NCBI RefSeq assembly: GCF_012516315.1
Contig: NZ_CP051185.1
Coordinates: 641,459-705,458, forward strand
DNA length: 64,000 nucleotides
Origin: Limnospira fusiformis SAG 85.79
GTDB taxonomy: Bacteria > Cyanobacteriota > Cyanobacteriia > Cyanobacteriales > Microcoleaceae
Reading direction: 5' to 3'
In this document: in pieces, positions 1 to 64,000 of the stretch
How the letters are laid out: the number at the start of each line of letters is the position of its first letter
Numbering within the stretch: the first letter of the stretch is position 1
Notes under the pieces: generated by a model
What the model saw: only the letters and a program-made list of their open reading frames with translations
Told to the model about the DNA's origin: nothing
Databases searched by the model: none
Translations under genes and position numbers: made by a program

Positions 1-910
1 TGATAATTCCTGCGGCTAGGAGAGACTTTCCCCCCTCTTTAATAGCTTTAATTGCGCCGGGGTCAAGGTAAAGTTTACCCATAGGAACCAAGACATTAGC
101 GATCCAGTGGCGACGGGAATTTACGGGGCGAGATTGAGGTTCAAATTGAGTACCGATCGCATCTCCGCTGAGAATTTTTTTAAGATTAGTAGGATGTTTA
201 CCATCAGTAATGACAGTACGCACCCCGGAACTGGTAGCAATACGCGCCGCCTCAATTTTGGTAATCATCCCCCCAGTCCCCCAACTGCTGCGGGAGGAAC
301 CTACCTCGACTTGAAATTCTTGTAACTGTTGAATATTAGTAACTAAATGAATGGGTTTAGCATGAGGGTTACTGCGAGGGTCGGCGGAATAAAGGCTTTC
401 GACATCAGTTAACATAAATAGCCAATCTGCTTCTACTAAACTAGCCACTAAAGCCGATAAAGTATCATTATCCCCAAACCGTAATTCATCGACAGCGACG
501 GTATCATTTTCATTGACAATAGGAATGACACCTAATTTGAGCAGTTGTTGAAAGGTATTATAAGCGTTGACATAGCCGCTGCGTTGCACTAAATCTCCGC
601 GAGTTAGCAAGACTTGGGCGATGGGTTGTTTGAGGGTAGTAAATAAATCATCATAAACCCTAATCAAGCGCCCCTGTCCGACGGCGGCGACGGCTTGTTT
701 AAGGGCGATCGCCCTAGGTCTTTCGGTTAATCCTAGGCGATCGCGTCCTACTCCCATCGCACCAGAGGACACCAAAACCACGCGATTTCCGTTTCTGCGT
801 AGATCGGTTAAAGTCTCTACCAGAGTCGCCAAGGTTGACAGCGCCAAGTTTCCAGTTTCCGACTGGGTTAAACTGGAAGTACCAATTTTGACAACAATAG
901 TACAGGTCAT
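1..910 (-). CDS. proB: Glutamate 5-kinase (3' end beyond window)
   Basis: ProB phosphorylates L-glutamate at the gamma-carboxyl with ATP, the first and feedback-controlled step of proline synthesis in the cytosol. Reading from the ATG at 910, the protein starts [18 protein letters not shown], the conserved N-terminal amino acid kinase phosphate-binding motif. It continues with [17 protein letters not shown] and with the family motifs [19 protein letters not shown] and [13 protein letters not shown], then [12 protein letters not shown]. The last part ([11 protein letters not shown] onward) is the beginning of a C-terminal PUA domain, which is cut off at base 1, so about 300 of the usual ~370 residues are visible. 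It is followed 39 bp upstream by the YqeG-type phosphatase gene in the same direction. Assignment is secure from motifs. Confidence 0.95.
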
Positions 911-949
911 AATTGTTGAGGGGAGAGGGGGGGGGAGGTTTGGGAGTGG

Positions 950-1465
950 TTAACTTTTCAAAACAGCGCCAAAGAGTTTAGATATCCAAACTTCGATAGA
1001 TCTAGTTGAGAAAGATATACCAGTTTGCATGGGGTCCACCATGGGTTCCACTAGAATTGTAAACATTCCCAAACGGTTTCCCGCCAGAACATCGGTAAAT
1101 AGGCGATCGCCGACCATTGCAATTTGACCGGTGGGGATATCCATAGCATCGACCGCTTGACGAAGTTTCCGACGGGAGGGTTTAGCGGCGGCGTTAATGT
1201 ATGGTAAACCCAGGGCGTTAGCAATACCACTAATGCGAGTATTGCTGATATTGTTGCTAACTAACCAGAGGGAAAATAGGGGTCTAACATTTTCTACCCA
1301 CTCTCGCAACTCATCAGAGACTTCCTGGGTGGTGATAGGTACTAAAGTCTCATCGACATCTAACACCAGTCCTTTGAGATCATACTGATGAAGGATATCA
1401 GGTGTAAGCTGCATAATCGAGTCGCCCAGAACCAGATCCGGTTCTAAAAGTTTTCCCCAGGACAT
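950..1465 (-). CDS. YqeG family HAD IIIA-type phosphatase
   Basis: This 171-residue protein belongs to the YqeG branch of the HAD phosphatases, small cytosolic enzymes related to the mitochondrial phosphatidylglycerophosphatase Gep4. The visible HAD motifs are DVDETL at about residues 36-41 (nucleophile Asp and acid/base Asp), SNN at about 70-72 (motif II), a lysine in AAKPSRRK at about 96 (motif III) and GDRLFTD at about 120-126 (motif IV). Length is normal for the family. In cyanobacteria a phosphatidylglycerophosphate phosphatase role is plausible, because phosphatidylglycerol is essential for photosystems. That substrate is an inference, not something the sequence shows. It lies between proB and mltG, all on the same strand. 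Confidence 0.88.
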   Translation of the reverse strand: MSWGKLLEPDLVLGDSIMQLTPDILHQYDLKGLVLDVDETLVPITTQEVSDELREWVENVRPLFSLWLVSNNISNTRISGIANALGLPYINAAAKPSRRKLRQAVDAMDIPTGQIAMVGDRLFTDVLAGNRLGMFTILVEPMVDPMQTGISFSTRSIEVWISKLFGAVLKS

Positions 1466-1525
1466 AGCTGATCGTAGAGTTGAACTCTACCATCCTACAT
1501 TAAAACAGAGTAACTCATGACATTT

Positions 1526-2596
1526 TTATTGATTAGCGAGTTGTCGTTCAACTTCTGCGATCGCCGCCTTATGTTCCTCTCCGGTGCGGCTAAAGATATG
1601 AGTACCATCATACCGAGCCATAAAATAGAGGTAATCTGTTTCGGCTGGATTTAGGGTAGCCTTTAAACTAGCCACACCTGGGGAGGCGATCGCTGTTGGT
1701 GGGAGTCCCACATTCAGATAAGTATTGTAAGGTCCCGGAGTTTCCACCTGTCTAAAAGTTAGAGGTTGGTCAACAGTTTGGCGAATCCCCAAACCATATT
1801 CTACCGTAGGATCTGCAGCCAATGGCATTCCCATTCTGAGGCGATTATGAAACACCCCAGAAATCAAATTCCGTTCATCAGCCACCACCGCCTCTTTTTC
1901 CACAATACTAGCCAGTGCTACCCATTCATTGAGATCGAGATTGTGTCTGTCTCGGCTTTGTTGATAAATTGGTAGCGCCACCCTTTCAAATTGAGTTAGC
2001 ATCTGGTTAATCACCGCTTTAGGGGTAATCAAATCACTAGCCAGAACATAGGTATCAGGATATAAAAATCCTTCCAGTATAGGTAATCCTTGCGGCAACC
2101 ATGGATATTGATCGAATGGTATTTGTTGAGCTTGTGCGATAAACTCTTCCGCCGAAAAGAATCCTTTGGCTTGGAAATATTCAGCCATTTCCTGAATCGA
2201 CCACCCCTCTGGAATGGTAAAGCTGGTTTGCATCACTTCCCCAGTCCAAATGCGATCGGCAATTGCACTGAGGGACTCCGTAGGAGATAGCTGGTAATTT
2301 CCCGCTTTAAATTCTCCATCTGGGTCTCGGAAAACCAACCACCTAGACCATAACCGCCAAGCTGTCGATGATCTAATCAAGCCAGCGCTTTCCAAATCGA
2401 GACCAATTTGTTGGCTAGATGTTCCTGGGGGAATTGAAATCAGGATAGCAGTTTCCGATTTAGCATTTTCTCCGATCGCATCTTCATCTACAGGGGGGGA
2501 ACTAGCCCAACTCCACCAACTCCATCCTTGCCACCCAAAAAACACCCAAACTAATGGTACAACGGTGTAAAAAATACCTTTAGAAATCCGTCCCAT
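1526..2596 (-). CDS. mltG: Endolytic transglycosylase MltG (YceG-like)
   Basis: MltG is an inner-membrane lytic transglycosylase that cuts nascent peptidoglycan strands and so sets glycan length. The 356-residue protein has one N-terminal membrane segment (about residues 8-25, rich in Trp and Phe) followed by a periplasmic part. The LysM-like segment IPEGWSIQEMAEYF is near residue 155. The YceG catalytic region contains ASIVEKEAV, whose Glu is the expected catalytic residue, followed by HNRLRMGMPL-ADPTVEYG and the closing YNTY-GLPPTAIASPG motif and LYF. Length and domain order are typical. The neighbouring DUF3727 gene ends 54 bp upstream in the same direction. Confidence 0.93.
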   Translation of the reverse strand: MGRISKGIFYTVVPLVWVFFGWQGWSWWSWASSPPVDEDAIGENAKSETAILISIPPGTSSQQIGLDLESAGLIRSSTAWRLWSRWLVFRDPDGEFKAGNYQLSPTESLSAIADRIWTGEVMQTSFTIPEGWSIQEMAEYFQAKGFFSAEEFIAQAQQIPFDQYPWLPQGLPILEGFLYPDTYVLASDLITPKAVINQMLTQFERVALPIYQQSRDRHNLDLNEWVALASIVEKEAVVADERNLISGVFHNRLRMGMPLAADPTVEYGLGIRQTVDQPLTFRQVETPGPYNTYLNVGLPPTAIASPGVASLKATLNPAETDYLYFMARYDGTHIFSRTGEEHKAAIAEVERQLANQ

Positions 2597-2650
2597 AACC
2601 TATTCTATCAATTCCTGATAACTACTTTTGCTCAATTAGCAGTTCGGCTT

Positions 2651-3226
2651 TTAGCTAAAATCTCCAAAGAGTTTTTCCTCAATCATCGGTAGTAGTGGTT
2701 CAATTTTATCTAACTCTTCAGAAGATAGCAATTGGGGTTCACCTTTCTCATTCATACGAGCCATAATAAAAAATGGATCGAGGGGAGTATAAATGCCATA
2801 TTCTTGTTCTTCATGATAAAAAGTGGTGAGCATTAACAGTTCCTCATAATCTTCTTCCCCCCCGCCCACAGAGCCATTCTCTTCCACATCATTATCAAAA
2901 ATGTCCTCTGGTAGTTCCCCAGCCACAGTCAAGGTGACTGCTGTACGTTTGAGGGTAAGGTTTTGTTCTTCCAGAACTACTTTAGCCGTATCAAAAATAC
3001 TATCTATGACCGCTTCTGACTCTACCGGAACCGCCACCTCTTCATCCTCATCATCAGACCAAGTGAGGATTTCCACCGGGGTATCGAGGGGAAGCAGCAA
3101 AATATATTCTTCCCCGTCTAGGCTAAAAGATGACTCAATTGTGCATTCAATCGATCGCCCTTGTTCATCAGTTAGGGTAGTGGCCTCTGGTTCGGGGATA
3201 TTCTCGTCGGAAAATTGGGATGGCAT
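2651..3226 (-). CDS. DUF3727 domain protein (DUF1292-like N-terminus)
   Basis: This is a 191-residue acidic cytosolic protein of a family conserved in cyanobacteria and plastids. The N-terminal 75 residues look like DUF1292 (TLTDEQGRSIECTIESSF followed by EEYILLLPLDTPVEI). The C-terminal half matches the DUF3727 pattern (MLTTFYHEEQEYGIYTPLDPFFIMAR). An acidic Gly/Glu-rich linker sits in the middle (NDVEENGSVGGGEEDYEE). No catalytic motif is visible and the biochemical function is unknown. It is the first of a minus-strand series with mltG and the phosphatase, and the 121 bp upstream of its start separates it from ruvX. Confidence 0.82.
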   Translation of the reverse strand: MPSQFSDENIPEPEATTLTDEQGRSIECTIESSFSLDGEEYILLLPLDTPVEILTWSDDEDEEVAVPVESEAVIDSIFDTAKVVLEEQNLTLKRTAVTLTVAGELPEDIFDNDVEENGSVGGGEEDYEELLMLTTFYHEEQEYGIYTPLDPFFIMARMNEKGEPQLLSSEELDKIEPLLPMIEEKLFGDFS

Positions 3227-3347
3227 GATTTTTGAAAGTAGTATGGTTGCTCAAAAAGAATAAGGCAATGCTAATTGTACCGATGGGTACAATTGATACA
3301 GATCCACTTGCACCAGAAAGAATACCATAACAGTGATATCTTAACCC

Positions 3348-3794
3348 CTAGGATTTGTTTCGGCGTTGATCGAGCCACTGTTGCAGAATCAAGGCGGCAG
3401 CTTTGCGATCGATTAGCGCCTTATTCTCAGACAAGGGGATTTTTTGCCCTTTTAACATCTGTTCAGCCTCCACAGATGTTAAGCGCTCATCCACATATTC
3501 CACGGGTAGAGCCAGGGATTTTTGCAGTCGTCGGGTATATTTTTGGATCTGACGGGCTTGGGTTCCTAACTCTCCATTGCTCAAATAGGGTAAACCGACG
3601 ACCAAAATTTGCACCTGGCGCTGTTGGATGATGGCTTGAAACTGGGCCAAATCCGCCTCAAAGTGGGTGCGGACAATAGTAGTTAACCCGGTGGCGATTA
3701 ATCCGGTACCATCACAGCCAGCCACTCCAATGCGACGGCGACCGATATCTAAGCCTAGGGCTGATATATAGCCTTTGGGGATGATGTCATTCAT
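3348..3794 (-). CDS. ruvX: Putative pre-16S rRNA nuclease / Holliday junction resolvase-like YqgF
   Basis: This is a 148-residue RNase H-fold protein of the YqgF/RuvX family, which matures the 5' end of 16S rRNA in E. coli and was first predicted to be a Holliday junction resolvase. The visible motifs are ALGLDIGRRRIGVAGCD near residues 12-28 (first acidic residue), VVGLPYLSNGELGTQA (nucleotide-fold motif), YVDERLTSVEAEQML (catalytic Glu) and LIDRKAAALILQQWL (last Asp). Length is normal. It starts 8 bp downstream of the end of the GNAT gene, so the two are probably co-transcribed. Confidence 0.92.
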   Translation of the reverse strand: MNDIIPKGYISALGLDIGRRRIGVAGCDGTGLIATGLTTIVRTHFEADLAQFQAIIQQRQVQILVVGLPYLSNGELGTQARQIQKYTRRLQKSLALPVEYVDERLTSVEAEQMLKGQKIPLSENKALIDRKAAALILQQWLDQRRNKS

Positions 3795-3802
3795 CGGCGG
3801 GT

Positions 3803-5020
3803 TTAATTGGGGTCTGGCGCACTACTATCGGCGATATTTTGGGATGGCATTTTGGAAGAATCAGCAGTGCTGGTTTGATCATCATGGGTCTGATGATGAT
3901 CCATGGGTCCCAGCCATGACATTCCCCCAGGAACTGGCTTTCTCGATGGTTGCAAACTTTGGAGAACTTCCGACCATTGGAGAGGTTCGGCGATCGTTTT
4001 TGACTCACGCAATTTGTGCCAAACCGATCGCGACATTAGCAAAGTGTGTTCCACCGGCTCCGCTCCGACTTTTTGTAAATAGGCTTCGCGTTCGGGTTGA
4101 TAATCCACCGAAGCCAGTCGCAGGGACTGAGGCGGAAAATCTTGGACTAATTGAGCCATTTGACATAAAAGTTCTGGGTATAACCAAGTATAGGCAGGAT
4201 GAACGGTTAATTCAGCTTGATGGGGTTGGCGACCATCTCGACACAATTGGATTTGAAAATAACCGATCGCCGCCTTGCGTTGGGGTTCAAACACATAACC
4301 GCTCACCTGTTCGATGCCATCAAGCCATTGTCGCACCCCATCGACGATCGCTCTGATCACATTAGTTTGAAAATCGAGAATATGGCGATCGAACACCTGT
4401 CGGACTTGGGGAGGCATAGAAACCGTATCTAATTGATACAACAATTGAGCATCAGCATTGCTGACCGGAAGTAGATTAGGGACATCCGCCACAGATTGGG
4501 CTAAATCAGCCAGCAATTCAGGTTCTACAGACCAGTAAGTGATTTTAGCCAGAGGTTGGAACCCATTTTGTCGATATAGAGCCAAATCATCTTTATCGTT
4601 AACATTGACCTCCAAAACCCAAGTTCTAGCTTCCCAGATAGTTTCAAAGCAGTATCGCAACAGTTGGGAACCAATACTACTAGACGAAGTTCTGGGGTCT
4701 ACGGACACTCGTTTAACCTGCCAGGTGCTACGGGTACGGTTAAACGGGGAAACTCTGATCACTCCTTGAACCTGTCCCCCCTGTTCCGCCACATAGGTAT
4801 TAAATAGATGCTGACAGGGGTTAGGAAACCAACTCAGAAATCGGAGTAAGCCATACCAGAGTCGCAGTTGTTTGGTTTCCGGGTCAATGGTGCGGTCTTC
4901 GCGCCATGGCTCATCTACCGGCTGGGTAAGCTGAGACAAACGCTCAAAAGCCTCTAAATCGCGGTATTGAAAGGCGCGAATTGTCGCCTGAGTTTGATTG
5001 GGAGAAGGAAATAAATTCAT
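3803..5020 (-). CDS. GNAT family N-acetyltransferase-like protein, large
   Basis: This is a 405-residue protein with an N-terminal GNAT-like fold: TIRAFQYRDLEAFERL at the start, VQGVIRVSPFN, then VKRVSVDPRTSSSSIGSQLL, which resembles the acetyl-CoA pyrophosphate loop (R/Q-x-x-G-x-G/A). WVLEVNVNDKDDLALYRQNGF follows, as in GNAT motif B. The second half contains another GNAT-like stretch (QAELTVHPAYTWLYPELL), so it may be a tandem GNAT protein. The C-terminal ~60 residues are low complexity. The substrate cannot be read from the sequence. ruvX follows after 8 bp. The family is common in cyanobacteria, and acetyltransferase activity is an inference. Confidence 0.75.
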   Translation of the reverse strand: MNLFPSPNQTQATIRAFQYRDLEAFERLSQLTQPVDEPWREDRTIDPETKQLRLWYGLLRFLSWFPNPCQHLFNTYVAEQGGQVQGVIRVSPFNRTRSTWQVKRVSVDPRTSSSSIGSQLLRYCFETIWEARTWVLEVNVNDKDDLALYRQNGFQPLAKITYWSVEPELLADLAQSVADVPNLLPVSNADAQLLYQLDTVSMPPQVRQVFDRHILDFQTNVIRAIVDGVRQWLDGIEQVSGYVFEPQRKAAIGYFQIQLCRDGRQPHQAELTVHPAYTWLYPELLCQMAQLVQDFPPQSLRLASVDYQPEREAYLQKVGAEPVEHTLLMSRSVWHKLRESKTIAEPLQWSEVLQSLQPSRKPVPGGMSWLGPMDHHQTHDDQTSTADSSKMPSQNIADSSAPDPN

Positions 5021-5066
5021 GTGAATTGTGGGGTTTTGGGGTCTTGGTAGATCATTTTAGGCAGAG

Positions 5067-6287
5067 TTAAGGGCTTTGATCCGATTCGGGACGGATCAGA
5101 ACTAATGGGGTGCGCTCATCAGCATTTCCGGCGGGATTGCTTCTAAGCGATCGCTCCACTAAAGCCGTAGATAAACCAGAAGTAGCTGCTAATATTTTAA
5201 CCGCTTTCAAGTCGTTAACGTCTACAATGGCCGCTTCTAGTCCCGTCGCTTGGCGAATACGGTTAACTACCCCTTGAGGGTCTTTTGGACCAAGAACAAT
5301 AAATTGATCGTAAGGTGGTAAGGTTCCGGTGACATCATCAATAAGGCGTGCTTGTTCCCCTGCTAATTCGTAAAACCCGCCTGGATGACCTAATACCTTG
5401 CCAATAGCGCCTCCGACAAAGGCTCCGAAAACCCGCACCGGACCGACTATATCGACCAGGGTTTGCAGTCCGCAGGCGGTGGCTAGGCTGGAGGTGGGCA
5501 TAAAAAAGTAACAAATTCGCACCGCTACCCATCCGGGTTTGACTTCCGTTGGGTGGCGGAACCTACCTTGAATTAAGGCTAGGGGAGTTTCTCCCATTGT
5601 AACAATATCTCCCGGTTTAGCGTGTGGCATTACATAACGCTGCACTACTTCCACGGGATCATCTAGTTGCGCTAGGAGATGGGTGCGGATCGGGAATACT
5701 TGACCGCCGCCTTCTACGGGGCGAGGAGTGGGGGGGATTTGCGGATCTGGGTATTGCATGGGAATCACCAAATGGCGGACTTTGGGTATTCTGCCTTGGG
5801 GTCCATAGGTGACGTAGCGAATTTGTACCCAAGCTGACTGGAGTTCCTTGAGGTTTGGGCTTTGAATGTCGATAATTACTTGAAATCGGGTGAGTTGGCG
5901 CGCTTTGACGATATAGGCTAACCAGTAATCATCGGCTCTGGGGGTGGTGGCTTCATGGGCGGCAATGATGCGGGTGTTTACCCTGGTATTGGCTAAACTC
6001 CCATCAGATAGGAGTTTGACTTTGGCTGTCACCTCCGGCACCATTATTTCTAGGGTCTTGGTCCGGTTGCAGAGTTCAAATTCTCCTTTGAGGAGGAGTC
6101 TTTGGGGTTCTGTGGGTGTCTTTTCCCAATTGACGGCTCTTAGTTCTAGGTCATTACCCGGACGGTTACGATGCTGCCATTCTAAGGCAATTAAAATGAT
6201 GGCGATCGCTACTACAATGGCGATCGCTAAGGATAAAATCAGATTTACAATAATCACACCAGCCCCCCAATTAAAGCTATCAAACAT
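5067..6287 (-). CDS. Membrane-anchored F420-0:gamma-glutamyl ligase (CofE)-like protein
   Basis: This 406-residue protein has one strong N-terminal membrane segment (about residues 10-34, almost only Ile, Val, Leu and Ala). A beta-rich region of about 150 residues follows, and then a C-terminal domain resembling the CofE fold. That domain contains KPGDIVTMGETPLALIQGRF, PGWVAVRICYF, GHPGGFYELAGEQARLIDD and VVNRIRQATGLEAAIVDVND. Real CofE adds glutamates to coenzyme F420 or folate-like acceptors. Cyanobacteria of this type are not known to depend on F420, and the membrane anchor and middle domain are additions, so the true substrate is unknown. The 5' side is occupied by group II intron debris. 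Confidence 0.7.
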   Translation of the reverse strand: MFDSFNWGAGVIIVNLILSLAIAIVVAIAIILIALEWQHRNRPGNDLELRAVNWEKTPTEPQRLLLKGEFELCNRTKTLEIMVPEVTAKVKLLSDGSLANTRVNTRIIAAHEATTPRADDYWLAYIVKARQLTRFQVIIDIQSPNLKELQSAWVQIRYVTYGPQGRIPKVRHLVIPMQYPDPQIPPTPRPVEGGGQVFPIRTHLLAQLDDPVEVVQRYVMPHAKPGDIVTMGETPLALIQGRFRHPTEVKPGWVAVRICYFFMPTSSLATACGLQTLVDIVGPVRVFGAFVGGAIGKVLGHPGGFYELAGEQARLIDDVTGTLPPYDQFIVLGPKDPQGVVNRIRQATGLEAAIVDVNDLKAVKILAATSGLSTALVERSLRSNPAGNADERTPLVLIRPESDQSP

Positions 6288-6732
6288 GAGATCGACATTA
6301 TTCTAGGTTATACGAACAGCACTGGAGCATGAAAACCTTGTCTCAAGAGAGCAAGGATGAAAGGCGACACGGGTACTTTAGTGCCCGTCAGCCCAAGACC
6401 TGATCAACTCTCGAACAACATCGCTGTTTTACTTGACACGCTTACTAGATAAATGCTACACCGATTGAGCGTGGATAAAGGTAACCAACCACTTAAAAAA
6501 CCTTGTTGCCTCAAGGCGTACACTGAACCTTGACCATTGAATCTATGCGGTTTGGCTGCATTGTTCTAGCTTCCTCCTGGCAGCAGGTAAAAGATTCACA
6601 GGAACTAGACAAATCAGTTTTTGAGGTATATTTGCTTCAATCTAAACAGGATTGGCAGAAATGCAACTACGGTAGGGCATACCGAAAGTAACGCTTGGGA
6701 AGAGTCCCACCTCTGGGCTAGACGACGATTAG
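6288..6732 (-). other. Intergenic stretch with possible intron-derived structured segments
   Basis: No credible gene is present. Read on the minus strand, the segment at about 6350-6530 has several short hairpins: CCTTG-AGGCAA-CAAGG, GGGCACTAAAGTACCC, and a GAGAG/CTCTC pair. It also contains a GTGTACGCC stretch that is only loosely like a group II intron 5' end (normally GTGYG). It could be a detached domain I fragment of a group II intron or an unrelated leader of the downstream membrane protein gene. I could not decide between these. Confidence 0.3.
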
Positions 6733-6804
6733 GGGTCGAGAGTAAAGTCGCCTTCACCCCCTCCCATTCAGAACCGTACATGAGACTTTCACCTCATACG
6801 GCTC
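6733..6804 (-). ncRNA. Group II intron domains V and VI (3' end of intron)
   Basis: Read on the minus strand, 6804 to 6771 is a 34-nt hairpin beginning GAGCCGTATGAGGTGAAAGT and ending ACGGTTC. This is the diagnostic catalytic domain V of bacterial/chloroplast-like group II introns. It is followed by a GGGGTGAAG-type hairpin at about 6760-6733 closing with CGACCCC, as expected for domain VI, and the intron 3' end should lie near 6730. It sits directly downstream of the broken intron ORF, the normal order for an ORF in domain IV. Confidence 0.85.
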
Positions 6805-6824
6805 CTAGTTTGACTGCCTCCCTG

Positions 6825-8649
6825 TTAAGAGTACAGCAACCTCTCTTCATCAAGAGCTGTTTTATCATCGCGGGTGTGGCGATGTAGTAACTGAAGGTTT
6901 TTGTATTCATCCTTTCCACCTTGGCTTCGAGGTACAATGTGGTCTACTTCAGCTATATCTGATGGGGTAAAGTATTGCCCACACCAGGTACACTTACCTT
7001 TTTGCTTTTTGAGTAGTTTTGCTACCCTATTTGGCGTGTCGGTTGCTTGTCCTTTCCTGGTTGCCCAGTAAGTCCAGTTTCCGTCGTATGGTGTTGCTTC
7101 CGGGCGTGTTAGGGTATGTCTGACCAATGGAGTCCAATCATGTTGCCATAGTGTGGTTCCATCATTGGCTTTAAATAACCAACTTTCGTGCCTTGTTTTT
7201 CCGTTACTAAGTTTAACCGTTTCATTCCTGAAATAGTTTCTTAGCTTTTCATGTAGGTTCGCCCTTCCACATCTTGATATTGTCCATGCCCTTAACATTT
7301 CCCAGATTATATAATCTAGTTTTCTGAAGGTCTCCGATGAGACGACCCTTGAATAATAATTTGACCATCCCTGAATCATCAGGTTTAGTTGACTTCTTAG
7401 GGTTAATTGAGGCGATGTTTTGTGCTGTTTGATTACGTCTTTAATCACTTCTGTGTGGGCTTTAACTGCTTTCTTGCTGGGTTTGATGAGGGTTTTATGA
7501 CCTATTAATCGTCCTGTTGTCCCCCCCGGTTTTTCCAGACTTATGTTTTCCTACCGGATACTGCCTGATATTGAATCCTAGAAAATCAAAACCCGGGTTT
7601 TCAGTCTTGCCATTATACTCAATGGGATTGAGCGTGTGGCAAATTCGGGTCTTTTCTGATTTGATTTCTAATCCTACAGGTTTTAACCATTCAGAAATTG
7701 CAGTTTTGCACTGTTCAATAATTTCTAGGTCTTTTGAGATGACCACGAAATCATCGGCGTATCTTATTGTGGTAGCTTGTGGCTTGTTCCTTTTCTTAGG
7801 ATACATTGTTTCTATGTGCCTTGCCATACCATCCAGTGCGATGTTAGCTAGGAGTGGACTTATCACCCCTCATTGTGGTGTCCCTGCTTTTGTATCCTCA
7901 AACACGCCGTTGTCCAAAACACCTGATTTTAACCATTGTTTTAGGTCTCTTTTCAGGCTGTTTGGGCAATGAATTTTGGACAGTAGATAATCATGGTTTA
8001 TTCGGTCAAAGCATTTTGCTATATCCGCATCTAGCACGAAATATTCACCTTTGTTAATACTCAGGTAAATCCTGGCTATTGCATCATGGGCTGACCGTCC
8101 GGATCGAAACCCGTAGCTCGTGCCTTCAAATTTCGCCTCCCATTCGGGTTCTAGCGCCGACTTCACCAAGGCTTGCCTTGCTCTATCTTGGATTGTAGGA
8201 ATGCCTAGGGGGCGTTTTTCATCCCTTCCAGGTTTTGGTATCCATACTCTCCTAAGTGCTTTCGCTTTGAGGTTCCCTTTGATTCTCTCGGCTAGTTCAA
8301 ACCTTTGTTTTGGAGATATTATTTTTACCCCGTCAACTCCAGCTGTCTTTTTGCCTTGATTGTCTTGGAGGGCGGGTTTATTAAGCTGACTGTTGGGAAG
8401 CATGGCTGACCGTGGAACCCGCCCCTACAGTCGCACCGCTAAGAGTCGGGCGTAATATGATTTCACCAATAGACGTTGCCACCTTCTTACCTTTGCATCC
8501 TGTCCCGATTTAGCTGCTTGAAATATACTCTTTTGGAGCTTAAAGACTTTCCGATGAACCTTAGTCCATGGGATTTCCTTCCATGCGTTGTTCGTAGTCT
8601 TGGTTGGTTTGGACTTGCCAAATCCTCTCTTTGAACTCGCTATCGCCAT
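6825..8649 (-). pseudogene. ltrA: Group II intron-encoded reverse transcriptase/maturase/HNH protein, broken
   Basis: The joined pieces make a complete intron-encoded protein. The parts are an N-terminal RT-0 region (8649-8425), RT fingers and palm with the motifs QGKKTAGVDGVK, RRVWIPKPGRDEKRPLGIPT and YGFRSGRSAHDA, a catalytic RYADDFVVIS box near 7760, a maturase X domain, and an HNH nuclease at the C-terminus (CTWCGQYF, EVDHIVPRSQGG, LLHRHTRDDK). Three lesions interrupt it. A ~58-bp GGGCGGGTT...AACCCGCCC palindrome is inserted after LLAVR (8369-8427). An in-frame TGA at 7870-7872 replaces a Gly codon in GTPQ(G)GVISPLL. A 7-C run at 7521-7527 gives a +1 frameshift before HKTLIKPSKK. The protein is therefore almost certainly inactive, unless some lesions are assembly errors. 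Confidence 0.9.
8369..8427. repeat. Small palindromic element inserted in the intron ORF
   Basis: GGCGGGTT at 8371-8378 and AACCCGCC at 8416-8423 form the arms of an imperfect hairpin flanked by AG/CCTAC. The same outer sequence (GGGCGGGTT ... AACCCGCCCCTAC) recurs at 40680-40735. Here it separates two parts of a conserved protein motif, replaces a few codons and introduces a TAG stop, so it looks like a MITE-like insertion. No target duplication is obvious. Confidence 0.7.
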
Positions 8650-8761
8650 GTGTACTCCTACTAGGCTCTATTTCTTACAATCAAACCGCGACCTGTGGGC
8701 ATATCCCGTCCATTACAGCCGGGCATTGGCTTCTGGTCACATCTCTCATCCTCAAGCGTTA

Positions 8762-8834
8762 GGGGTCGAGAGTGAAGTCACCTTCACCCTCTCCCATTCA
8801 GAACCGTGCTTGATAGTTTCCCATCACACGGCTC
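8762..8834 (-). ncRNA. Second group II intron domain V-VI module
   Basis: On the minus strand, 8834 to 8801 reads GAGCCGTGTGATGGGAAACT ... ACGGTTC, a second domain V. It is followed by a domain VI-like hairpin ending CGACCCC, highly similar to the module at 6733-6804. It lies upstream of the intron ORF rather than downstream, so it cannot be the 3' end of the same intron. It must be a leftover of another copy or the result of a rearrangement. Confidence 0.8.
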
Positions 8835-8869
8835 CTGGTGTGGATACCCTATTTGTCAAAGGAGCAGAA

Positions 8870-9457
8870 TCAAGAGACATTAGCATCTGTGGGTCCTAAT
8901 TGTTGGACTATTTCCACCATAAACTGCTGAGTCTGCCAAAAAGAACGGTTGAGGCGACTAAATACATCAAAGGCGACATCGATATCAATTCTCAATTCTG
9001 GGTTAGGGTAGCTTTGTAAAAACCCTAGTATTGATAACCCAGACTCGCTTTCGGCTGCTTCTAATAGGGCGGTTTTAATGTCTGCGCCTCGGGTTTGGGG
9101 GTCCTGAGTGCGGGTAATGGTGGCAATTTCGTCAAGGATGTTTTCGCCAATTTGGGTTGTCAGTAAATTGCTGACGGCGGTGGGTGGGATACCTACTTGA
9201 GAATTTAAGACTCCCAGGACTTGTTGTTTTTGTTGGGGGGACAGAAACAGCTCATAACCTCGGAGTCCGGGGGGAACTTTTCCGGTGTTGGCTAATGTTT
9301 CTAAATCTTCGATCGCCAGAGAGAGAGACATAATCCCTTGGCGAACTATAATTGTTTCTGCTGCCTTCACTGGGGTAGCGATCGCAATATGAGTCCCCAA
9401 TGCGATCGCCGAAAGTACAGCTAACTTGAACCTAGACCATTGAAAGTTCAGCCCCAT
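8870..9457 (-). CDS. DUF1400 domain protein, probably truncated alpha/beta hydrolase
   Basis: This 195-residue protein has a signal peptide (basic start, hydrophobic run LAVLSAIALGTHIAIA, then ATPVKA-AE cleavage site) followed by a DUF1400 domain. The features visible are the IIVRQGIMSLSLAIEDLETLA start, GLRGYELFLSPQQKQQVL and GENILDEIATITRTQ. In many cyanobacterial relatives this domain precedes a ~350-residue alpha/beta hydrolase domain. Here the reading frame ends 35 bp before a group II intron domain V, and no hydrolase sequence follows. The protein may be the stump left by an intron insertion or deletion, although DUF1400-only proteins could also exist. If expressed, the product would be periplasmic. 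Confidence 0.7.
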   Translation of the reverse strand: MGLNFQWSRFKLAVLSAIALGTHIAIATPVKAAETIIVRQGIMSLSLAIEDLETLANTGKVPPGLRGYELFLSPQQKQQVLGVLNSQVGIPPTAVSNLLTTQIGENILDEIATITRTQDPQTRGADIKTALLEAAESESGLSILGFLQSYPNPELRIDIDVAFDVFSRLNRSFWQTQQFMVEIVQQLGPTDANVS

Positions 9458-9492
9458 AACACCTCAGACTACTGGTTGAAAAAAAAGTGAAC

Positions 9493-11721
9493 CTAATCTT
9501 TTTGTAACACCTCAGAGAAGGCAAAATCAGGAGCAGCTAACACAAAAATTGTAGCGGGTAATCCCGTAGCCATTTTCTGGAGTCCCTCGTAATATTTACT
9601 GTACTGCAAATCCTCTTTGGGGGTAGCCATACCCAAAAATACCAAATCGGCATCCTGAGAGGAAGACCGTAGAATTTCGGGGAAAGGTTGTCCTTGAGAC
9701 ACAATCACCTGGGGTTTAGCCCCAATGCGTAACTGTGCAACCACTTTAGCCAAATTGGTATGGGCTGCTACGGCTGCTGTTTCGTCGGGTACAACTAAGT
9801 TTAAATTAATTTCGGCTCCGCGCCATTCCAGACTCGTCCGCAGCAAATAAGCCAGAATTAGCATCAAGCCTCCATTAGTATTAAGACCCCCCCACCAGAG
9901 ATCAATCTTCTGTCGCGCGCCAAATCCCCGATCTGATTCATCTCTTAGTATAAGTACACTACGAGCGGTTTTGTGAAAATGTACTAGGGTTTCACAATAT
10001 GATTTTCGACGTTCAGGGGATTGGGAATCCCCTAATAAAATTGTATTGGGTACTAAAGGACCAATTCCGTAGGATTCTACGAGTTGACGGGAGCCAGTGA
10101 AGGGATTATCTGCCATAATCACCCGGACTAAGCCTGCTATGGCTCGTTTTTCTAAATAATCGCGCAAAATCGCTTCTATTTCATTTCTTTGGGTCGGACT
10201 ACGGGAGCCTGTGGGTAAGATGGTGCAAACAGTAAACAGGCTGACGTTATGAGAAAAATTAGCTGCTAATTCCACTAAAGACCAACGTTTATTGGGCGCA
10301 CCGGAAAAGGTGAGGATATGGGGTCGCCAGTTTTTGGTGTCTGGGGTGTAACTCAGTTGAAATAAACCCCGACGCACTAGCGCCATCCAAATTCCCTGAC
10401 GGATATCTCCCCAGGCGCTTTCTAGTTCTCGTCGCTCTAACCAAATATAGATACTAAAGACAATGATAGCCGCGATAATGGTGGCGATCGCATCAATGAG
10501 GAACATTACGCCTAAACAGCCGACGACTCCCAACAGAGACAATAGCCAGTGAACTTTGAAGGTGGGACGAAAGGAGGGACTTTCTAAAAAGGTCTCGATA
10601 CCTGCTGCTAGGTTGAGTACCAAATAGGTGGTCAGAAAGAACATACTCAACACTGGGGCGATCAGGTTGAGGTCGCCGACAGCAACGGCGATTAATACAA
10701 ATCCTAGGGTAACAACTGTGGCGATACGGGGTTCATTATCGGGTCCCGATCCGGTTCCTAGGAATTTTAACCAGTTGGGTAAAATGCCATCTTTGGCTAA
10801 GGCTTGCAGGACTCTTGGCGCTCCTAATATACTACCTAGGGCGCTCGATAGGGTGGCTCCCCACACTCCCAGCAGGATAGCGGGTCCCCAGAAAGCTATC
10901 CGTTTCATGATTAGCGCATCGACTAGGAGGCTGTCTGTATCCCCTTGCATCCACAATAGGACGGGTAGCAACATATATATTACATAACCTGTGCCGACGG
11001 CGGCGAGGGTTCCTGTAGGGATAGATTTGGTGGGGTTTTGCAGATCTCCTGACATATTGACCCCTGCCATAATTCCAGTAACGGCGGGGAAAAAGACGGC
11101 GAACACTTGCCAAAATCCTACTTTGGGGAGGTTGGTGGCAATTGCTATGTCTTGTGTGCTGGCTTCGACTGGACTACCGAATAACAGGGAGATTAGGGAT
11201 AGGGCGATCGCTGCCATGATGAAGTATTGGGCTTTAATCGCTAATTTGGCGGACTTAATGGCAATTATAGCCACCATGATGGTGGTGATGATGGCTACAA
11301 CTTTAATATTGAGTTGGGGAAAGGTGATGACTAGACTTTCGGCAAAACCAATGGTATACAGAGCAACGGAGATGGCTTGGGCAAAATATAAGGGTATCCC
11401 AATGGCTCCGCCGGATTCAATACCGAGGGAGCGACTAATCATATAATAGGCTCCGCCGGCTCTGACTACTTGATCAGTGGCGATCGCACAAATGGAAAGG
11501 GAGGTCAGAAAGGTGATAGATGTTGATAGGGTGACAATAGCTAAGGTTCCCCACAGTCCCACCTGACCGACTACCCATCCAAATCGCAGATACATAATCA
11601 CCCCCAGGATGGTTAAAATTGAGGGAGTGAAGACACCACCAAAAGTCCCTAAACCTGCTCCGGTTTGGGAAGTTGGCGGGGGTTCTGATGATGGTGGAGA
11701 TGGCAAAAAGGGTAGTTTCAT
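9493..11721 (-). CDS. SLC12-like amino acid/cation-chloride permease (APC superfamily)
   Basis: This is a 742-residue inner-membrane transporter. From the ATG at 11721 a short Pro-rich N-terminus leads into about 12 membrane segments up to residue ~430, with the APC motif GVFTPSILTILGVIMYLRFG in TM1, as in Na-K-Cl cotransporters. A soluble C-terminal region of ~300 residues follows. It contains two segments resembling the C-terminal domain of SLC12 proteins (LVELAANFSHNVSLFTVCTI and DLVFLGMATPKED). The transported ion or amino acid is not deducible. A further in-frame TTG at 11739 would add six residues. It lies 24 bp upstream of the rbcR stop in the same direction, so the two may be co-transcribed. 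Confidence 0.85.
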   Translation of the reverse strand: MKLPFLPSPPSSEPPPTSQTGAGLGTFGGVFTPSILTILGVIMYLRFGWVVGQVGLWGTLAIVTLSTSITFLTSLSICAIATDQVVRAGGAYYMISRSLGIESGGAIGIPLYFAQAISVALYTIGFAESLVITFPQLNIKVVAIITTIMVAIIAIKSAKLAIKAQYFIMAAIALSLISLLFGSPVEASTQDIAIATNLPKVGFWQVFAVFFPAVTGIMAGVNMSGDLQNPTKSIPTGTLAAVGTGYVIYMLLPVLLWMQGDTDSLLVDALIMKRIAFWGPAILLGVWGATLSSALGSILGAPRVLQALAKDGILPNWLKFLGTGSGPDNEPRIATVVTLGFVLIAVAVGDLNLIAPVLSMFFLTTYLVLNLAAGIETFLESPSFRPTFKVHWLLSLLGVVGCLGVMFLIDAIATIIAAIIVFSIYIWLERRELESAWGDIRQGIWMALVRRGLFQLSYTPDTKNWRPHILTFSGAPNKRWSLVELAANFSHNVSLFTVCTILPTGSRSPTQRNEIEAILRDYLEKRAIAGLVRVIMADNPFTGSRQLVESYGIGPLVPNTILLGDSQSPERRKSYCETLVHFHKTARSVLILRDESDRGFGARQKIDLWWGGLNTNGGLMLILAYLLRTSLEWRGAEINLNLVVPDETAAVAAHTNLAKVVAQLRIGAKPQVIVSQGQPFPEILRSSSQDADLVFLGMATPKEDLQYSKYYEGLQKMATGLPATIFVLAAPDFAFSEVLQKD

Positions 11722-11745
11722 GATCACACTATGTTTCAACCCAAG

Positions 11746-12642
11746 TCAATTAGACTTACCGGACTCGAGAAGATACTCTAAGAAGGTCTGGGCGACAACT
11801 GATAATTGTTTCCCGTTGAGGTAGGCTGCATACCAACAGCGTTGGATGGGAAATCCTACCACATCTAAAGTGGTTAGCTCTCCTCGATCGCCATACGAGT
11901 TTAATGTATGTTTGGATAAAACGGAAATCCCCAGACCTCCGGCGATCGCTTGTTTGATCGCTTCGTTGCTACCTAACTCTAGGCGTACCCGCACTGATAC
12001 CTTACTCTTGTCAAATAATTTCTGCACTGCCCTACGGGTACCTGACCCAGATTCTCGCATGATAAATGGTTCATGGTTCAGCGCTTCAATGGGAATTTGG
12101 GTTTTACCGACGAGGGGATGGTTACAGGGGGCTACCACCACTAGGGGATTATCTAAAAAGGGTTTTGTACAAAGGTCTATATCTTCGGGCGGTAGACTTA
12201 GTATATATAGATCATCTTTATTTTCCAGCATCCGTTGGGTAATCTGTTGGTGATTGATCACCTGTAGGGCAATATCAATGGCTGGGTAGTTTTGACAAAA
12301 AGACCCTAACAGTCTGGGAATAACGTATTTAGCTGTGGTGACTACTGATAAACTTAATCGTCCCTGTTTAGCGCCTTTCAGGTCAGCAATGGTCATATCG
12401 AAATGTTCCAGGCGCTGGAAAATATCGTGACAGGTCGCTTGTAACTCCTGACCCGCATCAGTAAGATAAAGTTGTTTGCCAATTTGCTCAAATAGTGGTA
12501 GTCCCACCGCTTGCGATAGATGTTTGACTTGACTTGAGACAGTGGGTTGGGTGATCAATAACTCTTCTGCTGCGCGAGTGAAGCTACCGTGACGCGCTAC
12601 GGCTTCAAAAACCTTTAACTGATGCAGTGTGGCCTGAATCAC
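11746..12642 (-). CDS. rbcR: LysR-type regulator of RuBisCO/carbon fixation (RbcR)
   Basis: This is a 298-residue LysR-type transcription factor. The N-terminal winged helix-turn-helix covers residues ~5-65 (LHQLKVFEAVARHGSFTRAA then TQPTVSSQVKHLSQAVGLPL). The C-terminal periplasmic-binding-protein-like effector domain follows, with FIMRESGSGTRRAVQ and ISVLSKHTL. It is transcribed away from rbcL across a 476-bp region, the standard arrangement for RbcR/Ycf30/CmpR proteins. In this family 2-phosphoglycolate, RuBP or NADPH act as effectors. The GTG at 12642 is the best start, with no ATG nearby upstream. RbcR rather than CmpR or NdhR is preferred because of its position. Confidence 0.85.
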   Translation of the reverse strand: MIQATLHQLKVFEAVARHGSFTRAAEELLITQPTVSSQVKHLSQAVGLPLFEQIGKQLYLTDAGQELQATCHDIFQRLEHFDMTIADLKGAKQGRLSLSVVTTAKYVIPRLLGSFCQNYPAIDIALQVINHQQITQRMLENKDDLYILSLPPEDIDLCTKPFLDNPLVVVAPCNHPLVGKTQIPIEALNHEPFIMRESGSGTRRAVQKLFDKSKVSVRVRLELGSNEAIKQAIAGGLGISVLSKHTLNSYGDRGELTTLDVVGFPIQRCWYAAYLNGKQLSVVAQTFLEYLLESGKSN

Positions 12643-13118
12643 CAGCTTTGTCCTCCAAGTAATGGGCGATGATTGTACTATTGATTTAAGTCTATCAAAA
12701 TATAGATAATATACAATAGATTGACACTGATATAATTACCTATATCGGTTATAGCAGTTCCTGGATCATAAGGGGGCAGAAAGCCTTTTTTCGGCTGGGA
12801 CTAATTCCTGAGCCTGTATAACTCATGGGTATGGAGGGGCGATCGAGATTTTTGATCGCGATCGCTCAGATCCCAACCCTAAAACTTTCATATAGATTAT
12901 ATTTACAATACTTAATATTTTTTTTAGCCATTTAGTGATATAGATATTTTTTCCCAGATACCCGATATGTGGTTTTGCAAAGAAATATAAACAAATGTAA
13001 TGGAAATATTAACAATATTAAAGGTTGACTGAAGCCATTTATTGATAGTATTTTAATCAATCGGCAAATAGCCGGAAATTTAAAGAGCGATTCCTCAGAA
13101 GGGAGATATAAAGGAGTT
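12643..13118 (+). promoter_or_regulatory. Divergent rbcR / rbcL control region and rbcL leader
   Basis: This 476-bp AT-rich region has no ORF. It lies between the divergent regulator and the RuBisCO operon, where LysR proteins normally bind. A dyad ATAA-N13-TTAT at 12732-12752 and several ATAG/CTAT-like half sites at about 12700-12760 are candidates for RbcR sites. The rbcL ribosome binding site AAGGAG at 13111-13116 precedes the ATG at 13119. A precise promoter could not be fixed by eye. Confidence 0.5.
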
Positions 13119-14549
13119 ATGTCTTACTCTCAAACTCAAACCAAATCGAAAGCCGGATATCAGGCTGGTGTAAAAGACTATAAGCTGACGTATTACACGC
13201 CGGATTATACGCCCAAAGATACAGACATTCTGGCCGCGTTCCGTGTTTCTCCTCAACCGGGAGTTCCCCCGGAAGAAGCGGGAGCAGCAGTAGCAGCAGA
13301 ATCTTCGACCGGAACTTGGACAACTGTATGGACTGACCTGTTAACAGACCTCGATCGCTACAAAGGTCGTTGCTACCACATCGAACCAGTACCCGGCGAA
13401 GACAATCAATATTTCTGCTTTGTTGCCTATCCGCTGGATCTGTTTGAAGAAGGTTCCGTTACCAATATGTTAACCTCCATCGTGGGTAACGTATTTGGAT
13501 TTAAGGCTCTGCGGGGCTTGCGGTTGGAAGATATGCGGATTCCAATTGCTTACCTGAAAACCTTCCAAGGCCCTCCCCACGGTATCACCGTTGAGCGGGA
13601 CAAATTGAATAAATACGGTCGTCCTCTGTTGGGTTGCACCATCAAACCTAAACTGGGTCTGTCGGCTAAAAACTACGGTCGTGCGGTTTATGAGTGTCTG
13701 CGTGGCGGTCTGGACTTCACCAAAGACGACGAAAACATCAACTCTCAGCCGTTCATGCGCTGGCGCGATCGCTTCCTATTTGTACAAGAGGCGATCGAAA
13801 AATCCCAAGCTGAAACCAACGAAATTAAGGGTCACTACCTAAACGTAACAGCCCCCACCTGCGAAGAAATGATGAAACGGGCGGAATTTGCCAAAGAAAT
13901 CGGCACCCCCATCATCATGCACGACTTCTTCACCGCTGGCTTTACCGCCAACACCACCCTAGCTCGTTGGTGCCGTGATAATGGTCTGTTGCTGCACATT
14001 CACCGCGCTATGCACGCTGTGGTTGACCGTCAACGTAACCACGGTATCCACTTCCGGGTTCTCGCCAAGTGTCTGCGGATGTCCGGTGGTGACCACCTGC
14101 ACTCCGGTACAGTTGTAGGTAAACTCGAAGGTGAAAAAGGTATCACCATGGGTTTTGTAGACCTGATGCGGGAAGACCACATCGAAGAAGATCGTTCTCG
14201 TGGTATCTTCTTTACCCAAGATTGGGCTTCTATGCCTGGTGTAATGCCGGTTGCTTCCGGTGGTATTCACGTTTGGCATATGCCAGCTCTGGTGGAAATC
14301 TTCGGTGATGATTCCTGCTTGCAGTTCGGTGGTGGTACTTTGGGACACCCCTGGGGTAATGCTCCTGGTGCAACTGCTAACCGTGTGGCTCTCGAAGCCT
14401 GTATCCAAGCTCGTAACGAAGGCCGCAACCTGTTCCGTGAAGGCGGCGACGTGATTCGTGAGGCTTGCAAGTGGAGTCCTGAGCTGGCTGTGGCTTGCGA
14501 ACTTTGGAAAGAAATCAAGTTCGAGTTCGAGGCCATGGACACCCTGTAG
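13119..14549 (+). CDS. rbcL: RuBisCO large subunit, form IB
   Basis: RbcL is the catalytic subunit of the L8S8 enzyme that adds CO2 (or O2) to ribulose-1,5-bisphosphate, and it is packed in carboxysomes. The 476-residue length is typical of form IB. Landmark sequences are [15 protein letters not shown] (catalytic Lys), [17 protein letters not shown] (carbamylated Lys with the metal-binding Asp/Glu), [11 protein letters not shown], the mobile loop-6 stretch [13 protein letters not shown], and [20 protein letters not shown]. An AAGGAG ribosome binding site lies 3 bp before the ATG. It is the first gene of rbcL-rbcX-rbcS, presumably activated by the divergent RbcR. Codon use is strongly biased, as expected for a very highly expressed gene. 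Confidence 0.99.
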
Positions 14550-14679
14550 GTTTCCTCAGATTTTGAGAAGTGATTTTGGATTGGGCAACTCCTCTAACTT
14601 GACAATTTTGGAGAGCTACGGATACAACTCAATCCAATATCTCAAACTTGAAGTCTTAACAGAGGGTTGGTGTCGGAAC

Positions 14680-15045
14680 ATGGATATCAAAAAAGTTGCT
14701 AAGGACACGACCAAGGTACTGACAAGTTACCTAACCTACCAAGCTGTAATCATCATCACCAACCAATTGACAGAGACTAACCCTGGTTTAGCTATCTGGC
14801 TAAGTGATTTTTCCTCTCAGGGGAAAATCCAGGATGGTGAGGCTTATCTTGAGGAACTGTTACAGGAAAATCAAGAACTGGCTTTCCGAGTGATGACCGT
14901 CCGAGATCATCTCGCTGAAGAGGTGGCGGGTTATCTACCGGAGATGGTTCGGCAGGGGATTCAGCAGGGAAATATGGCACATCGCCGCCAGTACCTGGAA
15001 CGAATGACGCAACTCACTACTTCAGAGACTAACCCTCCCGACTAA
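14680..15045 (+). CDS. rbcX: RuBisCO assembly chaperone RbcX
   Basis: RbcX binds the C-terminal tail of newly folded RbcL and stabilises the RbcL dimers on the way to the octamer. The ATG at 14680 gives a 121-residue protein starting MDIKKVAKDTTKVLTSYLTY. An ATG-less upstream extension exists in the same frame, but it overlaps rbcL and is not plausible. The helical protein shows the family stretches YQAVIIITNQLTETNPGLAI and RVMTVRDHLAEEVAGYLPEM, and the acidic/polar tail is variable as in other RbcX. It lies 130 bp after rbcL and 48 bp before rbcS. Confidence 0.97.
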   Translation: MDIKKVAKDTTKVLTSYLTYQAVIIITNQLTETNPGLAIWLSDFSSQGKIQDGEAYLEELLQENQELAFRVMTVRDHLAEEVAGYLPEMVRQGIQQGNMAHRRQYLERMTQLTTSETNPPD

Positions 15046-15093
15046 GGTCGGAGCCTAAATAATTAATTTCAACAACTACCCTGGAAAATCACA

Positions 15094-15429
15094 ATGCAAA
15101 CACTACCAAAAGAGCGCCGTTACGAAACTCTGTCCTATTTACCCCCTCTGACTGATGCTCAGACCCAGAAACAGCTTCAGTATATTCTTGAGCAAGGCTT
15201 TATTGCTGGGGTAGAATTCAGCGAATCCTCTGCGCCTGAGCAACACTACTGGACTCTGTGGAAGTTGCCTCTGTTTAATGCAACTTCCGTTCGCGAAGTT
15301 ATGGCGGAAATCGACGAATGCCGTCGGGAATATCCTAAGTGCTTTATCCGCGTTATGGGTTTTGATAACGTGAAGCAGTGCCAAGTTCTCAGCTTTATCG
15401 TTCACCGTCCCACTGGCTCACTGTACTAA
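15094..15429 (+). CDS. rbcS: RuBisCO small subunit
   Basis: RbcS caps the RbcL octamer and is needed for full carboxylase activity and for carboxysome packing through CcmM. The 111-residue protein begins [20 protein letters not shown]. It contains the conserved [26 protein letters not shown] and [18 protein letters not shown] stretches. Length is typical for cyanobacterial RbcS. It ends the rbc operon and is followed by a clear hairpin at 15486-15507. Confidence 0.99.
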
Positions 15430-15485
15430 ATCACCCGCTAAAATTTAATCTAGGATTAGGCTAACCGCCAATTTCTAAAATTTTG

Positions 15486-15507
15486 AGGCAGGGGTGACTC
15501 CCTGCCT
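15486..15507 (+). terminator. Probable terminator of the rbcLXS operon
   Basis: AGGCAGGG (15486-15493) pairs with CCCTGCCT (15500-15507) around a 6-nt loop. A short TTTA follows. It lies 57 bp after the rbcS stop. The T-tract is weak, so it could instead be a 3' stabilising hairpin. Confidence 0.7.
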
Positions 15508-15549
15508 TTATGATATTGGTAGAATCGATAAAAACCCTTAACCACAGGA

Positions 15550-17148
15550 ATGCTCTACCAACCAAAGGTGTTTACAGGTGGTCTACCCCGTCGCCTGGTT
15601 ATTCTGTTAATGATCGTGATTGTCCTGGGGGTGTTGTTTCGTTTTGCGAGTCTCGATCGCAAACTATATTCCCATGATGAAGTTTTTACCAATTTGCGAT
15701 CGGCTGGTTTTACCCGGGAACAGGTAGATCAGCAATTGTTCAGCGATCGCATTTTTACCCCCTCAGAAGTCCTAGAATATCAACGCCTCAAACCCGATAG
15801 CACCGCCGCCGATACTCTCGCATCTCTGCATAGAAACCCCCATCATCCCCCCCTATATTATCTCATGGCTAGGGGTTGGATGCGAGGCTTTGGCAGTTCG
15901 ATTTTAGCTTCCCGTCTTTTACCCGCCGTCATTAGTTTAATATCCTTACCGCTTATTTATGCCTTAGCTTGGGAATTATTTCAATCTCCGCTAATTTCCC
16001 TCATGGCTACCGCTTTACTAGCTGTTTCTCCGGTGGATGTATTATTAGCGCAAACCGCTCGTCAATACAGCTTAATGACGGCTTTAATTATCGCCTCTAG
16101 TCTCATGTTACTCAAGGGGAGTCGGACTAACAATTGGCTGTGGTGGTTGGGTTATGTAATCACCTGCACTTTGGGACTATATACCCATTTATTTTTTGGA
16201 TTAGTTATAGCTAGTCATATCGGTTGGGGAATCTTGATTTTTGGGTCAGAACCGAGACGGAATTATAAACCACGTCTGTCTTTGTTTTTCATTCAGTTGG
16301 GGATATCTATATGTTTAACTTTGGTTCTTTATCTCCCCTGGATAACTGTTATTATCCATAATTGGGAACAGGCTCAAACCTTAACCAGTTGGACTCAGCA
16401 ATCGATGAGTTTACTGGATTTATCCAAGTTTTGGCTGCTCAGTTTTACGTCGGTTTTAGTTGATATTGACTTTGGCTTTAACAGCTTCTGGACGTATTTA
16501 TTTAGGCTGCCGTTTTTACTGCTCATTATTTATGCTCTGTATTATGTAAGTGAAACCAATGATAGTCAAACCGGATTGTTTATTTTAACTGCCATTTGGA
16601 TACCGTTTATCCTGCTGGTTTTACCAGATTTATTATGGGGAGGACAACGTTCCTCTGTCACTCGGTATCTGATCGCTTGTTTTCCGGCTATTCAAATAGC
16701 GATCGCTTTTTTATTAGGAACCCACCTTAATAGCGGTCGTAAATCATTATTAGATGGTGAAAAGTTGTGGCTGTGGGTATTAGCCATATTACTAAGTTTT
16801 AGTATTATTTCCTTGGGTTTGAGTACAGTTTCATCAACTTGGTGGGATAAAGGTTTAAGCTATTTTAATCATCAAGTGGCTACCGAAATTAATCAAGCCA
16901 ACTCATCTGTGTTAATTTCCGATGCGGGAAATGGTACTAATACAGGAGATTTAATCTCCCTGAGTTATCTATTAAATAATGATGTGAAACTTATCCTGAT
17001 GAGTAATCAACCATCATTACAATTAATTCCTGAACAGTCCACCATTTTTGTATTTAGACCTTCTCAGGAATTACAAGAGTTGTTACAGCAAAATTATGGC
17101 GACCTTGAGCAAGTCCTGGAGACCCCAGACCTGTGGAAAGTTCAATAA
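15550..17148 (+). CDS. Glycosyltransferase family 39-like membrane protein
   Basis: This is a 532-residue polytopic membrane protein of the GT39/GT83 (ArnT/PMT-like) type, which transfers sugars from polyprenyl-phosphate donors on the periplasmic side. The first membrane segment (about 14-32) is followed by the periplasmic loop SLDRKLYSHDEVFTN, where the Asp-Glu corresponds to the conserved acidic pair of the GT-C fold. HHPPLYYLMARGWM and SRLLPAVISLISLPLIYALA follow, as in the PMT-2 domain, with roughly ten more hydrophobic segments. Donor and acceptor are unknown. The next gene starts 21 bp downstream, suggesting an operon. Confidence 0.8.
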   Translation: MLYQPKVFTGGLPRRLVILLMIVIVLGVLFRFASLDRKLYSHDEVFTNLRSAGFTREQVDQQLFSDRIFTPSEVLEYQRLKPDSTAADTLASLHRNPHHPPLYYLMARGWMRGFGSSILASRLLPAVISLISLPLIYALAWELFQSPLISLMATALLAVSPVDVLLAQTARQYSLMTALIIASSLMLLKGSRTNNWLWWLGYVITCTLGLYTHLFFGLVIASHIGWGILIFGSEPRRNYKPRLSLFFIQLGISICLTLVLYLPWITVIIHNWEQAQTLTSWTQQSMSLLDLSKFWLLSFTSVLVDIDFGFNSFWTYLFRLPFLLLIIYALYYVSETNDSQTGLFILTAIWIPFILLVLPDLLWGGQRSSVTRYLIACFPAIQIAIAFLLGTHLNSGRKSLLDGEKLWLWVLAILLSFSIISLGLSTVSSTWWDKGLSYFNHQVATEINQANSSVLISDAGNGTNTGDLISLSYLLNNDVKLILMSNQPSLQLIPEQSTIFVFRPSQELQELLQQNYGDLEQVLETPDLWKVQ

Positions 17149-17169
17149 TTGCAGAGGAGTTGTAGTCCT

Positions 17170-18933
17170 ATGAAATCTATATTGATGGTTTATCTAATTA
17201 TTGTTATAATGACAGTAATTGTCAGTATATTTGTGAGAATTTATCAACGAATATCCCATTATAGAACCTTCAAAGATATTAAGCATAATTACAATTACCG
17301 CCAACCTAACCAGTGTCTAGTCGGTTTTATTCTTCAACATAAAATCGAGGAAATCACGATGATAACTAATCCGGAAACTACCCCGGGAGTTTTACAATAT
17401 GGAAAGCGGAAAATCATTGGTGTAATGCGTTATGAAGATGATTATAGACTGATTACCAAAGAATTTGACCAAGATGCAGAAGTGGTTTTGATGAATCCCA
17501 AAGTTTTAATATCGTCGAAAATACCTCCTTTGATTCGGATTATTAACCCCCGCAAAAAGAGAAGTTATTACTTTGTGGTTACTGATATATGGGGTAATAT
17601 AGACCGCCGGAAAACTCGAGAAGTGTTTAATCAACTATCGGCTCATTTTCGGGGTGGAATCATCTCCTATGGTCAACCAACACAAGAGTTAAAAATATTT
17701 GTTCAGTCCCTAATAGTGGTGATGTTTATTGGACTGTTGACGACGATTTATAGTAGCTTCAATGCGGCGTATCCTCAACAATTAGGCTTTATTAGCGCCA
17801 GTCCCAATGGTGATGTTTTTACGACGGATCATCGTTATTTATATAACTTAGACTCTCAAGGAAATCTGCACAATAAATATGCTTTAAAAGATTTAGGTAT
17901 TCGAGAAGGAATAACAGACCTACAGGTAAGCGATCGCTCTCAATTATTTCTCGGAAATTGGGAAACTGGAAGAATCGAATATTGTCAACTAGACCAAAAT
18001 ACTTGTCAAGAATTACCAGGTTTTCAGAAAGATACAGGAATAAATTGGGAGTTTCGCAGTACCTTTAAATTTGTTGTTGATCACGAAAAACAGTTAATCT
18101 ATGCTACGGACACAGCCAGACATCGTCTGGTCGCCTTAACCATGAATGGGGAAATTCTCGAAAGTACCAGAGGGGAAGAAATTTTACCCACCGAGGAAGA
18201 AATGTTACTGTGTTATCCCAACGGTATCACCATTGACAATAACGGAAAATTGGCTGTTGCTGATAGTAACAATTTTCGGCTGATTACTTGGTTAACCAAT
18301 AGCGAAGGCTTGGAAATTACCCCAGATCAACAAATTGATACAGTTCGACCACCACGACCTATTACGGAGTGTCTTCCTGACCACACAACTCGACCTAAAA
18401 ATTGGATAATTCGCTCCTGGGAAAAACTCTTAAGAGATCATACAAATTACTACATCGAAGGAAGGAGGATCGCTTTAACTGTCGCAGACAGTGGAAAAAC
18501 ATTTCCGATATTTTTGGAACAGGATAACCAGGGCTTTTGGTGGGTGTTAGTTTCTGAAAGTTCCTTTTCCCGTTATAACCTGATTAGGTTCGATCCTAAC
18601 TGGTCGAGACCCCGCAAAGTTTGGCTACCAGAAACTACTGATATTTCTAACATGACGATCGCAGAAAATCAGGTATTGTTAACAGTACCAGAATATGGTG
18701 AAATTTGGGCGATCGCAGTGGATAATTTATCATTCAGTATATTTGGGGATGATACCTTTAAACAGTTGATGTCGGAAATTAAGCAGTCAAAACAAAACTT
18801 ATTGCGTGTTTATTATCAGAGTCTCATGCTCACAATAATATCCTGTGCTATGGTCTTGGTTATATATCTTTGGGAAAGCCACCAAAAAGCTATGAAATTA
18901 TTAGGTCTTGACCCGAATTTACCGGGTTATTAG
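17170..18933 (+). CDS. Membrane/periplasmic protein of unknown function with NHL-like beta-propeller region
   Basis: This is a 587-residue protein with an N-terminal membrane segment (about residues 4-22), a second near residue 180 and a third near the C-terminus (about 555-575). The large middle region has repeated blade-like stretches (ITDLQVSDRSQLFLGNWETG, YATDTARHRLVALTMNGEIL, NGITIDNNGKLAVADSNNFR) resembling NHL or SMP-30 propellers. This suggests a periplasmic sensor or binding domain. The start at 17170 is chosen because GAGGAG lies 10 bp upstream. A TTG at 17149 directly after the previous stop is less likely. I do not recognise the family. It is probably co-transcribed with the glycosyltransferase. 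Confidence 0.6.
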   Translation: MKSILMVYLIIVIMTVIVSIFVRIYQRISHYRTFKDIKHNYNYRQPNQCLVGFILQHKIEEITMITNPETTPGVLQYGKRKIIGVMRYEDDYRLITKEFDQDAEVVLMNPKVLISSKIPPLIRIINPRKKRSYYFVVTDIWGNIDRRKTREVFNQLSAHFRGGIISYGQPTQELKIFVQSLIVVMFIGLLTTIYSSFNAAYPQQLGFISASPNGDVFTTDHRYLYNLDSQGNLHNKYALKDLGIREGITDLQVSDRSQLFLGNWETGRIEYCQLDQNTCQELPGFQKDTGINWEFRSTFKFVVDHEKQLIYATDTARHRLVALTMNGEILESTRGEEILPTEEEMLLCYPNGITIDNNGKLAVADSNNFRLITWLTNSEGLEITPDQQIDTVRPPRPITECLPDHTTRPKNWIIRSWEKLLRDHTNYYIEGRRIALTVADSGKTFPIFLEQDNQGFWWVLVSESSFSRYNLIRFDPNWSRPRKVWLPETTDISNMTIAENQVLLTVPEYGEIWAIAVDNLSFSIFGDDTFKQLMSEIKQSKQNLLRVYYQSLMLTIISCAMVLVIYLWESHQKAMKLLGLDPNLPGY

Positions 18934-18984
18934 CGCGTCAAATAGTCCTCCCACCCGGTTTATGTAGTGTTTGATGGTAGTTAT

Positions 18985-19329
18985 TTATCGATAAACACAA
19001 TTACTTAAATATAGACTCCAAACAAAACCTTCTATGGGTCCGATAATGCGAGTCCAGTTTGGTCCTTCTCTACCGTCTGTTATTCCTAAAATTACGCGAG
19101 TTCCATTGGGTAAACTACCAACAATTTTACCAGCAGGAGTTGCTCGCACATTTAAGGGAGTTCCGGTAGGGTCATTGACAATACAAGCGCCTACAGGGGT
19201 TTGAGCGAGTTGTAATTCCTGAGACGGTTTAACAGAGTCAAAATCAGTAAATGCGATCGCTGCTGTTCCCCAACCCGTAGCGGTGACTAGGATTATTGAA
19301 ATCATTACAGAACCAGACCAATTATTCAT
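18985..19329 (-). CDS. Secreted SH3-domain protein
   Basis: This is a 114-residue protein with a signal peptide (hydrophobic run up to ATGWGTAAIAFT). One bacterial SH3 (SH3b) domain follows: CIVNDPTGTPLNVRATPAGK, then GTRVILGI and WTRIIGPIEGFVWSLYLSNC. Two Cys residues at either end may form a disulfide. Such domains usually bind cell-wall peptides. It converges with the gene on its right flank and stands alone. Function beyond cell-envelope binding is not visible. Confidence 0.75.
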   Translation of the reverse strand: MNNWSGSVMISIILVTATGWGTAAIAFTDFDSVKPSQELQLAQTPVGACIVNDPTGTPLNVRATPAGKIVGSLPNGTRVILGITDGREGPNWTRIIGPIEGFVWSLYLSNCVYR

Positions 19330-19482
19330 TTATCGGTGTTTGTTGGTGATGATTTGACTATTTCCATTATAGTTGTTAATCGACCGTAAGCAGCCATTTT
19401 TTAACCAAACTTAATATTGGTCACTCATGGGTAAGTTTAAACCGGGGTAGAAATTACCATAAATTCCACCCCCAAATTAAGC

Positions 19483-20793
19483 CTAACTTTCCATAGCTGA
19501 CACCGACTTAGGGACTCCAGCCGTAAGAACCTCATAACCATCTGTTGTCACCAAGACATCATCCTCAATTCTCACCCCTATTCCCAGCCATCGCTCATGG
19601 ATCTCTGGTTGTCCTTCCACGGGTTTAATATCCGGTTTAATATAAATCCCCGGTTCCACAGTTAACACCTGTCCTGGCTGCAATAATTGCGGTTCTTCAC
19701 CCCACTGATAAACCCCGACATCATGAACATCTAAACCCAACCAATGTCCGGTTCTGTGCATATAAAAATGCTTATATTTTTGTTCCTTAATAATCTCCTC
19801 AATATCGCCTTTGAGTAATCCTAAATCTAGCAAACCTTCTACCAAAACCCGCACCGCCGTATCATGTAACTGGTTATAGGGATTTCCTGGTTTCACTTGT
19901 TCAATGGCGGCGATTTGTGCGCGCAAAACCAACTCATAAATAGTTTTTTGCTCTGGTGTAAACTTACCATTAACGGGAAAAGTGCGAGTAATATCAGCAT
20001 TATAATATTGATAAGCGCAACCCGCATCAATCAACAATAAATCCTGGTCTTGCATTTGGCGATTATTCTCAATGTAATGCAAAATACAAGCATTTTCACC
20101 AGAGGCGACAATGGAAGGATAGGCGGGAGTCGCACCATGTTGACTAAAGAAATATTCAATTTCAGCTTGTACCTGATATTCATACTTCCCGGGTTGAGCA
20201 AATTCTCGCGCTCTCTGGTGAGCATCTACAGAAATTTCCGCCGCTTTTCGCATCAATTCCAATTCTTTGGGGCTTTTAATTAGCCTTTGAGGATGGAGAA
20301 TTGTGCCAGCATCTTGGATAGCAATGGGACCTGTGCCATGTTTAGGATAAACCCGGATTAAATTTTGCCAATGGTTGAGAATTATCTGGTTAAATTGTTG
20401 ATCAGGTCCTAGTCGGTAATAAATGCGATCGGCTTTTTGCAGGTATTGGGATAATTTTTCGTCTAATTCATGAATGGGATAAGCCTCGTCAGCACCATAA
20501 ATAGTTTTAGCATTATCAACCCCAACTCGATATCCTGTCCAGGTTTCTTTTTCGGGGTCTTTGGGTTGTACAAATAGAATAAATTTATGTTTTTCGTGGT
20601 GGGGTGCTAAGACGGCGACGGCGTTGGGTTCATTAAAGCCAGTTAGGTAGAAAAAATCGCTATCTTGGCGGTAAGAATATTCAACGTCGTTGTGCATAAC
20701 TGCTGTGGGCGCACTTCTAAAAATGGCAGTACCCCCACCAATTTTAGCCATTAACTGTTCGCGACGCTGTTTATATTCTACTGGTGTGGTCAT
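19483..20793 (-). CDS. pepP: Xaa-Pro aminopeptidase (M24B)
   Basis: This is a 436-residue dimetal aminopeptidase that removes an N-terminal residue preceding proline. The N-terminal creatinase-like domain (residues 1-165) contains YSYRQDSDFFYLTGFNEPNA. The pita-bread catalytic domain follows. Metal ligands are visible in order: Asp in LLIDAGCAYQYYNADITRTF (two Asp), His in HRTGHWLGLDVHDVG, Glu in TVEPGIYI and Glu in GVRIEDDVLVT. Length and motif order match PepP of E. coli and Synechocystis. It stands as a single gene, cytosolic by its lack of signal peptide. Confidence 0.95.
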   Translation of the reverse strand: MTTPVEYKQRREQLMAKIGGGTAIFRSAPTAVMHNDVEYSYRQDSDFFYLTGFNEPNAVAVLAPHHEKHKFILFVQPKDPEKETWTGYRVGVDNAKTIYGADEAYPIHELDEKLSQYLQKADRIYYRLGPDQQFNQIILNHWQNLIRVYPKHGTGPIAIQDAGTILHPQRLIKSPKELELMRKAAEISVDAHQRAREFAQPGKYEYQVQAEIEYFFSQHGATPAYPSIVASGENACILHYIENNRQMQDQDLLLIDAGCAYQYYNADITRTFPVNGKFTPEQKTIYELVLRAQIAAIEQVKPGNPYNQLHDTAVRVLVEGLLDLGLLKGDIEEIIKEQKYKHFYMHRTGHWLGLDVHDVGVYQWGEEPQLLQPGQVLTVEPGIYIKPDIKPVEGQPEIHERWLGIGVRIEDDVLVTTDGYEVLTAGVPKSVSAMES

Positions 20794-21001
20794 TGGTTAA
20801 CTGTTCCTGATAAAGATTCTTGTGGTGTTTGATAATATAGCAGATTTCATTCTGTCAAGCGGGATTGGTAATTGATAATGATGGGTGAGTGGGGGGTGAT
20901 TAATATAGCGCGTCGCCTCCCGTGGCTGGATATGGTTTCCCTTTCCCGGAGTCGAAGGGGGAGCAAGTATGAGCAAAATTGTAGGGTATGGGGGGTACAT
21001 G

Positions 21002-21033
21002 AAAAAACCCAGTCTCTTGAATAAGAAACTGGG
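21002..21033 (-). terminator. Rho-independent terminator of ftsH
   Basis: On the minus strand CCCAGTTTCTT pairs with AAGAGACTGGG around an ATTC loop, with a single G-T pair. It is followed directly by six T (21007-21002). It lies 36 bp after the ftsH stop, a textbook factor-independent terminator. Confidence 0.92.
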
Positions 21034-21068
21034 CGGAAATTTTCAGAGCGATTTCTCAGGTAGAGAAA

Positions 21069-22958
21069 TTATAATACTGGAGCAAACCGTTCTTTTTCGG
21101 GAACTTCAGTGTATTCGGCTACAATTTGCCGAAATTCGTCTCCATCAATGGTTTCTTTTTCGATGAGTAAATCAACTAGGCGATCGATAACTTCGCGGTG
21201 ATCGCGAATGATTTGACAAGCATCTTGATAACAATGTTCGGCGATCGCTTTAATTTGAGAATCAATGCGGGAAGCAATTTGATTAGAATACTCAGTGCGG
21301 GTAGCAAAATCCCGACCCAGGAAAACCTCACCCTGGGAAGATTCCAGAGACAGCGGGCCGAGGTCAGACATACCATAACGAGTCACCATTTGACGAGCCA
21401 TTCCCGCCACCTGTTGCAGGTCTCCACCCGCGCCGGTGGTAACTTCGGCATCACCAAAGATCACATCTTCAGCGGCGCGACCGCCCAAAGCGCCGGTAAT
21501 ACGAGCGAGAATTTGAGAGCGAGAAATCAAACCCTGATCCTCATCAGGCATAAACCAGGTCAAACCGCGAGCCTGTCCACGAGGAACTAGGGTTACTTTT
21601 TGAACGGGATCATGATCTTTAATCAGAGTACCAACGATCGCGTGTCCGATCTCATGATAAGCAATCAGACGCTTAGTTTTACCATCAAGGAGGGGGGTTC
21701 CTTCCATACCCGCCACTACCCGATCAACGGCATCATCAATTTCCGCCATGGTAATAGCCTCCTTGCGGCGGCGGGCGGTGAGGATAGCAGCTTCATTAAG
21801 TAGGTTCGCCAGGTCAGCCCCAGTAAATCCGGGAGTCCGACGAGCGATCGCTTCCAGAGACACCTGATCGGCAAGTTTTTTATTGCGGGCGTGAACTTCC
21901 AAAACTGACAGACGGCCCTTAATATCAGGAGCATCGACTATAACTTGGCGATCGAACCTTCCTGGTCGCAACAAAGCCGAATCAAGAACGTCTGGGCGGT
22001 TAGTAGCAGCAATAATAATAATGCCCGTGTTACCCTCAAAACCATCCATTTCAGTTAATAACTGGTTAAGGGTCTGTTCTCGTTCATCATTACCGCCGCC
22101 AATACCAGCACCACGCTGGCGACCGACCGCATCAATTTCATCAATAAAGACGATACAGGGGGCAGTTTCCTTAGCCTTCTTAAACAAATCGCGGACCCTG
22201 GAAGCCCCAACCCCAACAAACATCTCCACAAATTCCGAACCAGAGATGCTAAAGAAGGGAACCCCAGCCTCACCAGCGATCGCCTTAGCCAGGAGAGTTT
22301 TACCAGTTCCCGGAGGTCCAACCAACAAAACACCTTTAGGAATTCTCGCCCCAACAGCCGTAAAGCGTTCCGGCTTTTTCAGGAAGGTAACCACCTCTTG
22401 GAGTTCTTCTTTAGCTTCCTCAACCCCGGCTACATCATCAAACAAAACCCCGGTTTTGGCTTCCATAGAGAAACGAGCCTTAGACTTACCGAAGTTCATG
22501 GCTTGACCAGGGCCACCCGGCACATTATTAGAACGGCGGAACAGGAAAAACAGTCCCACAATCAACAAAATCGGGAAAACCAAATTTCCTAAAAGTCCCC
22601 AAATCGCGCCATCATTACGGGGAGGGTGAGAGTCAAAGCTAATATTAGCAGCACGCAGGCGAGAAATTAGTTCCGGGGCGTTATTAGGCAAATCGACCCG
22701 TAGGCGCTGCACTCCATTGTCTAATTGAGGATCAATTGCCTCGACGATCGCCGTCCGTCCCCCCTCATATAGATCGACACTGGTAACGCGCCCAGCATCG
22801 AGATAATCTAAGAATCGGCCATAAGTCATGCGAGTGCTGGCTGTATTATTTTGGGCTATATCTGTCGGGGAAGCAGCAAAAGCACCCTGCCATAGGAAGA
22901 ACCCGATCACCAGAGCCGGGATCGTCCATAGCAGAATTGTTCTCCAAGACGTTTTCAT
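21069..22958 (-). CDS. ftsH: ATP-dependent zinc metalloprotease FtsH (FtsH2/Slr0228 type)
   Basis: This is a 629-residue membrane AAA+ protease. Two membrane segments (about 9-27 and 122-140) flank a small lumenal domain. The AAA+ module has Walker A GPPGTGKT at 214-221, Walker [10 protein letters not shown] and [23 protein letters not shown]. The M41 protease domain carries the zinc site HEIGH. The N-terminal [20 protein letters not shown] and [20 protein letters not shown] closely resemble Slr0228 of Synechocystis as I remember it. That protease degrades damaged D1 in photosystem II repair, usually as a hetero-oligomer with FtsH3. The paralog number is therefore an inference. A strong terminator follows. 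Confidence 0.95.
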
Positions 22959-23580
22959 AAATTCCGTTGCCTCTATGTCCTATACATCAGAAGTTTCTTA
23001 AAACTCAGCCCAGTTAATGGCTAAGATTAAAGATATTCATAATCTTAACTAAATTTAACGTAAGAGTCTGTGATCAGGCAACCAGGCCGGGGAGTTTAAT
23101 GGCCCGCTACAGTTGATGAGGGGGAAAAGTCCTGATACGGAAAAATATCAGTGGGATATAATCTGACAATGGGGGACAGCAGGCTATAATCCTAGGAATT
23201 GTAGTTAGAGATGATTATTTCGCGCGCGAAGTAGGGTAAAGTTACCGTTGTTGGATTGCCTATATCTAAATCTCAGGAAAGTTATAACTATGGGAGAATT
23301 GTCAGAAGGTTGCTAGACACTCAAACTCATATTTCTGAATTCAAGTTGTGAGAATGGGGCGGCAACGTGGCAATTAACATCGAAAGCATGAGATTTAAGT
23401 ACCCTGATGTACTGGTCAACTGGGTTGTGAGGCAACCCAAACGCTTCTTCTGATCTCAGCTTGACTGTTGAGAACTTTAGTTCCCGATGGCAAGTCTGAT
23501 GGCCGAAAGAAGAATCTCACGGACTTAGTCCCTCTGAGTGTCACAATTTTTGAGTCTTCGTGAAGTAACGGATTTTTCAG
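22959..23580 (+). promoter_or_regulatory. Long gene-free region between ftsH and parM-like gene
   Basis: No ORF of note lies in this 622 bp. It separates two divergent genes and must hold both promoters. The half nearest the parM-like gene (about 23330-23570) is rich in short complementary stretches, for example CTTCTT near 23442 and AAGAAGAA near 23509. This could mean a structured leader or a centromere-like site. No direct iterons and no known riboswitch were recognised. Confidence 0.35.
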
Positions 23581-24705
23581 ATGCAGAGTAACAAACAGCC
23601 CGGACAGTCACAGTCACAGTCACCGTTAGCTAAAGCTACCACTACCACAACCAAACCGACCACTACTACTGTAGTCGGCCGCTCAACGATTCTCAGCGTT
23701 GACTTGGGGAGAACCGCAACTAAATCTTGTATTAGTCGCAACCCCGCAGATGTGGTTTTTGTTCCCTCGAATGTTGCTCAAATGAGTGTAGAAAAAGCCC
23801 GTGGCGGTGGCTTTGAGTCGAAAAACACCGATCCACTGTTGGATCTATGGCTGGAATATCAGGGAAATGGTTTTGCCGTAGGTCAACTGGCTGCTGATTT
23901 TGGAGCAAGTCTGTTTGGCGTAGATCCCGCCGCCAACCCCTCCAAGGTGAACGATGCCCTAATTAAGATCTTTGCTTGTGTGGGATATTTCAACCTTAAA
24001 GGTGATCTTGATGTGGTGCTGGGCTTACCATTTTACTCTCAAGAACAGTTTGAGCGGGAGAAAGAACAAATTATTAGTCTCCTCACTGGACCCAATACGT
24101 TGGTCTTTAGGGGTGAGCAAGTAGTGGTTGATATCCAGAGTGTTCGGGTAATGCCAGAAGGCTATGGTAGCCTGATTTGGTGTGAAGCCCAGGGCAGCAA
24201 GGATGCGCCTAACTTTGCGGATCTTTCTGTAGCTGTTGTTGATGTGGGACATCAAACTACGGATTTCTTGACTGTGGATCGCTTCCGCTTTGCTCGTGGG
24301 GTTTCTCAGAGTGAAGTGTTTGCCATGAGTAAGTTTTATGAGGAAGTCGCCGCTAAGATTGAGGGAGCCGATGCTCAATCCCTATTCCTCCTAGAGGCAG
24401 TACATAAACCTCAAGGACAGCGTTTTTATCGTCCCAGAGGCGCGACTAAACCTGCTAACCTAGATGAAATTGTACCTGAGTTGCGTAAGGTTTTTGCACG
24501 GGATCTTTGCGATCGCGTGGTAAAATGGCTCCCAGAAAGGGTCACAGATGTAGTGATTACTGGCGGCGGTGGTGAGTTTTTCTGGCAAGATTTACAACCC
24601 CTGCTCAAAGACGCTCAGTTAAGAGCTCATCTGACTCAACCGGCTCGTAAAGCCAACGCCCTAGGACAATATGTCTATGGGGAAGCTCAACTAGCCAAAC
24701 GCTAA
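23581..24705 (+). CDS. parM: ParM/StbA-type actin-like protein
   Basis: This 374-residue protein belongs to the ParM/Alp actin-like ATPases that form filaments and push plasmids or other DNA apart. After a Thr-rich N-terminal tail (residues 1-37), the actin-fold motifs are visible. They are ILSVDLGRTATKSCI (phosphate 1), AVVDVGHQTTDFLTVD (phosphate 2) and VVITGGGGEFFW (adenosine motif). Length is typical. There is no obvious plasmid backbone around it, and housekeeping genes flank it. The downstream gene at 24837 may be its DNA-binding partner. A transport role in DNA segregation is known for the family. What it moves here is unknown. Confidence 0.85.
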   Translation: MQSNKQPGQSQSQSPLAKATTTTTKPTTTTVVGRSTILSVDLGRTATKSCISRNPADVVFVPSNVAQMSVEKARGGGFESKNTDPLLDLWLEYQGNGFAVGQLAADFGASLFGVDPAANPSKVNDALIKIFACVGYFNLKGDLDVVLGLPFYSQEQFEREKEQIISLLTGPNTLVFRGEQVVVDIQSVRVMPEGYGSLIWCEAQGSKDAPNFADLSVAVVDVGHQTTDFLTVDRFRFARGVSQSEVFAMSKFYEEVAAKIEGADAQSLFLLEAVHKPQGQRFYRPRGATKPANLDEIVPELRKVFARDLCDRVVKWLPERVTDVVITGGGGEFFWQDLQPLLKDAQLRAHLTQPARKANALGQYVYGEAQLAKR

Positions 24706-24721
24706 TTAATTGGTTTTTTTC

Positions 24722-24749
24722 ATCCCGTTGGGTGGTTTCTCAACGGGAT
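24722..24749. terminator. Hairpin between parM-like and partner gene
   Basis: ATCCCGTTG pairs with CAACGGGAT around a 10-nt loop. There is a T6 run upstream rather than downstream, so it is not a classic terminator for the plus strand. It may attenuate read-through to the partner gene or stabilise the parM mRNA. Confidence 0.45.
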
Positions 24750-24836
24750 AGCCTGTTTGGGGGTGAAATTAGATCTAATTACTGCTAAACTGGGTTAGTC
24801 CTCATTGGCAGGTCTGCCCATACGTCCTACCTAACT

Positions 24837-25427
24837 ATGCTCTGGGTTAATAAAAAACTTACGCAGTCGGTTACTTTTACTGAGGATGCTGCTGATCAAA
24901 CTCTGTTAGAGGCGATCGAAAAGGAGCTATCTCTCACCAAATATCAAACTTTTAGCAATCTCTGTAAACAGGCTTTGTGGCAGTTTCTGTTGAGTTCTCC
25001 CACCACACAGACCCCTGTGGTTAACAATGATTACCGCTCGGAAATTACCTCGGAAAGACCTGTAAACCCCCCTCCTAATCTAAAACCTATTGAAGAGGGT
25101 TTATTGAGTCTCCAGAGGCAATTAGGGGTTTTGGAGCGACAGCTACAAGCCCAAAAAACGGAAAATCAAACCCAACAACTTGAGAGTCAGGTTAATCAGT
25201 TAACCCAGCAGCTTGCTCAATTTCAGTCGGCGATCGCATCTAAACTAGATGCTACCAATGAGGCGATCGCTCAAATACCTAGTCAATTACCCCAAATTAC
25301 ATCACCTCCCCCACCACCAGAACCCCCTCGGTCAACTGCGCCATCTCCCCCACCACCAGAACCCGTCCACCCCCAAGAAGCCGACCCACTGCTTCAGCGT
25401 CTGAGTTCCCTGGTGGATGATTTTTAA
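24837..25427 (+). CDS. Candidate ParR-like adaptor (RHH plus coiled coil)
   Basis: This 196-residue protein starts with a segment compatible with a ribbon-helix-helix fold: LTQSVTFTEDAADQTLLEAI, then SLTKYQTFSNLCKQALWQFL (residues 6-50). A Gln-rich coiled coil follows (about 90-145: LQRQLGVLERQLQAQKTE and LESQVNQLTQQLAQF). A Pro-rich stretch with two PPPPEP repeats comes next, and a short acidic tail (LLQRLSSLVDDF). A DNA-binding head plus a C-terminal tail that contacts the filament is the ParR plan, and the gene follows a ParM homologue by 131 bp. The ParR role is an inference from layout, since sequence identity to known ParR could not be tested. Confidence 0.55.
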   Translation: MLWVNKKLTQSVTFTEDAADQTLLEAIEKELSLTKYQTFSNLCKQALWQFLLSSPTTQTPVVNNDYRSEITSERPVNPPPNLKPIEEGLLSLQRQLGVLERQLQAQKTENQTQQLESQVNQLTQQLAQFQSAIASKLDATNEAIAQIPSQLPQITSPPPPPEPPRSTAPSPPPPEPVHPQEADPLLQRLSSLVDDF

Positions 25428-25460
25428 CATCAAGTTACTGTTGGGAGAGTTGCTATTGGC

Positions 25461-26159
25461 TTATTTATTCAGGGTCTCTACTGCTATAGCTGCCGCCCAA
25501 TTGTCAATTTCCCAGGTTTTTAAATACCAATCTTGGGGGGAATATCCAACTATTTTAGCCCGGAAAAGTTGACCATAATTTTGGGGTAAAATCTCCACAT
25601 CTTTTAAGCCCATTAATCCCGTACCAGTGGCTTTTAGTAAGGCTTCTTTCGCAGTCCAAAGCTGAAAAAAAGCCCGGTTTTGTGCGGATTTTGGATAGTT
25701 ATAAAGTTGGGAATATTCCGCCTCACAAAAAAAGCGTTTGGCTAAGGTTAATCCATCCAGGGGGCGGATTTTTTCCAAGTCAATACCAACTCTGCGGTTC
25801 AAGGCGATCGCATATAGAGCCTTACCGTGGGAGTGGGAAAGATTAAACTGAATTTCACCCTGAGAATTTCCGGTAATTAAACCCGGTTTTCCCTGGGGAG
25901 TATAGGCGAATTCCAACCCCTGGGGAGCCACCCCCACATAAGAGGCTAAAATCTGGCGGAGAATGGCACGAGCGGCGGTAAAATGGAGGCGATCGCTCTC
26001 CCGACGAAACCGCGCCGCCCTTTGTCTTTCCTCAGCACTTAGGAGTCCTTCCAGACCAGCAATTTGACTTAAATTCAAATCCAAATCAGCCTGCCAAACC
26101 TCCACAGTCGGAGCGATCGCATCATCCCCAAACGGGGTAAAATGAACCCGTTGCCACAT
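25461..26159 (-). CDS. 4'-phosphopantetheinyl transferase (Sfp/HetI type)
   Basis: This 232-residue enzyme transfers the phosphopantetheine arm from CoA to a serine of acyl- or peptidyl-carrier proteins. The family motifs are visible: RFRRESDRLHFTAARAILR, PQGKPGL, FNLSHSHGKALYAI, VGIDLEKIRP (Mg-binding Asp-x-Glu) and FFQLWTAKEALLKATGTGL (W-x-x-K-E-A). Length is typical of the Sfp group. Cyanobacteria often have only one such enzyme, serving fatty-acid, NRPS/PKS and heterocyst glycolipid pathways. Its start codon abuts the stop codon of the Wzz/Wzc-like gene, so it is translated in the same operon. Confidence 0.93.
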   Translation of the reverse strand: MWQRVHFTPFGDDAIAPTVEVWQADLDLNLSQIAGLEGLLSAEERQRAARFRRESDRLHFTAARAILRQILASYVGVAPQGLEFAYTPQGKPGLITGNSQGEIQFNLSHSHGKALYAIALNRRVGIDLEKIRPLDGLTLAKRFFCEAEYSQLYNYPKSAQNRAFFQLWTAKEALLKATGTGLMGLKDVEILPQNYGQLFRAKIVGYSPQDWYLKTWEIDNWAAAIAVETLNK

Positions 26160-28385
26160 TTAACGCCTAGCGCCAGAAGGCAATTGAGGAATAGGCTGTA
26201 AATCCCTAGGTAAAGCCGGACGATCCAAAGAATCAACACCCTGAATATCAATCAATTCGCCATCATCTTCAGGCAGAAGACCGAGTTCAGCCCCATTAAT
26301 AATAGCACCAAGTAACTTCGGCCGATATTTTTTCGGTCCAGTTTGCTCCTCATCAGTTTCCGTCAACTGATCAGCCAATTGATTCATCTGAGCCGACATA
26401 GTACAATTAGCTCTAGCCACCAAAACCATGCCATCAGTTAACGGTTCCAGAGTCAAGGCATCATTATGATCACTCCAAGCAGGTACATCGACAATCACCA
26501 CATCAAAGCGATGGCGCACCTCTTTAAGTAAACGTCGCATCTCACTAGACTCTAGCACCGCCGTCACTTGTTTTAAGGGACCCGGGGAGGGAATCACATA
26601 GAGATTTTCCACATCTGGAACCATGCGGATACAATTATTCAAATCTCCGTAATAGCGCAAAGGTTCCCAACGGTCTTGAGAATCAATAGCCAATCGCATT
26701 CTCTCAGCTTGGCTTGGCGATCGCAAATCTGCCTCAATTATCAAAGTCCGTTTTCCGGCTTTCGCGGAGGCGATCGCCAAATTATAGGCTGTCAGAGTCT
26801 TACCTTCCGGTCCCTTAGTGCTAGTCATCAACACCACCTTCGGAGGTTTTTGGCCGTTACTGAACAAATTACTACGCACCTGCTCATAAGGTTCCAAATA
26901 CCGAGAATTATGATGTAGTAGTAAAGGCATATCCCAATCCGCATGGTCATCCAAAACATTGGGAACCACCCCCAGAATCGGAATTTCTCGTTCTTTCAAA
27001 GCGCCCTGAATCTCCTCCCAGGTGTAGAATTTACCGCTAAGTATACCCAACGCAAAAATCAGCACCGCACCAACTATCACCCCACCAAAGCCACCCGCAG
27101 CCATGACCAGGATTAAACTAGGTGGTGGTGGTGGATCTTCCACATCAGGAGCCGCCGCCTCCTGAACCACCTGTAAACTGCTCACCGTTTCCGCTTCCGC
27201 CGCCTGAGCGTCAGCCAATTGCGCCTGCATTTTATCGTAGAGAGCCTGTCTATAACCCACCTGTTGTTCTAGCCGCATTTTCTCCATTTGCTTATTAGGA
27301 ATAGTGGCATATTCCCGTTCTAGTCTTTGTCCCACCTCACGGCTAGTAGCAATTTCTTGGAGTAGAGTTTCTTGCTGAGTTTGCAGGTTAATTAAATTTT
27401 GAGCAATTTGCTGTCGGGAGGGGTCTAAGGAAGAATCAACCCGAATTTGGTCAACCTGTCGCAGGGGAGCCGCCACTCCATGACCTCCGAGAACCTCAGA
27501 AGCTCTCGCTTGTAATTGCTGTTCGCTTGCCTGTTGTTGTTTAATTAAATCTGCTACCTGGGGATGAGCATCGGTAAAATCCTTACGGAGAAACTCTAAC
27601 TGAGACTCAATTTGATACAGTTGTACTCGCAATTGAGCAATAATTGGATCAGCGGTCAGCGCTTGGGAAACATAGGCCTGATCGACATTCAATCCTAGTC
27701 TACCTTCCAAACTAGCGATTTGAGCATTAATAGAATCCAGTCTCAATTCAAGCTGTTCTACATGATTTCTATTGGAAATAATCGACTGAGGTAAGGAACC
27801 ACTTGTGATCGCCAATAAAGTAGCGCCTTCTCGCCTATCATACTCTTCCAGAGTATTTTCAGCTTCTCTCAAGTCCGCTCTCGCTGGTCCCATGCGATCT
27901 TGAATTGTGTCGATAATATTGCGGAGTTGTTCGGTATTAATTAAACGGCTCTGTTCGATAATCTCCCGCATTAATACATTGACCACTTCCACAGAGCGAT
28001 CGCGATTATAATCTCTAAAGGTGACTTGAATTGTACCCGGTTGACCACCCTCTCCCGGTCTAATTTGAATCCTAGCGTTAGCACGAAAATCTCTAGGGGT
28101 AATCATCGTTTCATTTAACACCGCCTCAATCACACGGGGTTGTAGTAACATCCGGTCCGTGAGTTGTTGTCCTTGCTGTCGAATATTCTGACCTGTTTGG
28201 GAGAACAAAACGGGCGGATTTTTATAGGTTAAAACTCCTCTGGCTTCGTAGGGAGGTCTTGGCGGCGCTTCCAAAATCATACCCACCCCCCCAGAAATTC
28301 CCAACGCTACTACAAAGGCGGCTAATCCAGCAACTTTATAGTTTTCAAAGGCGATTAAATAGCGTTTAACAATTGGTAAAGTCAT
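26160..28385 (-). CDS. Wzz/Wzc-like polysaccharide co-polymerase with kinase-like ATPase domain
   Basis: This is a 741-residue bitopic inner-membrane protein that sets chain length and drives export of extracellular polysaccharide. It has an N-terminal Wzz domain with TM1 (about 16-36), a long periplasmic coiled-coil region (about 150-410) and a Pro-rich segment leading to TM2 (LILVMAAGGFGGVIVGAVLI). A cytoplasmic BY-kinase-like domain follows, with MTSTKGPEGKTLTAYNLA (Walker A), TLIIEADLRSPS (Walker A') and VVIVDVPAW (Walker B). The C-terminal tail is Pro/Leu-rich and has no tyrosine cluster, unlike E. coli Wzc. Autophosphorylation in the usual manner is therefore doubtful. It lies between the SLBB export protein and the phosphopantetheinyl transferase. 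Confidence 0.88.
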   Translation of the reverse strand: MTLPIVKRYLIAFENYKVAGLAAFVVALGISGGVGMILEAPPRPPYEARGVLTYKNPPVLFSQTGQNIRQQGQQLTDRMLLQPRVIEAVLNETMITPRDFRANARIQIRPGEGGQPGTIQVTFRDYNRDRSVEVVNVLMREIIEQSRLINTEQLRNIIDTIQDRMGPARADLREAENTLEEYDRREGATLLAITSGSLPQSIISNRNHVEQLELRLDSINAQIASLEGRLGLNVDQAYVSQALTADPIIAQLRVQLYQIESQLEFLRKDFTDAHPQVADLIKQQQASEQQLQARASEVLGGHGVAAPLRQVDQIRVDSSLDPSRQQIAQNLINLQTQQETLLQEIATSREVGQRLEREYATIPNKQMEKMRLEQQVGYRQALYDKMQAQLADAQAAEAETVSSLQVVQEAAAPDVEDPPPPPSLILVMAAGGFGGVIVGAVLIFALGILSGKFYTWEEIQGALKEREIPILGVVPNVLDDHADWDMPLLLHHNSRYLEPYEQVRSNLFSNGQKPPKVVLMTSTKGPEGKTLTAYNLAIASAKAGKRTLIIEADLRSPSQAERMRLAIDSQDRWEPLRYYGDLNNCIRMVPDVENLYVIPSPGPLKQVTAVLESSEMRRLLKEVRHRFDVVIVDVPAWSDHNDALTLEPLTDGMVLVARANCTMSAQMNQLADQLTETDEEQTGPKKYRPKLLGAIINGAELGLLPEDDGELIDIQGVDSLDRPALPRDLQPIPQLPSGARR

Positions 28386-28462
28386 GGCAATCTCAGGATT
28401 TTGGGTAATAGCAATTTGGTATTTACAGCCTTTTCAGTAATCATGCCATAGGCCGTCAAAGT

Positions 28463-28484
28463 CCCTCTCCCCCATGGGAGAGGG
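28463..28484. repeat. CCCTCTCCC hairpin, probable dispersed repeat
   Basis: CCCTCTCCC and GGGAGAGGG form a perfect 9-bp stem with a CCAT loop between the SLBB gene and the Wzz-like gene. It is followed by ATTTAGGGTGAGGG, a tail that accompanies similar hairpins dispersed in many cyanobacterial genomes. It may also reduce read-through. Confidence 0.55.
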
Positions 28485-28547
28485 ATTTAGGGTGAGGGTA
28501 ATGTTTAGCACAATTTATCAACAAGCTGTATACCTTTAATTATTCTG

Positions 28548-30143
28548 TTATTGGTCGGGTCCAAATAATCGTTCAGCCGAGTTAATGAGTTGTTGAAAGA
28601 AGAGAGTAAAACCGAGGACATCGCGAAAGGGTTGGGTAAAGTTATTGAGAAACACAGTGACCTGGGTAATCAGATTACGATTAATCACAATCACATCTTC
28701 ATCTTGTAGTAGAATGTTGTCGGTTTGGTCTCCTCTAAGTACATTTTTACCATTCAGAATCTGAGTAGTTGTTTGTCGAGATTGTCGGTCATATCGAATC
28801 AGGGCAATTTTATCGAGGTCTCCAGTTTGTAAAGGTACATTGGCGAGGATATCAATAAAGGTGCTACCATTGGGTAAGGCTACAGCACCGATCGCATTTC
28901 CGGCATAACTAAGAATTCTGACGGTAATTTGCTGGTTAACTAAAGTTGAACTAGCCACTAATTTGCGATCGTAGTCTCTCTCATCCACATCAGGAGCTAG
29001 TGGTAGTACAATCACCGAATCACCATTAGATAGAGAAACATCCGGGAGAGCCGTAGCTTCTGCTAAGGGTGTATATAGATCTATGATATCTTCTAAAACT
29101 CGACCATCAACGGTAGTGCGACAAACTAGGACGGTACGCAAATCAGCAGTTAATGTCGCACCTCCGGCCGCTAACAGAGCCGTAGAGACGCGAGAACCCC
29201 CAGCCGGGAGGGTATAGAAACCTGGTTGCACAACTTCCCCAACGACGGTTACTTGGGCGGGAACTGGTGCAGCAGCCAGACTATAATTTTCTAACAGATC
29301 TCGCTCTACGCCTTCTGATGGGCTAACCTCCATAGTGGGAACTGTAATCACATCGCGATCGCTTAGGCGAATATTAGGCGGTTCCATACCCAATAATAGG
29401 GGGGTAAATAGGTCGATTTGGGTTTCGAGGGTTTGTCCGGTGGGTAAAGTCCGGCGCACAGTAATCCGTCGTAAATCTGCCCCTGGTCTAGTTCCCCCCG
29501 CCGTAGTCAAGGCGACAATTAGCTGTGGTGATGGTAGGGGATAAAAACCTGGTCTGGCAATTTTTCCGGTCACGGTGACTTGTACCGGTCGCTGATTGAC
29601 CAGAGAGACGACAACTTCAGGGTTTCTGACAAATTGAGCTAGGCGGGGTTGAATATTCTGGCGCACCTGTTCTAAGGTTAATCCTTCCAATTCCACTAGA
29701 CCAATTAAAGGCATAGCTAGGGAACCTTGAGGACCAATGGTAGCATTGGGAATAGTTAATTCTTGGGAACGCTGACCATTGACAAACACATCAATAAAAA
29801 TCTGATCTCCAGGTCCTAGCTCATAACTTTTCATGCGATCGCCAACAGGGCCTTCAAACACAGAAGGTTCCACCGGAATACCAGAGGGTCTGGTCTGAAT
29901 GGGAGCATCCACATTGCGGAAAAGCTCTAATAGTGTAGGCCAGTCCGGTTGTACTGGTGCGGGTTGTCCGCCGCCTCTCGGTAGGGGTTGATTCACAAAG
30001 GAGCGAGGTAAGATGCACCGATCAGGTATCCTTTGAGCCATAGACTTTCCGCCACTGGTGATGATGGCTAAAGGAATAATACTCGCCACTGAGTAGAGAC
30101 TGGTGAGGAATAGGGATTTAATCGGGTTGAGGTTAGCGCCCAT
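28548..30143 (-). CDS. Polysaccharide export protein with SLBB domains (Wza-like)
   Basis: This 531-residue protein starts with a hydrophobic signal (SLFLTSLYSVASIIPLAIIT). A Poly_export domain follows at about residues 105-185 (SYELGPGDQIFIDVFVNGQ, then LAMPLIGLVELEGLTLEQV). At least two SLBB repeats come next (VTVTGKIARPGFYPLPSPQ and VTVVGEVVQPGFYTLPAGG), and a third, weaker one near residue 410. Such proteins form the periplasmic/outer-membrane channel for capsular or released polysaccharide. It works with the Wzz-like protein encoded 162 bp downstream and lies just downstream of the cyanoexosortase genes. Confidence 0.9.
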   Translation of the reverse strand: MGANLNPIKSLFLTSLYSVASIIPLAIITSGGKSMAQRIPDRCILPRSFVNQPLPRGGGQPAPVQPDWPTLLELFRNVDAPIQTRPSGIPVEPSVFEGPVGDRMKSYELGPGDQIFIDVFVNGQRSQELTIPNATIGPQGSLAMPLIGLVELEGLTLEQVRQNIQPRLAQFVRNPEVVVSLVNQRPVQVTVTGKIARPGFYPLPSPQLIVALTTAGGTRPGADLRRITVRRTLPTGQTLETQIDLFTPLLLGMEPPNIRLSDRDVITVPTMEVSPSEGVERDLLENYSLAAAPVPAQVTVVGEVVQPGFYTLPAGGSRVSTALLAAGGATLTADLRTVLVCRTTVDGRVLEDIIDLYTPLAEATALPDVSLSNGDSVIVLPLAPDVDERDYDRKLVASSTLVNQQITVRILSYAGNAIGAVALPNGSTFIDILANVPLQTGDLDKIALIRYDRQSRQTTTQILNGKNVLRGDQTDNILLQDEDVIVINRNLITQVTVFLNNFTQPFRDVLGFTLFFQQLINSAERLFGPDQ

Positions 30144-30164
30144 ATCAACACTGTGGATAACTGT

Positions 30165-30884
30165 TTATTCTGGCTGGAAAATCGTGGTCATCAATTCTTT
30201 TTGGATATCCTGACCGAGGGATTGAGCTATAGTTGCCACTGTTTCTATGTCACCCAAAGGCTCCATAGGAATCATAATACTGACAGCTACCCAGGGAGCG
30301 CGATCGCCTCTTAGTTGAGCTTGGCGATCGGCAAAAAACCAGTGACTTGGTGCGGGAGAACCGCCATTATGCCAAGCGTACCATTGTACAAGGGCATAGG
30401 TTTGGCGGGGGTTCCAAGCCCGAAAAAATCTGGCGTTAATTGTCACTGGTTGGGGGGAGTCTAGGGTCAATTGCAGGGTACGATGGGAGTCAGTTCTGAG
30501 GCTCTGTAACCCTTGCAGATCCATCCATTCGACTTGGGGCTGGTCTTTATAATAGTTTTGGGGAAACAGCAATAGCAGGACTTCGGTATCATTTTGTTTG
30601 AGGCTCTGCAAAGACCATCTCCTCGCCCCCACTTGAATGGTATCGTGACTGGTAGTTTCCCACCCTGGTACGGTTAAACCCTCACGGCGAATGGTTTGCA
30701 GTTGAGGGAGAGCTTGAATATCAGGCATATCTGACCAGGACCAGCCACCCCGAAAGAAACCGGGAAGGGTCCCTACCAAAAATAGGACTAGGAGAAATCC
30801 CAATAGTACCCATTGAGAGGGTTTTAGCTGTAGTTTGGGGGTTTCATGGCTGGTGGGTTCAAGATTCGGGGCTGATTTGTCCAT
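30165..30884 (-). CDS. Cyanoexosortase B system-associated protein
   Basis: This is a 239-residue protein with one membrane segment (about residues 26-44, VLLGFLLVLFLVGTLPGFF) and a soluble extracytoplasmic domain with many aromatic residues (ALVQWYAWHNGGSPAPSHWF). This architecture, immediately downstream of a cyanoexosortase and overlapping it by 26 bp, matches the EpsI-like partner found beside cyanoexosortase B. The partner's biochemical role is not established. The arrangement suggests translational coupling. Confidence 0.8.
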   Translation of the reverse strand: MDKSAPNLEPTSHETPKLQLKPSQWVLLGFLLVLFLVGTLPGFFRGGWSWSDMPDIQALPQLQTIRREGLTVPGWETTSHDTIQVGARRWSLQSLKQNDTEVLLLLFPQNYYKDQPQVEWMDLQGLQSLRTDSHRTLQLTLDSPQPVTINARFFRAWNPRQTYALVQWYAWHNGGSPAPSHWFFADRQAQLRGDRAPWVAVSIMIPMEPLGDIETVATIAQSLGQDIQKELMTTIFQPE

Positions 30885-31764
30885 TATCTTCGGATTCCTC
30901 TTGCTCAGGGAAATAATATTGCATTAATTTCATCACAATCACCAATAGACCCAACATAGAAGCAGAATATAGGTCTCCTCCCCACCCTTCATGAAGCCAA
31001 TCAAAAAGTTCTTGATTACCTGTGCCGAAAAACAGAGTTAATAGGGTATTGCGGATAATATTCGCGACAATACTCGTCAAAGCTGCTGCCACCAAGAAGA
31101 GGATGGTTTTGGTTCTCGAAGCGATCGCACCCGTCCAGTACAATAACATTAAACCGACATACAGACTGGTAAATAACATTTTCAGGCCAGCACAGTGTGG
31201 CGCAACCTCAACAATTTGTCCATTTACATAGAGATAGATTTGATCTACTGTCACCGGGACGTTAAACTGGATCAGAACAAATCCCGCCATATTAGCGATA
31301 AAGGTTTGTAGAGGCAGGGCTAAAGGCTCTATCAGATAGGGGATATGGTTAGGGGTTGCCAGTAGCACAAATAATAAGGCTATCCCCTGCAATTTTAACC
31401 CAGGTATTCCTTTTAGCCAGAGGCAGAGTCCGGCTAGAATCATCGGAAAGGACAGATTGACTAAATCGGAGATACTACTGAGGTAGAAAACGCCACCGAG
31501 TCCTAATAATACTCCCCCCAAGGGGTGCAGTTGATTGGGTAGTTTGTTCCACTGGTGGCGGTTATTCCATGCAATATAAGCCGCGAAGGGTAGACCAATT
31601 ACGCCGTGGCTAAAATATTCATGTTCGATGCTAATGCTTTTGTTCAGCCAGCCATCGTACCAATGCACGAGCAAAGGGCCGTATAATAACACCAACAAGG
31701 CGCAAGCCAATCCGATAAATAGATTTCGCTCTATCGCCACAGGAATTTTCGGTTGAGTTTCCAT
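30859..31764 (-). CDS. crtB: Cyanoexosortase B
   Basis: This is a 301-residue polytopic membrane protein of the exosortase family, predicted cysteine transpeptidases that recognise PEP-CTERM-like sorting tails and cut or transfer the protein. About eight hydrophobic segments are present. The catalytic triad is visible: Cys in VEVAPHCAGLKMLFTSLYVG, Arg in ANIIRNTLLTLFFG and His in WLHEGWGGDLYS. The symbol crtB follows the exosortase naming and must not be confused with phytoene synthase. It is followed by its associated protein and the polysaccharide export genes. No clear PEP-CTERM substrate was found in the window. Confidence 0.88.
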   Translation of the reverse strand: METQPKIPVAIERNLFIGLACALLVLLYGPLLVHWYDGWLNKSISIEHEYFSHGVIGLPFAAYIAWNNRHQWNKLPNQLHPLGGVLLGLGGVFYLSSISDLVNLSFPMILAGLCLWLKGIPGLKLQGIALLFVLLATPNHIPYLIEPLALPLQTFIANMAGFVLIQFNVPVTVDQIYLYVNGQIVEVAPHCAGLKMLFTSLYVGLMLLYWTGAIASRTKTILFLVAAALTSIVANIIRNTLLTLFFGTGNQELFDWLHEGWGGDLYSASMLGLLVIVMKLMQYYFPEQEESEDNGQISPES

Positions 31765-31840
31765 AAGCCTTAATAATTGTGTAATCGAGCCACATTCCCA
31801 CCTGATTCGATGTCCCTATTTGGTCGCGAACATCTCGCAC

Positions 31841-32992
31841 CTACTCGTTTTTAATTCCCAAGGCTGTGCGAATAGCTGCGACTACCCGATTAATCTGATC
31901 ACTGGTAATTCCAGGATACATGGGTAAAGATAGAATCTGCTGGCTGAGGGTTTCAGTTTTGGGAAAGTCTCCAGCTTTGTATCCCAGATCAGTATAACCG
32001 GGTTGCAGGTGACAGGGGATGGGATAGTGAATACCTGTTTGCACCCCTAATTCATTCAGTTTAGCTTGTAGTTGATCGCGAGTGAGGGAACATTCCTCGG
32101 TCACACGAATTACATACAGATGATAAACATGACCGCCTTCACTGTAGTTGTAAATGGGGATAATGCCATATTCTTTGAGTACCATCAATTGAACATCATA
32201 CTGTTCGGCGGCTAAATTGCGATCGCGGTTCCACCCTGGTAAATGACGCAATTTGACGTTAAGAACGGCGGATTGTATAGTATCTAAGCGGCTGTTAGTT
32301 CCCAATTCCGTATGTAGATATTTTTCCGGTGCGCCATAATTCCTCAGAATTCGCGCCTGTTTAGCTACGGTTTCATCGGAAGTCACCACCATACCCCCAC
32401 TACCAAAAGCGCCTAGATTTTTGCTAGGGTAGAAACTAAAGGCGGCGGCGCGACCGATAGAACCGGCGCGATAGTTTTCGCAGGTAGCCAGATGAGCTTG
32501 TGCCGCATCTTCAAATACAATTAAGTTATGAGTTAGGGCTAGGTCCAGCAGTTGGCTAGGGGTGACAATTTGACCATATAGATGCACTGGTAAAATCGCC
32601 TTAGTTTTTTCGGTGACCGCCCTTTCGGCTGCGGCTATATCAATTAAAGCGGTGTTTAATTCACAGTCTACCAAAACGGGTTTGGCTCTGGCTTGCAAAA
32701 TGCCAATAATGGTAGCAATAAAGGTATTGGCTGGGACTAAAACTTCGTCTCCTGGTTTCACCCCACAGGCTTGTAAACCGATGGCGATCGCATCAGTTCC
32801 GCAGGCGACACCCACCCCATATTCTGCACCACAGGCTGTAGCAAAATCCGCCTCAAATTCTTGCAGAGCGCGTCCCAGAATAAAATCTCCGCGTCCAATT
32901 ACTGCATGAATTGCCTTTTCAATTTCATCGGTAAGTTCCTGATATTGAAAGGATAAATCAACAAAGGGAATAGGTGCCATAGAATCGGTCAT
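31841..32992 (-). CDS. DegT/DnrJ/EryC1/StrS family sugar aminotransferase
   Basis: This is a PLP-dependent aminotransferase that makes amino sugars on nucleotide carriers. The ATG at 32992 gives a 383-residue protein starting MTDSMAPIPFVDLSFQYQEL. An earlier in-frame ATG at 33058 would add an unconserved 22 residues. Motifs are GVACGTDAIAIGLQACGVKPG, VLVPANTFIATI, VHLYGQ, IVFEDAAQAHLA and FSFYPSKNLGAFGSGG, whose Lys binds PLP. GIHYPIPCHLQP lies near the end. It is the first gene of the minus-strand exopolysaccharide/exosortase cluster and probably supplies an amino sugar for that polymer. Confidence 0.93.
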   Translation of the reverse strand: MTDSMAPIPFVDLSFQYQELTDEIEKAIHAVIGRGDFILGRALQEFEADFATACGAEYGVGVACGTDAIAIGLQACGVKPGDEVLVPANTFIATIIGILQARAKPVLVDCELNTALIDIAAAERAVTEKTKAILPVHLYGQIVTPSQLLDLALTHNLIVFEDAAQAHLATCENYRAGSIGRAAAFSFYPSKNLGAFGSGGMVVTSDETVAKQARILRNYGAPEKYLHTELGTNSRLDTIQSAVLNVKLRHLPGWNRDRNLAAEQYDVQLMVLKEYGIIPIYNYSEGGHVYHLYVIRVTEECSLTRDQLQAKLNELGVQTGIHYPIPCHLQPGYTDLGYKAGDFPKTETLSQQILSLPMYPGITSDQINRVVAAIRTALGIKNE

Positions 32993-33139
32993 GATTTTAG
33001 CCAATATGGAACAATTTGGGTGTCTATTTTTTACGGTGAAATTAGCCGAATTAACCAAAATAAAGCTGGAGTCTGGGGGGGTTCAGTAGTTAATCCCTTA
33101 TGACCATACCACTGAATCTAACTGCATTTAAAAGCCGTT

Positions 33140-35272
33140 TCATGACCCACAATTAGGATGAATTCCGCCTTGATTGCAGATATGGGTAATTTGAGCATCA
33201 CTCAAGTTTTGCACTCTGGAAAAATCAGCCCCCTGCATTCGGTTTGAGGTTTCACCTTGATGGGTTTCTTCGATAAACTCATCAGTGCGAGTTTCCCGAT
33301 TAACCACAAAGGTCACCCCCTCAAAATTTGCGCCATGTAGTCTAGCACCCTGTAGGTTAACTAAACTCAGGTCAGCATTACTCAGGTTAGCATTTTGTAA
33401 CCTAGCGTTTCTAAAATTAGTGCCAGTGAGTTGAGCTTGACTGAGGTTAGCATTCTGAAGATTAGCGCCTTGGAAGTCAGCGCCGGATAAGGAACCCCTT
33501 TGTAGATCTGCTTCCCGGAGGTCAGCAAACATAAATTGGGTTCCTTGGGCGTTAATCTGACTCATACGGGCTAATTTGAGGTCTGAGCGTGACAGATTAG
33601 CGTTAGTGATATCTGCTCCGGTCAAACTAGCTTCTTTTAGATTAGCATTTTCTAGGTTAGTGCCAATCAGACTAGCACTGCTAAAATTACTGCCATTCAA
33701 ATCAGCATTTGATAAATTAGCGCGGTCTAGGGTCCCATTTAACAGGTTAGTGCGCCGCATGATGACGGGACTCATAAAAGCGCCTGTGAGGTCAACAGAG
33801 GTCAAATCAGCGCCGCTGAGGTCTGAGATCAAGTCGTCAAAGGTGTTAAAACGTCCGTCAGGTCCTGGTGAAGCAAAGCGACTATTACGGAAATTTGCAT
33901 GGGTCATGATCGCACTGCGGAAACTGATCCCAGATAGGTCGGTTTGGTCTAGTACGAGGGTAAACTGAGCGGGAGGGGTGGTAGTTTGACCGAGATGAAC
34001 ACGACTGAGATCGGCTTGTTGGATAAAACCGCCATAGACTTTGAGAATTTTGGCGATCGCCCTTTGAGTAGCCTGCTGTCGTTGGGAAACAATACGTCTT
34101 TGCCGTTGGTCCGCCCCAAACCTCATGAAATCGAGGTCATTTCTCAAGGCTTGATTCAGTTTGCGGATGTTAGGTAAAGCCACCGGACCTGTACTCACCA
34201 AAGCCTGTTGAATCACCTCTAGCAATATGGGGTCATCTTCTTGACCGAGTAAATCCACCAATAGGGGAACAGCGCGGGGGTCTTGTAGGGTTCCTAAAGC
34301 TAAAATTGCTCCCCGCCGTTGTGCGGGGTCGGTGTTGGCGGTGGGAGAAAGGCGACCCACCAGCGCCAGGAATATTTCGTTATCTTGATTTTGGGAGGCG
34401 CGAAGGTTGGCTTGATTTTGAATATAAACTTGAGTACCAATAAAGGTTCCCAAAACCGCTGCCATGCTGGCGCTACCGACGATAATTAGGGTTAAGCCAG
34501 GATATTGTCGCATCCATTGCCATAAATTCCACTCTGGGAGTTTTGGCTTAGAGGTCAAGACGATCGCTTTGACGGATTGGTTTTCTTCTTCCCAGTCGTA
34601 GGAGGTAAATGGATTGGTAAAGAAGGAAGTCGCCGCGGGTTGTACATAAGTACCAGCCAGCAAATCGTGTCCGGTGCGACTGTGGAAGCGCCGCCCCATT
34701 AGTCCGTCAGCCACGAGCATAATTCCCGATAACCCCATAAATACCAGGAGATTGGGGAATGCGCCTGTCGCTTGCCAAACTAGATAGGCGATACCGACGG
34801 GAATGCCCCAACGCCCGATGGTTTCCCTGGCGATAATCCGTGAAAATCCGGGGGGGAGTTGTCTGGAGTTGACTACACGAACCCCAAACCAGCGTTTGGG
34901 AAGGGTTTGTCCGGTGGTGGACAATAGATAAAGCTGCCAGGAGGCGATCGCTATCGGCAAAATTAAGGCACCAGACCAAAAGAAATTCGTCAATGGAGAT
35001 ACACGGGGCTGGCGATCGCGCATTGGTAGTCCCAAGGTAGCGGCCACAGTTTCGGCTGTTCCTCTTACTACTGGGTTGAGGGGGACTGACACAGAACCGC
35101 GATTAGCAATCGCACCGATGGTCAATGGGGCTAATCCCCCCACGATTACTAGGGAGATCTCGACCGCCCAAGCACTACAGCGACGCACCCAAAAGGGGAG
35201 TTGTTTGGCTTGTTTTTGCCAGGTAGGCGTTGGTTGGTCGATGCTGGGTCGGTTTGCAGTCGGACTAGCCAT
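33140..35272 (-). CDS. RDD membrane protein with HEAT-like and pentapeptide repeats
   Basis: This is a 710-residue protein with an unusual domain series. Residues ~25-225 form an RDD-type membrane domain with several hydrophobic segments (RRCSAWAVEISLVIVGGLAP, LPKRWFGVRVVN, TGHDLLAGTYV). A further membrane segment lies near 265-285. A short HEAT-like part follows (RRGAILALGTLQDPRAVPLL, VDLLGQEDDPILLEVIQQAL). From ~425 to ~660 pentapeptide repeats of the A(D/N)LXX type make a right-handed beta-helix (for example ADLTSVDLTG, ANLSNADLNGSN). The pentapeptide helix should be cytosolic or lumenal and probably serves as a scaffold. No enzymatic motif is seen. Confidence 0.85.
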   Translation of the reverse strand: MASPTANRPSIDQPTPTWQKQAKQLPFWVRRCSAWAVEISLVIVGGLAPLTIGAIANRGSVSVPLNPVVRGTAETVAATLGLPMRDRQPRVSPLTNFFWSGALILPIAIASWQLYLLSTTGQTLPKRWFGVRVVNSRQLPPGFSRIIARETIGRWGIPVGIAYLVWQATGAFPNLLVFMGLSGIMLVADGLMGRRFHSRTGHDLLAGTYVQPAATSFFTNPFTSYDWEEENQSVKAIVLTSKPKLPEWNLWQWMRQYPGLTLIIVGSASMAAVLGTFIGTQVYIQNQANLRASQNQDNEIFLALVGRLSPTANTDPAQRRGAILALGTLQDPRAVPLLVDLLGQEDDPILLEVIQQALVSTGPVALPNIRKLNQALRNDLDFMRFGADQRQRRIVSQRQQATQRAIAKILKVYGGFIQQADLSRVHLGQTTTPPAQFTLVLDQTDLSGISFRSAIMTHANFRNSRFASPGPDGRFNTFDDLISDLSGADLTSVDLTGAFMSPVIMRRTNLLNGTLDRANLSNADLNGSNFSSASLIGTNLENANLKEASLTGADITNANLSRSDLKLARMSQINAQGTQFMFADLREADLQRGSLSGADFQGANLQNANLSQAQLTGTNFRNARLQNANLSNADLSLVNLQGARLHGANFEGVTFVVNRETRTDEFIEETHQGETSNRMQGADFSRVQNLSDAQITHICNQGGIHPNCGS

Positions 35273-35324
35273 AATTAATAATTGCCTTTGTCTGAATCTT
35301 TGATGATGGGTTAAGCAGATTTCT

Positions 35325-35645
35325 TTAAATCTTGGGTTTTTGGGATGATTTGAATACTTGATAACCTATGTACACTATCACCCCGACTACCGCAAGACTT
35401 ATGGCTAAGGAAATTAATTCGACAAGGGTTTTTAATAGGGCTAACCCGGCGATGACTCCCACACTGGCTACGGCTATCTGTCCGGCTTTGGGTAATCTCT
35501 TGAACCGCGCCATCAACTGACCATATAGGGTTTTTAGGCTGCTGTTTAAGTTGGAGGGGGTGGGATTTATGGGTGCATTGGGGTTAACTTCGGCTTCGAG
35601 TTCCTCGAGGCGACGATTGATTTTCGGGTCGTCTTGGTAGTTCAA
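35325..35645 (-). CDS. Small membrane protein of unknown function, TTG start
   Basis: This is a 106-residue protein with a charged, coiled N-terminus (KINRRLEELEAEVNPNAP), a basic linker and one or two hydrophobic segments (QIAVASVGVIAGLALLKTLV, then ISLAISLAVVGVIVYIGYQV). It ends in a basic tail. The start is TTG at 35645, supported by a strong GGAGGAG ribosome binding site 7 bp upstream, and no ATG is available. Family unknown. It is divergent from the small secreted protein gene at 35713. Confidence 0.6.
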   Translation of the reverse strand: MNYQDDPKINRRLEELEAEVNPNAPINPTPSNLNSSLKTLYGQLMARFKRLPKAGQIAVASVGVIAGLALLKTLVELISLAISLAVVGVIVYIGYQVFKSSQKPKI

Positions 35646-35712
35646 GGGATTTCTCCTCCGGGGATATAAAACAACGCTTTACCATTGTACAAGGAGATTA
35701 AGAGGGTGGGTT

Positions 35713-36141
35713 ATGACTAATATTAACTTGGGTCAAGTTTTCACCGCTGGACTTCTGGGGGTTTCCCTGTTTCTGGCTGCGGCGCAGTCGGCTTTGGCTG
35801 ACAGGCGATCGGTTTCTCCTGGGGTGGCTATCACTTTATCGGGAACTTCGGGGGGAAGTTCTAATAGCCGAGACTGTGGTTGGATCGCTGAGAGTCCTAA
35901 TCATATTCTGGATGTGACTCAGGATCTACCATATTGGAGTATTACTGTACAGACGGCTGGGGCTCCCACTTTACTGATTGATGGTCCGGCTGGTCGCTAT
36001 TGTGTACTCCCGGAGAGTCCCTCTGGGTCTATTTTACAGTTTTCCGGTTATGGTACTCGCGGGACTTATCGGATTTTTATTGGCGATCGCCAACAGTCTC
36101 AACATCCTTATAGCCTTTCTATTTCTGACCGTAAGCCCTAG
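35713..36141 (+). CDS. Small secreted protein of unknown function
   Basis: This 142-residue protein has a signal peptide (FTAGLLGVSLFLAAAQSALA). A beta-rich mature part of about 110 residues follows, with two Cys (SRDCGWIAESP and GRYCVLPES) that may form a disulfide. The pattern DGPAGRYCVLPE...GTYRIFIGDR recalls pre-peptidase-like or C2-like beta domains seen in cyanobacterial secreted proteins, but I cannot name it. Its TAG stop overlaps the stop of the convergent membrane gene. Confidence 0.65.
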   Translation: MTNINLGQVFTAGLLGVSLFLAAAQSALADRRSVSPGVAITLSGTSGGSSNSRDCGWIAESPNHILDVTQDLPYWSITVQTAGAPTLLIDGPAGRYCVLPESPSGSILQFSGYGTRGTYRIFIGDRQQSQHPYSLSISDRKP

Positions 36142-36971
36142 ATTTCTGGCTTTTTGGGGCGATCGGTGACTCGATTCTGTTTCCCATTACGGCTGATTAT
36201 GTCATAGTAAATCACTGCTGTAATGGATTGGAAAAACGGCCAAGTCAGCAGAATCATTGCAATTAACACAGCCAAGATAATTAAGAAATTCACCAAAGCT
36301 GCTAAGTCATACGGCAAAATTACACTGATAACTAATCGGCTGATTGTCATAATCAACTGACCCCCAATGCTGACGGGGAACGTGGCTAGACCTGCAACTA
36401 TCGTAATCAAGATAATTTTAAAGGCTGATTCTTTGGTTATTTGCCAACTCTTGCTAATTGCTCCGGTGGCAGTCATCGGGTTTTCTACGGCTAGAATCAC
36501 GTCACATATATACAGGCGGGCTGATATCCACATCAACCCTATATAAAACATGACAAATGCGACTACTCCTAATAAAAATCCTAGTAATAATGATACCAAA
36601 CTTTCGGGACTCAGTAGGATAGATACCAAGAATCCGGCTATTCTCACAGCTATGGCTAAACCTATAAAAGCCCCAATCATAATCAATAGTAGCAGAAGTG
36701 ATTGCCCTAAAAAACTCCATTTGCGCTTGTCTGTATAGCGTTTAGCGTCTGCTCCTGGTTCGGGGCGTTCGCTCACCTCAAAAAAAGCTAAACGAGCGAT
36801 CGCTCCTGAAATCGCCGCAAATTTCGCCCAACCATAAATGGGAACAATCAGCCATAAAAAGCCGAAAAACGCCATAGTAAAGTATTGTTTAAAATGGTCT
36901 CGATAGATACGAAATCCGGCACTAATCACATCACCCAAGTTGAGGGATTTATGAGCATATTTATTAGTCAT
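36138..36971 (-). CDS. DUF975-like polytopic membrane protein, copy 1
   Basis: This is a membrane protein of about 277 residues with six hydrophobic segments. The ATG at 36971 is preferred over one at 37016, because from there the N-terminus (MTNKYAHKSLNLGDVISAGF) aligns with its neighbour copy. Shared stretches are GFRIYRDHFKQYFTMA, IARLAFFEVSERPEP, ARLYICDVILA and AVIYYDII. This pattern resembles the DUF975 or GDPD membrane domain families, but the function is unknown. The last bases overlap those of the convergent gene ending at 36141. Confidence 0.65.
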   Translation of the reverse strand: MTNKYAHKSLNLGDVISAGFRIYRDHFKQYFTMAFFGFLWLIVPIYGWAKFAAISGAIARLAFFEVSERPEPGADAKRYTDKRKWSFLGQSLLLLLIMIGAFIGLAIAVRIAGFLVSILLSPESLVSLLLGFLLGVVAFVMFYIGLMWISARLYICDVILAVENPMTATGAISKSWQITKESAFKIILITIVAGLATFPVSIGGQLIMTISRLVISVILPYDLAALVNFLIILAVLIAMILLTWPFFQSITAVIYYDIISRNGKQNRVTDRPKKPEI

Positions 36972-37204
36972 GACTAAATTTATAGATGCAGCTATAGGAT
37001 TTTTGACTGTCTCCAAAATTACAGATTCTTGGTATCCTTGATTTCACCAAAGCCAGAAATGCTGATCGTCTTCACCTAGGGGGGGTTTAGGGGGGGATCC
37101 AGGAATCTGCTTTTAATTCACCAGCCAGACAATTCCTATGGTGGGGATTATACAGGAATCGACCAATTAGGGCGATTTTCTTAAACAAAATTTTATAAAT
37201 ACCT

Positions 37205-38035
37205 TCAGATTTCCAAGATTTTGGGGTTATCTGTGACTAAATCCTGTTCATCCTGATGGTTGATGAGGTCGTAGTAAATCACGGCTTTAATGGATTTGAA
37301 GAAGGGGATAGTCAGCGCCCCCATAGCAATTAAAACAGTTGATAAAACTAATAAATTCAGCCCAACTGCTACGTCAGCCGCCACTAGGGAATTGATAAGT
37401 AATCGGCTGAGTAACAAAATAAACCGAGTCGCTATGGGGAAGGGTAAGGTTGCTAAAACTGCGACTATAAAAATACCCATAATTTGAAACTCTGATTCTT
37501 CGGTAATTTCCCAACTTTTCTTGATAGAAGTTTTGGCGTTGGTCTGGTCTTCTAATGCCAGAATCACGTCACATATATACAGACGGGCTGATATCCACAT
37601 CAACCCCATGTATAAGATGATAAATCCAAATACTGCCAATAAAAATATCAACCATGATAACCAAAAAGTCTCAATATTCAGTTTCATAAATATGAAGATT
37701 GCCGTACCAAGAACCATACTAAAACCTATGAAAATGCCAATGATAATTAATCCGACGAGCAGTAATTGTCCTAAAAAACTCCATTGGCGTTTGTTAGTGT
37801 AGCGTTTAGCGTCTGATGGAGGTTCGGGGCGTTCGCTCACTTCAAAAAAGGCTAAACGAGCGATCGCTCCTAAAGTGGCGAGACATTTAGCCCAACCATA
37901 AACGGGAACAATCAGCCATAAACAGCCGACCAAAGCCATAGTAAAGTATTGTTTAAAATGGTCTCGATATATCCGAAACCCGGCAATGATAACATCACTG
38001 ATACTTAGAGAGTTTTGAGGGTATTGATTAGTCAT
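37205..38035 (-). CDS. DUF975-like polytopic membrane protein, copy 2
   Basis: This is a 276-residue paralog of the preceding gene, with the same topology and conserved blocks (GFRIYRDHFKQYFTMALVGC, FEVSERPEPPSDAKRYTNKR, LYICDVILALEDQTNAKTSI). The C-terminal third has diverged. The two copies are in tandem, 233 bp apart, in the same direction, which points to local duplication. Function unknown. Basic and acidic loop residues suggest a membrane adaptor or transporter-like role, but no motif decides this. Confidence 0.65.
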   Translation of the reverse strand: MTNQYPQNSLSISDVIIAGFRIYRDHFKQYFTMALVGCLWLIVPVYGWAKCLATLGAIARLAFFEVSERPEPPSDAKRYTNKRQWSFLGQLLLVGLIIIGIFIGFSMVLGTAIFIFMKLNIETFWLSWLIFLLAVFGFIILYMGLMWISARLYICDVILALEDQTNAKTSIKKSWEITEESEFQIMGIFIVAVLATLPFPIATRFILLLSRLLINSLVAADVAVGLNLLVLSTVLIAMGALTIPFFKSIKAVIYYDLINHQDEQDLVTDNPKILEI

Positions 38036-38125
38036 GACTAGGTTATAGATAGAGTTAGAGGATTTGGCTAATGTCCCACAAAATTACCAACCAATATCTG
38101 GGATAAATTTTAGATAAAAACCAGG

Positions 38126-40390
38126 TTACTGTAATCGCTGAATTTGATATTGAGAATCCCGAAATCCCCCGGTCAAACCTTGCTCTAAAAACAGTTTTCC
38201 AGCCTGTTCAAAATCACTGATGGCACCTCGGCGATCGCCTAAAGATGCTCGGACCATTCCGCGACCATAAAAAGCACCAGCCAAATTAGGTCTGATGCGA
38301 ATAGCTTGGGCGTAGTCTGCGATCGCCTCAGAGTAATTACCAAGTTCAGCATGAGCCTGAGCGCGATTACTGTATGATTCAGCATCATTAGGATTCAGAC
38401 TAATAGCTTGGCTATAGTCAGCGATCGCCGCCTCATAATCCTCAGCCAAAGAGTGAACTAACCCCCGATTACTGTGAGCCTTAGAATTATTAGGTTCTAA
38501 CTCAATCGCCTTAGTACAATCTCCAATAGCTGCATCATAATTTTGCACATTCAGATGAGCAATACAGCGATTATTATAATCCATAGCTGTGGGGTTTAAT
38601 TGAATGGATCTACTACAACTTTCTATCGCCGCCTCATAATTCCCTAAATTGATGTAGGTACTGCAACGATTCCCGTATGCTTCAGCATTATCTGGTTCCC
38701 AACTAATCACTTGATTATAGTCTGCTAAAGCACCTTGATAATCTCCTAAATGAAACCGAGCGCGACCCCGATTATAATAAGCAGCAGCCGACTCGGGATT
38801 GAGTCTAATTGCTTCTGTATAATCAGCCATTCCTGCTTGTAAGTTACCAGATTTAACGTGAGCGCTTCCCCTAGCGCGATAGGCTTCACTATTGTTTGGT
38901 TGTCGCCTAATTACTTCGGTATAATCTAATATGGCGGCTTCGTAGTTTTCTTGGCTATAATGGGCGAGTCCCCTTTGATAAAAAGCATCTGTATCTTCTG
39001 GGTTCAGACGGATCACTTGATTTAGGTCATTAATAGCATTACCAAAATCTCTCATTTGATGGTATGCTAAACTGCGGTTAAAATAGATTTCAGGATTAGT
39101 AGGATCAAGTTTAATGGCTTGGGTATAGTCAGCGATCGCCTGCTCATATTTCTGGAGATCATAGTAAGCATTAGCCCGTTTACGGAAGGCTTCACTATTA
39201 TCAGGAAATAGCTGGATTGACCGAGTAAAAGCCTTAATTGCCGCCTCTGGGTCTCCCGCTTCCAGACGTTCTACCCCTCTTTTTAGGGCGGCTTCTGATT
39301 TGACAGGATCGGGGCGGCTTAACACTTGAAATAAGCCAAATATCACGATTAAACCGACTAATCCGGTTGCCGCTATTCCCACTACAGTCCAGAGGCGATT
39401 TAAGGATATGTCTCGTCGCGGTTTGTGTGTTTTATAGGGGGGATGATTTGGGGAAGTTGGGTTAACTAACCCGGTTTTTCCGGTGAGTTGATTTAATTCA
39501 GCGATCGCATCAATAGCGGATTTATATCGTTTCCCATAGTAATGATGCACCATTTTATCTATAATACTAGCTAATTCGTTACTAACTCGCGCCCGCTGTC
39601 GCCAGGCAATTTCTCCAGATATAGATAGGCTAGGATCTTGGAGTTTGGGCAAATCTGAGCCTTCTAAACCAGTTAAAGCCTGAATAGCAATCATTCCCAC
39701 AGCATAGAGATCGCTATTAAATTGGGGGTTTCCCTGGAATTGTTCGATCGGCATATAGGAGGGTGTACCCGTGGCGATCGTTCGCATGGGTTGATTATTT
39801 TCCTCAGCCAGTTGGCTAGTCACGGCTTTGACGGAACCGAAATCGATTAAGACTAGGGCTTGGTCTGATTTGCGGCGAATTAAATTAGAGGGGTTAACAT
39901 CTCGATGAATTACGCCATTTTGGTGAACAAATACTAAAATATTGAGGATTTCTTCTAAGAGTTCGATCACTAGATCTTCTTTCCAAGGATGACCGGGAAT
40001 TAGTTCTTTATGAAGGGGATGTCCTTCGATAAATTCTTCGACTAGATAGAAGTGATTATTATCCTCAAAATAGGCTAATAATAGGGGAATGCGATCGTTG
40101 CGTCCTAGCTTTTCTAAGATTTCTGCTTCCTGTCGAAATAGGCGTAAGGCTGTTTTCAGGATTTTGGAATTATTACTAGGGGGACGCAGTTGTTTAACCA
40201 CACATTGAGGATGACCAGGACGGCGGGTATCTGCGGCTAGATAGGTCTGACTAAATGCTCCTGAACTCAAAATTTGTACAATTCGATACCTTCCATCTAG
40301 GAGTTGACCAATGATTTCCATCTGGCGTTGAGGTTTGAAACTTCTAGGGGAGTTCGAGGAATGGGGTTTGGAGCGATCGTCTAAGTTCAT
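38126..40390 (-). CDS. Serine/threonine protein kinase with C-terminal TPR array
   Basis: This is a 754-residue Hanks-type kinase fused to TPRs. The kinase domain spans ~30-310: glycine loop LSSGAFSQTYLA, catalytic Lys in CVVKQLRP (~66), catalytic loop HRDVNPSN (~162), DFG at ~183 and GTPSYMPIEQF (activation loop end). A membrane segment follows at about 337-360 (TVVGIAATGLVGLIVIFGLF). About ten tetratricopeptide repeats then run from ~380 to ~740, with the typical AIADYTQAIKLDPTNPEIYF register, on the extracytoplasmic side. Such receptors are common in filamentous cyanobacteria. The signal sensed and the targets are unknown. Confidence 0.95.
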   Translation of the reverse strand: MNLDDRSKPHSSNSPRSFKPQRQMEIIGQLLDGRYRIVQILSSGAFSQTYLAADTRRPGHPQCVVKQLRPPSNNSKILKTALRLFRQEAEILEKLGRNDRIPLLLAYFEDNNHFYLVEEFIEGHPLHKELIPGHPWKEDLVIELLEEILNILVFVHQNGVIHRDVNPSNLIRRKSDQALVLIDFGSVKAVTSQLAEENNQPMRTIATGTPSYMPIEQFQGNPQFNSDLYAVGMIAIQALTGLEGSDLPKLQDPSLSISGEIAWRQRARVSNELASIIDKMVHHYYGKRYKSAIDAIAELNQLTGKTGLVNPTSPNHPPYKTHKPRRDISLNRLWTVVGIAATGLVGLIVIFGLFQVLSRPDPVKSEAALKRGVERLEAGDPEAAIKAFTRSIQLFPDNSEAFRKRANAYYDLQKYEQAIADYTQAIKLDPTNPEIYFNRSLAYHQMRDFGNAINDLNQVIRLNPEDTDAFYQRGLAHYSQENYEAAILDYTEVIRRQPNNSEAYRARGSAHVKSGNLQAGMADYTEAIRLNPESAAAYYNRGRARFHLGDYQGALADYNQVISWEPDNAEAYGNRCSTYINLGNYEAAIESCSRSIQLNPTAMDYNNRCIAHLNVQNYDAAIGDCTKAIELEPNNSKAHSNRGLVHSLAEDYEAAIADYSQAISLNPNDAESYSNRAQAHAELGNYSEAIADYAQAIRIRPNLAGAFYGRGMVRASLGDRRGAISDFEQAGKLFLEQGLTGGFRDSQYQIQRLQ

Positions 40391-40870
40391 AATATGTTAC
40401 AGTTTGATATAAAATGGCTGGAGAGAGCAAATGGAATCGGTTTTCCTATCGATTAACTGATTTTCATCAGGATTGAGAACTCACCATTGAGTTTCTTATG
40501 TCAATTTTGGCATAAAATTTTGGGTATAGTCTATATCAACCATAACAAGTGTCAGCACCCCGATCTAAAAAGACGGCGGCTCTCATTCCGCCTAAGCTGC
40601 TGACGAGCGATCGTCTTATACGGAGCGGGTTCTAAATAGTCTGGACTTCCATATAGATGATTAAAGAATATGCTTGTATGGGCGGGTTCTAAAGAATCGG
40701 GACTTCCATATAGATGATTACAGAACCCGCCCCTACTATATTGGCAAGTGAACCCGGTCTGATTGTACCATGCCCTTGGTCTTTAGGTAGGTATGCAGAC
40801 CATGATCAAGATCTAGTTTCCTGAGATTACAAAATATTATCAATTTTTGGTGAAAATTACCTGGAAAACC
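40391..40870. other. Gene-free region with two copies of a short repeat
   Basis: This 480-bp stretch between divergent genes holds no gene. It must contain the promoters of the kinase and creatininase genes. It contains the repeat described at 40625-40732 and an AT-rich part next to the creatininase start. Confidence 0.6.
40625..40732. repeat. Direct repeat and GGGCGGGTT palindrome
   Basis: GCGGGTTCTAAA ... GACTTCCATATAGATGATTA occurs twice, at 40625-40668 and 40682-40725. The second copy is bounded by GGGCGGGTTCT (40680-40690) and its perfect complement AGAACCCGCCC (40722-40732). This gives an 11-bp-arm hairpin element. Its ends match the insertion at 8369-8427, so both are probably one MITE-like family. 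Confidence 0.75.
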
Positions 40871-41689
40871 ATGCACAATTTTATCCCCCCTCATCGATTT
40901 TTCCCTTACCTAACTTGGACAGAAATTGCGGAAATGCCCGATCCAGAAAATACCGTAATTATCCAACCAATTGGGGCTATAGAACAACACGGCCCCCATT
41001 TACCGTTAATTGTGGATGCTGCTATTGCTACCGCCGTGACGGGTCTAGCCCTAGAAAAACTCGATCGCACTATTCCCGCCTATGCCCTGTCTACCTTACA
41101 TTACGGCAAATCTAACGAACATTGGCACTTTCCGGGAACCATCACCTTAACCTCTGAAACCTTAATATCAGTATTAATGGAAGTAGGGGAAAGTATATAT
41201 AGGGCGGGGTTCCGCAAATTAGTATTTCTGAACGCTCATGGTGGACAACCCCAGATTTTAGACATGGTAGCGCGAGACTTGCATCAACAGCATGAAGATT
41301 TCATGGTATTTCCCCTGTTTGTGTGGCGGGTTCCCCACATAGCCAAAGAACTATTTTCCCCGGAAGAATTGGAATTAGGGATTCACGCTGGAGACATAGA
41401 AACCAGTGTGATGTTATCAATTTTGCCTGATGTGGTACGCCGGGATAAGGCGGTGCGAGAGTTTCCCCACGGCTTACCCTCCGACAGTTTACTGAGTATG
41501 GAAGGAAAATTGCCCTTTGCTTGGGTAACGCGGGATCTAAGCGCTAGTGGTGTGTTGGGAGACGCAACGGCGGCTACAGAAGAGAAGGGGAGTCGCCTAC
41601 TGGAGTCGGTGGTAGACAGTTGGGTAAAAGCGATCGCAGATATTTATAAATTTCAGCAGCCCCAGTGTTTCCGCTCTGTGTCAAAATAA
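40871..41689 (+). CDS. Creatininase family amidohydrolase
   Basis: This is a 272-residue metal-dependent amidohydrolase of the creatininase/MftE family, starting at the ATG at 40871 (MHNFIPPHRFFPYLTWTEIA). Metal ligands are visible: Glu and His in QPIGAIEQHGPHLPL, Asp in VDAAIA, His in FLNAHGGQP and Glu in IHAGDIETSVML. The family splits cyclic amides such as creatinine or formamidopyrimidine intermediates. The cyanobacterial members have unclear substrates. A TTG at 40847 would add eight residues and is less likely. It precedes the DUF561 gene by 27 bp in the same direction. Confidence 0.88.
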   Translation: MHNFIPPHRFFPYLTWTEIAEMPDPENTVIIQPIGAIEQHGPHLPLIVDAAIATAVTGLALEKLDRTIPAYALSTLHYGKSNEHWHFPGTITLTSETLISVLMEVGESIYRAGFRKLVFLNAHGGQPQILDMVARDLHQQHEDFMVFPLFVWRVPHIAKELFSPEELELGIHAGDIETSVMLSILPDVVRRDKAVREFPHGLPSDSLLSMEGKLPFAWVTRDLSASGVLGDATAATEEKGSRLLESVVDSWVKAIADIYKFQQPQCFRSVSK

Positions 41690-41716
41690 ATCGATATCGG
41701 AAATAGAGCCTAAGTA

Positions 41717-42472
41717 ATGACAATGATCAACTCTACTCTACAGCAAGCCTTTAACCGAGGCCAAGGGCTGAAAGTAATTAGCGGTTTAATGAATTTCCAT
41801 CGCCCCAATGTGGTGGCGGTGGTGAAAGCAGCAACTCAAGGCGGCGCGACCTTTGTAGATATTGCCGCTGACCCGGAATTAGTGGCGATCGCGCGTGATT
41901 TGACCCATTTACCTATTTGTGTGTCAGCCGTAGAACCAGAAAAGTTCCTCCCCTGTGTGGAAGCTGGCGCTGATCTGATTGAAATTGGGAATTTTGATGC
42001 TTTCTACGCCCAAGGACGGCGCTTTGAAGCCCCCGAAGTGTTGCAGTTGACCCGTCAAACTCGATCGCTACTTCCTGAGATTACCCTATCCGTAACAGTT
42101 CCCCATATTTTGGAACTGGATCAACAAGTCCAATTAGCCATAGACTTAGTGGAAGCTGGGGCGGATATTATCCAAACAGAAGGGGGAACTAGCGCTAACC
42201 CTGTGCATCCCGGAACTTTAGGATTGATTGAAAAGGCTGCGCCTACCCTAGCCGCCGCCCGGGAAATTTCCCGCGCCGTATCGGTTCCAGTATTATGCGC
42301 TTCTGGAATTTCTAGTGTAACAGCACCTTTGGCGATCGCCGCCGGTGCTGCCGGTGTCGGTGTCGGTTCAGCTATCAACCGCCTCGATAATGAATTAGCA
42401 ATGATTGCAGCGGTTCGTAGTCTCGTGGAAGCATTAGCCACCGTGAATACTGCCCGGATTTATCAGTCTTAG
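41717..42472 (+). CDS. DUF561 family TIM-barrel protein
   Basis: This is a 251-residue predicted TIM-barrel protein related to nicotinate/thiazole synthase-type folds and conserved in cyanobacteria and plastids. The visible strands and turns are LKVISGLMNFHRPNVVAVVK, ATFVDIAADPEL, AGADLIEIGNFDAFYAQG, ADIIQTEGGTS and VPVLCASGISSVTAPLAIAA, with a phosphate-binding-like GAAGVGVGSAIN near the end. The reaction is not known. It is close behind the creatininase gene and likely in the same operon. Confidence 0.85.
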   Translation: MTMINSTLQQAFNRGQGLKVISGLMNFHRPNVVAVVKAATQGGATFVDIAADPELVAIARDLTHLPICVSAVEPEKFLPCVEAGADLIEIGNFDAFYAQGRRFEAPEVLQLTRQTRSLLPEITLSVTVPHILELDQQVQLAIDLVEAGADIIQTEGGTSANPVHPGTLGLIEKAAPTLAAAREISRAVSVPVLCASGISSVTAPLAIAAGAAGVGVGSAINRLDNELAMIAAVRSLVEALATVNTARIYQS

Positions 42473-42557
42473 AAAATCTCTACAGCCCCAGCGTTCATCT
42501 CTTTGGCAGTTATTAATTATCCGCCGATTACATGACACTTGGGGCTGTATTCTCATC

Positions 42558-43220
42558 TCAATCTCCCGCGCAAGTTAAAAACCAGATCGAATAATCTTCA
42601 ATTAATTGATAATTATCAGACTCCTCATCTGTGCATTCTAAATCCGCTAGGTCTAGGGTAAATAATTTCTCATCGCTAACCCGTCGGACTTGCACTTGTA
42701 AGCCATATTCTTCATCAAATTTATCAGCAAAGCCCAGAATTTCAAAAGTATCTTGATGGGAAGGATTGTTGATTTTTTGTTTCTCGTATTCCTTTTTGCG
42801 ACCGGAAGACAATAGATATTCTTCTTCCCAAGCAAATTCATCACTTGCGGTTACATAACAAGGTAACTTGATTTGTTTTTTCAGATATTGCAGATAGAGT
42901 TTAAGTTTTTTTCGGAAACTATAAGAAGGCTTAAAACCCAAGTTTTTTTCAGTCTTAGCTACCGCCATTTCCAGGTCAGCATCGGTCAAATAATCAAGGT
43001 ATAAGTCATCAATACCTGGGATATTTTCGATATCACTTATAGTCAAGTTTTTGATGACATCCAACATCAACAAACGAGGATCTTCTGGGAGGTCTAATCG
43101 GTCTATACTGTTACCACTACGGATATTAAAAGTAATCGTCTCATCAATTTGAATCCCCTTGAGGTCAGACGGTTCGGGATGAGTCGAGGCGGATTTTAAG
43201 TTTTTCTGAAATTTTGTCAT
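42558..43220 (-). CDS. Acidic protein of unknown function
   Basis: This is a 220-residue acidic protein from the ATG at 43220 (MTKFQKNLKSASTHPEPSDL). A further start at 43241 would overlap the opposite gene's earliest possible start. There is no signal peptide and no membrane segment. A central helical part (AVAKTEKNLGFKPSYSFRKK) precedes a C-terminal segment (LPCYVTASDEFAWEEEYLLS ... FEILGFADKFDEEYGLQVQV ... FTLDLADLECTD). The last part has the look of a small SH3-like beta domain seen in calcium-binding-protein annotations, but I do not recognise it with certainty. It is divergent from the DUF2301 gene. Confidence 0.5.
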   Translation of the reverse strand: MTKFQKNLKSASTHPEPSDLKGIQIDETITFNIRSGNSIDRLDLPEDPRLLMLDVIKNLTISDIENIPGIDDLYLDYLTDADLEMAVAKTEKNLGFKPSYSFRKKLKLYLQYLKKQIKLPCYVTASDEFAWEEEYLLSSGRKKEYEKQKINNPSHQDTFEILGFADKFDEEYGLQVQVRRVSDEKLFTLDLADLECTDEESDNYQLIEDYSIWFLTCAGD

Positions 43221-43299
43221 AATATTTAGGTTAGTGAACAACAGAACTTACTTTAATTTGTTCTGGATAGATCCGAATCATCAACAGGAGACCAAAATT

Positions 43300-43968
43300 G
43301 TGACCCAAACAGTACCAACCTCTCAGCCACAGATCTACCAAGGACAGTTTGGCGAGTATACCATCACTGATGACGATCGCCAGGGAGTCCTAGTATATAG
43401 AGTTAGTTTGGCGATCGCCGCCGTCTGCTTTGGTTTAGGGACCGCTTTAGTCTTATGGGACTCACACAGCCCCATATTCCGGCAACTGCTGACCCCTATT
43501 TATCTTGTGTTCTGGTTAGCTTTGGGAGTTAGCCTGTTCACAATTCATATCTATCTAATTATTTTACACAGATTCCTTCAGTTTTGTTGGCTCATTGGGG
43601 GTATTGCTACCCTGGTAGTGGCGATCGCAGATCCTGAACCCTTAGCCGTCACCGTTTATAATCAGCCATATAGCTTATTCGGTGTCGGCTTTACATTTGT
43701 GGCTCTAACAGGCATTTATTTTAAGGAGGCTTTTTGTTTTAATCGCATGGAAACCAAACTGCTAACTCCCCTAGTCCCCCTCTTACTGTTGGGATATATG
43801 GCGGGAGTGTGGACAGTCATCAATCAGAAATTTTTGTTGTTTTTCTGGGCTATTCAATTCGGGATTTTTGCCCTCCGCAAGTGTTTCCAAGCCATTCCTT
43901 CTGATATTGGTGATAAAAGTGTATTTGATTACCTTCACCAACAGCGATCGGCCCAATCGCACAATTAA
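43300..43968 (+). CDS. DUF2301 (Ycf36-like) integral membrane protein
   Basis: This 222-residue membrane protein belongs to a family shared by cyanobacteria and algal plastids (Ycf36). The GTG at 43300 is chosen because AGGAG lies 9 bp upstream. An earlier GTG at 43234 would overlap the divergent gene. The protein has a hydrophilic N-terminus (YQGQFGEYTITDDDRQGVLV), six to seven membrane segments, and the conserved GIYFKEAFCFNRMETKLLTP loop. Function unknown, probably in thylakoid or plasma membrane. Confidence 0.85.
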   Translation: MTQTVPTSQPQIYQGQFGEYTITDDDRQGVLVYRVSLAIAAVCFGLGTALVLWDSHSPIFRQLLTPIYLVFWLALGVSLFTIHIYLIILHRFLQFCWLIGGIATLVVAIADPEPLAVTVYNQPYSLFGVGFTFVALTGIYFKEAFCFNRMETKLLTPLVPLLLLGYMAGVWTVINQKFLLFFWAIQFGIFALRKCFQAIPSDIGDKSVFDYLHQQRSAQSHN

Positions 43969-44254
43969 GTATAATTGACCCCACTACCCAGTCATCAATC
44001 TGACTAGCAGCCCCTAGAAGCTGTTGTCAAAGATAACCGGTCAATATTAGCAACTTCTGCCCTTTTCCTTAGCCAGGGGCAGGATATCTCCAGATCAAGG
44101 CGATCGCAGATTATTCTTGACTGCTATAGCCACTAAGTCCATGATCGCATATATTTGATGATGGTAACATCCGTAATTTCACTCAAGACAATCTGAATAC
44201 GTTAAATGCTTACTCCACCCTAAATCAAATTTTCTTGATCAATTCTGAAAACCT

Positions 44255-45721
44255 ATGGCCACAATAGAGCCCGAATCAATGTCCATGGAACTACAAGGAA
44301 AACTTGTAATTGTAGATTTGGACGAAACGCTTTTTCTGCGAAACTCCACAGAAGAATATCTAAATTCTTTACAGCCTAAAACCTTGGGGGCTGTTTTATT
44401 AATTGCCCTAGATATTCTCAAGCCTTGGAACTGGTTACCCCAACCCCTCAAAGGAGACCAATCAAGGGATTGGTGTCGTGTAATTATCTCCACCCTAATT
44501 TTTCCCTGGACTTTAATTTTTTGGCAACAGCAAGCCCAGAAACTTGCCCATAATTATATCAACCAGGAACTGATCCTAAAATTCCTTGAACAATTCCCCT
44601 CACAAATAGTTATTGCTACCCTCGGCTTTGATCTAATTATAAATCCCATTATTAAGAATTTACAATTTTGTCCTGATGCTGTGATTAGTTGTCGGTTTTG
44701 GCAGGGAGGGGTTGATCGTCAACGGGGAAAGTATGAGTTAGTTAAAGCAGTATTAACTGACGAAGAAATCGCCAATGCCGCCGTCATTACAGATTCCACA
44801 GATGATCAGGTATTATTGGATGCTGTAGCATCACCCTATCTCGTGCAGTGGCCTGATGCTCAATATGTCCCGGCTATGGCTGATGCTTATATTCCATTTT
44901 TGTATCTGGAACGCGGTAAGCGCCCCGGCCAAAAATATTTCATCAAGAACATTATTGCAGATGATTGGTTAGTCTTGATTTTGGCGATCGCTTGGATAAG
45001 TCCTTATCCAGCTTTACAATCAATCATGATGCTGTTTTTGCTTTTATCTTTTTGGTGTATCTACGAGTATGGCTATGTAGATAATGATATCATCGCCGAA
45101 ACTTTTGAGCAAAAACCTACTCTCAGCGCCACCTATCAAAACTACAAAAATCGTGTCAAACTCTTGCAGGTTTGGTTATGGGCGATAATTTTGGCAATAC
45201 CCGGACTTTTCTTGTTAGAGGTGATAAAACTTCAATTAACCCCAAAAACTATCAATTTATCCCTACTCAGTTCTATGGGTTTAGATGGTGTCCTGTGGCT
45301 CACTTTTTTGAGCGTTGTATTTGGGTGTTTTTGGAGTTATAACCGCCTTGACAAACAAACTCGAATTTGGCTATATTTCTGCTTACAAGCAAGTAAATGT
45401 TTTGGGTTTTTGATAGTAACTACCACAAATAGCATAGGTATTATGTTATTTGCTTCTCAAGTTTTAGCTCGCTGGATCGCCTATATTGTGTATCGAGTCG
45501 GTAAACACACCGAATGGATGGAATTTCCGGGAGAGTTTTTCCGGTGCTTTTTGTTTACATTTCTGATTATTTCTGTCGCACTAGGAACCGGGGAATTATC
45601 CATTTTACTGAGTTGGCAAACTCTCGTGATTTTTGCCTGGTGTGCTTACCGAGGACGTAGGCAATTTGTCAATATTTGCCGTCAAGCATACCCAATATAT
45701 AAGGATAAAACTCTGGTCTAA
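44255..45721 (+). CDS. HAD-like phosphatase domain fused to a polytopic membrane domain
   Basis: This 488-residue protein has an N-terminal HAD-like domain (residues ~15-220). It shows VIVDLDETLFL (nucleophile Asp), IVIATLGFDLIINPIIKNL (motif II region), RQRGKYELVKAVL (motif III Lys) and VITDSTDDQVLLDAV (motif IV). The C-terminal half (about 225-480) has seven or eight membrane segments and an acidic loop YVDNDIIAETFEQKP. HAD-membrane fusions are known with UbiA prenyltransferases (decaprenylphosphoryl-ribose pathway). The UbiA Asp-rich motifs are not obvious here, so a prenyl-phosphate substrate is only a guess. Confidence 0.6.
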   Translation: MATIEPESMSMELQGKLVIVDLDETLFLRNSTEEYLNSLQPKTLGAVLLIALDILKPWNWLPQPLKGDQSRDWCRVIISTLIFPWTLIFWQQQAQKLAHNYINQELILKFLEQFPSQIVIATLGFDLIINPIIKNLQFCPDAVISCRFWQGGVDRQRGKYELVKAVLTDEEIANAAVITDSTDDQVLLDAVASPYLVQWPDAQYVPAMADAYIPFLYLERGKRPGQKYFIKNIIADDWLVLILAIAWISPYPALQSIMMLFLLLSFWCIYEYGYVDNDIIAETFEQKPTLSATYQNYKNRVKLLQVWLWAIILAIPGLFLLEVIKLQLTPKTINLSLLSSMGLDGVLWLTFLSVVFGCFWSYNRLDKQTRIWLYFCLQASKCFGFLIVTTTNSIGIMLFASQVLARWIAYIVYRVGKHTEWMEFPGEFFRCFLFTFLIISVALGTGELSILLSWQTLVIFAWCAYRGRRQFVNICRQAYPIYKDKTLV

Positions 45722-45798
45722 TTGCCAAGCCAACAGCTTGCACAGCTAACCGTAATTGTGCAAGCTGCTAGGTAAGCTATCGGATCCTGCTGCCTTTT

Positions 45799-46302
45799 TC
45801 AGATACTATAACCCTGGATATTTTCCGGGTTAAATTGTTTGAGGGTGCGGGTAGCTTGACGGACTAAAGTTTCCGAACCTTGAACCACAACTAGATATTT
45901 ACCAGCATTGAGGCGATTTCGATAGGGTACAGCATCTCCCCCGCCAATAATCAAGCCTACCCCGCCGCCAGCGAGAATGCTACCGAGTCCCCCAGAAATG
46001 CCCCCCAGAATGCCACCGATGAAATGATCGCCAATTTCCCCCGCCCAAGCAAAGGTATTAAGTCCCGTGATTAAGCTAAAGGTGTAGCCAGCCACAAAGC
46101 CAAAAGGAATCAACCAACTAGCCATAAGTTTAACCTGTTTGCGGGCCGGATCATAGGGGTCAATCAAGCCAAACTCATCAGCGCTTTTGTATCCTCTGCC
46201 TAAAATACTCACTTGAGTGATTGGGATTTCGTCTTTTTCTAAAGCCAAATAGGCAGCCTCAGCTTGAATGCGATCGGGTAAAACAGCAATTAGGTAGTTC
46301 AT
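45799..46302 (-). CDS. Glycine-zipper stress-type membrane protein
   Basis: This is a 167-residue protein with an N-terminal general-stress-protein-like fold (MNYLIAVLPDRIQAEAAYLA ... ITQVSILGRGY). Two hydrophobic, glycine-rich membrane segments follow (FGFVAGYTFSLITGL and FIGGILGGISGGLGSILAGG), and then a C-terminal ferredoxin-like strand (LNAGKYLVVVQGSETLVRQA). Such proteins are widespread in cyanobacteria and are sometimes induced by salt or heat. The role is unknown. It is convergent with the HAD-membrane gene. Confidence 0.7.
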   Translation of the reverse strand: MNYLIAVLPDRIQAEAAYLALEKDEIPITQVSILGRGYKSADEFGLIDPYDPARKQVKLMASWLIPFGFVAGYTFSLITGLNTFAWAGEIGDHFIGGILGGISGGLGSILAGGGVGLIIGGGDAVPYRNRLNAGKYLVVVQGSETLVRQATRTLKQFNPENIQGYSI

Positions 46303-46624
46303 ATATGATGATTAGATTATTGGATATACGGCTGCAATTCTGTTAGTCACTAGGTTTCATGATCCCCCTGTTAAGGTTGGTAAATTTACCATAATTCTGT
46401 GGTTAATTATCAAGGGCCATGATGCTGGGGACAATCCAAACTAAATTTACTAAATTTTTGTGAACAATTTGTGGTAGGTCGTCCCCCTTAACGCTAGAAT
46501 AGTTCACTGCGGTATTTTTACCGCGATCGAGATCTGCATCAACAGACTCTCTCAATTTACCACGAATCCTTAAATCAAGGAAGTTGTGGTTAATCCCCTA
46601 CAGTTGCAATTTATTAGCCCAACC
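46303..46624. other. Gene-free divergent promoter region
   Basis: This 322-bp AT-rich stretch lies between the divergent stress-type gene and serA. No ORF, no strong hairpin and no recognisable RNA were seen. It presumably contains both promoters. Confidence 0.5.
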
Positions 46625-48208
46625 ATGCCTAAGGTTCTTGTATCTGATCCGATTGATCAAGTTGGACTTGACATTATCTCTCAGGTGGCTCAGGTGGATG
46701 TCAAAACCGGACTACCTGCTGAGGAACTGGTAAAGATTATTCCCGAATATGATGCCCTGATGATCCGTTCTGGTACTCGTGTCACCAAAGAAATAATAGA
46801 AGCGGGTACTCAGCTGAAAATTATTGGTCGGGCTGGTGTGGGGGTGGACAACGTGGATGTTCCCGCCGCCACCCGCCAAGGAATTGTCGTAGTTAACTCC
46901 CCCCAAGGTAACACGATCGCCGCTGCCGAACACGCTATAGCCATGATGTTAGCCCTATCGCGCCATATTCCCGAAGCCAATGTATCCGTAAAAAGCGGCC
47001 AGTGGAATCGCAAACAGTTTATTGGGGTAGAAGTTTACAAAAAAACCCTGGGGATTGTGGGACTGGGTAAAATCGGTTCCCATGTAGCCTCCGCCGCCAA
47101 AGCTATGGGGATGAAATTACTAGCCTATGATCCATTTATTTCCCAAGATCGCGCCGAACAGTTAGGCTGTCGGTTAGTAGATTTAGATTTACTGATCCGC
47201 GAGTCAGACTATATCAGTCTACATATGCCGAAAACTGAGGAGACCTATCATTTAATTAATGCACAGGCTCTGGCTCAAATGAAACCCACAGCTCGTATCA
47301 TTAACTGCGCTCGTGGGGGTATTGTGGATGAAGTAGCTTTAGCAGAAGCTCTGAAAAATGATCAAATTGCTGGGGCGGCGGTAGATGTTTATGAAAACGA
47401 ACCCCTAGAGGAAAATTCCCCCCTGCGGGAGTTGGGTCAAAAGGTGATCCTCACTCCCCACTTAGGAGCATCCACAGAAGAAGCTCAAGTTAATGTAGCC
47501 ATTGATGTAGCTGAACAAATTAGAGATGTATTGTTGGGCTTACCAGCTCGTTCAGCGGTCAATATTCCTGGGTTGTATCCCGATGCTCTCGAACAACTCA
47601 AGCCCTATCTACAACTGGCGGAAACCTTGGGAAATTTGGTCAGCCAATTGGTAGGAGGTAGGGTCGATTTCTTGGATATCCGTTTACAAGGGGATTTAGC
47701 CAATCGCGATAGTAAACCGGTGGTGGTAGCGGCTCTGAAAGGTTTGTTATCTCAGGCTCTGCGGGAGCGGGTTAATTATGTTAATGCTACCATTGAAGCC
47801 AAAGAACGCGGTATTCGGGTCATTGAAACTAGGGATGCTTCGGTCTGTGACTATACCGGCTCTCTGCATTTGGAAGCTAAGGGATCTTTAGGTACTCATT
47901 CGGTGACGGGGGCTCTATTGGGCGATCGGGAAATTCGGGTGACAAATATTGATGATTTCCCCATTAACGTACCCCCGACTCGTTATATGTTATTTACTCT
48001 CCACCGAGATATGCCGGGAATTATCGGTAAAATCGGGTCGCTGCTGGGTAGCTTTAATGTCAATATTGCTAGTATGCAGGTCGGTCGTAAAATTGTACGG
48101 GGAGAGGCGGTGATGGTTTTAAGTTTAGATGACCCATTGCCGGACGGACTGTTGAGTGAGATCATGAAAGTAGCAGGTATCCGGGATGCCTATACGGTAA
48201 CTCTCTAA
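46625..48208 (+). CDS. serA: D-3-phosphoglycerate dehydrogenase
   Basis: SerA oxidises 3-phosphoglycerate with NAD+, the first step of the phosphorylated serine pathway. The ATG at 46625 gives 527 residues (MPKVLVSDPIDQVGLDIISQ). A further start at 46586 adds 13 unconserved residues. The domains are substrate/NAD-binding with GKIGSHVASAAKAMGM (Rossmann), CARGGIVDEVAL (catalytic Arg region), VDVYENEPLEE and LTPHLGASTEEA (catalytic His). An ASB intervening domain (about 320-450) and a C-terminal ACT domain (MPGIIGKIGSLLGSFNVNIA) follow. The long type-1 form is normal for cyanobacteria and usually serine-regulated through ACT. Confidence 0.97.
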   Translation: MPKVLVSDPIDQVGLDIISQVAQVDVKTGLPAEELVKIIPEYDALMIRSGTRVTKEIIEAGTQLKIIGRAGVGVDNVDVPAATRQGIVVVNSPQGNTIAAAEHAIAMMLALSRHIPEANVSVKSGQWNRKQFIGVEVYKKTLGIVGLGKIGSHVASAAKAMGMKLLAYDPFISQDRAEQLGCRLVDLDLLIRESDYISLHMPKTEETYHLINAQALAQMKPTARIINCARGGIVDEVALAEALKNDQIAGAAVDVYENEPLEENSPLRELGQKVILTPHLGASTEEAQVNVAIDVAEQIRDVLLGLPARSAVNIPGLYPDALEQLKPYLQLAETLGNLVSQLVGGRVDFLDIRLQGDLANRDSKPVVVAALKGLLSQALRERVNYVNATIEAKERGIRVIETRDASVCDYTGSLHLEAKGSLGTHSVTGALLGDREIRVTNIDDFPINVPPTRYMLFTLHRDMPGIIGKIGSLLGSFNVNIASMQVGRKIVRGEAVMVLSLDDPLPDGLLSEIMKVAGIRDAYTVTL

Positions 48209-48367
48209 ACTCAAGGAAATTAGGGTGCTGGACTTAATGGCTCCTGGCAGACTAGACTGGAGAAAGTGGAGAATCAGATGCTCACACTACCTCTAGTGGG
48301 ATAAATTATCCCCATACTTCTAGTGAGCTAAATGCTCGCATATTGTCTGGCCCCAAAAGTAACTGAT

Positions 48368-49261
48368 ATGGCACATAGCTGGTGGGAAATTCGAGTAGTC
48401 TGTGATTTGAACCTAGAAGAAACTGTCTTCTGGCGACTCGAAAATTTTGGCTTTCGGGGAACAGCCAGTCAAACTAAACATCAGTCTTGTTTGATTTGTG
48501 CCTATTTACCAGAAGAACAAGCTCATCTTTTGGACCTGGCGGCTTTATCTATTTTGCTGCGCCAGGATGCTTTGTGTATGGAAATGTCTATCCCTATTGT
48601 GCAATGGGATCTCATTGATGAGGAAGACTGGTCTAGTAGTTGGAAGCAGCATTGGGAACCAACGGAAATTGGCGATCGCTTTTGGATTTATCCGGCTTGG
48701 CTAACTCCCCCCGAAAATAGCGATCGCCTTATTTTACGTCTTGACCCTGGGGTGGCTTTTGGTACCGGAGCCCATGCTACTACTCAGCTTTGCTTGGAGT
48801 CCCTAGAAATGCGTTTGGGAATATTAGGGGAAAATCCGATCACTGTTGTTGATATCGGTTGTGGTTCGGGAATTTTGGGTATTGGTGCGATCCTATTGGG
48901 GGCGACTCAGGTTTATGGTGTCGATACTGACCCCTTAGCGGTGCGATCGGCTAATGAAAACCGCGACCTTAACCATATATCCCCAGAACAAATGATTAGT
49001 GAGGTGGGAAGTGTTGAGGAGTTGATTAAGCGTGCTAAAGGACCTGTTGATGGGATTTTATGCAATATTTTGGCTGAGGTGATTATGGATATAATTCCTC
49101 AGTTGGACTGTCTGACTAAACCTAATAGTTGGGGGGTTCTCAGTGGTATTTTGCTAGAACAGGCTAAACCGATCGCTGATTTGTTAGAACAACATGGCTG
49201 GATCGTCGCCACTCTCTGGAAGCGACAGAATTGGTGCTGTTTCAATATTAGACGTTCTTGA
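48368..49261 (+). CDS. prmA: Ribosomal protein L11 methyltransferase
   Basis: PrmA trimethylates several amino groups of ribosomal protein L11 with S-adenosylmethionine. The ATG at 48368 gives 297 residues ([20 protein letters not shown]). An earlier start at 48332 is poorly supported. The N-terminal L11-recognition domain is followed by the linker [11 protein letters not shown]. The Rossmann methyltransferase domain then carries [35 protein letters not shown] (SAM motif I) and the [14 protein letters not shown] active loop. Length is typical. It is followed 76 bp later by the YeeE/YedE pair. Confidence 0.95.
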
Positions 49262-49337
49262 TAGTTGCACATCTGAAAAACTCTCACAATCATGATAATT
49301 GAGAGGGTGAAACAGTGTTAATCGTTCAGGAGGTAAT

Positions 49338-49760
49338 ATGGCTGATTTTAACTGGATAAGTGCATTAATGGGCGGGGTTTTAATTGGTATGAGTGCTACC
49401 ATATTATTGGCTTTTAATGGTCGGATTGCTGGCATTAGCGGCATGGTTAATGGGGCGATTACTTTTAAATCCCAGGAGGCTTGGCGATGGCTATTTATTC
49501 TGGGTTTAATAGCTGGTGCTGCTATTTATGAATATGGATTTCCATCGCCACCAACTCCCCCGTCAAATTCCGTACCTTTATTAATGATTATTGGTGGTTT
49601 TCTAGTGGGGTTTGGTACTCGTATGGGTAACGGTTGCACCAGTGGTCATGGGGTTTGTGGTTTGGGTCGCTTTTCTATGCGATCGCTGATAGCAGTTCTC
49701 TCATTTATGACCACTGCTTTTATTACTGTATTTATCATGCGTCATGTTTTAGGGGTGTAA
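49338..49760 (+). CDS. YeeE/YedE family thiosulfate-type transporter, first half
   Basis: This 140-residue membrane protein of the YeeE/YedE family has four membrane segments. It carries the signature GFGTRMGNGCTSGHGVCGLG, whose Cys residues in full-length YeeE pass thiosulfate through the membrane. The family occurs as one ~350-residue protein or as two half-size proteins. Here the second half starts 4 bp downstream. The AGGAGG ribosome binding site is just before the ATG at 49338. Sulfur-compound uptake is therefore likely. Confidence 0.87.
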   Translation: MADFNWISALMGGVLIGMSATILLAFNGRIAGISGMVNGAITFKSQEAWRWLFILGLIAGAAIYEYGFPSPPTPPSNSVPLLMIIGGFLVGFGTRMGNGCTSGHGVCGLGRFSMRSLIAVLSFMTTAFITVFIMRHVLGV

Positions 49761-49764
49761 TTTT

Positions 49765-50202
49765 ATGAACCTCAAAGAAAATATAATTGTCTTGGTTTCT
49801 GGGATTTTATTTGGTTTCGGGCTGGGTTTATCCCAAATGATGGATCGCGATCGCGTCTTGGGATTTTTGGATCTTGTGGGAGTTTGGGACCCTACTTTAA
49901 TCTTTGTCCTCGGCGGCGCTGTGGGGGTGACAGCGATCGCTTTTCGGTTTGTCCTCCGTCTTCCTCACCCCCTATTTTCCAACAAATTTTATCTACCTAC
50001 TCGCCAAGATATCGACCCCACTTTAATCATGGGAGCCGCTATTTTTGGCATTGGCTGGGGTATTGCTGGCTACTGTCCGGGTCCCGCCATTACCGCCCTA
50101 GTTTTAGGTATTCTTAACCCGGTATTGTTTATAATCGCGATGATTGCTGGGTCCTTGGCTTATACCCTCTCATCTAAGCTAACAGGTCCTGGGCCAAAGT
50201 AG
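49765..50202 (+). CDS. YeeE/YedE family transporter, second half (DUF6691)
   Basis: This is a 145-residue membrane protein with four hydrophobic segments. It carries the second Cys signature of the family, GIGWGIAGYCPGPAITAL. Together with the upstream gene (4-bp spacing) it should form a complete YeeE-like channel. Its last ~43 bp overlap the 3' end of the convergent NDH-2 gene, an unusually long tail-to-tail overlap that could produce antisense transcripts. Confidence 0.87.
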   Translation: MNLKENIIVLVSGILFGFGLGLSQMMDRDRVLGFLDLVGVWDPTLIFVLGGAVGVTAIAFRFVLRLPHPLFSNKFYLPTRQDIDPTLIMGAAIFGIGWGIAGYCPGPAITALVLGILNPVLFIIAMIAGSLAYTLSSKLTGPGPK

Positions 50203-51869
50203 GAAACCATCATTAAAGAACCAATTAGGGCTAAGTTCTTTAAAAATGCCGTTTTCTGAGCAGGATCATCTAGGAAATTGTGGAAAACTAGGGTGGTGGG
50301 GATTAAAAATAATATCAAAATAATCGCCCCCCAACGGGTTTTATAACCTAGAATTAAAGAAAAAGCCCCCACTAATTGAAACACAATATTTCCTAATAGC
50401 ATTAAATTGGGATGTGGCAATCCCCGCAATGCTATCATTTCCTCGGTAGCGGCGAAATCCAAGATTTTGCTAACGGATGAATTGATAAAAATGGTGGCTA
50501 AAAATGCTCGTCCAATTAGGGGAATATAATTCATAATCCAATTATCTTGAGACAACAAATGCGATCGCTTTCTTTGGGATTTATCCTTAAAAAACTCGAT
50601 AGCCGGATCAGGACTATTTAAAAAGGCAATTTCCCGGTAAGGGCGGATAATCGGTTTTAGCAGTCTCAGTCCTAAAACACAATCCCAGAACCAGTTATAG
50701 CCGACTGTTAAGCGATTGCGCCATCCCGGTAGATAACACATATGAATCACTAACCAAGTTAGCCAACCCAAAAATCCGGTGTTATTGAGGCGATCGCATG
50801 ACAAAATCCCAGCATAGCGACTAATAATAGCAGCCTTGCCTTTATCAATATAACGAAAAGGTTGCGGAGATGTTCCCCGTAACTGATGCAAAATATTGGT
50901 CGCCACCGCTTCCCCCTGTTGGATAGCTTCCGGGGCGATACCGCTAAGACCATGATCAGGCCTGAGAAAAGCCACATCTCCGATCGCATATACTTTAGGA
51001 TGATCGGGAACTCGTAAAATCGGTTCCACAATGATTTTACCCTTGGCGGCGGTAGAGATTTGGTCAAGCTGGCTGGGATGATCGACTTGTACCCCTGCTG
51101 TCCAGATAATAGTTGGGGCGGCGATCGCTTCTCCGGTGTCTAATTCTACCCCCTGGGAGTTGACCCGCAAAACCCGACGATTTAACCAGACAGATACCCC
51201 CAATTGGCGTAAATGACGTTCACAATAGGCGCTAAACCCCTGGGAAAAGTTGGGAAGTAGGCGATCGCCGGAATGTACTAAAATCACCTTCGCCAGGGGG
51301 AATAACCGCCGCCAACCTAACAAAGCGCGGAGTTGGTCGATTAAACCTCCGGCCAATTCTACCCCGGTCGGACCGCCACCAACAATCACAAATGTCAATA
51401 ACCGGGCGCGATCAATGGGTTCAGGTTCTAAAATAGCCCGGCGAATGCGATCGACGATATGATGGCGCACAACCGCCGCATCTTCTAGGGTATTTAAAGT
51501 TAAGCTATATTTAGCAGCCCCAGGGATGTGATCTAATTGGGGACGGCTTCCGGTAGCGATGACGAGAATATCATATCTGATTTGTCCGTGATCTGTATCT
51601 ACCCATTGATATTCATAATTAATCCGGTCAACGTTAGTCTGGATAAATTCGACATTGGGATATTTTTTGAATGCTGACTGGAGGGGATAAACGATTTGGT
51701 GGGGATATAGTAACCCGGTGGCTACTTGATACAGTAGGGGTATAAAAGTATGGTAGCAGTTGCGATCGATTAGCAACACATTCGCGCCCGCCTTAGCTAG
51801 GAGGCGGGTTGCTGTTAAACCACCAAATCCAGCGCCCACAATGACAATGCGATCGCTCTTTAACGCCAT
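50160..51869 (-). CDS. Type II NADH dehydrogenase with C-terminal DoxX-like membrane domain
   Basis: This is a 569-residue flavoprotein that oxidises NAD(P)H and reduces quinone without proton pumping. The ATG at 51869 is used, since a TTG at 51887 would add six residues. Residues 1-400 form the NDH-2 part: FAD-binding VIVGAGFGGLTATRLLAKAG, FVIVGGGPTGVELAGGL (NADH site) and VYAIGDVAFLRPD. LIVIATGSRP-like LVIATGSRPQ lies between. After an amphipathic stretch, residues ~455-570 hold four membrane segments of the DoxX type (IPLIGRAFLATIFINSSVSK). DoxX/DoxD are subunits of thiosulfate:quinone oxidoreductase in some microbes, which is suggestive next to a thiosulfate-type transporter. Confidence 0.87.
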   Translation of the reverse strand: MALKSDRIVIVGAGFGGLTATRLLAKAGANVLLIDRNCYHTFIPLLYQVATGLLYPHQIVYPLQSAFKKYPNVEFIQTNVDRINYEYQWVDTDHGQIRYDILVIATGSRPQLDHIPGAAKYSLTLNTLEDAAVVRHHIVDRIRRAILEPEPIDRARLLTFVIVGGGPTGVELAGGLIDQLRALLGWRRLFPLAKVILVHSGDRLLPNFSQGFSAYCERHLRQLGVSVWLNRRVLRVNSQGVELDTGEAIAAPTIIWTAGVQVDHPSQLDQISTAAKGKIIVEPILRVPDHPKVYAIGDVAFLRPDHGLSGIAPEAIQQGEAVATNILHQLRGTSPQPFRYIDKGKAAIISRYAGILSCDRLNNTGFLGWLTWLVIHMCYLPGWRNRLTVGYNWFWDCVLGLRLLKPIIRPYREIAFLNSPDPAIEFFKDKSQRKRSHLLSQDNWIMNYIPLIGRAFLATIFINSSVSKILDFAATEEMIALRGLPHPNLMLLGNIVFQLVGAFSLILGYKTRWGAIILILFLIPTTLVFHNFLDDPAQKTAFLKNLALIGSLMMVSYFGPGPVSLDERV

Positions 51870-52286
51870 GGGACTCGGGTTGCTCAACTAACATTTTTCT
51901 GATGTTAACAAATTCCCGCCATTTTTGCCTTCCAGTAGCTTACTTCAACCCCAGCCTCTCACGCCACCCAGGGACTCTGCTGTTAGGCGCAAGTGAACCA
52001 ACGGGGGTTGGTATAAGTTTATCTATTTCCTCACCCCTTCTCGGTTGAATAATTAGGGAGGCTTCCAGAAACCTTTTTACAGCCGATTCACCCTATCCCA
52101 AATATCCGAGGTAATTGATTGTGACTAATCCTAAATTAGCCAACATTTCTCAAAGAAAGCGGGTTTCTCGGTGGGGTGTCAAGAAACCGGGTTTCTCAAA
52201 GAAAGCGGGTTTCTGGTAGGATAGCGATCGCATCACCAAGATTTAAGAAATTAAACCGGTTTCGGGGGACAATAGGGGTGCTATCT
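51870..52286. other. Gene-free boundary of the toxin-antitoxin array
   Basis: This 417-bp stretch has no gene. Its right half (52150-52263) contains at least three near-palindromes of the AAAGCGGGTTTCT / AAGAAACCGGGTTTCT type, the last one being the first full array element. The left part shows nothing recognisable. Confidence 0.6.
52199..52263 (+). repeat. Array element 1
   Basis: Begins AAGAAAGCGGGTTTCTGGTA and ends TTAAACCGGTTTC, with the internal CATCACCAAGATTTAAGAAA typical of the family. Extra half-palindromes lie at 52152 and 52181. It marks the left end of the array and is followed by the truncated PIN gene's 3' end. Confidence 0.8.
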
Positions 52287-52496
52287 CTATTTGTGATAAA
52301 ATAGACTCATAAACTGTAACTGTTGTAATTTAGCCAAGTTTTGTTCTATTTTTTGTGAGCAATAAACCCCTTTGTAGAGTTCGGAAACCACAATAGAACT
52401 CAGACAAGACGATTGAAAATGCTGGGCGAATTTGGCTACAGCATTGGGATGATTTTTAAGTAAAGCGATACATACGTTAGTATCTAGCAAATACAT
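52287..52496 (-). pseudogene. VapC-type PIN toxin, C-terminally truncated
   Basis: Only 69 residues remain of a normally ~130-residue PIN ribonuclease. The N-terminus MYLLDTNVCIALLKNHP carries the first catalytic Asp, and SSIVVSELYKGVY carries the Glu. The later Asp residues are lost where the frame ends 23 bp from array element 1. The intact antitoxin gene lies just upstream with a 3-bp gap. PIN toxins cleave RNA, so the remnant should be inactive. Confidence 0.8.
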
Positions 52497-52499
52497 AAA

Positions 52500-52745
52500 T
52501 CAATCAAGATTAAATAATTCTCGACCGTGGTTTTGATGGCGTTGTTGAGCGATCGCTGTAAAGGTAGCATCTAAATCGGGTTGGTTTGACCAAGCACCAA
52601 ATAGTTGACATAATTGCTGCCAATGTTCTTCTGGTGTCGGGGGGATGGGTGGGCTAATTTCCAGGATAATTTCAGAGCCGTCAGGGACCGCAATATTTTC
52701 GGTTAGCTCGATAGTTTTACCGCGTTTAATGCCTCGGATTTGCAT
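52500..52745 (-). CDS. VapB/AbrB-like antitoxin
   Basis: This is an 81-residue protein from the ATG at 52745. Its beginning (MQIRGIKRGKTIELTENIAV, then PDGSEIILEI) fits a swapped-hairpin-like N-terminal fold common in cyanobacterial VapB-like antitoxins. The C-terminal part (HWQQLCQLFGAWSNQPDLDA) is the helical region expected to cover the toxin. It is paired with the truncated PIN gene. A second start at 52760 adds five residues. Confidence 0.72.
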   Translation of the reverse strand: MQIRGIKRGKTIELTENIAVPDGSEIILEISPPIPPTPEEHWQQLCQLFGAWSNQPDLDATFTAIAQQRHQNHGRELFNLD

Positions 52746-52806
52746 AAATATGGCTCTCATTTTTCTTCAGTGCTATTTCAGTTTAGCACATAGATTCTTG
52801 AAAGAC

Positions 52807-52875
52807 AAGAAACCCGGTTTCTGGTAGGATAGCGATCGCATCACCAAAATTTAAGAAATAAACCCCGTTTCTGAG
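52807..52875 (+). repeat. Array element 2
   Basis: AAGAAACCCGGTTTCTGGTA ... TAAGAAATAAACCCCGTTTC-TGAG. It is followed by GGGGTAAAATGGGAGTGCTA, a conserved tail with a TAAAAT box, and then by the start of the MDEQR gene. Same orientation as all other copies. Confidence 0.85.
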
Positions 52876-52926
52876 TCTCTGGAATGGGGTAAAATGGGAG
52901 TGCTATTCCCTACCCGGTGCGCGGCT

Positions 52927-53085
52927 ATGGATGAACAAAGAGTGCAGGCTTATCTCTCCCTGATTCAAGAACTCCTCAACTGTCCGGGGGAAGCACTGCA
53001 AATCCTCAACAGTCATCTGGAGTTGGTGGATGAGGGGTTTGTGCAGGTGTGCGAGTGGGTGGCGGCGCAGTTGCAGGGGGTGTGA
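52927..53085 (+). CDS. Short protein resembling the N-terminus of TPR-CHAT proteins, copy A
   Basis: This is a 52-residue peptide starting MDEQRVQAYLSLIQELLNCP and containing LELVDEGFVQVCEWVAAQL. This is the opening segment I associate with cyanobacterial TPR-CHAT proteins, here cut off at about residue 52. Its TGA overlaps the ATG of the downstream PIN remnant (TGATG). It could be a leader peptide that couples translation to the toxin gene, or a relic of a CHAT gene. Very similar copies are at 54396 and 59123. Confidence 0.5.
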   Translation: MDEQRVQAYLSLIQELLNCPGEALQILNSHLELVDEGFVQVCEWVAAQLQGV

Positions 53086-53218
53086 TGGTTGCGGTATATT
53101 TAGATGTGTGTTGTCTCAATCGCCCCTGCTCAAGACGGCTCGCAGACATGAACACCAATTAAAGGTAGCTATTCGTAATCCGGTGGTGTGGCTGATTGAG
53201 GTTTTACAGGAGCAGTAA
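53085..53218 (+). pseudogene. PIN toxin with large internal deletion, copy A
   Basis: The gene starts like the copy at 59284 (MVAVYLDVCCLNRP). It then jumps to the 3' end of the same family (LLKTARRHEHQLKVAIRNPV ... EVLQEQ), removing about 100 codons and shifting the frame. Catalytic residues after the first Asp are missing. The same junction is found in copy B at 54553, so the deletion predates the duplication. Confidence 0.8.
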
Positions 53219-53231
53219 ACAGGAATTTTTC

Positions 53232-53429
53232 ATGATGAACGCATTAGAGTTAAGAGAAAAGGGCTATCAGATTTTAGTCAGTCATTTGGGACAGTCTGAT
53301 GCGATTCGATTTTTGCAACAAATGGGTTGTGGACAGGGAGATTATACCCAGGAAAGGCGCGAGGTTTTAGAGTCTGTGACGCGGGAGGAGTTTTTGGATG
53401 AGTTACGCAAAATCAGAAATCTTGAGTAG
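53232..53429 (+). CDS. Small partner protein of the PIN toxin (putative antitoxin), copy A
   Basis: This is a 65-residue protein (MMNALELREKGYQILVSHLG, then QSDAIRFLQQMGCGQGDYTQ and EEFLDELRKIR). It is mostly helical and charged. Four homologues occur in this window, each directly behind a PIN toxin gene, a fixed toxin-first order. It is intact although its toxin is deleted. An antitoxin role is inferred from position. I know no characterised member. Confidence 0.7.
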   Translation: MMNALELREKGYQILVSHLGQSDAIRFLQQMGCGQGDYTQERREVLESVTREEFLDELRKIRNLE

Positions 53430-53453
53430 TCGGGTTTTTGGGGGGTTGGGCAA

Positions 53454-53523
53454 AAGAAACCCGGTTTCTAGCAGCATCTGGTGTTTATTCACAAAAAATC
53501 AAGAAGGAAACCCGGTTTCTGAG
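53454..53523 (+). repeat. Array element 3
   Basis: AAGAAACCCGGTTTCTAGCA ... CAAGAAGGAAACCCGGTTTC-TGAG. It lies between the partner gene of copy A and the 3' end of the minus-strand VapC gene, and it lacks the promoter-like tail. Confidence 0.85.
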
Positions 53524-53526
53524 AGT

Positions 53527-53928
53527 TTATGAACCCAGCCGGTAAACCTGGGATAATTGCCCTAGCTTGACATCAAACGATGCGGTTTCATCACAGCCAG
53601 CCTGTTGATTGATGCGAACAATCAAATAATCAGAAAAATCAGCATTTCCCGACTTCATTTGATTAATTGCCCAAGCGATATCATCGGAATTTTCAAATAC
53701 AAAAATATTGGTATTTAAGAGAGTTTCTAGGATAGTAATGAGTTGGTCTCGCTTAATTTTATACCGACTGCGTAATACCCAAGCAACTTCACAAAGGACA
53801 ATATTATTAATCAAGCAGGTTTGATGATTTTCTAGGGCTTGATTGATGTATCGATCCGCTTGCTGCCATTGTGATTCATCGTCTCGGACTAGAAAGCGGA
53901 CGATGACATTGGTATCCAAACCTTTCAC
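53527..53928 (-). CDS. vapC: VapC-type PIN ribonuclease toxin
   Basis: This is a 133-residue intact PIN domain. The first acidic residue is in MKGLDTNVIVRFLVRDD, the Glu is in NNIVLCEVAWVLRSRY, the third acidic residue is in NADFSDYLIVRINQQAG, and DETASFDVKLGQL closes the fold. VapC toxins cleave specific tRNAs or rRNA. The GTG start at 53928 overlaps the antitoxin stop by 4 bp, the usual coupling. Its stop is 4 bp from array element 3. Confidence 0.9.
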   Translation of the reverse strand: MKGLDTNVIVRFLVRDDESQWQQADRYINQALENHQTCLINNIVLCEVAWVLRSRYKIKRDQLITILETLLNTNIFVFENSDDIAWAINQMKSGNADFSDYLIVRINQQAGCDETASFDVKLGQLSQVYRLGS

Positions 53929-54182
53929 ATCGATTCTCCTGCCCCTTCAGCAATGGCTTGTTCCATTTCCGCTAGAGAAACGGGTTTTCTGTCTGGATCG
54001 TAGAGACAACCCGATAAGGTACGGACATCAATTTTAGCCGCTTTGGGGACGGGTTCTAAATAGACTTTGCCATCAGGAGAAATGGCGATATTAATCGGGT
54101 CTCCCGGTTTTAATTGCAGCCAGTCGAGAATTTCTGGGGGAATCGTTGCGGTTCCCTCTGGGGTAATTCGGGTCAGTGCCAT
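53925..54182 (-). CDS. vapB: AbrB/MazE-type antitoxin of the VapC toxin
   Basis: This is an 85-residue antitoxin from the ATG at 54182 (MALTRITPEGTATIPPEILD). The swapped-hairpin AbrB DNA-binding fold is visible in the segments TATIPPEILDWLQLKPGDPI and IAISPDGKVYLEPV. The C-terminal helix (VSLAEMEQAIAEGAGESM) should wrap the toxin. The pair binds its own promoter in this family. An alternative start at 54212 is possible. Confidence 0.88.
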   Translation of the reverse strand: MALTRITPEGTATIPPEILDWLQLKPGDPINIAISPDGKVYLEPVPKAAKIDVRTLSGCLYDPDRKPVSLAEMEQAIAEGAGESM

Positions 54183-54274
54183 AAGGGGGTAATTTAATGG
54201 GTTGGATGCCATCTATTTTAACGGGAATGTAGCCGAATTGTGCATCAAATCTCTAAAATAGCGGGTTTGGGCAA

Positions 54275-54344
54275 AAGAAATCGGGTTTCTGGCAGCATCT
54301 GGTGTTCCTTCACCAAGATTTAAGAAATAAACCCCGTTTCTGAG
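54275..54344 (+). repeat. Array element 4
   Basis: AAGAAATCGGGTTTCTGGCA ... TAAGAAATAAACCCCGTTTC-TGAG, followed by the GGGGTAAAATGGGAGTGCTA tail and the MDEER start. Confidence 0.85.
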
Positions 54345-54395
54345 TGTCTGGAATGGGGTAAAATGGGAGTGCTATACCCTACCCGGTGCGCGGCT

Positions 54396-54553
54396 ATGGA
54401 TGAAGAGCGATCGCAGGCTTATTTATCCCTGATTCAAGAACTCCTCAACTGTCCGGGGGAAGCACTGCAAATCCTCAACAGTCATCTGGAGTTGGTGGAT
54501 GAGGGGTTTGTGCAGGTGTGCGAGTTGGTAGCGGCAAATTGCAGGGGGTGTGA
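54396..54553 (+). pseudogene. CHAT-N-like leader peptide, copy B, frameshifted
   Basis: It starts MDEERSQAYLSLIQELLNCP, nearly identical to copy A. A small deletion near 54535 (GCGGCAAATTGCAGGGGG) changes the frame, so the original stop/start overlap with the PIN gene is lost and the frame reads on into it. Confidence 0.6.
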
Positions 54554-54686
54554 TGGTTGCGGTATATTTAGATGTGTGTTGTCTCAATCGCCCCTGCTCA
54601 AGACGGCTCGCAGACATGAACACCAATTAAAGGTAGCTATTCGTAATCCGGTGGTGTGGCTGATTGAGGTTTTACAGGAGCAGTAA
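54553..54686 (+). pseudogene. PIN toxin with large internal deletion, copy B
   Basis: The same deletion junction is seen as in copy A (MVAVYLDVCCLNRP joined to CTCAAGACGGCTCG). The remaining 134 bp are essentially identical to copy A. It ends in the frame of EVLQEQ. No functional PIN domain remains. Confidence 0.8.
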
Positions 54687-54699
54687 ACAGGAATTTTTC

Positions 54700-54894
54700 A
54701 TGATGAACGCATTAGAGTTAAGAGAAAAGGGCTATCAGATTTTAGTCAGTCATTTGGGACAGTCTGATGCGATTCGCTTTTTGCAACAAATGGGGTTGGA
54801 AGGAGATTATACCCAGGAAAGGCGCGAGGTTTTAGGGTCGGTGACGCGGGAGGAGTTTTTGGAGGAGTTACGCAAAATCAGAAATCTTGAGTAG
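54700..54894 (+). CDS. Small partner protein of the PIN toxin, copy B
   Basis: This is a 64-residue protein almost identical to copy A (MMNALELREKGYQILVSHLG), with the shorter MGLEGDYTQ in place of MGCGQGDYTQ. It is intact behind the deleted toxin. The same antitoxin inference applies. Confidence 0.7.
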   Translation: MMNALELREKGYQILVSHLGQSDAIRFLQQMGLEGDYTQERREVLGSVTREEFLEELRKIRNLE

Positions 54895-54918
54895 TCGGGT
54901 TTTTGGGGGGTTGGGCAA

Positions 54919-54987
54919 AAGAAACCCGGTTTCTAGCAGCATCTCTGTTCCTTAACAAAAATTTAAGAAATCAACCCGGTTTCTGAG
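54919..54987 (+). repeat. Array element 5
   Basis: AAGAAACCCGGTTTCTAGCA ... TTAAGAAATCAACCCGGTTT-CTGAG, followed by GGGTAAAATCGGGATGGTGT, a variant of the promoter-like tail. Confidence 0.85.
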
Positions 54988-55074
54988 TCGCGGGGATGGG
55001 TAAAATCGGGATGGTGTTCCCAAGCCATAAAACAGGGAGTGATGCAGGAATTTAACCGGGAGAACTCGCCTAAT

Positions 55075-55346
55075 ATGAGCGATCGCCTCAGAATTTACTT
55101 AGATGCTTGCTGTCTCAATCGTCCATTTGATAATCAAACCCAGCCGAGAATCGCCTTAAAGAACCTGTAAAACTAGGATTTTCTGGATATGATGCCACCC
55201 ATATTGCTAGTGCAGAGCGAAGTAATGCCGATGTATTTTTATCCACAGACGATCGCCTAATAAACAGAGCAAAGCGAAATATTAAAACGATAAATGTTGC
55301 CATCCAAAATCCCGTACAATGGCTAATGACTGTCAACCCCAAATAA
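55075..55346 (+). pseudogene. PIN toxin with internal deletion, copy C (diverged)
   Basis: The start MSDRLRIYLDACCLNRPFDN and the end FSGYDATHIASAERSNADVF ... NVAIQNPVQWLMTV belong to the same PIN family as the copy at 59284. About 60 codons are missing between them and the frame changes near 55160. The sequence is clearly different from copies A and B, so this loss is an independent event. Confidence 0.75.
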
Positions 55347-55355
55347 AAAGCAATT

Positions 55356-55586
55356 ATGAGCAAGACACAACAAGAAATCATCAAACAAGGCTATCAAGTC
55401 CTAATCAATTCCTTGGGAGTTGTTGATACAATCCGGTTTATTCAATACTTTACTCATGGTCAAGGCGACTATACCCAAGAACGCCATCAGTTTCTCGACC
55501 AAACATCCTTAAATGAGATTCTGCTGACCATGAAAAAACAGCCAACAGACAACAGCACCCAATACGACGAAATAATTGATAATTGA
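55356..55586 (+). CDS. Small partner protein of the PIN toxin, copy C
   Basis: This is a 76-residue diverged homologue (MSKTQQEIIKQGYQVLINSL, then GVVDTIRFIQYFTHGQGDYT and LNEILLTMKKQ) that keeps the same core pattern QGYQVL-LG-V-D-IRF-QGDYTQER. It lies 9 bp after a disrupted PIN gene. Putative antitoxin. Confidence 0.7.
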   Translation: MSKTQQEIIKQGYQVLINSLGVVDTIRFIQYFTHGQGDYTQERHQFLDQTSLNEILLTMKKQPTDNSTQYDEIIDN

Positions 55587-55605
55587 TAATTGGGTGTTCT
55601 GGCAA

Positions 55606-55674
55606 AAGAAACCGGGTTTCTGGCAGTCTCTCGATTCCTTCACCCAGATTGAACAAACCAATCCCGTTTCTGAG
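55606..55674 (+). repeat. Array element 6
   Basis: AAGAAACCGGGTTTCTGGCA ... AACAAACCAATCCCGTTTC-TGAG. It is the most diverged in its second palindrome. It is followed by GGGTAAAATATGAAC, again with a TAAAAT box ahead of the next cassette. Confidence 0.8.
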
Positions 55675-55745
55675 GGTTCGGTTTTGGTAATATCGGGTAA
55701 AATATGAACTAGATTCGTCCGGCTAGTTAGTGGCGAGGTTAATTG

Positions 55746-56003
55746 ATGAATAAAATCACCCTAGAAGAAGTAAGTCAAAATTTAAGCAATTATCTGCAAC
55801 GCGCCCAAGCTGGAGAAAGTTTTGTGATTTTTCAGGCAGACCAACCTGTTGCTAAAATTGTTTCGGCGAAATCAGAGGGGATTTTAGAGGCGTTTGATGC
55901 GTTTCGCGATCGCCTTGTAGCCGAGGGGATAAACTTAGAAGTTGATGATATTTTTGCCAATGTTCGGGACGACACCCCCACTCCTGAAAAGCCCGGGTGG
56001 TGA
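55746..56003 (+). CDS. Phd/YefM-type antitoxin
   Basis: This is an 85-residue antitoxin: MNKITLEEVSQNLSNYLQRA, then GESFVIFQADQPVAKIVSAK, the Phd/YefM DNA-binding fold. The acidic toxin-binding C-terminus is AFDAFRDRLVAEGINLEVDD. The stop overlaps the toxin start (TGATG). Together with the following PIN gene it forms an intact type II cassette. Confidence 0.88.
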   Translation: MNKITLEEVSQNLSNYLQRAQAGESFVIFQADQPVAKIVSAKSEGILEAFDAFRDRLVAEGINLEVDDIFANVRDDTPTPEKPGW

Positions 56004-56422
56004 TGAGGATGAAATTTCTCCTAGATACTAACATTATTTCAGAAAGTATTAAGCTCCAGCCCAATCCGGCTTTTTTAGCGCAGTTTCGACACAATTTGCC
56101 AGAATCAGCGATCGCATCAGTGACATGGCATGAGCTTCTTTATGGGTTTCATCGCTTGCCCGAGTCGCGACGAAAAAGACTTTTGTCTCATTACTTAACC
56201 CAGGTCATCCAGAATAAAATGATTATTCTGCCCTACTGCGATCGGGCGGCGGAATGGTTTGCCATTGAACGGGCGAGATTGACCACTTTGGGTCGAACAC
56301 CTTCCTACCCGGATGGACAGATTGCAGCGATCGCCAGGGTTAACGATTTGGTTCTAGTGACTCGTAATGTCTCAGACTTCGCTGATTTTGATGGATTAAC
56401 CCTTGAAAATTGGTTGGCTTAG
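56003..56422 (+). CDS. vapC: VapC/FitB-like PIN ribonuclease toxin
   Basis: This is an intact 139-residue PIN domain starting MRMKFLLDTNIISESIKLQP (first Asp, plus Ser/Asn). The Glu is in SVTWHELLYGFHRLPESR, the next Asp is in TPSYPDGQIAAIARVNDL, and VTRNVSDFADFDGLTLENWL lies at the end. It is translationally coupled to the Phd-type antitoxin by a TGATG overlap and ends 4 bp before array element 7. Confidence 0.92.
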   Translation: MRMKFLLDTNIISESIKLQPNPAFLAQFRHNLPESAIASVTWHELLYGFHRLPESRRKRLLSHYLTQVIQNKMIILPYCDRAAEWFAIERARLTTLGRTPSYPDGQIAAIARVNDLVLVTRNVSDFADFDGLTLENWLA

Positions 56423-56425
56423 ATA

Positions 56426-56494
56426 AAGAAACCGGGTTTCTCGCAGCATCGCTATTGCTTGACAAAGATTTAAGAAAGAAACCCGGTTTCTGAG
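56426..56494 (+). repeat. Array element 7
   Basis: AAGAAACCGGGTTTCTCGCA ... TAAGAAAGAAACCCGGTTTC-TGAG, followed by GAGGTAAAATAACCCGAGTG and GTGCTATTCC. Confidence 0.85.
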
Positions 56495-56569
56495 GTTTGG
56501 GAATGAGGTAAAATAACCCGAGTGCTATTCCTTGGTGCTAGGTTATAGATGAACGAGGAAGGATAAGCG

Positions 56570-56797
56570 ATGAAAATTATTGATATTAACCAAGCCTTAC
56601 CGCAAATTATGGAACTGATAGAAATGGCTTTTGCCGGAGAAGAAATTATCATCAGTAAAAATAATCAGCAAACCATTAAAATTGCTCCCGTTTTATCACC
56701 TCAGCCGCGTCCCCCTTTATTTGGGTGCGATAAAGACCGGATTTCCCTCCGGGATGATTTTGATGAACCCTTGGATGATTTTCAGGACTATATTTAA
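56570..56797 (+). CDS. Phd-type antitoxin
   Basis: This is a 75-residue antitoxin: MKIIDINQALPQIMELIEMA, then GEEIIISKNNQQTIKIAPVL. The short C-terminus RPPLFGCDKDRISLRDDFDE ends in DFQDYI, typical of the partner of MRLLLDTH-type PIN toxins. The stop overlaps the start of the toxin fragment (TAATG). Confidence 0.85.
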   Translation: MKIIDINQALPQIMELIEMAFAGEEIIISKNNQQTIKIAPVLSPQPRPPLFGCDKDRISLRDDFDEPLDDFQDYI

Positions 56798-56958
56798 TGC
56801 GGTTACTCCTGGATACTCATACGGTTCTCCGGTTTTTTATGGGAAATTCTCGGTTGAGCGACAAGGTGCGTGATTTGGTCGAAGACGGTCATAATCATAA
56901 GGCGTTTGATGCGTTTCGCGATCGCCTCTTCTGCCGAGGGGATAGACTTAGAGGGTGA
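56797..56958 (+). pseudogene. PIN toxin fragment fused to a Phd-antitoxin tail
   Basis: The first 33 codons are a PIN N-terminus (MRLLLDTHTVLRFFMGNSRL). They are joined to KAFDAFRDRLFCRGD, a piece homologous to the C-terminus of the Phd antitoxin at 55746, in which the same DNA stretch GCGTTTGATGCGTTTCGCGA occurs. The chimera shows recombination between cassettes and destroyed the toxin. Confidence 0.78.
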
Positions 56959-57008
56959 TGATATTTTTGCCGATGATGGACTTAGGCGAATTGGATGTTA
57001 ATGTTGAC

Positions 57009-57341
57009 ATGATTCAGACTGCGATCGCACTGCCGATGGAAGAAATTGCTGAATTTTGCCAAAAGTGGAAAGTCACCGAGTTTGCCTTATTCGGCTCGAT
57101 TCTGCGGGATGATTTTCATGGGAATAGTGATGTGGATGTTATGGTACAATTTCATCCCGAAGCCCATCCCACCCTGTTTGATTTAGCTGAGATGGAAGAG
57201 GAACTCAAACAACTATTTGAGCGCGATGTTGATTTAATAACTCGAAAGGGAATTGAGAATAGTCGGAACTATCTGCGTCGCCAAGCCATTCTATCTTCTG
57301 CACGGGTGATTTATGGAACGGGATGTTCAATCCTTGCTTGA
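57009..57341 (+). CDS. mntA: MNT-type nucleotidyltransferase antitoxin
   Basis: This is a 110-residue minimal nucleotidyltransferase from the ATG at 57009. The catalytic motif GSILRDDFHGNSDVDVMVQF (G-S-x9-D-x-D) is intact, and a second acidic residue is in LFERDVDLITRKG. In characterised HEPN-MNT pairs the MNT protein AMPylates a tyrosine of the HEPN toxin and neutralises it. The start at 56973 is an alternative, but the upstream part is derived from the Phd tail. It overlaps the HEPN gene by 29 bp. Confidence 0.87.
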   Translation: MIQTAIALPMEEIAEFCQKWKVTEFALFGSILRDDFHGNSDVDVMVQFHPEAHPTLFDLAEMEEELKQLFERDVDLITRKGIENSRNYLRRQAILSSARVIYGTGCSILA

Positions 57342-57582
57342 TATGCTGCAATCCGCCGAAATCGTGACGGAATATATTTCTGGGCGATCGCGGGAAGATT
57401 TAGCGACTGATTTACAATTGCAAGATGCGATAATTCGGAGACTTTCACTGATTGGTGAAGCAGCAAAACGAGTTTCTGAACCGACTCGCGATCGCTTGAC
57501 TACAATTCCTTGGTCAGTGATTAACGGGATGAGAAATCGACTCGTCCATGAATATGATGGAATTGACCTCTTTGATAAATAA
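57313..57582 (+). CDS. hepT: HEPN (DUF86) ribonuclease toxin, C-terminally shortened
   Basis: This is an 89-residue HEPN protein (MERDVQSLLDMLQSAEIVTE). The active-site motif R-x4-H-x-Y is seen in GMRNRLVHEYDGID. Family members run ~20 residues further. Here the frame stops after DLFDK, where homology to a PIN gene on the other strand begins. The catalytic motif and the AMPylation tyrosine are kept, so activity cannot be excluded. Confidence 0.83.
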   Translation: MERDVQSLLDMLQSAEIVTEYISGRSREDLATDLQLQDAIIRRLSLIGEAAKRVSEPTRDRLTTIPWSVINGMRNRLVHEYDGIDLFDK

Positions 57583-57624
57583 GTTGGCCCAGCCAGAAGT
57601 ATCAACAAATACACTATTATTCAC
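57514..57624 (-). pseudogene. PIN toxin N-terminal fragment joined tail-to-tail with hepT
   Basis: From a GTG at 57624 the frame reads VNNSVFVDTSGWANLF, a PIN N-terminus with its first Asp. It then runs into antisense HEPN sequence and stops at 57514. The GTG overlaps the end of the RHH antitoxin gene, as expected for its real toxin. About 110 codons are missing. Confidence 0.7.
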
Positions 57625-57862
57625 TGGGCAACTCCCGTGAATAAATGGCTTCGCCAATATAGTCGTCGTGGCGAGATGCAATATCGTTATTTTCAGCGCT
57701 TAATGTGCCAATCAGTGCGGCAATTGGATCGTCAGGTTGGGTAGCTAAGTCCTCTAATGATTTTAAGATCATTGCTTCTAAAGAGAGGTTGATGATTTGA
57801 GCTTTGGATTCTAAACGTTGGCTCAGATCGTCGGGAAGTTCAAGGTTGATTTTTCGAGTCAT
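57617..57862 (-). CDS. RHH (CopG-like) antitoxin
   Basis: This is an 81-residue antitoxin from the ATG at 57862 (MTRKINLELPDDLSQRLESK), with the ribbon INLELP and helices (SLEAMILKSLEDLATQ) of a ribbon-helix-helix protein. The C-terminus (LIGTLSAENNDIASRHDDYI) should bind the PIN toxin, of which only a fragment remains downstream. Confidence 0.83.
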   Translation of the reverse strand: MTRKINLELPDDLSQRLESKAQIINLSLEAMILKSLEDLATQPDDPIAALIGTLSAENNDIASRHDDYIGEAIYSRELPSE

Positions 57863-57899
57863 TTTAATCAAGATGATATGAGTAATTAAGGGCTTGATC

Positions 57900-58007
57900 T
57901 TAACTTAAATTGCTGATACAATTAAACCACCAGTGCGATTCATTTTTCAAGCGGGTGACTCGTGCGGCGATCGCCAGGGGGTGATTTTCAGTAGGTTGCC
58001 GAGTCAT
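57900..58007 (-). pseudogene. Antitoxin remnant (MTRQPT family)
   Basis: Thirty-five residues (MTRQPTENHPLAIAARVTRL) match the start of the antitoxin at 58700-58912. After VTRL the sequence diverges and stops. No toxin is left next to it. Confidence 0.65.
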
Positions 58008-58094
58008 GGTCAGGGTTGAGTTTTCAGATGATTGGAGCATCAGGATGATTATAACCCATCTTGTCAGAGAAAACTGAGTTTTGAGCCGCTGGAA

Positions 58095-58163
58095 AAGAAA
58101 CCGGATTTCTAGCCGCATCTCGATTCCTTCACTAAGATTTAAGAAATAAACCCCGTTTCTGAG
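58095..58163 (+). repeat. Array element 8
   Basis: AAGAAACCGGATTTCTAGCC ... TAAGAAATAAACCCCGTTTC-TGAG, followed by the GGGGTAAAATGGGAGTGCTA tail and an MDEER start. Confidence 0.85.
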
Positions 58164-58214
58164 TGTCTGGAATGGGGTAAAATGGGAGTGCTATTCCTTA
58201 CCCGGTGCGCGGCT

Positions 58215-58259
58215 ATGGATGAAGAGCGATCGCCCGCTTATTTATCCCTGATTCCAGAA
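58215..58259 (+). pseudogene. CHAT-N-like leader, 15-codon fragment
   Basis: MDEERSPAYLSLIPE is the beginning of the same leader peptide as at 52927. It is cut where the 3' end of the minus-strand PIN gene begins. It shows that element tail plus leader is the conserved unit, and that different cassettes have been joined behind it. Confidence 0.6.
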
Positions 58260-58684
58260 CCGTTGATTGACCAGTTTTCGATGGAGAGTTCTTGGATAAT
58301 GCCAAAATCAGACTGGTTGCACGTTAGGAGGGTGGCATTTTGAACCAGAGAAATGGCAGCAATTTTCAAGTCCATATTGCCTAAACGGGGGTAGGTTTTG
58401 CGGAGGCGTTGATGCTCGACTGCGGCAGGATAATCGAAGGGTAAAATGGGGATAAGACAATAGTCCTTTGCCGTTTTTTGCAGTCCTTCATAAGCGATGA
58501 TTTGTTGCTCAACTGTTTTCGCTTGGGACAAAAAACTGAGTCTTCCTCTGATTTGTTCTTCATAAGTGATGATAGTGACAGCAACTTGAATATTCTCAAC
58601 GGTTGCTATTTTTGCCAAAATCCGTTGACCGGGTTCACCATTGCGTTGAATGAGACTCAGATGATCCGTATCCAAAATATACAT
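58238..58684 (-). CDS. vapC: VapC-type PIN ribonuclease toxin
   Basis: This is a 148-residue PIN domain. The first Asp pair is in MYILDTDHLSLIQRNGEPGQ, the Glu is in VTIITYEEQIRGRLSFL, the next Asp is in YPRLGNMDLKIAAISLVQNA, and TCNQSDFGIIQELSIENWSI closes it. Its last few codons run into the leader fragment of the repeat unit, replacing the native end. The core is complete and probably active. It follows its antitoxin gene by 15 bp. Confidence 0.9.
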   Translation of the reverse strand: MYILDTDHLSLIQRNGEPGQRILAKIATVENIQVAVTIITYEEQIRGRLSFLSQAKTVEQQIIAYEGLQKTAKDYCLIPILPFDYPAAVEHQRLRKTYPRLGNMDLKIAAISLVQNATLLTCNQSDFGIIQELSIENWSINGSGIRDK

Positions 58685-58699
58685 CCGATTTGCCTCACT

Positions 58700-58912
58700 T
58701 TATTGAGCCGTTTTGCGCCATTCTTGTCCGAGTTGAATCACCGTTTCAAAGGTCGGATCGTTGGCGTGACTCCCAGCAATGCGTTCCCACCAGGGTTGTT
58801 GTGGGGAGGTGACGGTGGCTAAGACTTGTTTAATTTGAGTGAGTTCGATTTCCAAGCTGGTGACTCGTGCTTCGATTGCCTGGGGCTGATTTTGAGTAGG
58901 TTGCCGGGTCAT
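58700..58912 (-). CDS. Antitoxin of the MTRQPT family
   Basis: This is a 70-residue protein (MTRQPTQNQPQAIEARVTSL). A helical segment EIELTQIKQVLATV follows, and then a C-terminus WWERIAGSHANDPTFETVIQ that is typical of cyanobacterial antitoxins placed before VapC. No DNA-binding domain is evident, so it may act only by binding the toxin. Confidence 0.75.
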   Translation of the reverse strand: MTRQPTQNQPQAIEARVTSLEIELTQIKQVLATVTSPQQPWWERIAGSHANDPTFETVIQLGQEWRKTAQ

Positions 58913-59002
58913 AGTCAGGGTTGAGTTTTCAGGTGATTGGAGTCTGTTGGATTATTATAACTCATCTTTTCAGGGAAGAAACCGGGCTTCTAGCCGCCGG
59001 AA

Positions 59003-59071
59003 AAGAAACGGGGTTTCTAGCAGCATCTCTATTGCTTCACAAAGATTTAACAAAGAAACCCGGTTTCTGAG
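59003..59071 (+). repeat. Array element 9
   Basis: AAGAAACGGGGTTTCTAGCA ... TAACAAAGAAACCCGGTTTC-TGAG. An extra half element AAGAAACCGGGCTTCTAGCC lies just before it at 58977. It is followed by GGGTAAAATCGGGGTGCTAT and the MDEQR start. Confidence 0.85.
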
Positions 59072-59122
59072 TCGCGGGAATAGGGTAAAATCGGGGTGCT
59101 ATCCCCTACCCGGTGCGCGGCT

Positions 59123-59284
59123 ATGGATGAACAACGATCGCAGGCTTATCTCGCCCTGATTCAAGAACTCCTCAACTGTCCCAGTGGGGAGGAAAATGAT
59201 GTCCTTAACCAGTCCAGTGAGTTAGTGGATGAGGGGTTTGTGCAGGTGTGCGAGTTAGTGGCGGCTCAGTTGCAGGGGGTGTGA
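59123..59284 (+). CDS. CHAT-N-like leader peptide, copy D
   Basis: This is a 53-residue peptide (MDEQRSQAYLALIQELLNCP, then SGEENDVLNQSSELVDEGFV). It keeps the NCPSGEE segment that is characteristic of TPR-CHAT N-termini and is lost in copies A and B. Its TGA overlaps the ATG of the PIN gene at 59284. Confidence 0.55.
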   Translation: MDEQRSQAYLALIQELLNCPSGEENDVLNQSSELVDEGFVQVCELVAAQLQGV

Positions 59285-59737
59285 TGGTTGCGGTATATTT
59301 AGATGTGTGTTGTCTCAATCGCCCCTTTGATGACTGGGTGCAGGAGCGGGTTCGGCTAGAGGGAGGCTCAGTTTTAAGTATTTTGGAACGGGTTCGCACG
59401 GGAGAATGGCAACTAATTTCCAGTGAAGCCATTCTCGTGGAACTGGAAAAAATGCGGAATCTGGATAAAAAAGCCAGCATCTTTAATGTCTTGGCATTAG
59501 CAACACGAATGCAGGAAATCAATCAGGCAGTTGAGGAACGTTCACGACAACTAGAAGGTTTGGGGTTTGGGCTTTTTGATTCTTTTCATCTGGCTTGTGC
59601 AGAAGCGTCTGGGGCGGATATTTTTCTTTCTACGGGCGATCGCTTGCTCAATGACGGCTCGCAGGCATGAACTACAATTAAAGGTGGCTATTCGTAATCC
59701 GGTGGTGTGGCTGATTGAGGTTTTACAGGAGCAGTAA
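59284..59737 (+). pseudogene. PIN toxin, nearly complete, single frameshift (copy D)
   Basis: MVAVYLDVCCLNRPFDDWVQ begins a full PIN domain with the Glu region SSEAILVELEKMRNL and the Asp regions GFGLFDSFHLACAEASGADI and LSTGDRLL. One extra T at about 59652 shifts the frame after DRLL, giving NDGSQA and a stop at 59670 instead of KTARRHELQLKVAIRNPV. All catalytic acids are upstream of the shift, so a shortened 128-residue toxin might still fold. Confidence 0.8.
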
Positions 59738-59750
59738 ACAGGAGTCGTTG

Positions 59751-59942
59751 ATGATGAACGCACTAGAGTTAAGAGAAAAGGGCTATCAGATTTTAGTCAA
59801 TCATTTGGGGCAGTCTGATGCGATTCGCTTTTTGCAACAAATTAGGTTGGAAGGAGATTATACTCAGGAACGGCGCGAGGTTTTAGGGTCCGTGACGCGG
59901 GAGGAGTTTTTGGAGGAGTTACGCAAAATCAGAAATCTTTAG
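59751..59942 (+). CDS. Small partner protein of the PIN toxin, copy D
   Basis: This is a 63-residue protein (MMNALELREKGYQILVNHLG, then QIRLEGDYTQERREVLGSVT). It is intact and 13 bp after the toxin gene's original stop. Same family as the copies at 53232, 54700 and 55356. Confidence 0.72.
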   Translation: MMNALELREKGYQILVNHLGQSDAIRFLQQIRLEGDYTQERREVLGSVTREEFLEELRKIRNL

Positions 59943-59969
59943 CTATCCAGTTTCTGGGTAGTCGGGCAA

Positions 59970-60038
59970 AAGAAACCGGGTTTCTAGCAGCATCTCGATT
60001 CTTTCACAAAGATTTAACAAAGAAACCCGGTTTCTGAG
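59970..60038 (+). repeat. Array element 10
   Basis: AAGAAACCGGGTTTCTAGCA ... AACAAAGAAACCCGGTTTCT-GAG, followed by GGGGGAAAATGGGGTGGTGT. It is the right end of the array. Confidence 0.85.
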
Positions 60039-60098
60039 GCTGGGACACGGGGGAAAATGGGGTGGTGTTCCCGACAGTTCCCGACCTGATGCCTTGCT

Positions 60099-60140
60099 AT
60101 GGATGAACCAGGGAAAAATCCTGTGCGATCTCAAATTTAA
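60099..60140 (+). pseudogene. Remnant of the leader peptide after element 10
   Basis: MDEPGKNPVRSQI and a stop. Only the first codons resemble the MDEQR leader. No toxin gene follows. Confidence 0.4.
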
Positions 60141-60515
60141 TGCGTAGTGGCGACAGCAACAGTTTCTCTATTTGGCCTATATTTTATCGTATAATCCCAG
60201 AAAACGGGTTTTGCTCTGGGTTGCCCATACTTCGCTTTTTCCGACAAAAAACTCCGTATCCAATAAGCTAATACGCATTTAAACGGGATATTCACAAGTT
60301 AGTCAAATTGTCTTCAATCCTTCTTTTGTTCCCGGTTCACTGTTCCCCGGCATTCCAATTTATATAAAACCATAGCGACTTACTGCTCCGTTGGATAAAT
60401 CTTAAAATACCCCCTTAATACCCTGGCACATCTGGCGAAAAAATAGGAAATTGCCCCCTGAATTTCCATATATTTATAGAATCTTTCTTGATTATGCAAA
60501 CCATACATTAACGCT
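60141..60515. other. Gene-free stretch
   Basis: This is 375 bp of AT-rich sequence at the right end of the array. No ORF, repeat or convincing structured RNA was seen. Confidence 0.5.
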
Positions 60516-60896
60516 TCATTGTAAATAGATCACCCGATTTTGTTCGATATTTATAAAATTACGTTTTTGTAAATCCAAAATGATTTCATTTATGTCATCA
60601 TCAGAAATTCCACCTTGAAATTGATACATAGATTTAATTGAATTCGTTAGAGATTTTATTTTTGTGGGTTTTAACTTCAATAGCCGGTTTTCAATATATT
60701 CGATAGTGTTCATATCTTTTGAGGCTTCCTTACCCGTAGTATTCTGATCGGTTGTTGCCTCAATTATCTCAATTCTATTTTGAGGGTTGGCATTTTCTTC
60801 TTCTTTTCTGGCCACCTGTATTAGCAATTGTGCCAGACGTAATTTCTCTCTATAACTTAGTGATTCACAAGCTAAAGCTATAACATTATAGTTCAT
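60516..60896 (-). CDS. Hypothetical helical protein
   Basis: This is a 126-residue soluble protein. The N-terminal segment LSYREKLRLAQLLIQVARKE resembles the start of small cyanobacterial antitoxin-like or addiction proteins. The C-terminal part SIKSMYQFQGGISDDDINEI ... ILDLQKRNFINIEQNRVIYL has the look of a winged helix. No family is recognised. It lies between the array and the CHAT gene. Confidence 0.5.
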   Translation of the reverse strand: MNYNVIALACESLSYREKLRLAQLLIQVARKEEENANPQNRIEIIEATTDQNTTGKEASKDMNTIEYIENRLLKLKPTKIKSLTNSIKSMYQFQGGISDDDINEIILDLQKRNFINIEQNRVIYLQ

Positions 60897-60914
60897 TCGA
60901 CTTAACTTTCCTTT

Positions 60915-61140
60915 CTAGTAGTCTAACAGCAAAAGCCACTGGCGACCAATAACCTCTAACTCAGCATCAGAAGTCAGCCAGAAGCGTAATGTAGCCAACA
61001 AGAACATCGTCAACCCAAAAGTTAACATCCGCTTCCCGTTGAATTCGTCCCTGTTGCCAATGATACAGCAAAACACCTGATCAAGTTGCCGAAGTTCAGG
61101 GGTTAACGGTTTAATCCTGATTTCGGAGCAGCGCCCAATT
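60915..61140 (-). other. C-terminal gene fragment of uncertain family
   Basis: On the minus strand the frame ending at 60915 reads IKPLTPELRQLDQVFCCIIG, then NGKRMLTFGLTMFLLATLRF and WLLLLDY. Its upstream part runs antisense into the CHAT gene and is not real. It looks like the 3' end of a membrane or transposon-related gene. The family is not recognised. Its junction with the CHAT sequence lies near 61140-61165. Confidence 0.35.
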
Positions 61141-61164
61141 CCCGGCGATCGCGCAAACAACCCG

Positions 61165-62037
61165 GGCGCAAGCATTGCGCCCCTCCAAGACCTCTTCCCC
61201 AAGGGAGTCGCATACGCCCCCAACTGCCAAGTTCTGCAACAAGCCCAAAATCGGCAACGCCCGCACTTTAACCAACTCTTCGCTATCCAAAACCCCACCG
61301 AAGACCTCCAATTCACGGATATGGAAGTGGAAGCCATCCAATCCCTGTTTCACCCCCACCAAGTCCTCAAACATGACGAAGCCGAAAAAGCCGCCATTGA
61401 TGCCGAAACCCTGAAAAATGCCCACTGTGTCCACTTCTCCTGTCACGGCTACTTCAACTTTGAAGATGCCCTCAAATCCGCCCTCATCCTGGCTAAAAGC
61501 GAATTTACGCCCCCTCCCCCAACGGATGACCCCAGCCGCTATCTGCCTCTAAAAGACAACAAACTGCTGGACCTGCAAAAATGTCTGACTTTAGAGGATA
61601 TCTTACGCCTTGACCTGACCAACTGCCGTCTCGTCACCCTCTCCGCCTGCGAAACGGGTATCACGGACCTCACCTCCACCAGTGATGAATATATCGGTTT
61701 ACCCAGTGGCTTCATTTTCGCGGGTTCTCCCAATGTGGTGAGTACCCTTTGGGCGGTAGCGGATATCTCTACGGCGATTTTTATGATTCAGTTTTATCAA
61801 ACTCTCCAGCAGCAACCGGAACTGTCGGTGGTTCTGGCGTTGCAGCAGACTCAGAAATGGTTGCGGGAAGCGACGGTGCAAGATTTGTTAGACTGGATTG
61901 ATAGCTGTGCCGTGATTAGTGAGGAACGGCGAGGGCAAATGAAATTTACCTTACAATGGGGGAAGACCGCCGAAAGTAAGCCCTTTTCATCTCCTTACTT
62001 CTGGGCTGCATTTTGCGCCATTGGACAGATAAATTGA
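61165..62037 (+). pseudogene. CHAT-domain (caspase-like) protease, 5'-truncated
   Basis: The frame already reads CHAT-like sequence from about 61165 (PLQDLFPKGVAYAPNCQVLQ), before the first ATG at 61321. The 5' end has therefore been lost, including any TPR part. The caspase-like catalytic pair is intact: His in HCVHFSCHGYFNFEDALKSA and Cys in LVTLSACETGITDL. VSTLWAVADISTAIFMIQFY follows, as in other CHAT domains. From the ATG at 61321 a 238-residue protein with both catalytic residues can still be made. CHAT proteases are linked to programmed cell death and defence. Two small genes follow closely. Confidence 0.8.
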
Positions 62038-62064
62038 CCTGTATTGTATGAGGAAGAATCCCCA

Positions 62065-62409
62065 ATGAATCCCCAAGATTTAATTGCTGCGTTTCTGGAA
62101 GTGTGGGACAGTAACCCCGATAATATTTGGCAAAGCTCAGGCGCTATCGAAGGCTTAGATCAGCTTAACGATAGTTTAGCAGCTTGTCAAGATAAGTCGG
62201 ATTTGGAATTGGCGAATGAACTGGGGAAATGGTGTGCTTCCTATCCTCAACTGACTCAAAAAGTGATGGATAAGTTGGGGGAAAGGAAGCTAAAAGGTTC
62301 TGATAACGATTCCCCCAATACAGAGGACACGGCTTATATAAATCTCTATCCGAAAATTACGGAAATTCTGCTAACCCGCGCCCCGAAAATGGGCAAAAAA
62401 GAGGGTTAA
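62065..62409 (+). CDS. Small acidic protein downstream of CHAT gene
   Basis: This is a 114-residue protein from the ATG at 62065 (MNPQDLIAAFLEVWDSNPDN), just after AGAATCCCC. The alternative at 62044 lies closer to the CHAT stop. It is mostly helical and acidic (LNDSLAACQDKSDLELANEL, then KWCASYPQLTQKVMDKLGER). Its position, 28 bp behind a CHAT protease and just before another small gene, suggests a partner or substrate of the protease. This is an inference, and the family is not recognised. Confidence 0.6.
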   Translation: MNPQDLIAAFLEVWDSNPDNIWQSSGAIEGLDQLNDSLAACQDKSDLELANELGKWCASYPQLTQKVMDKLGERKLKGSDNDSPNTEDTAYINLYPKITEILLTRAPKMGKKEG

Positions 62410-62414
62410 TCTTG

Positions 62415-62795
62415 ATGGTTTTTATGGCAACTTTCAATAAACATCCGGTTTGGGAAAATTTATCAGAGGTTGTTAAGGGTATTGATGCTAATGCTCTGGT
62501 TTGGGAGCATTTGGCATTATGTGATTATCAAATATCCGGCTATTGGGATGAATGCGATCGCTTTTATGAAAATATCACCCTCCCTCGTCCTCTGTCGCCC
62601 GAATTAATCAGCAGTGGGGTGATTTTCAACGGAGATAAACGCCGCATTCAACTGAAATTTACCCTCAATCTCGAAACCACTAACCCTCCCATTTCTATCG
62701 CGGAACTGATGTTAGTCTATGATGAAAACCTAGAATTTGTTGATGAAAATTGGCAAATTGACCTGAACTCGGAATTTATTAAAGTTCCATCTTAA
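62415..62795 (+). CDS. Small protein of unknown function in CHAT gene cluster
   Basis: This is a 126-residue protein with an all-soluble, beta-rich C-terminal half (PELISSGVIFNGDKRRIQLK, then TNPPISIAELMLVYDENLEF). The N-terminal half has Trp residues (HPVWENLSEVVKGI, YQISGYWDECDRF). The start at 62415 or 62424 cannot be decided. It follows the acidic protein by 5 bp and is followed by tandem repeats, so the three genes look like one transcription unit. Function unknown. Confidence 0.6.
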   Translation: MVFMATFNKHPVWENLSEVVKGIDANALVWEHLALCDYQISGYWDECDRFYENITLPRPLSPELISSGVIFNGDKRRIQLKFTLNLETTNPPISIAELMLVYDENLEFVDENWQIDLNSEFIKVPS

Positions 62796-62977
62796 AATCG
62801 TAGGTTGGGTGAAGCGACAGCGCAACCCAACAAATCTGGGTAAAATGTTGGGTTACATTCCATTCGGTCTAACCTACAAAGCGCTTAAAATCGTAGGTTG
62901 GGTGAAGCGACAGCGCAACCCAACAAATCCGGGTAAAATGTTGGGTTACATTCCATTCGGTCCAACCTACAAAGCGC
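62794..62977 (+). repeat. Tandem 91-bp repeat (two copies, 93-bp period)
   Basis: AAAATCGTAGGTTGGGTGAA ... GGTCTAACCTACAAAGCGC occurs at 62794-62884 and 62887-62977 with only a few changes. Each copy has GTAGGTTGG and AACCTAC near its ends and GTTGGGT/AACCCAAC inside, so each can fold back. It belongs to the GTAGGTTGGGT...AACCCAAC-type dispersed repeats common in cyanobacteria. Confidence 0.85.
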
Positions 62978-63008
62978 CAACCAACAAATTCAGCCAAAAC
63001 GAAAATAA

Positions 63009-64000
63009 CTATTTTCGCTGCCCCTGCCTCCGCTTAACGCCAAACCCATAAACGTATAAATCAGCCACAGCATAGCCATAACGCTTTTTATTCCTTCTTT
63101 CAGCTATCAAACCAATTTGCTGCAATCTTTTTAAGAAATTTTCAAAAGACCAATTAGATTGAGTAGCAACACTATCCCGCCATAAAGGCTCTAACTCTTC
63201 CACATTAAACAAAGAACTTAATTTATTCATACGCTCAAAAAATGCTAAGAATTCTGGATATTCATTTTTGATCGCATCACACCGTTCTTGAGAAGCAGCC
63301 TCCAAACCCTCAGTTAAAGACTTCCAACCTAATAAACGATTACTCGCTACATTTTTGGTTGGTGCGGCTAACTCTACCTCTCTGGCTTTCTTCAGTAAAA
63401 TATTTAAAGAACGCGGATAAGTGTTGTTACTGGCATCAGTTAACCGGGAATACACCCATTGAGACACATAAGCATTTTTGCCCTTTTGAACCTTCAAACC
63501 CCATAACGGCCCCAATGCTTGACGTAAAGCATCTTCACTGGCTTCATCAATCTCATTATCCGTTAGGGGCCGAACACGGTTAGAAAGCATTTTGAAATCG
63601 ATAGACCCCCCAATTGCTAAACGATAGGCTAAACGCAAAAAATCAATTTTTCCCCACTGCAATAGTAAAGTACGTGCTTCACCAAAATGACTTTTATTGG
63701 TGAAAATCAAATTACTCCAGATATCCTCTCGCAAAAATACTTTAAAACGAATATGATATAAACCTTGATTATTGAAATCGTAAATTAGACGCATAAACCC
63801 GCCCAATGCGGCTTGTTGGTAAGGACTATTTTCTTGAATATCCTGATCTAAATCATCATAAAGTAACCAGATTTTTTGTGCAACTTTACCCAAGGAGCGA
63901 TCGTAATAACTCAAAGCATCTCGGCAACAGGAATTTAAATCGTCATCCGTGACAAATTCAACCAGTTTATCAGTATGTTTTGCTTCCCAAATATTGTACC
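63009..64000 (-). CDS. Sll1717-type P-loop ATPase, C-terminal part (5' end beyond window)
   Basis: The frame is open through the window edge at 64000. The visible 330 residues include a Walker-B-like stretch IWLLYDDLDQDIQ, then GGFMRLIYDFNNQGLYHIRF, the arginine-finger-like VFLREDIW, and LLQWGKIDFLRLAYRLAIGG. This is the pattern of the P-loop ATPases of the Sll1717 family (STAND/KAP-like). The C-terminal region (SFENFLKRLQQIGLIAERRN, then YAVADLYVYGF) looks like a winged helix. The Walker A region must lie outside the window. The family is often found in defence-type islands, but its function is not established. Confidence 0.75.
   Translation of the reverse strand, partial: YNIWEAKHTDKLVEFVTDDDLNSCCRDALSYYDRSLGKVAQKIWLLYDDLDQDIQENSPYQQAALGGFMRLIYDFNNQGLYHIRFKVFLREDIWSNLIFTNKSHFGEARTLLLQWGKIDFLRLAYRLAIGGSIDFKMLSNRVRPLTDNEIDEASEDALRQALGPLWGLKVQKGKNAYVSQWVYSRLTDASNNTYPRSLNILLKKAREVELAAPTKNVASNRLLGWKSLTEGLEAASQERCDAIKNEYPEFLAFFERMNKLSSLFNVEELEPLWRDSVATQSNWSFENFLKRLQQIGLIAERRNKKRYGYAVADLYVYGFGVKRRQGQRK

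Follow-up and report, generated by a model that had tools for sequence, protein, structure and literature searches.

The window, a 64,000-nucleotide stretch of the Limnospira fusiformis SAG 85.79 genome, carries two adjacent genes on its forward strand, fcmB (corM; positions 23,581–24,705) and fcmC (corR; 24,837–25,427), each with an ATG start. The former encodes an actin-like ATPase of 374 residues, recognized by its matches to NF052678, PDB 9rmi and ALP_N, and the latter a ParR-like partner of 196 residues, recognized by its match to NF052682 and its adjacency to fcmB. The two frames are 131 bases apart, and fcmC is the next gene after fcmB, in the same orientation. A single contig of 6,423,694 bases carries the locus, in one copy, indicating that fcmB–fcmC is chromosomal in this organism. 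The gap between the genes contains a hairpin with a perfect 9-bp stem and a 10-nt loop (24,722–24,749, forward strand); the stem is identical, and the loop altered, in Arthrospira sp. PCC 9108 (L062). We rejected a terminator role for this hairpin, because a T run is absent after the stem on either strand.

On the 5′ side of fcmB, an intergenic region (22,959–23,580, forward strand) that has no parC-like periodicity leads to ftsH (21,069–22,958, reverse strand), a divergent neighbor that is retained on this side of the tree, at 16 of 80 named loci. Flanking genes encode FtsH, aminopeptidase P and a phosphopantetheinyl transferase, and others serve polysaccharide export. The initial annotation had described them as housekeeping rather than plasmid genes, and a Pfam scan of ten flanking proteins bore this out, returning no plasmid-replication, relaxase or integrase families. 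The flanking Wzc-like kinase matched P-loop families that include ParA (CbiA and AAA_31), as such kinases do in Pfam.

FcmB scored 658.2 bits (E = 3e-198) against NCBIfam family NF052678, which has a curated cut-off of 300. Its closest solved structure by sequence was CorM (PDB 9rmi), which aligned to residues 22–372 with an E value of 2.6e-148. We take CorM to be the protein of the Springstein et al. 2025 preprint, in which the pair is reportedly named CorM and CorR. In Pfam, both ALP_N (E = 1.5e-16, beginning at residue 40) and MreB-like_C (E = 1.9e-7) matched above cut-off. Ahead of the actin fold lies a Gln/Ser/Thr-rich N-terminal stretch (residues 1–33; 23,581–23,679). FcmB had been read as a ParM-type actin with three nucleotide motifs, and this reading held: the family matches are far above chance, and the motifs were found from residues 39, 220 and 327. 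In an alignment of 25 FcmB sequences, S39, D41, G43, R44, T45 and K48 were invariant in the phosphate-1 motif SVDLGRTATK (residues 39–48; 23,695–23,724), as were V220, D221, G223, H224, Q225, T226 and D228 in the phosphate-2 motif VDVGHQTTD (residues 220–228; 24,238–24,264), and T327 to G330, F333 and F334 in the adenosine motif TGGGGEFFW (residues 327–335; 24,559–24,585).

The plasmid ParM model PRK13917, which has a cut-off of 417 bits, gave FcmB 44.8 bits, and a PHROG 'partition protein' family matched with an E value of 1e-34; phage records gave four matches only, at 22–24% identity. The nearest named relatives were Arthrospira sp. PCC 9108 (97% identity) and then Lyngbya aestuarii (78%). 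The predicted model of FcmB was poor (pLDDT 57), too poor for a structure search. The window's genome has one FcmB, one MinD over cut-off and one MreB-level match (463 bits), together with seven other MreB_Mbl (PF06723) places at 29–72 bits; the fcmB place was not among the MreB_Mbl matches at E 0.001. Because a separate MreB is present in this genome, FcmB supplements MreB and does not stand in for it.

FcmC scored 129.8 bits against NCBIfam family NF052682 (curated cut-off 90). The partner had been called new; it has its own family and a published function. Its predicted model (mean pLDDT 69.5) contains helices at residues 18–33 and 39–53 in the head, 83–146 in the coiled coil and 184–195 at the C-terminus. 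The ribbon-helix-helix (RHH)-like head, recognized by hhalign and the model helices, spans residues 1–55 (24,837–25,001) and opens with a basic and aromatic N-terminus, MLWVNKK, a candidate membrane contact. The coiled coil (residues 83–146; 25,083–25,274) was modeled with a pLDDT of about 77–95 per block of ten residues. It is followed by a Pro-rich linker (residues 147–182; 25,275–25,382) that differs between aligned relatives, and by a C-terminal helix, DPLLQRLSSLVDDF (residues 183–196; 25,383–25,424). Thus, the coiled coil and the PPPPEP-rich segment of the initial annotation are both present, but the latter is a variable linker and not the end of the protein. Matches to Baculo_PEP_C and similar Pfam families were rejected as below cut-off and due to coiled-coil similarity.

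The window's FcmC is 29–53% identical to 33 aligned relatives. Across 89 FcmC sequences (the window's, 79 from named loci and nine others, with many near-identical Nostoc entries), every protein ended with DF or EF, and DP occurred inside the last 16 residues in 87. Apart from the head, no part of FcmC is as constant as the C-terminal helix, and the Pro-rich stretch is not conserved. The C-terminus of ParR binds ParM; by analogy, we regard this helix as a candidate FcmB-binding tail.

We then analyzed the FcmC head. In the monomer model, its two helices had pLDDT values of 52–79 by block of ten, and the first 15 residues, comprising the strand region, fell below 50. A head profile built from 19 FcmC sequences matched a set of 23 cyanobacterial RHH_1 sequences in hhalign (probability 71, score 25.3) over residues 20–55, a span that covers the two helices and excludes the strand. 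The HTH_3 control set gave a probability of 0.2, and 30 column-shuffled RHH sets reached at most a probability of 3.8 and a score of 14.5; the sets comprised 23 of 32 RHH_1 loci (nine left out) and nine of ten HTH_3 loci. Individual FcmC sequences matched RHH_1 weakly (two of 19 members, at best E 0.0039), amid unrelated weak matches. Against solved structures, the best match of the head profile was non-significant (E 1.1), to ORF56 (2k9i), presumably an RHH protein, and FcmC alone gave nothing below E 0.07 in the PDB. A structure search with the FcmC model, over 15 chains, gave coiled-coil matches and weak, unrelated head matches, with no RHH entry and no clear match; this search excludes nothing. 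The head is thus best read as ribbon-helix-helix, by profile rather than by structure. The two helices of the RHH head first proposed are supported by the profile comparison, and the strand was not modeled in the monomer.

We surveyed 386 genomes of the phylum for the pair. FcmB exceeded the cut-off in 62 genomes and FcmC in 58. The 62 genomes contain 64 FcmB places over cut-off, and 62 of these, one per genome, are followed on the same strand by FcmC, counted at E 0.001 or better; the two exceptions, in G030 and G245, are second copies. In the four genomes with FcmC below cut-off (G027, G085, G241 and G374), the gene still lies at the expected place, and a profile made from 80 FcmC sequences also detected these proteins, at 46–73 bits. 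All 12 genomes sampled from the window's family, the window's own included, have FcmB and FcmC over cut-off. Similarly, FcmC lies downstream of FcmB in 79 of the 80 named loci; in the 80th, the contig ends 153 bases past fcmB. Synteny in relatives, proposed as a check on the pair, was therefore observed in 62 of 62 genomes and 79 of 80 named loci. The 16 named loci with FtsH upstream are all of Microcoleaceae/Oscillatoriaceae type by name or tree position; L074 and L088, a bin labeled Richelia, were assigned by tree position. The downstream phosphopantetheinyl transferase is common only to the window and the other Arthrospira among the 80 named loci.

To look for a parC-like site, we compared match counts at lags of 8–24 with those in shuffled sequence. 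As a positive control, the stretch preceding parM (R1-type) on the E. coli plasmid pC15-1a, which we take to be parC, showed an 11-nt period with 34 matches, where shuffles reached 32 at most (0 of 100 as high). In the window, 74 of 100 shuffles were as high for 600 nt 5′ of fcmB, 41 of 100 for 300 nt, and 77 of 100 for the fcmB–fcmC gap. Among 80 relatives, for which the region upstream of fcmB was used, two beat all 50 shuffles, roughly as many as expected by chance. A repeated DNA site had been suggested as something to look for, and parC-like 11-nt periodicity was found neither upstream of fcmB nor in the gap.

A second test, based on repeat copies, was dropped because it lacks power: the R1-type parC control gave three copies against a shuffle maximum of four, and four against four. 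In this test, the region before fcmB in the window was not above shuffles, a result that is uninformative since the control failed. Five of the 80 relatives surpassed all 20 shuffles 5′ of fcmB, with no strong excess in any, and one of eight flanks of four plasmid-type ParM genes did so (L168; a flank of L169 was spoiled by N). The fcmB–fcmC gaps of L063 and L064 exceeded ten shuffles (four copies versus at most three). We rejected these repeats as parC: L063 has two copies of 18 nt and L064 three degenerate ones of 30 nt, shared neither with each other nor with five other gaps.

The function of this pair has been described in Nostoc punctiforme. According to the available portion of Nguyen et al. 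(mSphere, Oct 2025; PMC12645912), a paper that covers 126 species, FcmBC derives from plasmid partition and has been redeployed to shape cells. There, deletion of fcmB or fcmC produced wider, rounder cells, FcmB formed membrane filaments that encircle the cell and require FcmC, and the two proteins made contact in a two-hybrid test. The same portion finds the nucleoids of either mutant not obviously redistributed and places every fcmBC locus examined by hand on the chromosome. The locus in the window is already known and ordinary for its group, and it is very probably an Arthrospira-type FcmB–FcmC (CorM–CorR) cytoskeletal system, of the kind with which filamentous cyanobacteria shape their cells. 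The contact between the two proteins, the membrane filaments and the role in shape known from N. punctiforme probably hold in the window's organism too. In the mechanism we propose, FcmB would form filaments with ATP; FcmC would dimerize by way of the ribbon-helix-helix head and the coiled coil, contact FcmB with the conserved C-terminal helix, and tether the filaments to the cytoplasmic membrane; and the membrane-held filaments would encircle the cell and set its width and shape. The ancestor of fcmBC would have been a plasmid ParMR machine whose DNA cargo was lost.

Arthrospira cells are disc-shaped, not rods, so the rod-versus-round phenotype is not directly transferable to them. The presence of FcmBC in this edible lineage of non-rod cells is informative on which cell property FcmBC actually governs. 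Among the papers listed for FcmB, one was relevant; none was found under the name CorMR. The finding that a recognizable FcmC stands beside FcmB in all 62 sampled genomes with FcmB over cut-off, four of which have an FcmC below its own cut-off, has a bearing on the doubt over FcmB-only species voiced in the available part of PMC12645912.

One alternative is that fcmBC still segregates DNA in the ParMRC manner and moves the polyploid chromosome, a role close to the chromosome positioning of the initial annotation. In its favor are the ParM ancestry (ALP_N; PRK13917 at 44.8 bits; the PHROG 'partition protein' family at E 1e-34) and the RHH-like head of FcmC. The presumed DNA-facing residues are also polar in most FcmC, with S at position 11 in 76 and T at position 13 in 70 of the 89 sequences, many of them near-identical Nostoc; because these positions are polar, the sequences do not point to a family-wide loss of DNA binding. 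However, parC-like periodicity is absent upstream of fcmB in a test that detects the R1-type site, and one clade, of Okeania/Trichodesmium type (ten of 89 FcmC), combines an acidic residue, D or E, at position 11 with the aromatic F at position 13 on the presumed DNA face. Together with the nucleoids of the N. punctiforme fcmB and fcmC mutants, which were not obviously altered in the part of PMC12645912 available, these results speak against chromosome positioning, and we consider a retained segregation role highly improbable. Recent integration of a plasmid, or a plasmid remnant, is in our estimate more improbable still. FcmB-domain genes do occur on Nostocales plasmids (four of 44 matching records, at 52–56% identity), but they are fusions to another head, have no FcmC match and are nested within the Nostocales branch of FcmB. 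The ftsH–fcmB order is common to related genera (16 of 80 named loci), and the fcmB–fcmC pair is found across families. Moreover, GC content at 21–27 kb (0.45–0.50) lies inside the range of 15–33 kb (0.36–0.50), the window has no tRNA gene, and the ten flanking proteins lack replication, relaxase and integrase families. A search of 72,556 plasmid records with FcmC returned no match at E 0.01, although for such a fast-changing protein it reaches near relatives only. The integrated plasmid raised earlier is thus not supported as a recent event, given ftsH synteny, base composition and the lack of an FcmC match in the plasmid records, and agrees with the published view as remote ancestry.

A third alternative starts from the long Pro-rich linker of FcmC, with 17 prolines in the last 60 residues in the window, 16 in the other Arthrospira and ten in Lyngbya: the linker could be an adaptation, with the system shifted from rod shape to trichome width or helical coiling. 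We rejected an Arthrospira-specific linker, because distant FcmC have as many prolines; L165 has 20, L162 18, L161 14 and L172 13, equal or nearly so. Linkers vary freely across the family, many with few prolines, the length of 196 residues falls inside the 168–209 of 17 Microcoleaceae-type FcmC, and nothing connects the linker with coiling. Among the matches listed in a literature search, nothing relevant was found on a ParM-type actin in helical Arthrospira trichomes. Such a shift is very unlikely, and a cell-shaping FcmB–FcmC system remains our reading of the locus.

Outside the window, we observed fusions of FcmB to an additional N-terminal head in Nostocales. They comprise the two second copies (frames of 514 and 527 residues) and four plasmid records, from Nostoc sp. 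N6 (pNPM2), Dolichospermum sp. UHCC 0315A, and Trichormus variabilis ATCC 29413 and 0441; three of the four plasmids are typed as conjugative in PLSDB. The plasmid FcmB domains are 52–56% identical to the window's FcmB across about 90% of its length. The remaining 40 of the 44 plasmid records matched more distantly, at 23–28% identity among the 21 matches listed. The head, about 150 residues long and longer in Dolichospermum, has a hydrophobic helix and a coiled coil, is weakly YtxH-like and is predicted to be membrane-anchored. The annotated starts of the plasmid genes fall inside the frame and omit it. No FcmC match lies alongside the fusions, and the phosphate-2 Asp is replaced in three of five and retained in two. 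The head itself is present in six of 386 genomes, in two of which it is carried on dynamin-like GTPases.

In a 48-row FcmB tree that included 29 of the 80 named loci (L185 was omitted because L184 has the identical frame), the five distinct head fusions formed one group (100/100) within the Nostocales FcmB branch (97/99). The group adjoins a chromosomal Calothrix FcmB (95/87), with some weak intervening forks (80/67 and 84/70). The fusion therefore has a single origin and nests inside host FcmB. The plasmid fusions are an exception to the chromosomal rule for the FcmB domain, not for the FcmBC pair. We conjecture that the fusion acts on the host cytoskeleton. It is possible, if on balance doubtful, that mobile DNA in Nostocales recaptured a chromosomal FcmB, and that the fusion could join or anchor host FcmB filaments, bypassing FcmC, so as to place the plasmid or a membrane-remodeling machine or to disturb cell shape. 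Among the literature matches listed for FcmB, FcmC, plasmids and dynamin, PMC12645912 was the sole paper on FcmB, and we make no wider claim for the novelty of the head fusion. The FcmB-domain proteins on plasmids, the adjacency of FcmC in all 62 genomes and the constant FcmC tail are small additions beyond the available part of that paper.

MreB shares with FcmB the actin fold and a part in shaping cells, but FcmB lies outside the eight MreB_Mbl places of its own genome. The locus resembles the plasmid ParM–ParR–parC (type II partition) systems in that the gene for an actin-like ATPase comes before that for a small RHH-type partner; unlike them, it has no upstream parC-like periodicity, lies off plasmids and is distant in sequence (PRK13917, 44.8 versus 417 bits). 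Chromosomal ParM genes are likewise described in Desulfitobacterium hafniense in the available part of PMC12270681; that bacterium belongs to another phylum, and the likeness lies in the chromosomal location of the genes. The closest counterpart is FcmB–FcmC of N. punctiforme (Npun_R4472 and Npun_R4471). Whereas the window comes from another cyanobacterial branch, has a longer FcmC linker and is known here from sequence alone, the two pairs share their families, gene order, strand and chromosomal location, as far as the available part of PMC12645912 describes them. Among solved structures, CorM (9rmi) is the closest to the window's FcmB by sequence.

The fcmB-fcmC gap of the window contains a perfect 9-bp hairpin (24722-24749) that lacks a terminator T run; in another Arthrospira (strain PCC 9108, locus L062, position 6134), the stem is preserved and the loop is altered. 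Measured as match-to-match distances in the 62 genomes, the fcmB-fcmC spacing exceeds 100 nt in five (G000, G157, G255, G262, and G320), all of which belong to the window's family, and is 33-87 nt in the remaining 57. Beyond the fcmBC locus, the opposite strand encodes polysaccharide export proteins (Wzc-like and Wza-like) and an exosortase (EpsH; 26160-31764).

FcmC itself varies at positions 11 and 13, the presumed DNA-facing sites of the RHH. D or E at position 11, together with F at position 13, was found in 10 of the 89 FcmC sequences (loci L064, L065, L068-L071, L076, L079, L087, and L166), which are of the Okeania/Trichodesmium type. Judged by eye, an apparent second head-like helix pair (ISFSDWVKQRL) follows the first in FcmC of L161 (2732-3283) and L162 (2085-2663). 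These two loci come from 3.0-Mb genomes of an order other than the window's, in which FcmC scores fall below the curated cut-off.

At six loci, FcmB is joined without FcmC to a different N-terminal head, which is predicted to combine a membrane helix with a coiled coil. Two of these fusions are in genomes G030 (L158, 2335-3876) and G245 (L159, 2078-3658), and four are in plasmid records (L182, 4485-6023; L183, 4146-6044; L184, 4488-6047; L185, 2488-4047), where the annotated gene starts omit the head. In the tree, the fusions form a single clade nested within Nostocales FcmB, and the phosphate-2 Asp is substituted in three of the five distinct sequences. Two plasmids carry a gene of about 336 codons directly upstream of the fusion (L182, 3464-4477; L184, 3474-4484), whose product contains segments resembling glycine zippers and, on visual inspection, an HNH-like stretch. 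For the protein from L182, no Pfam family matched at E 0.001, and the match to LeoBC was weak (E 0.0014).

The predicted membrane-type head, present in 6 of the 386 phylum genomes, is also attached to other proteins. By eye, its partners include a formylglycine-enzyme-like domain (L177, 535-1944) and a zinc-ribbon-like tail (L178, 1495-2175). At L180 (1-1983) and L176 (1438-3438), it is joined to dynamin-like GTPases (Dynamin_N, E 2e-17 and 2e-18, respectively), each with a weak match to LeoBC.
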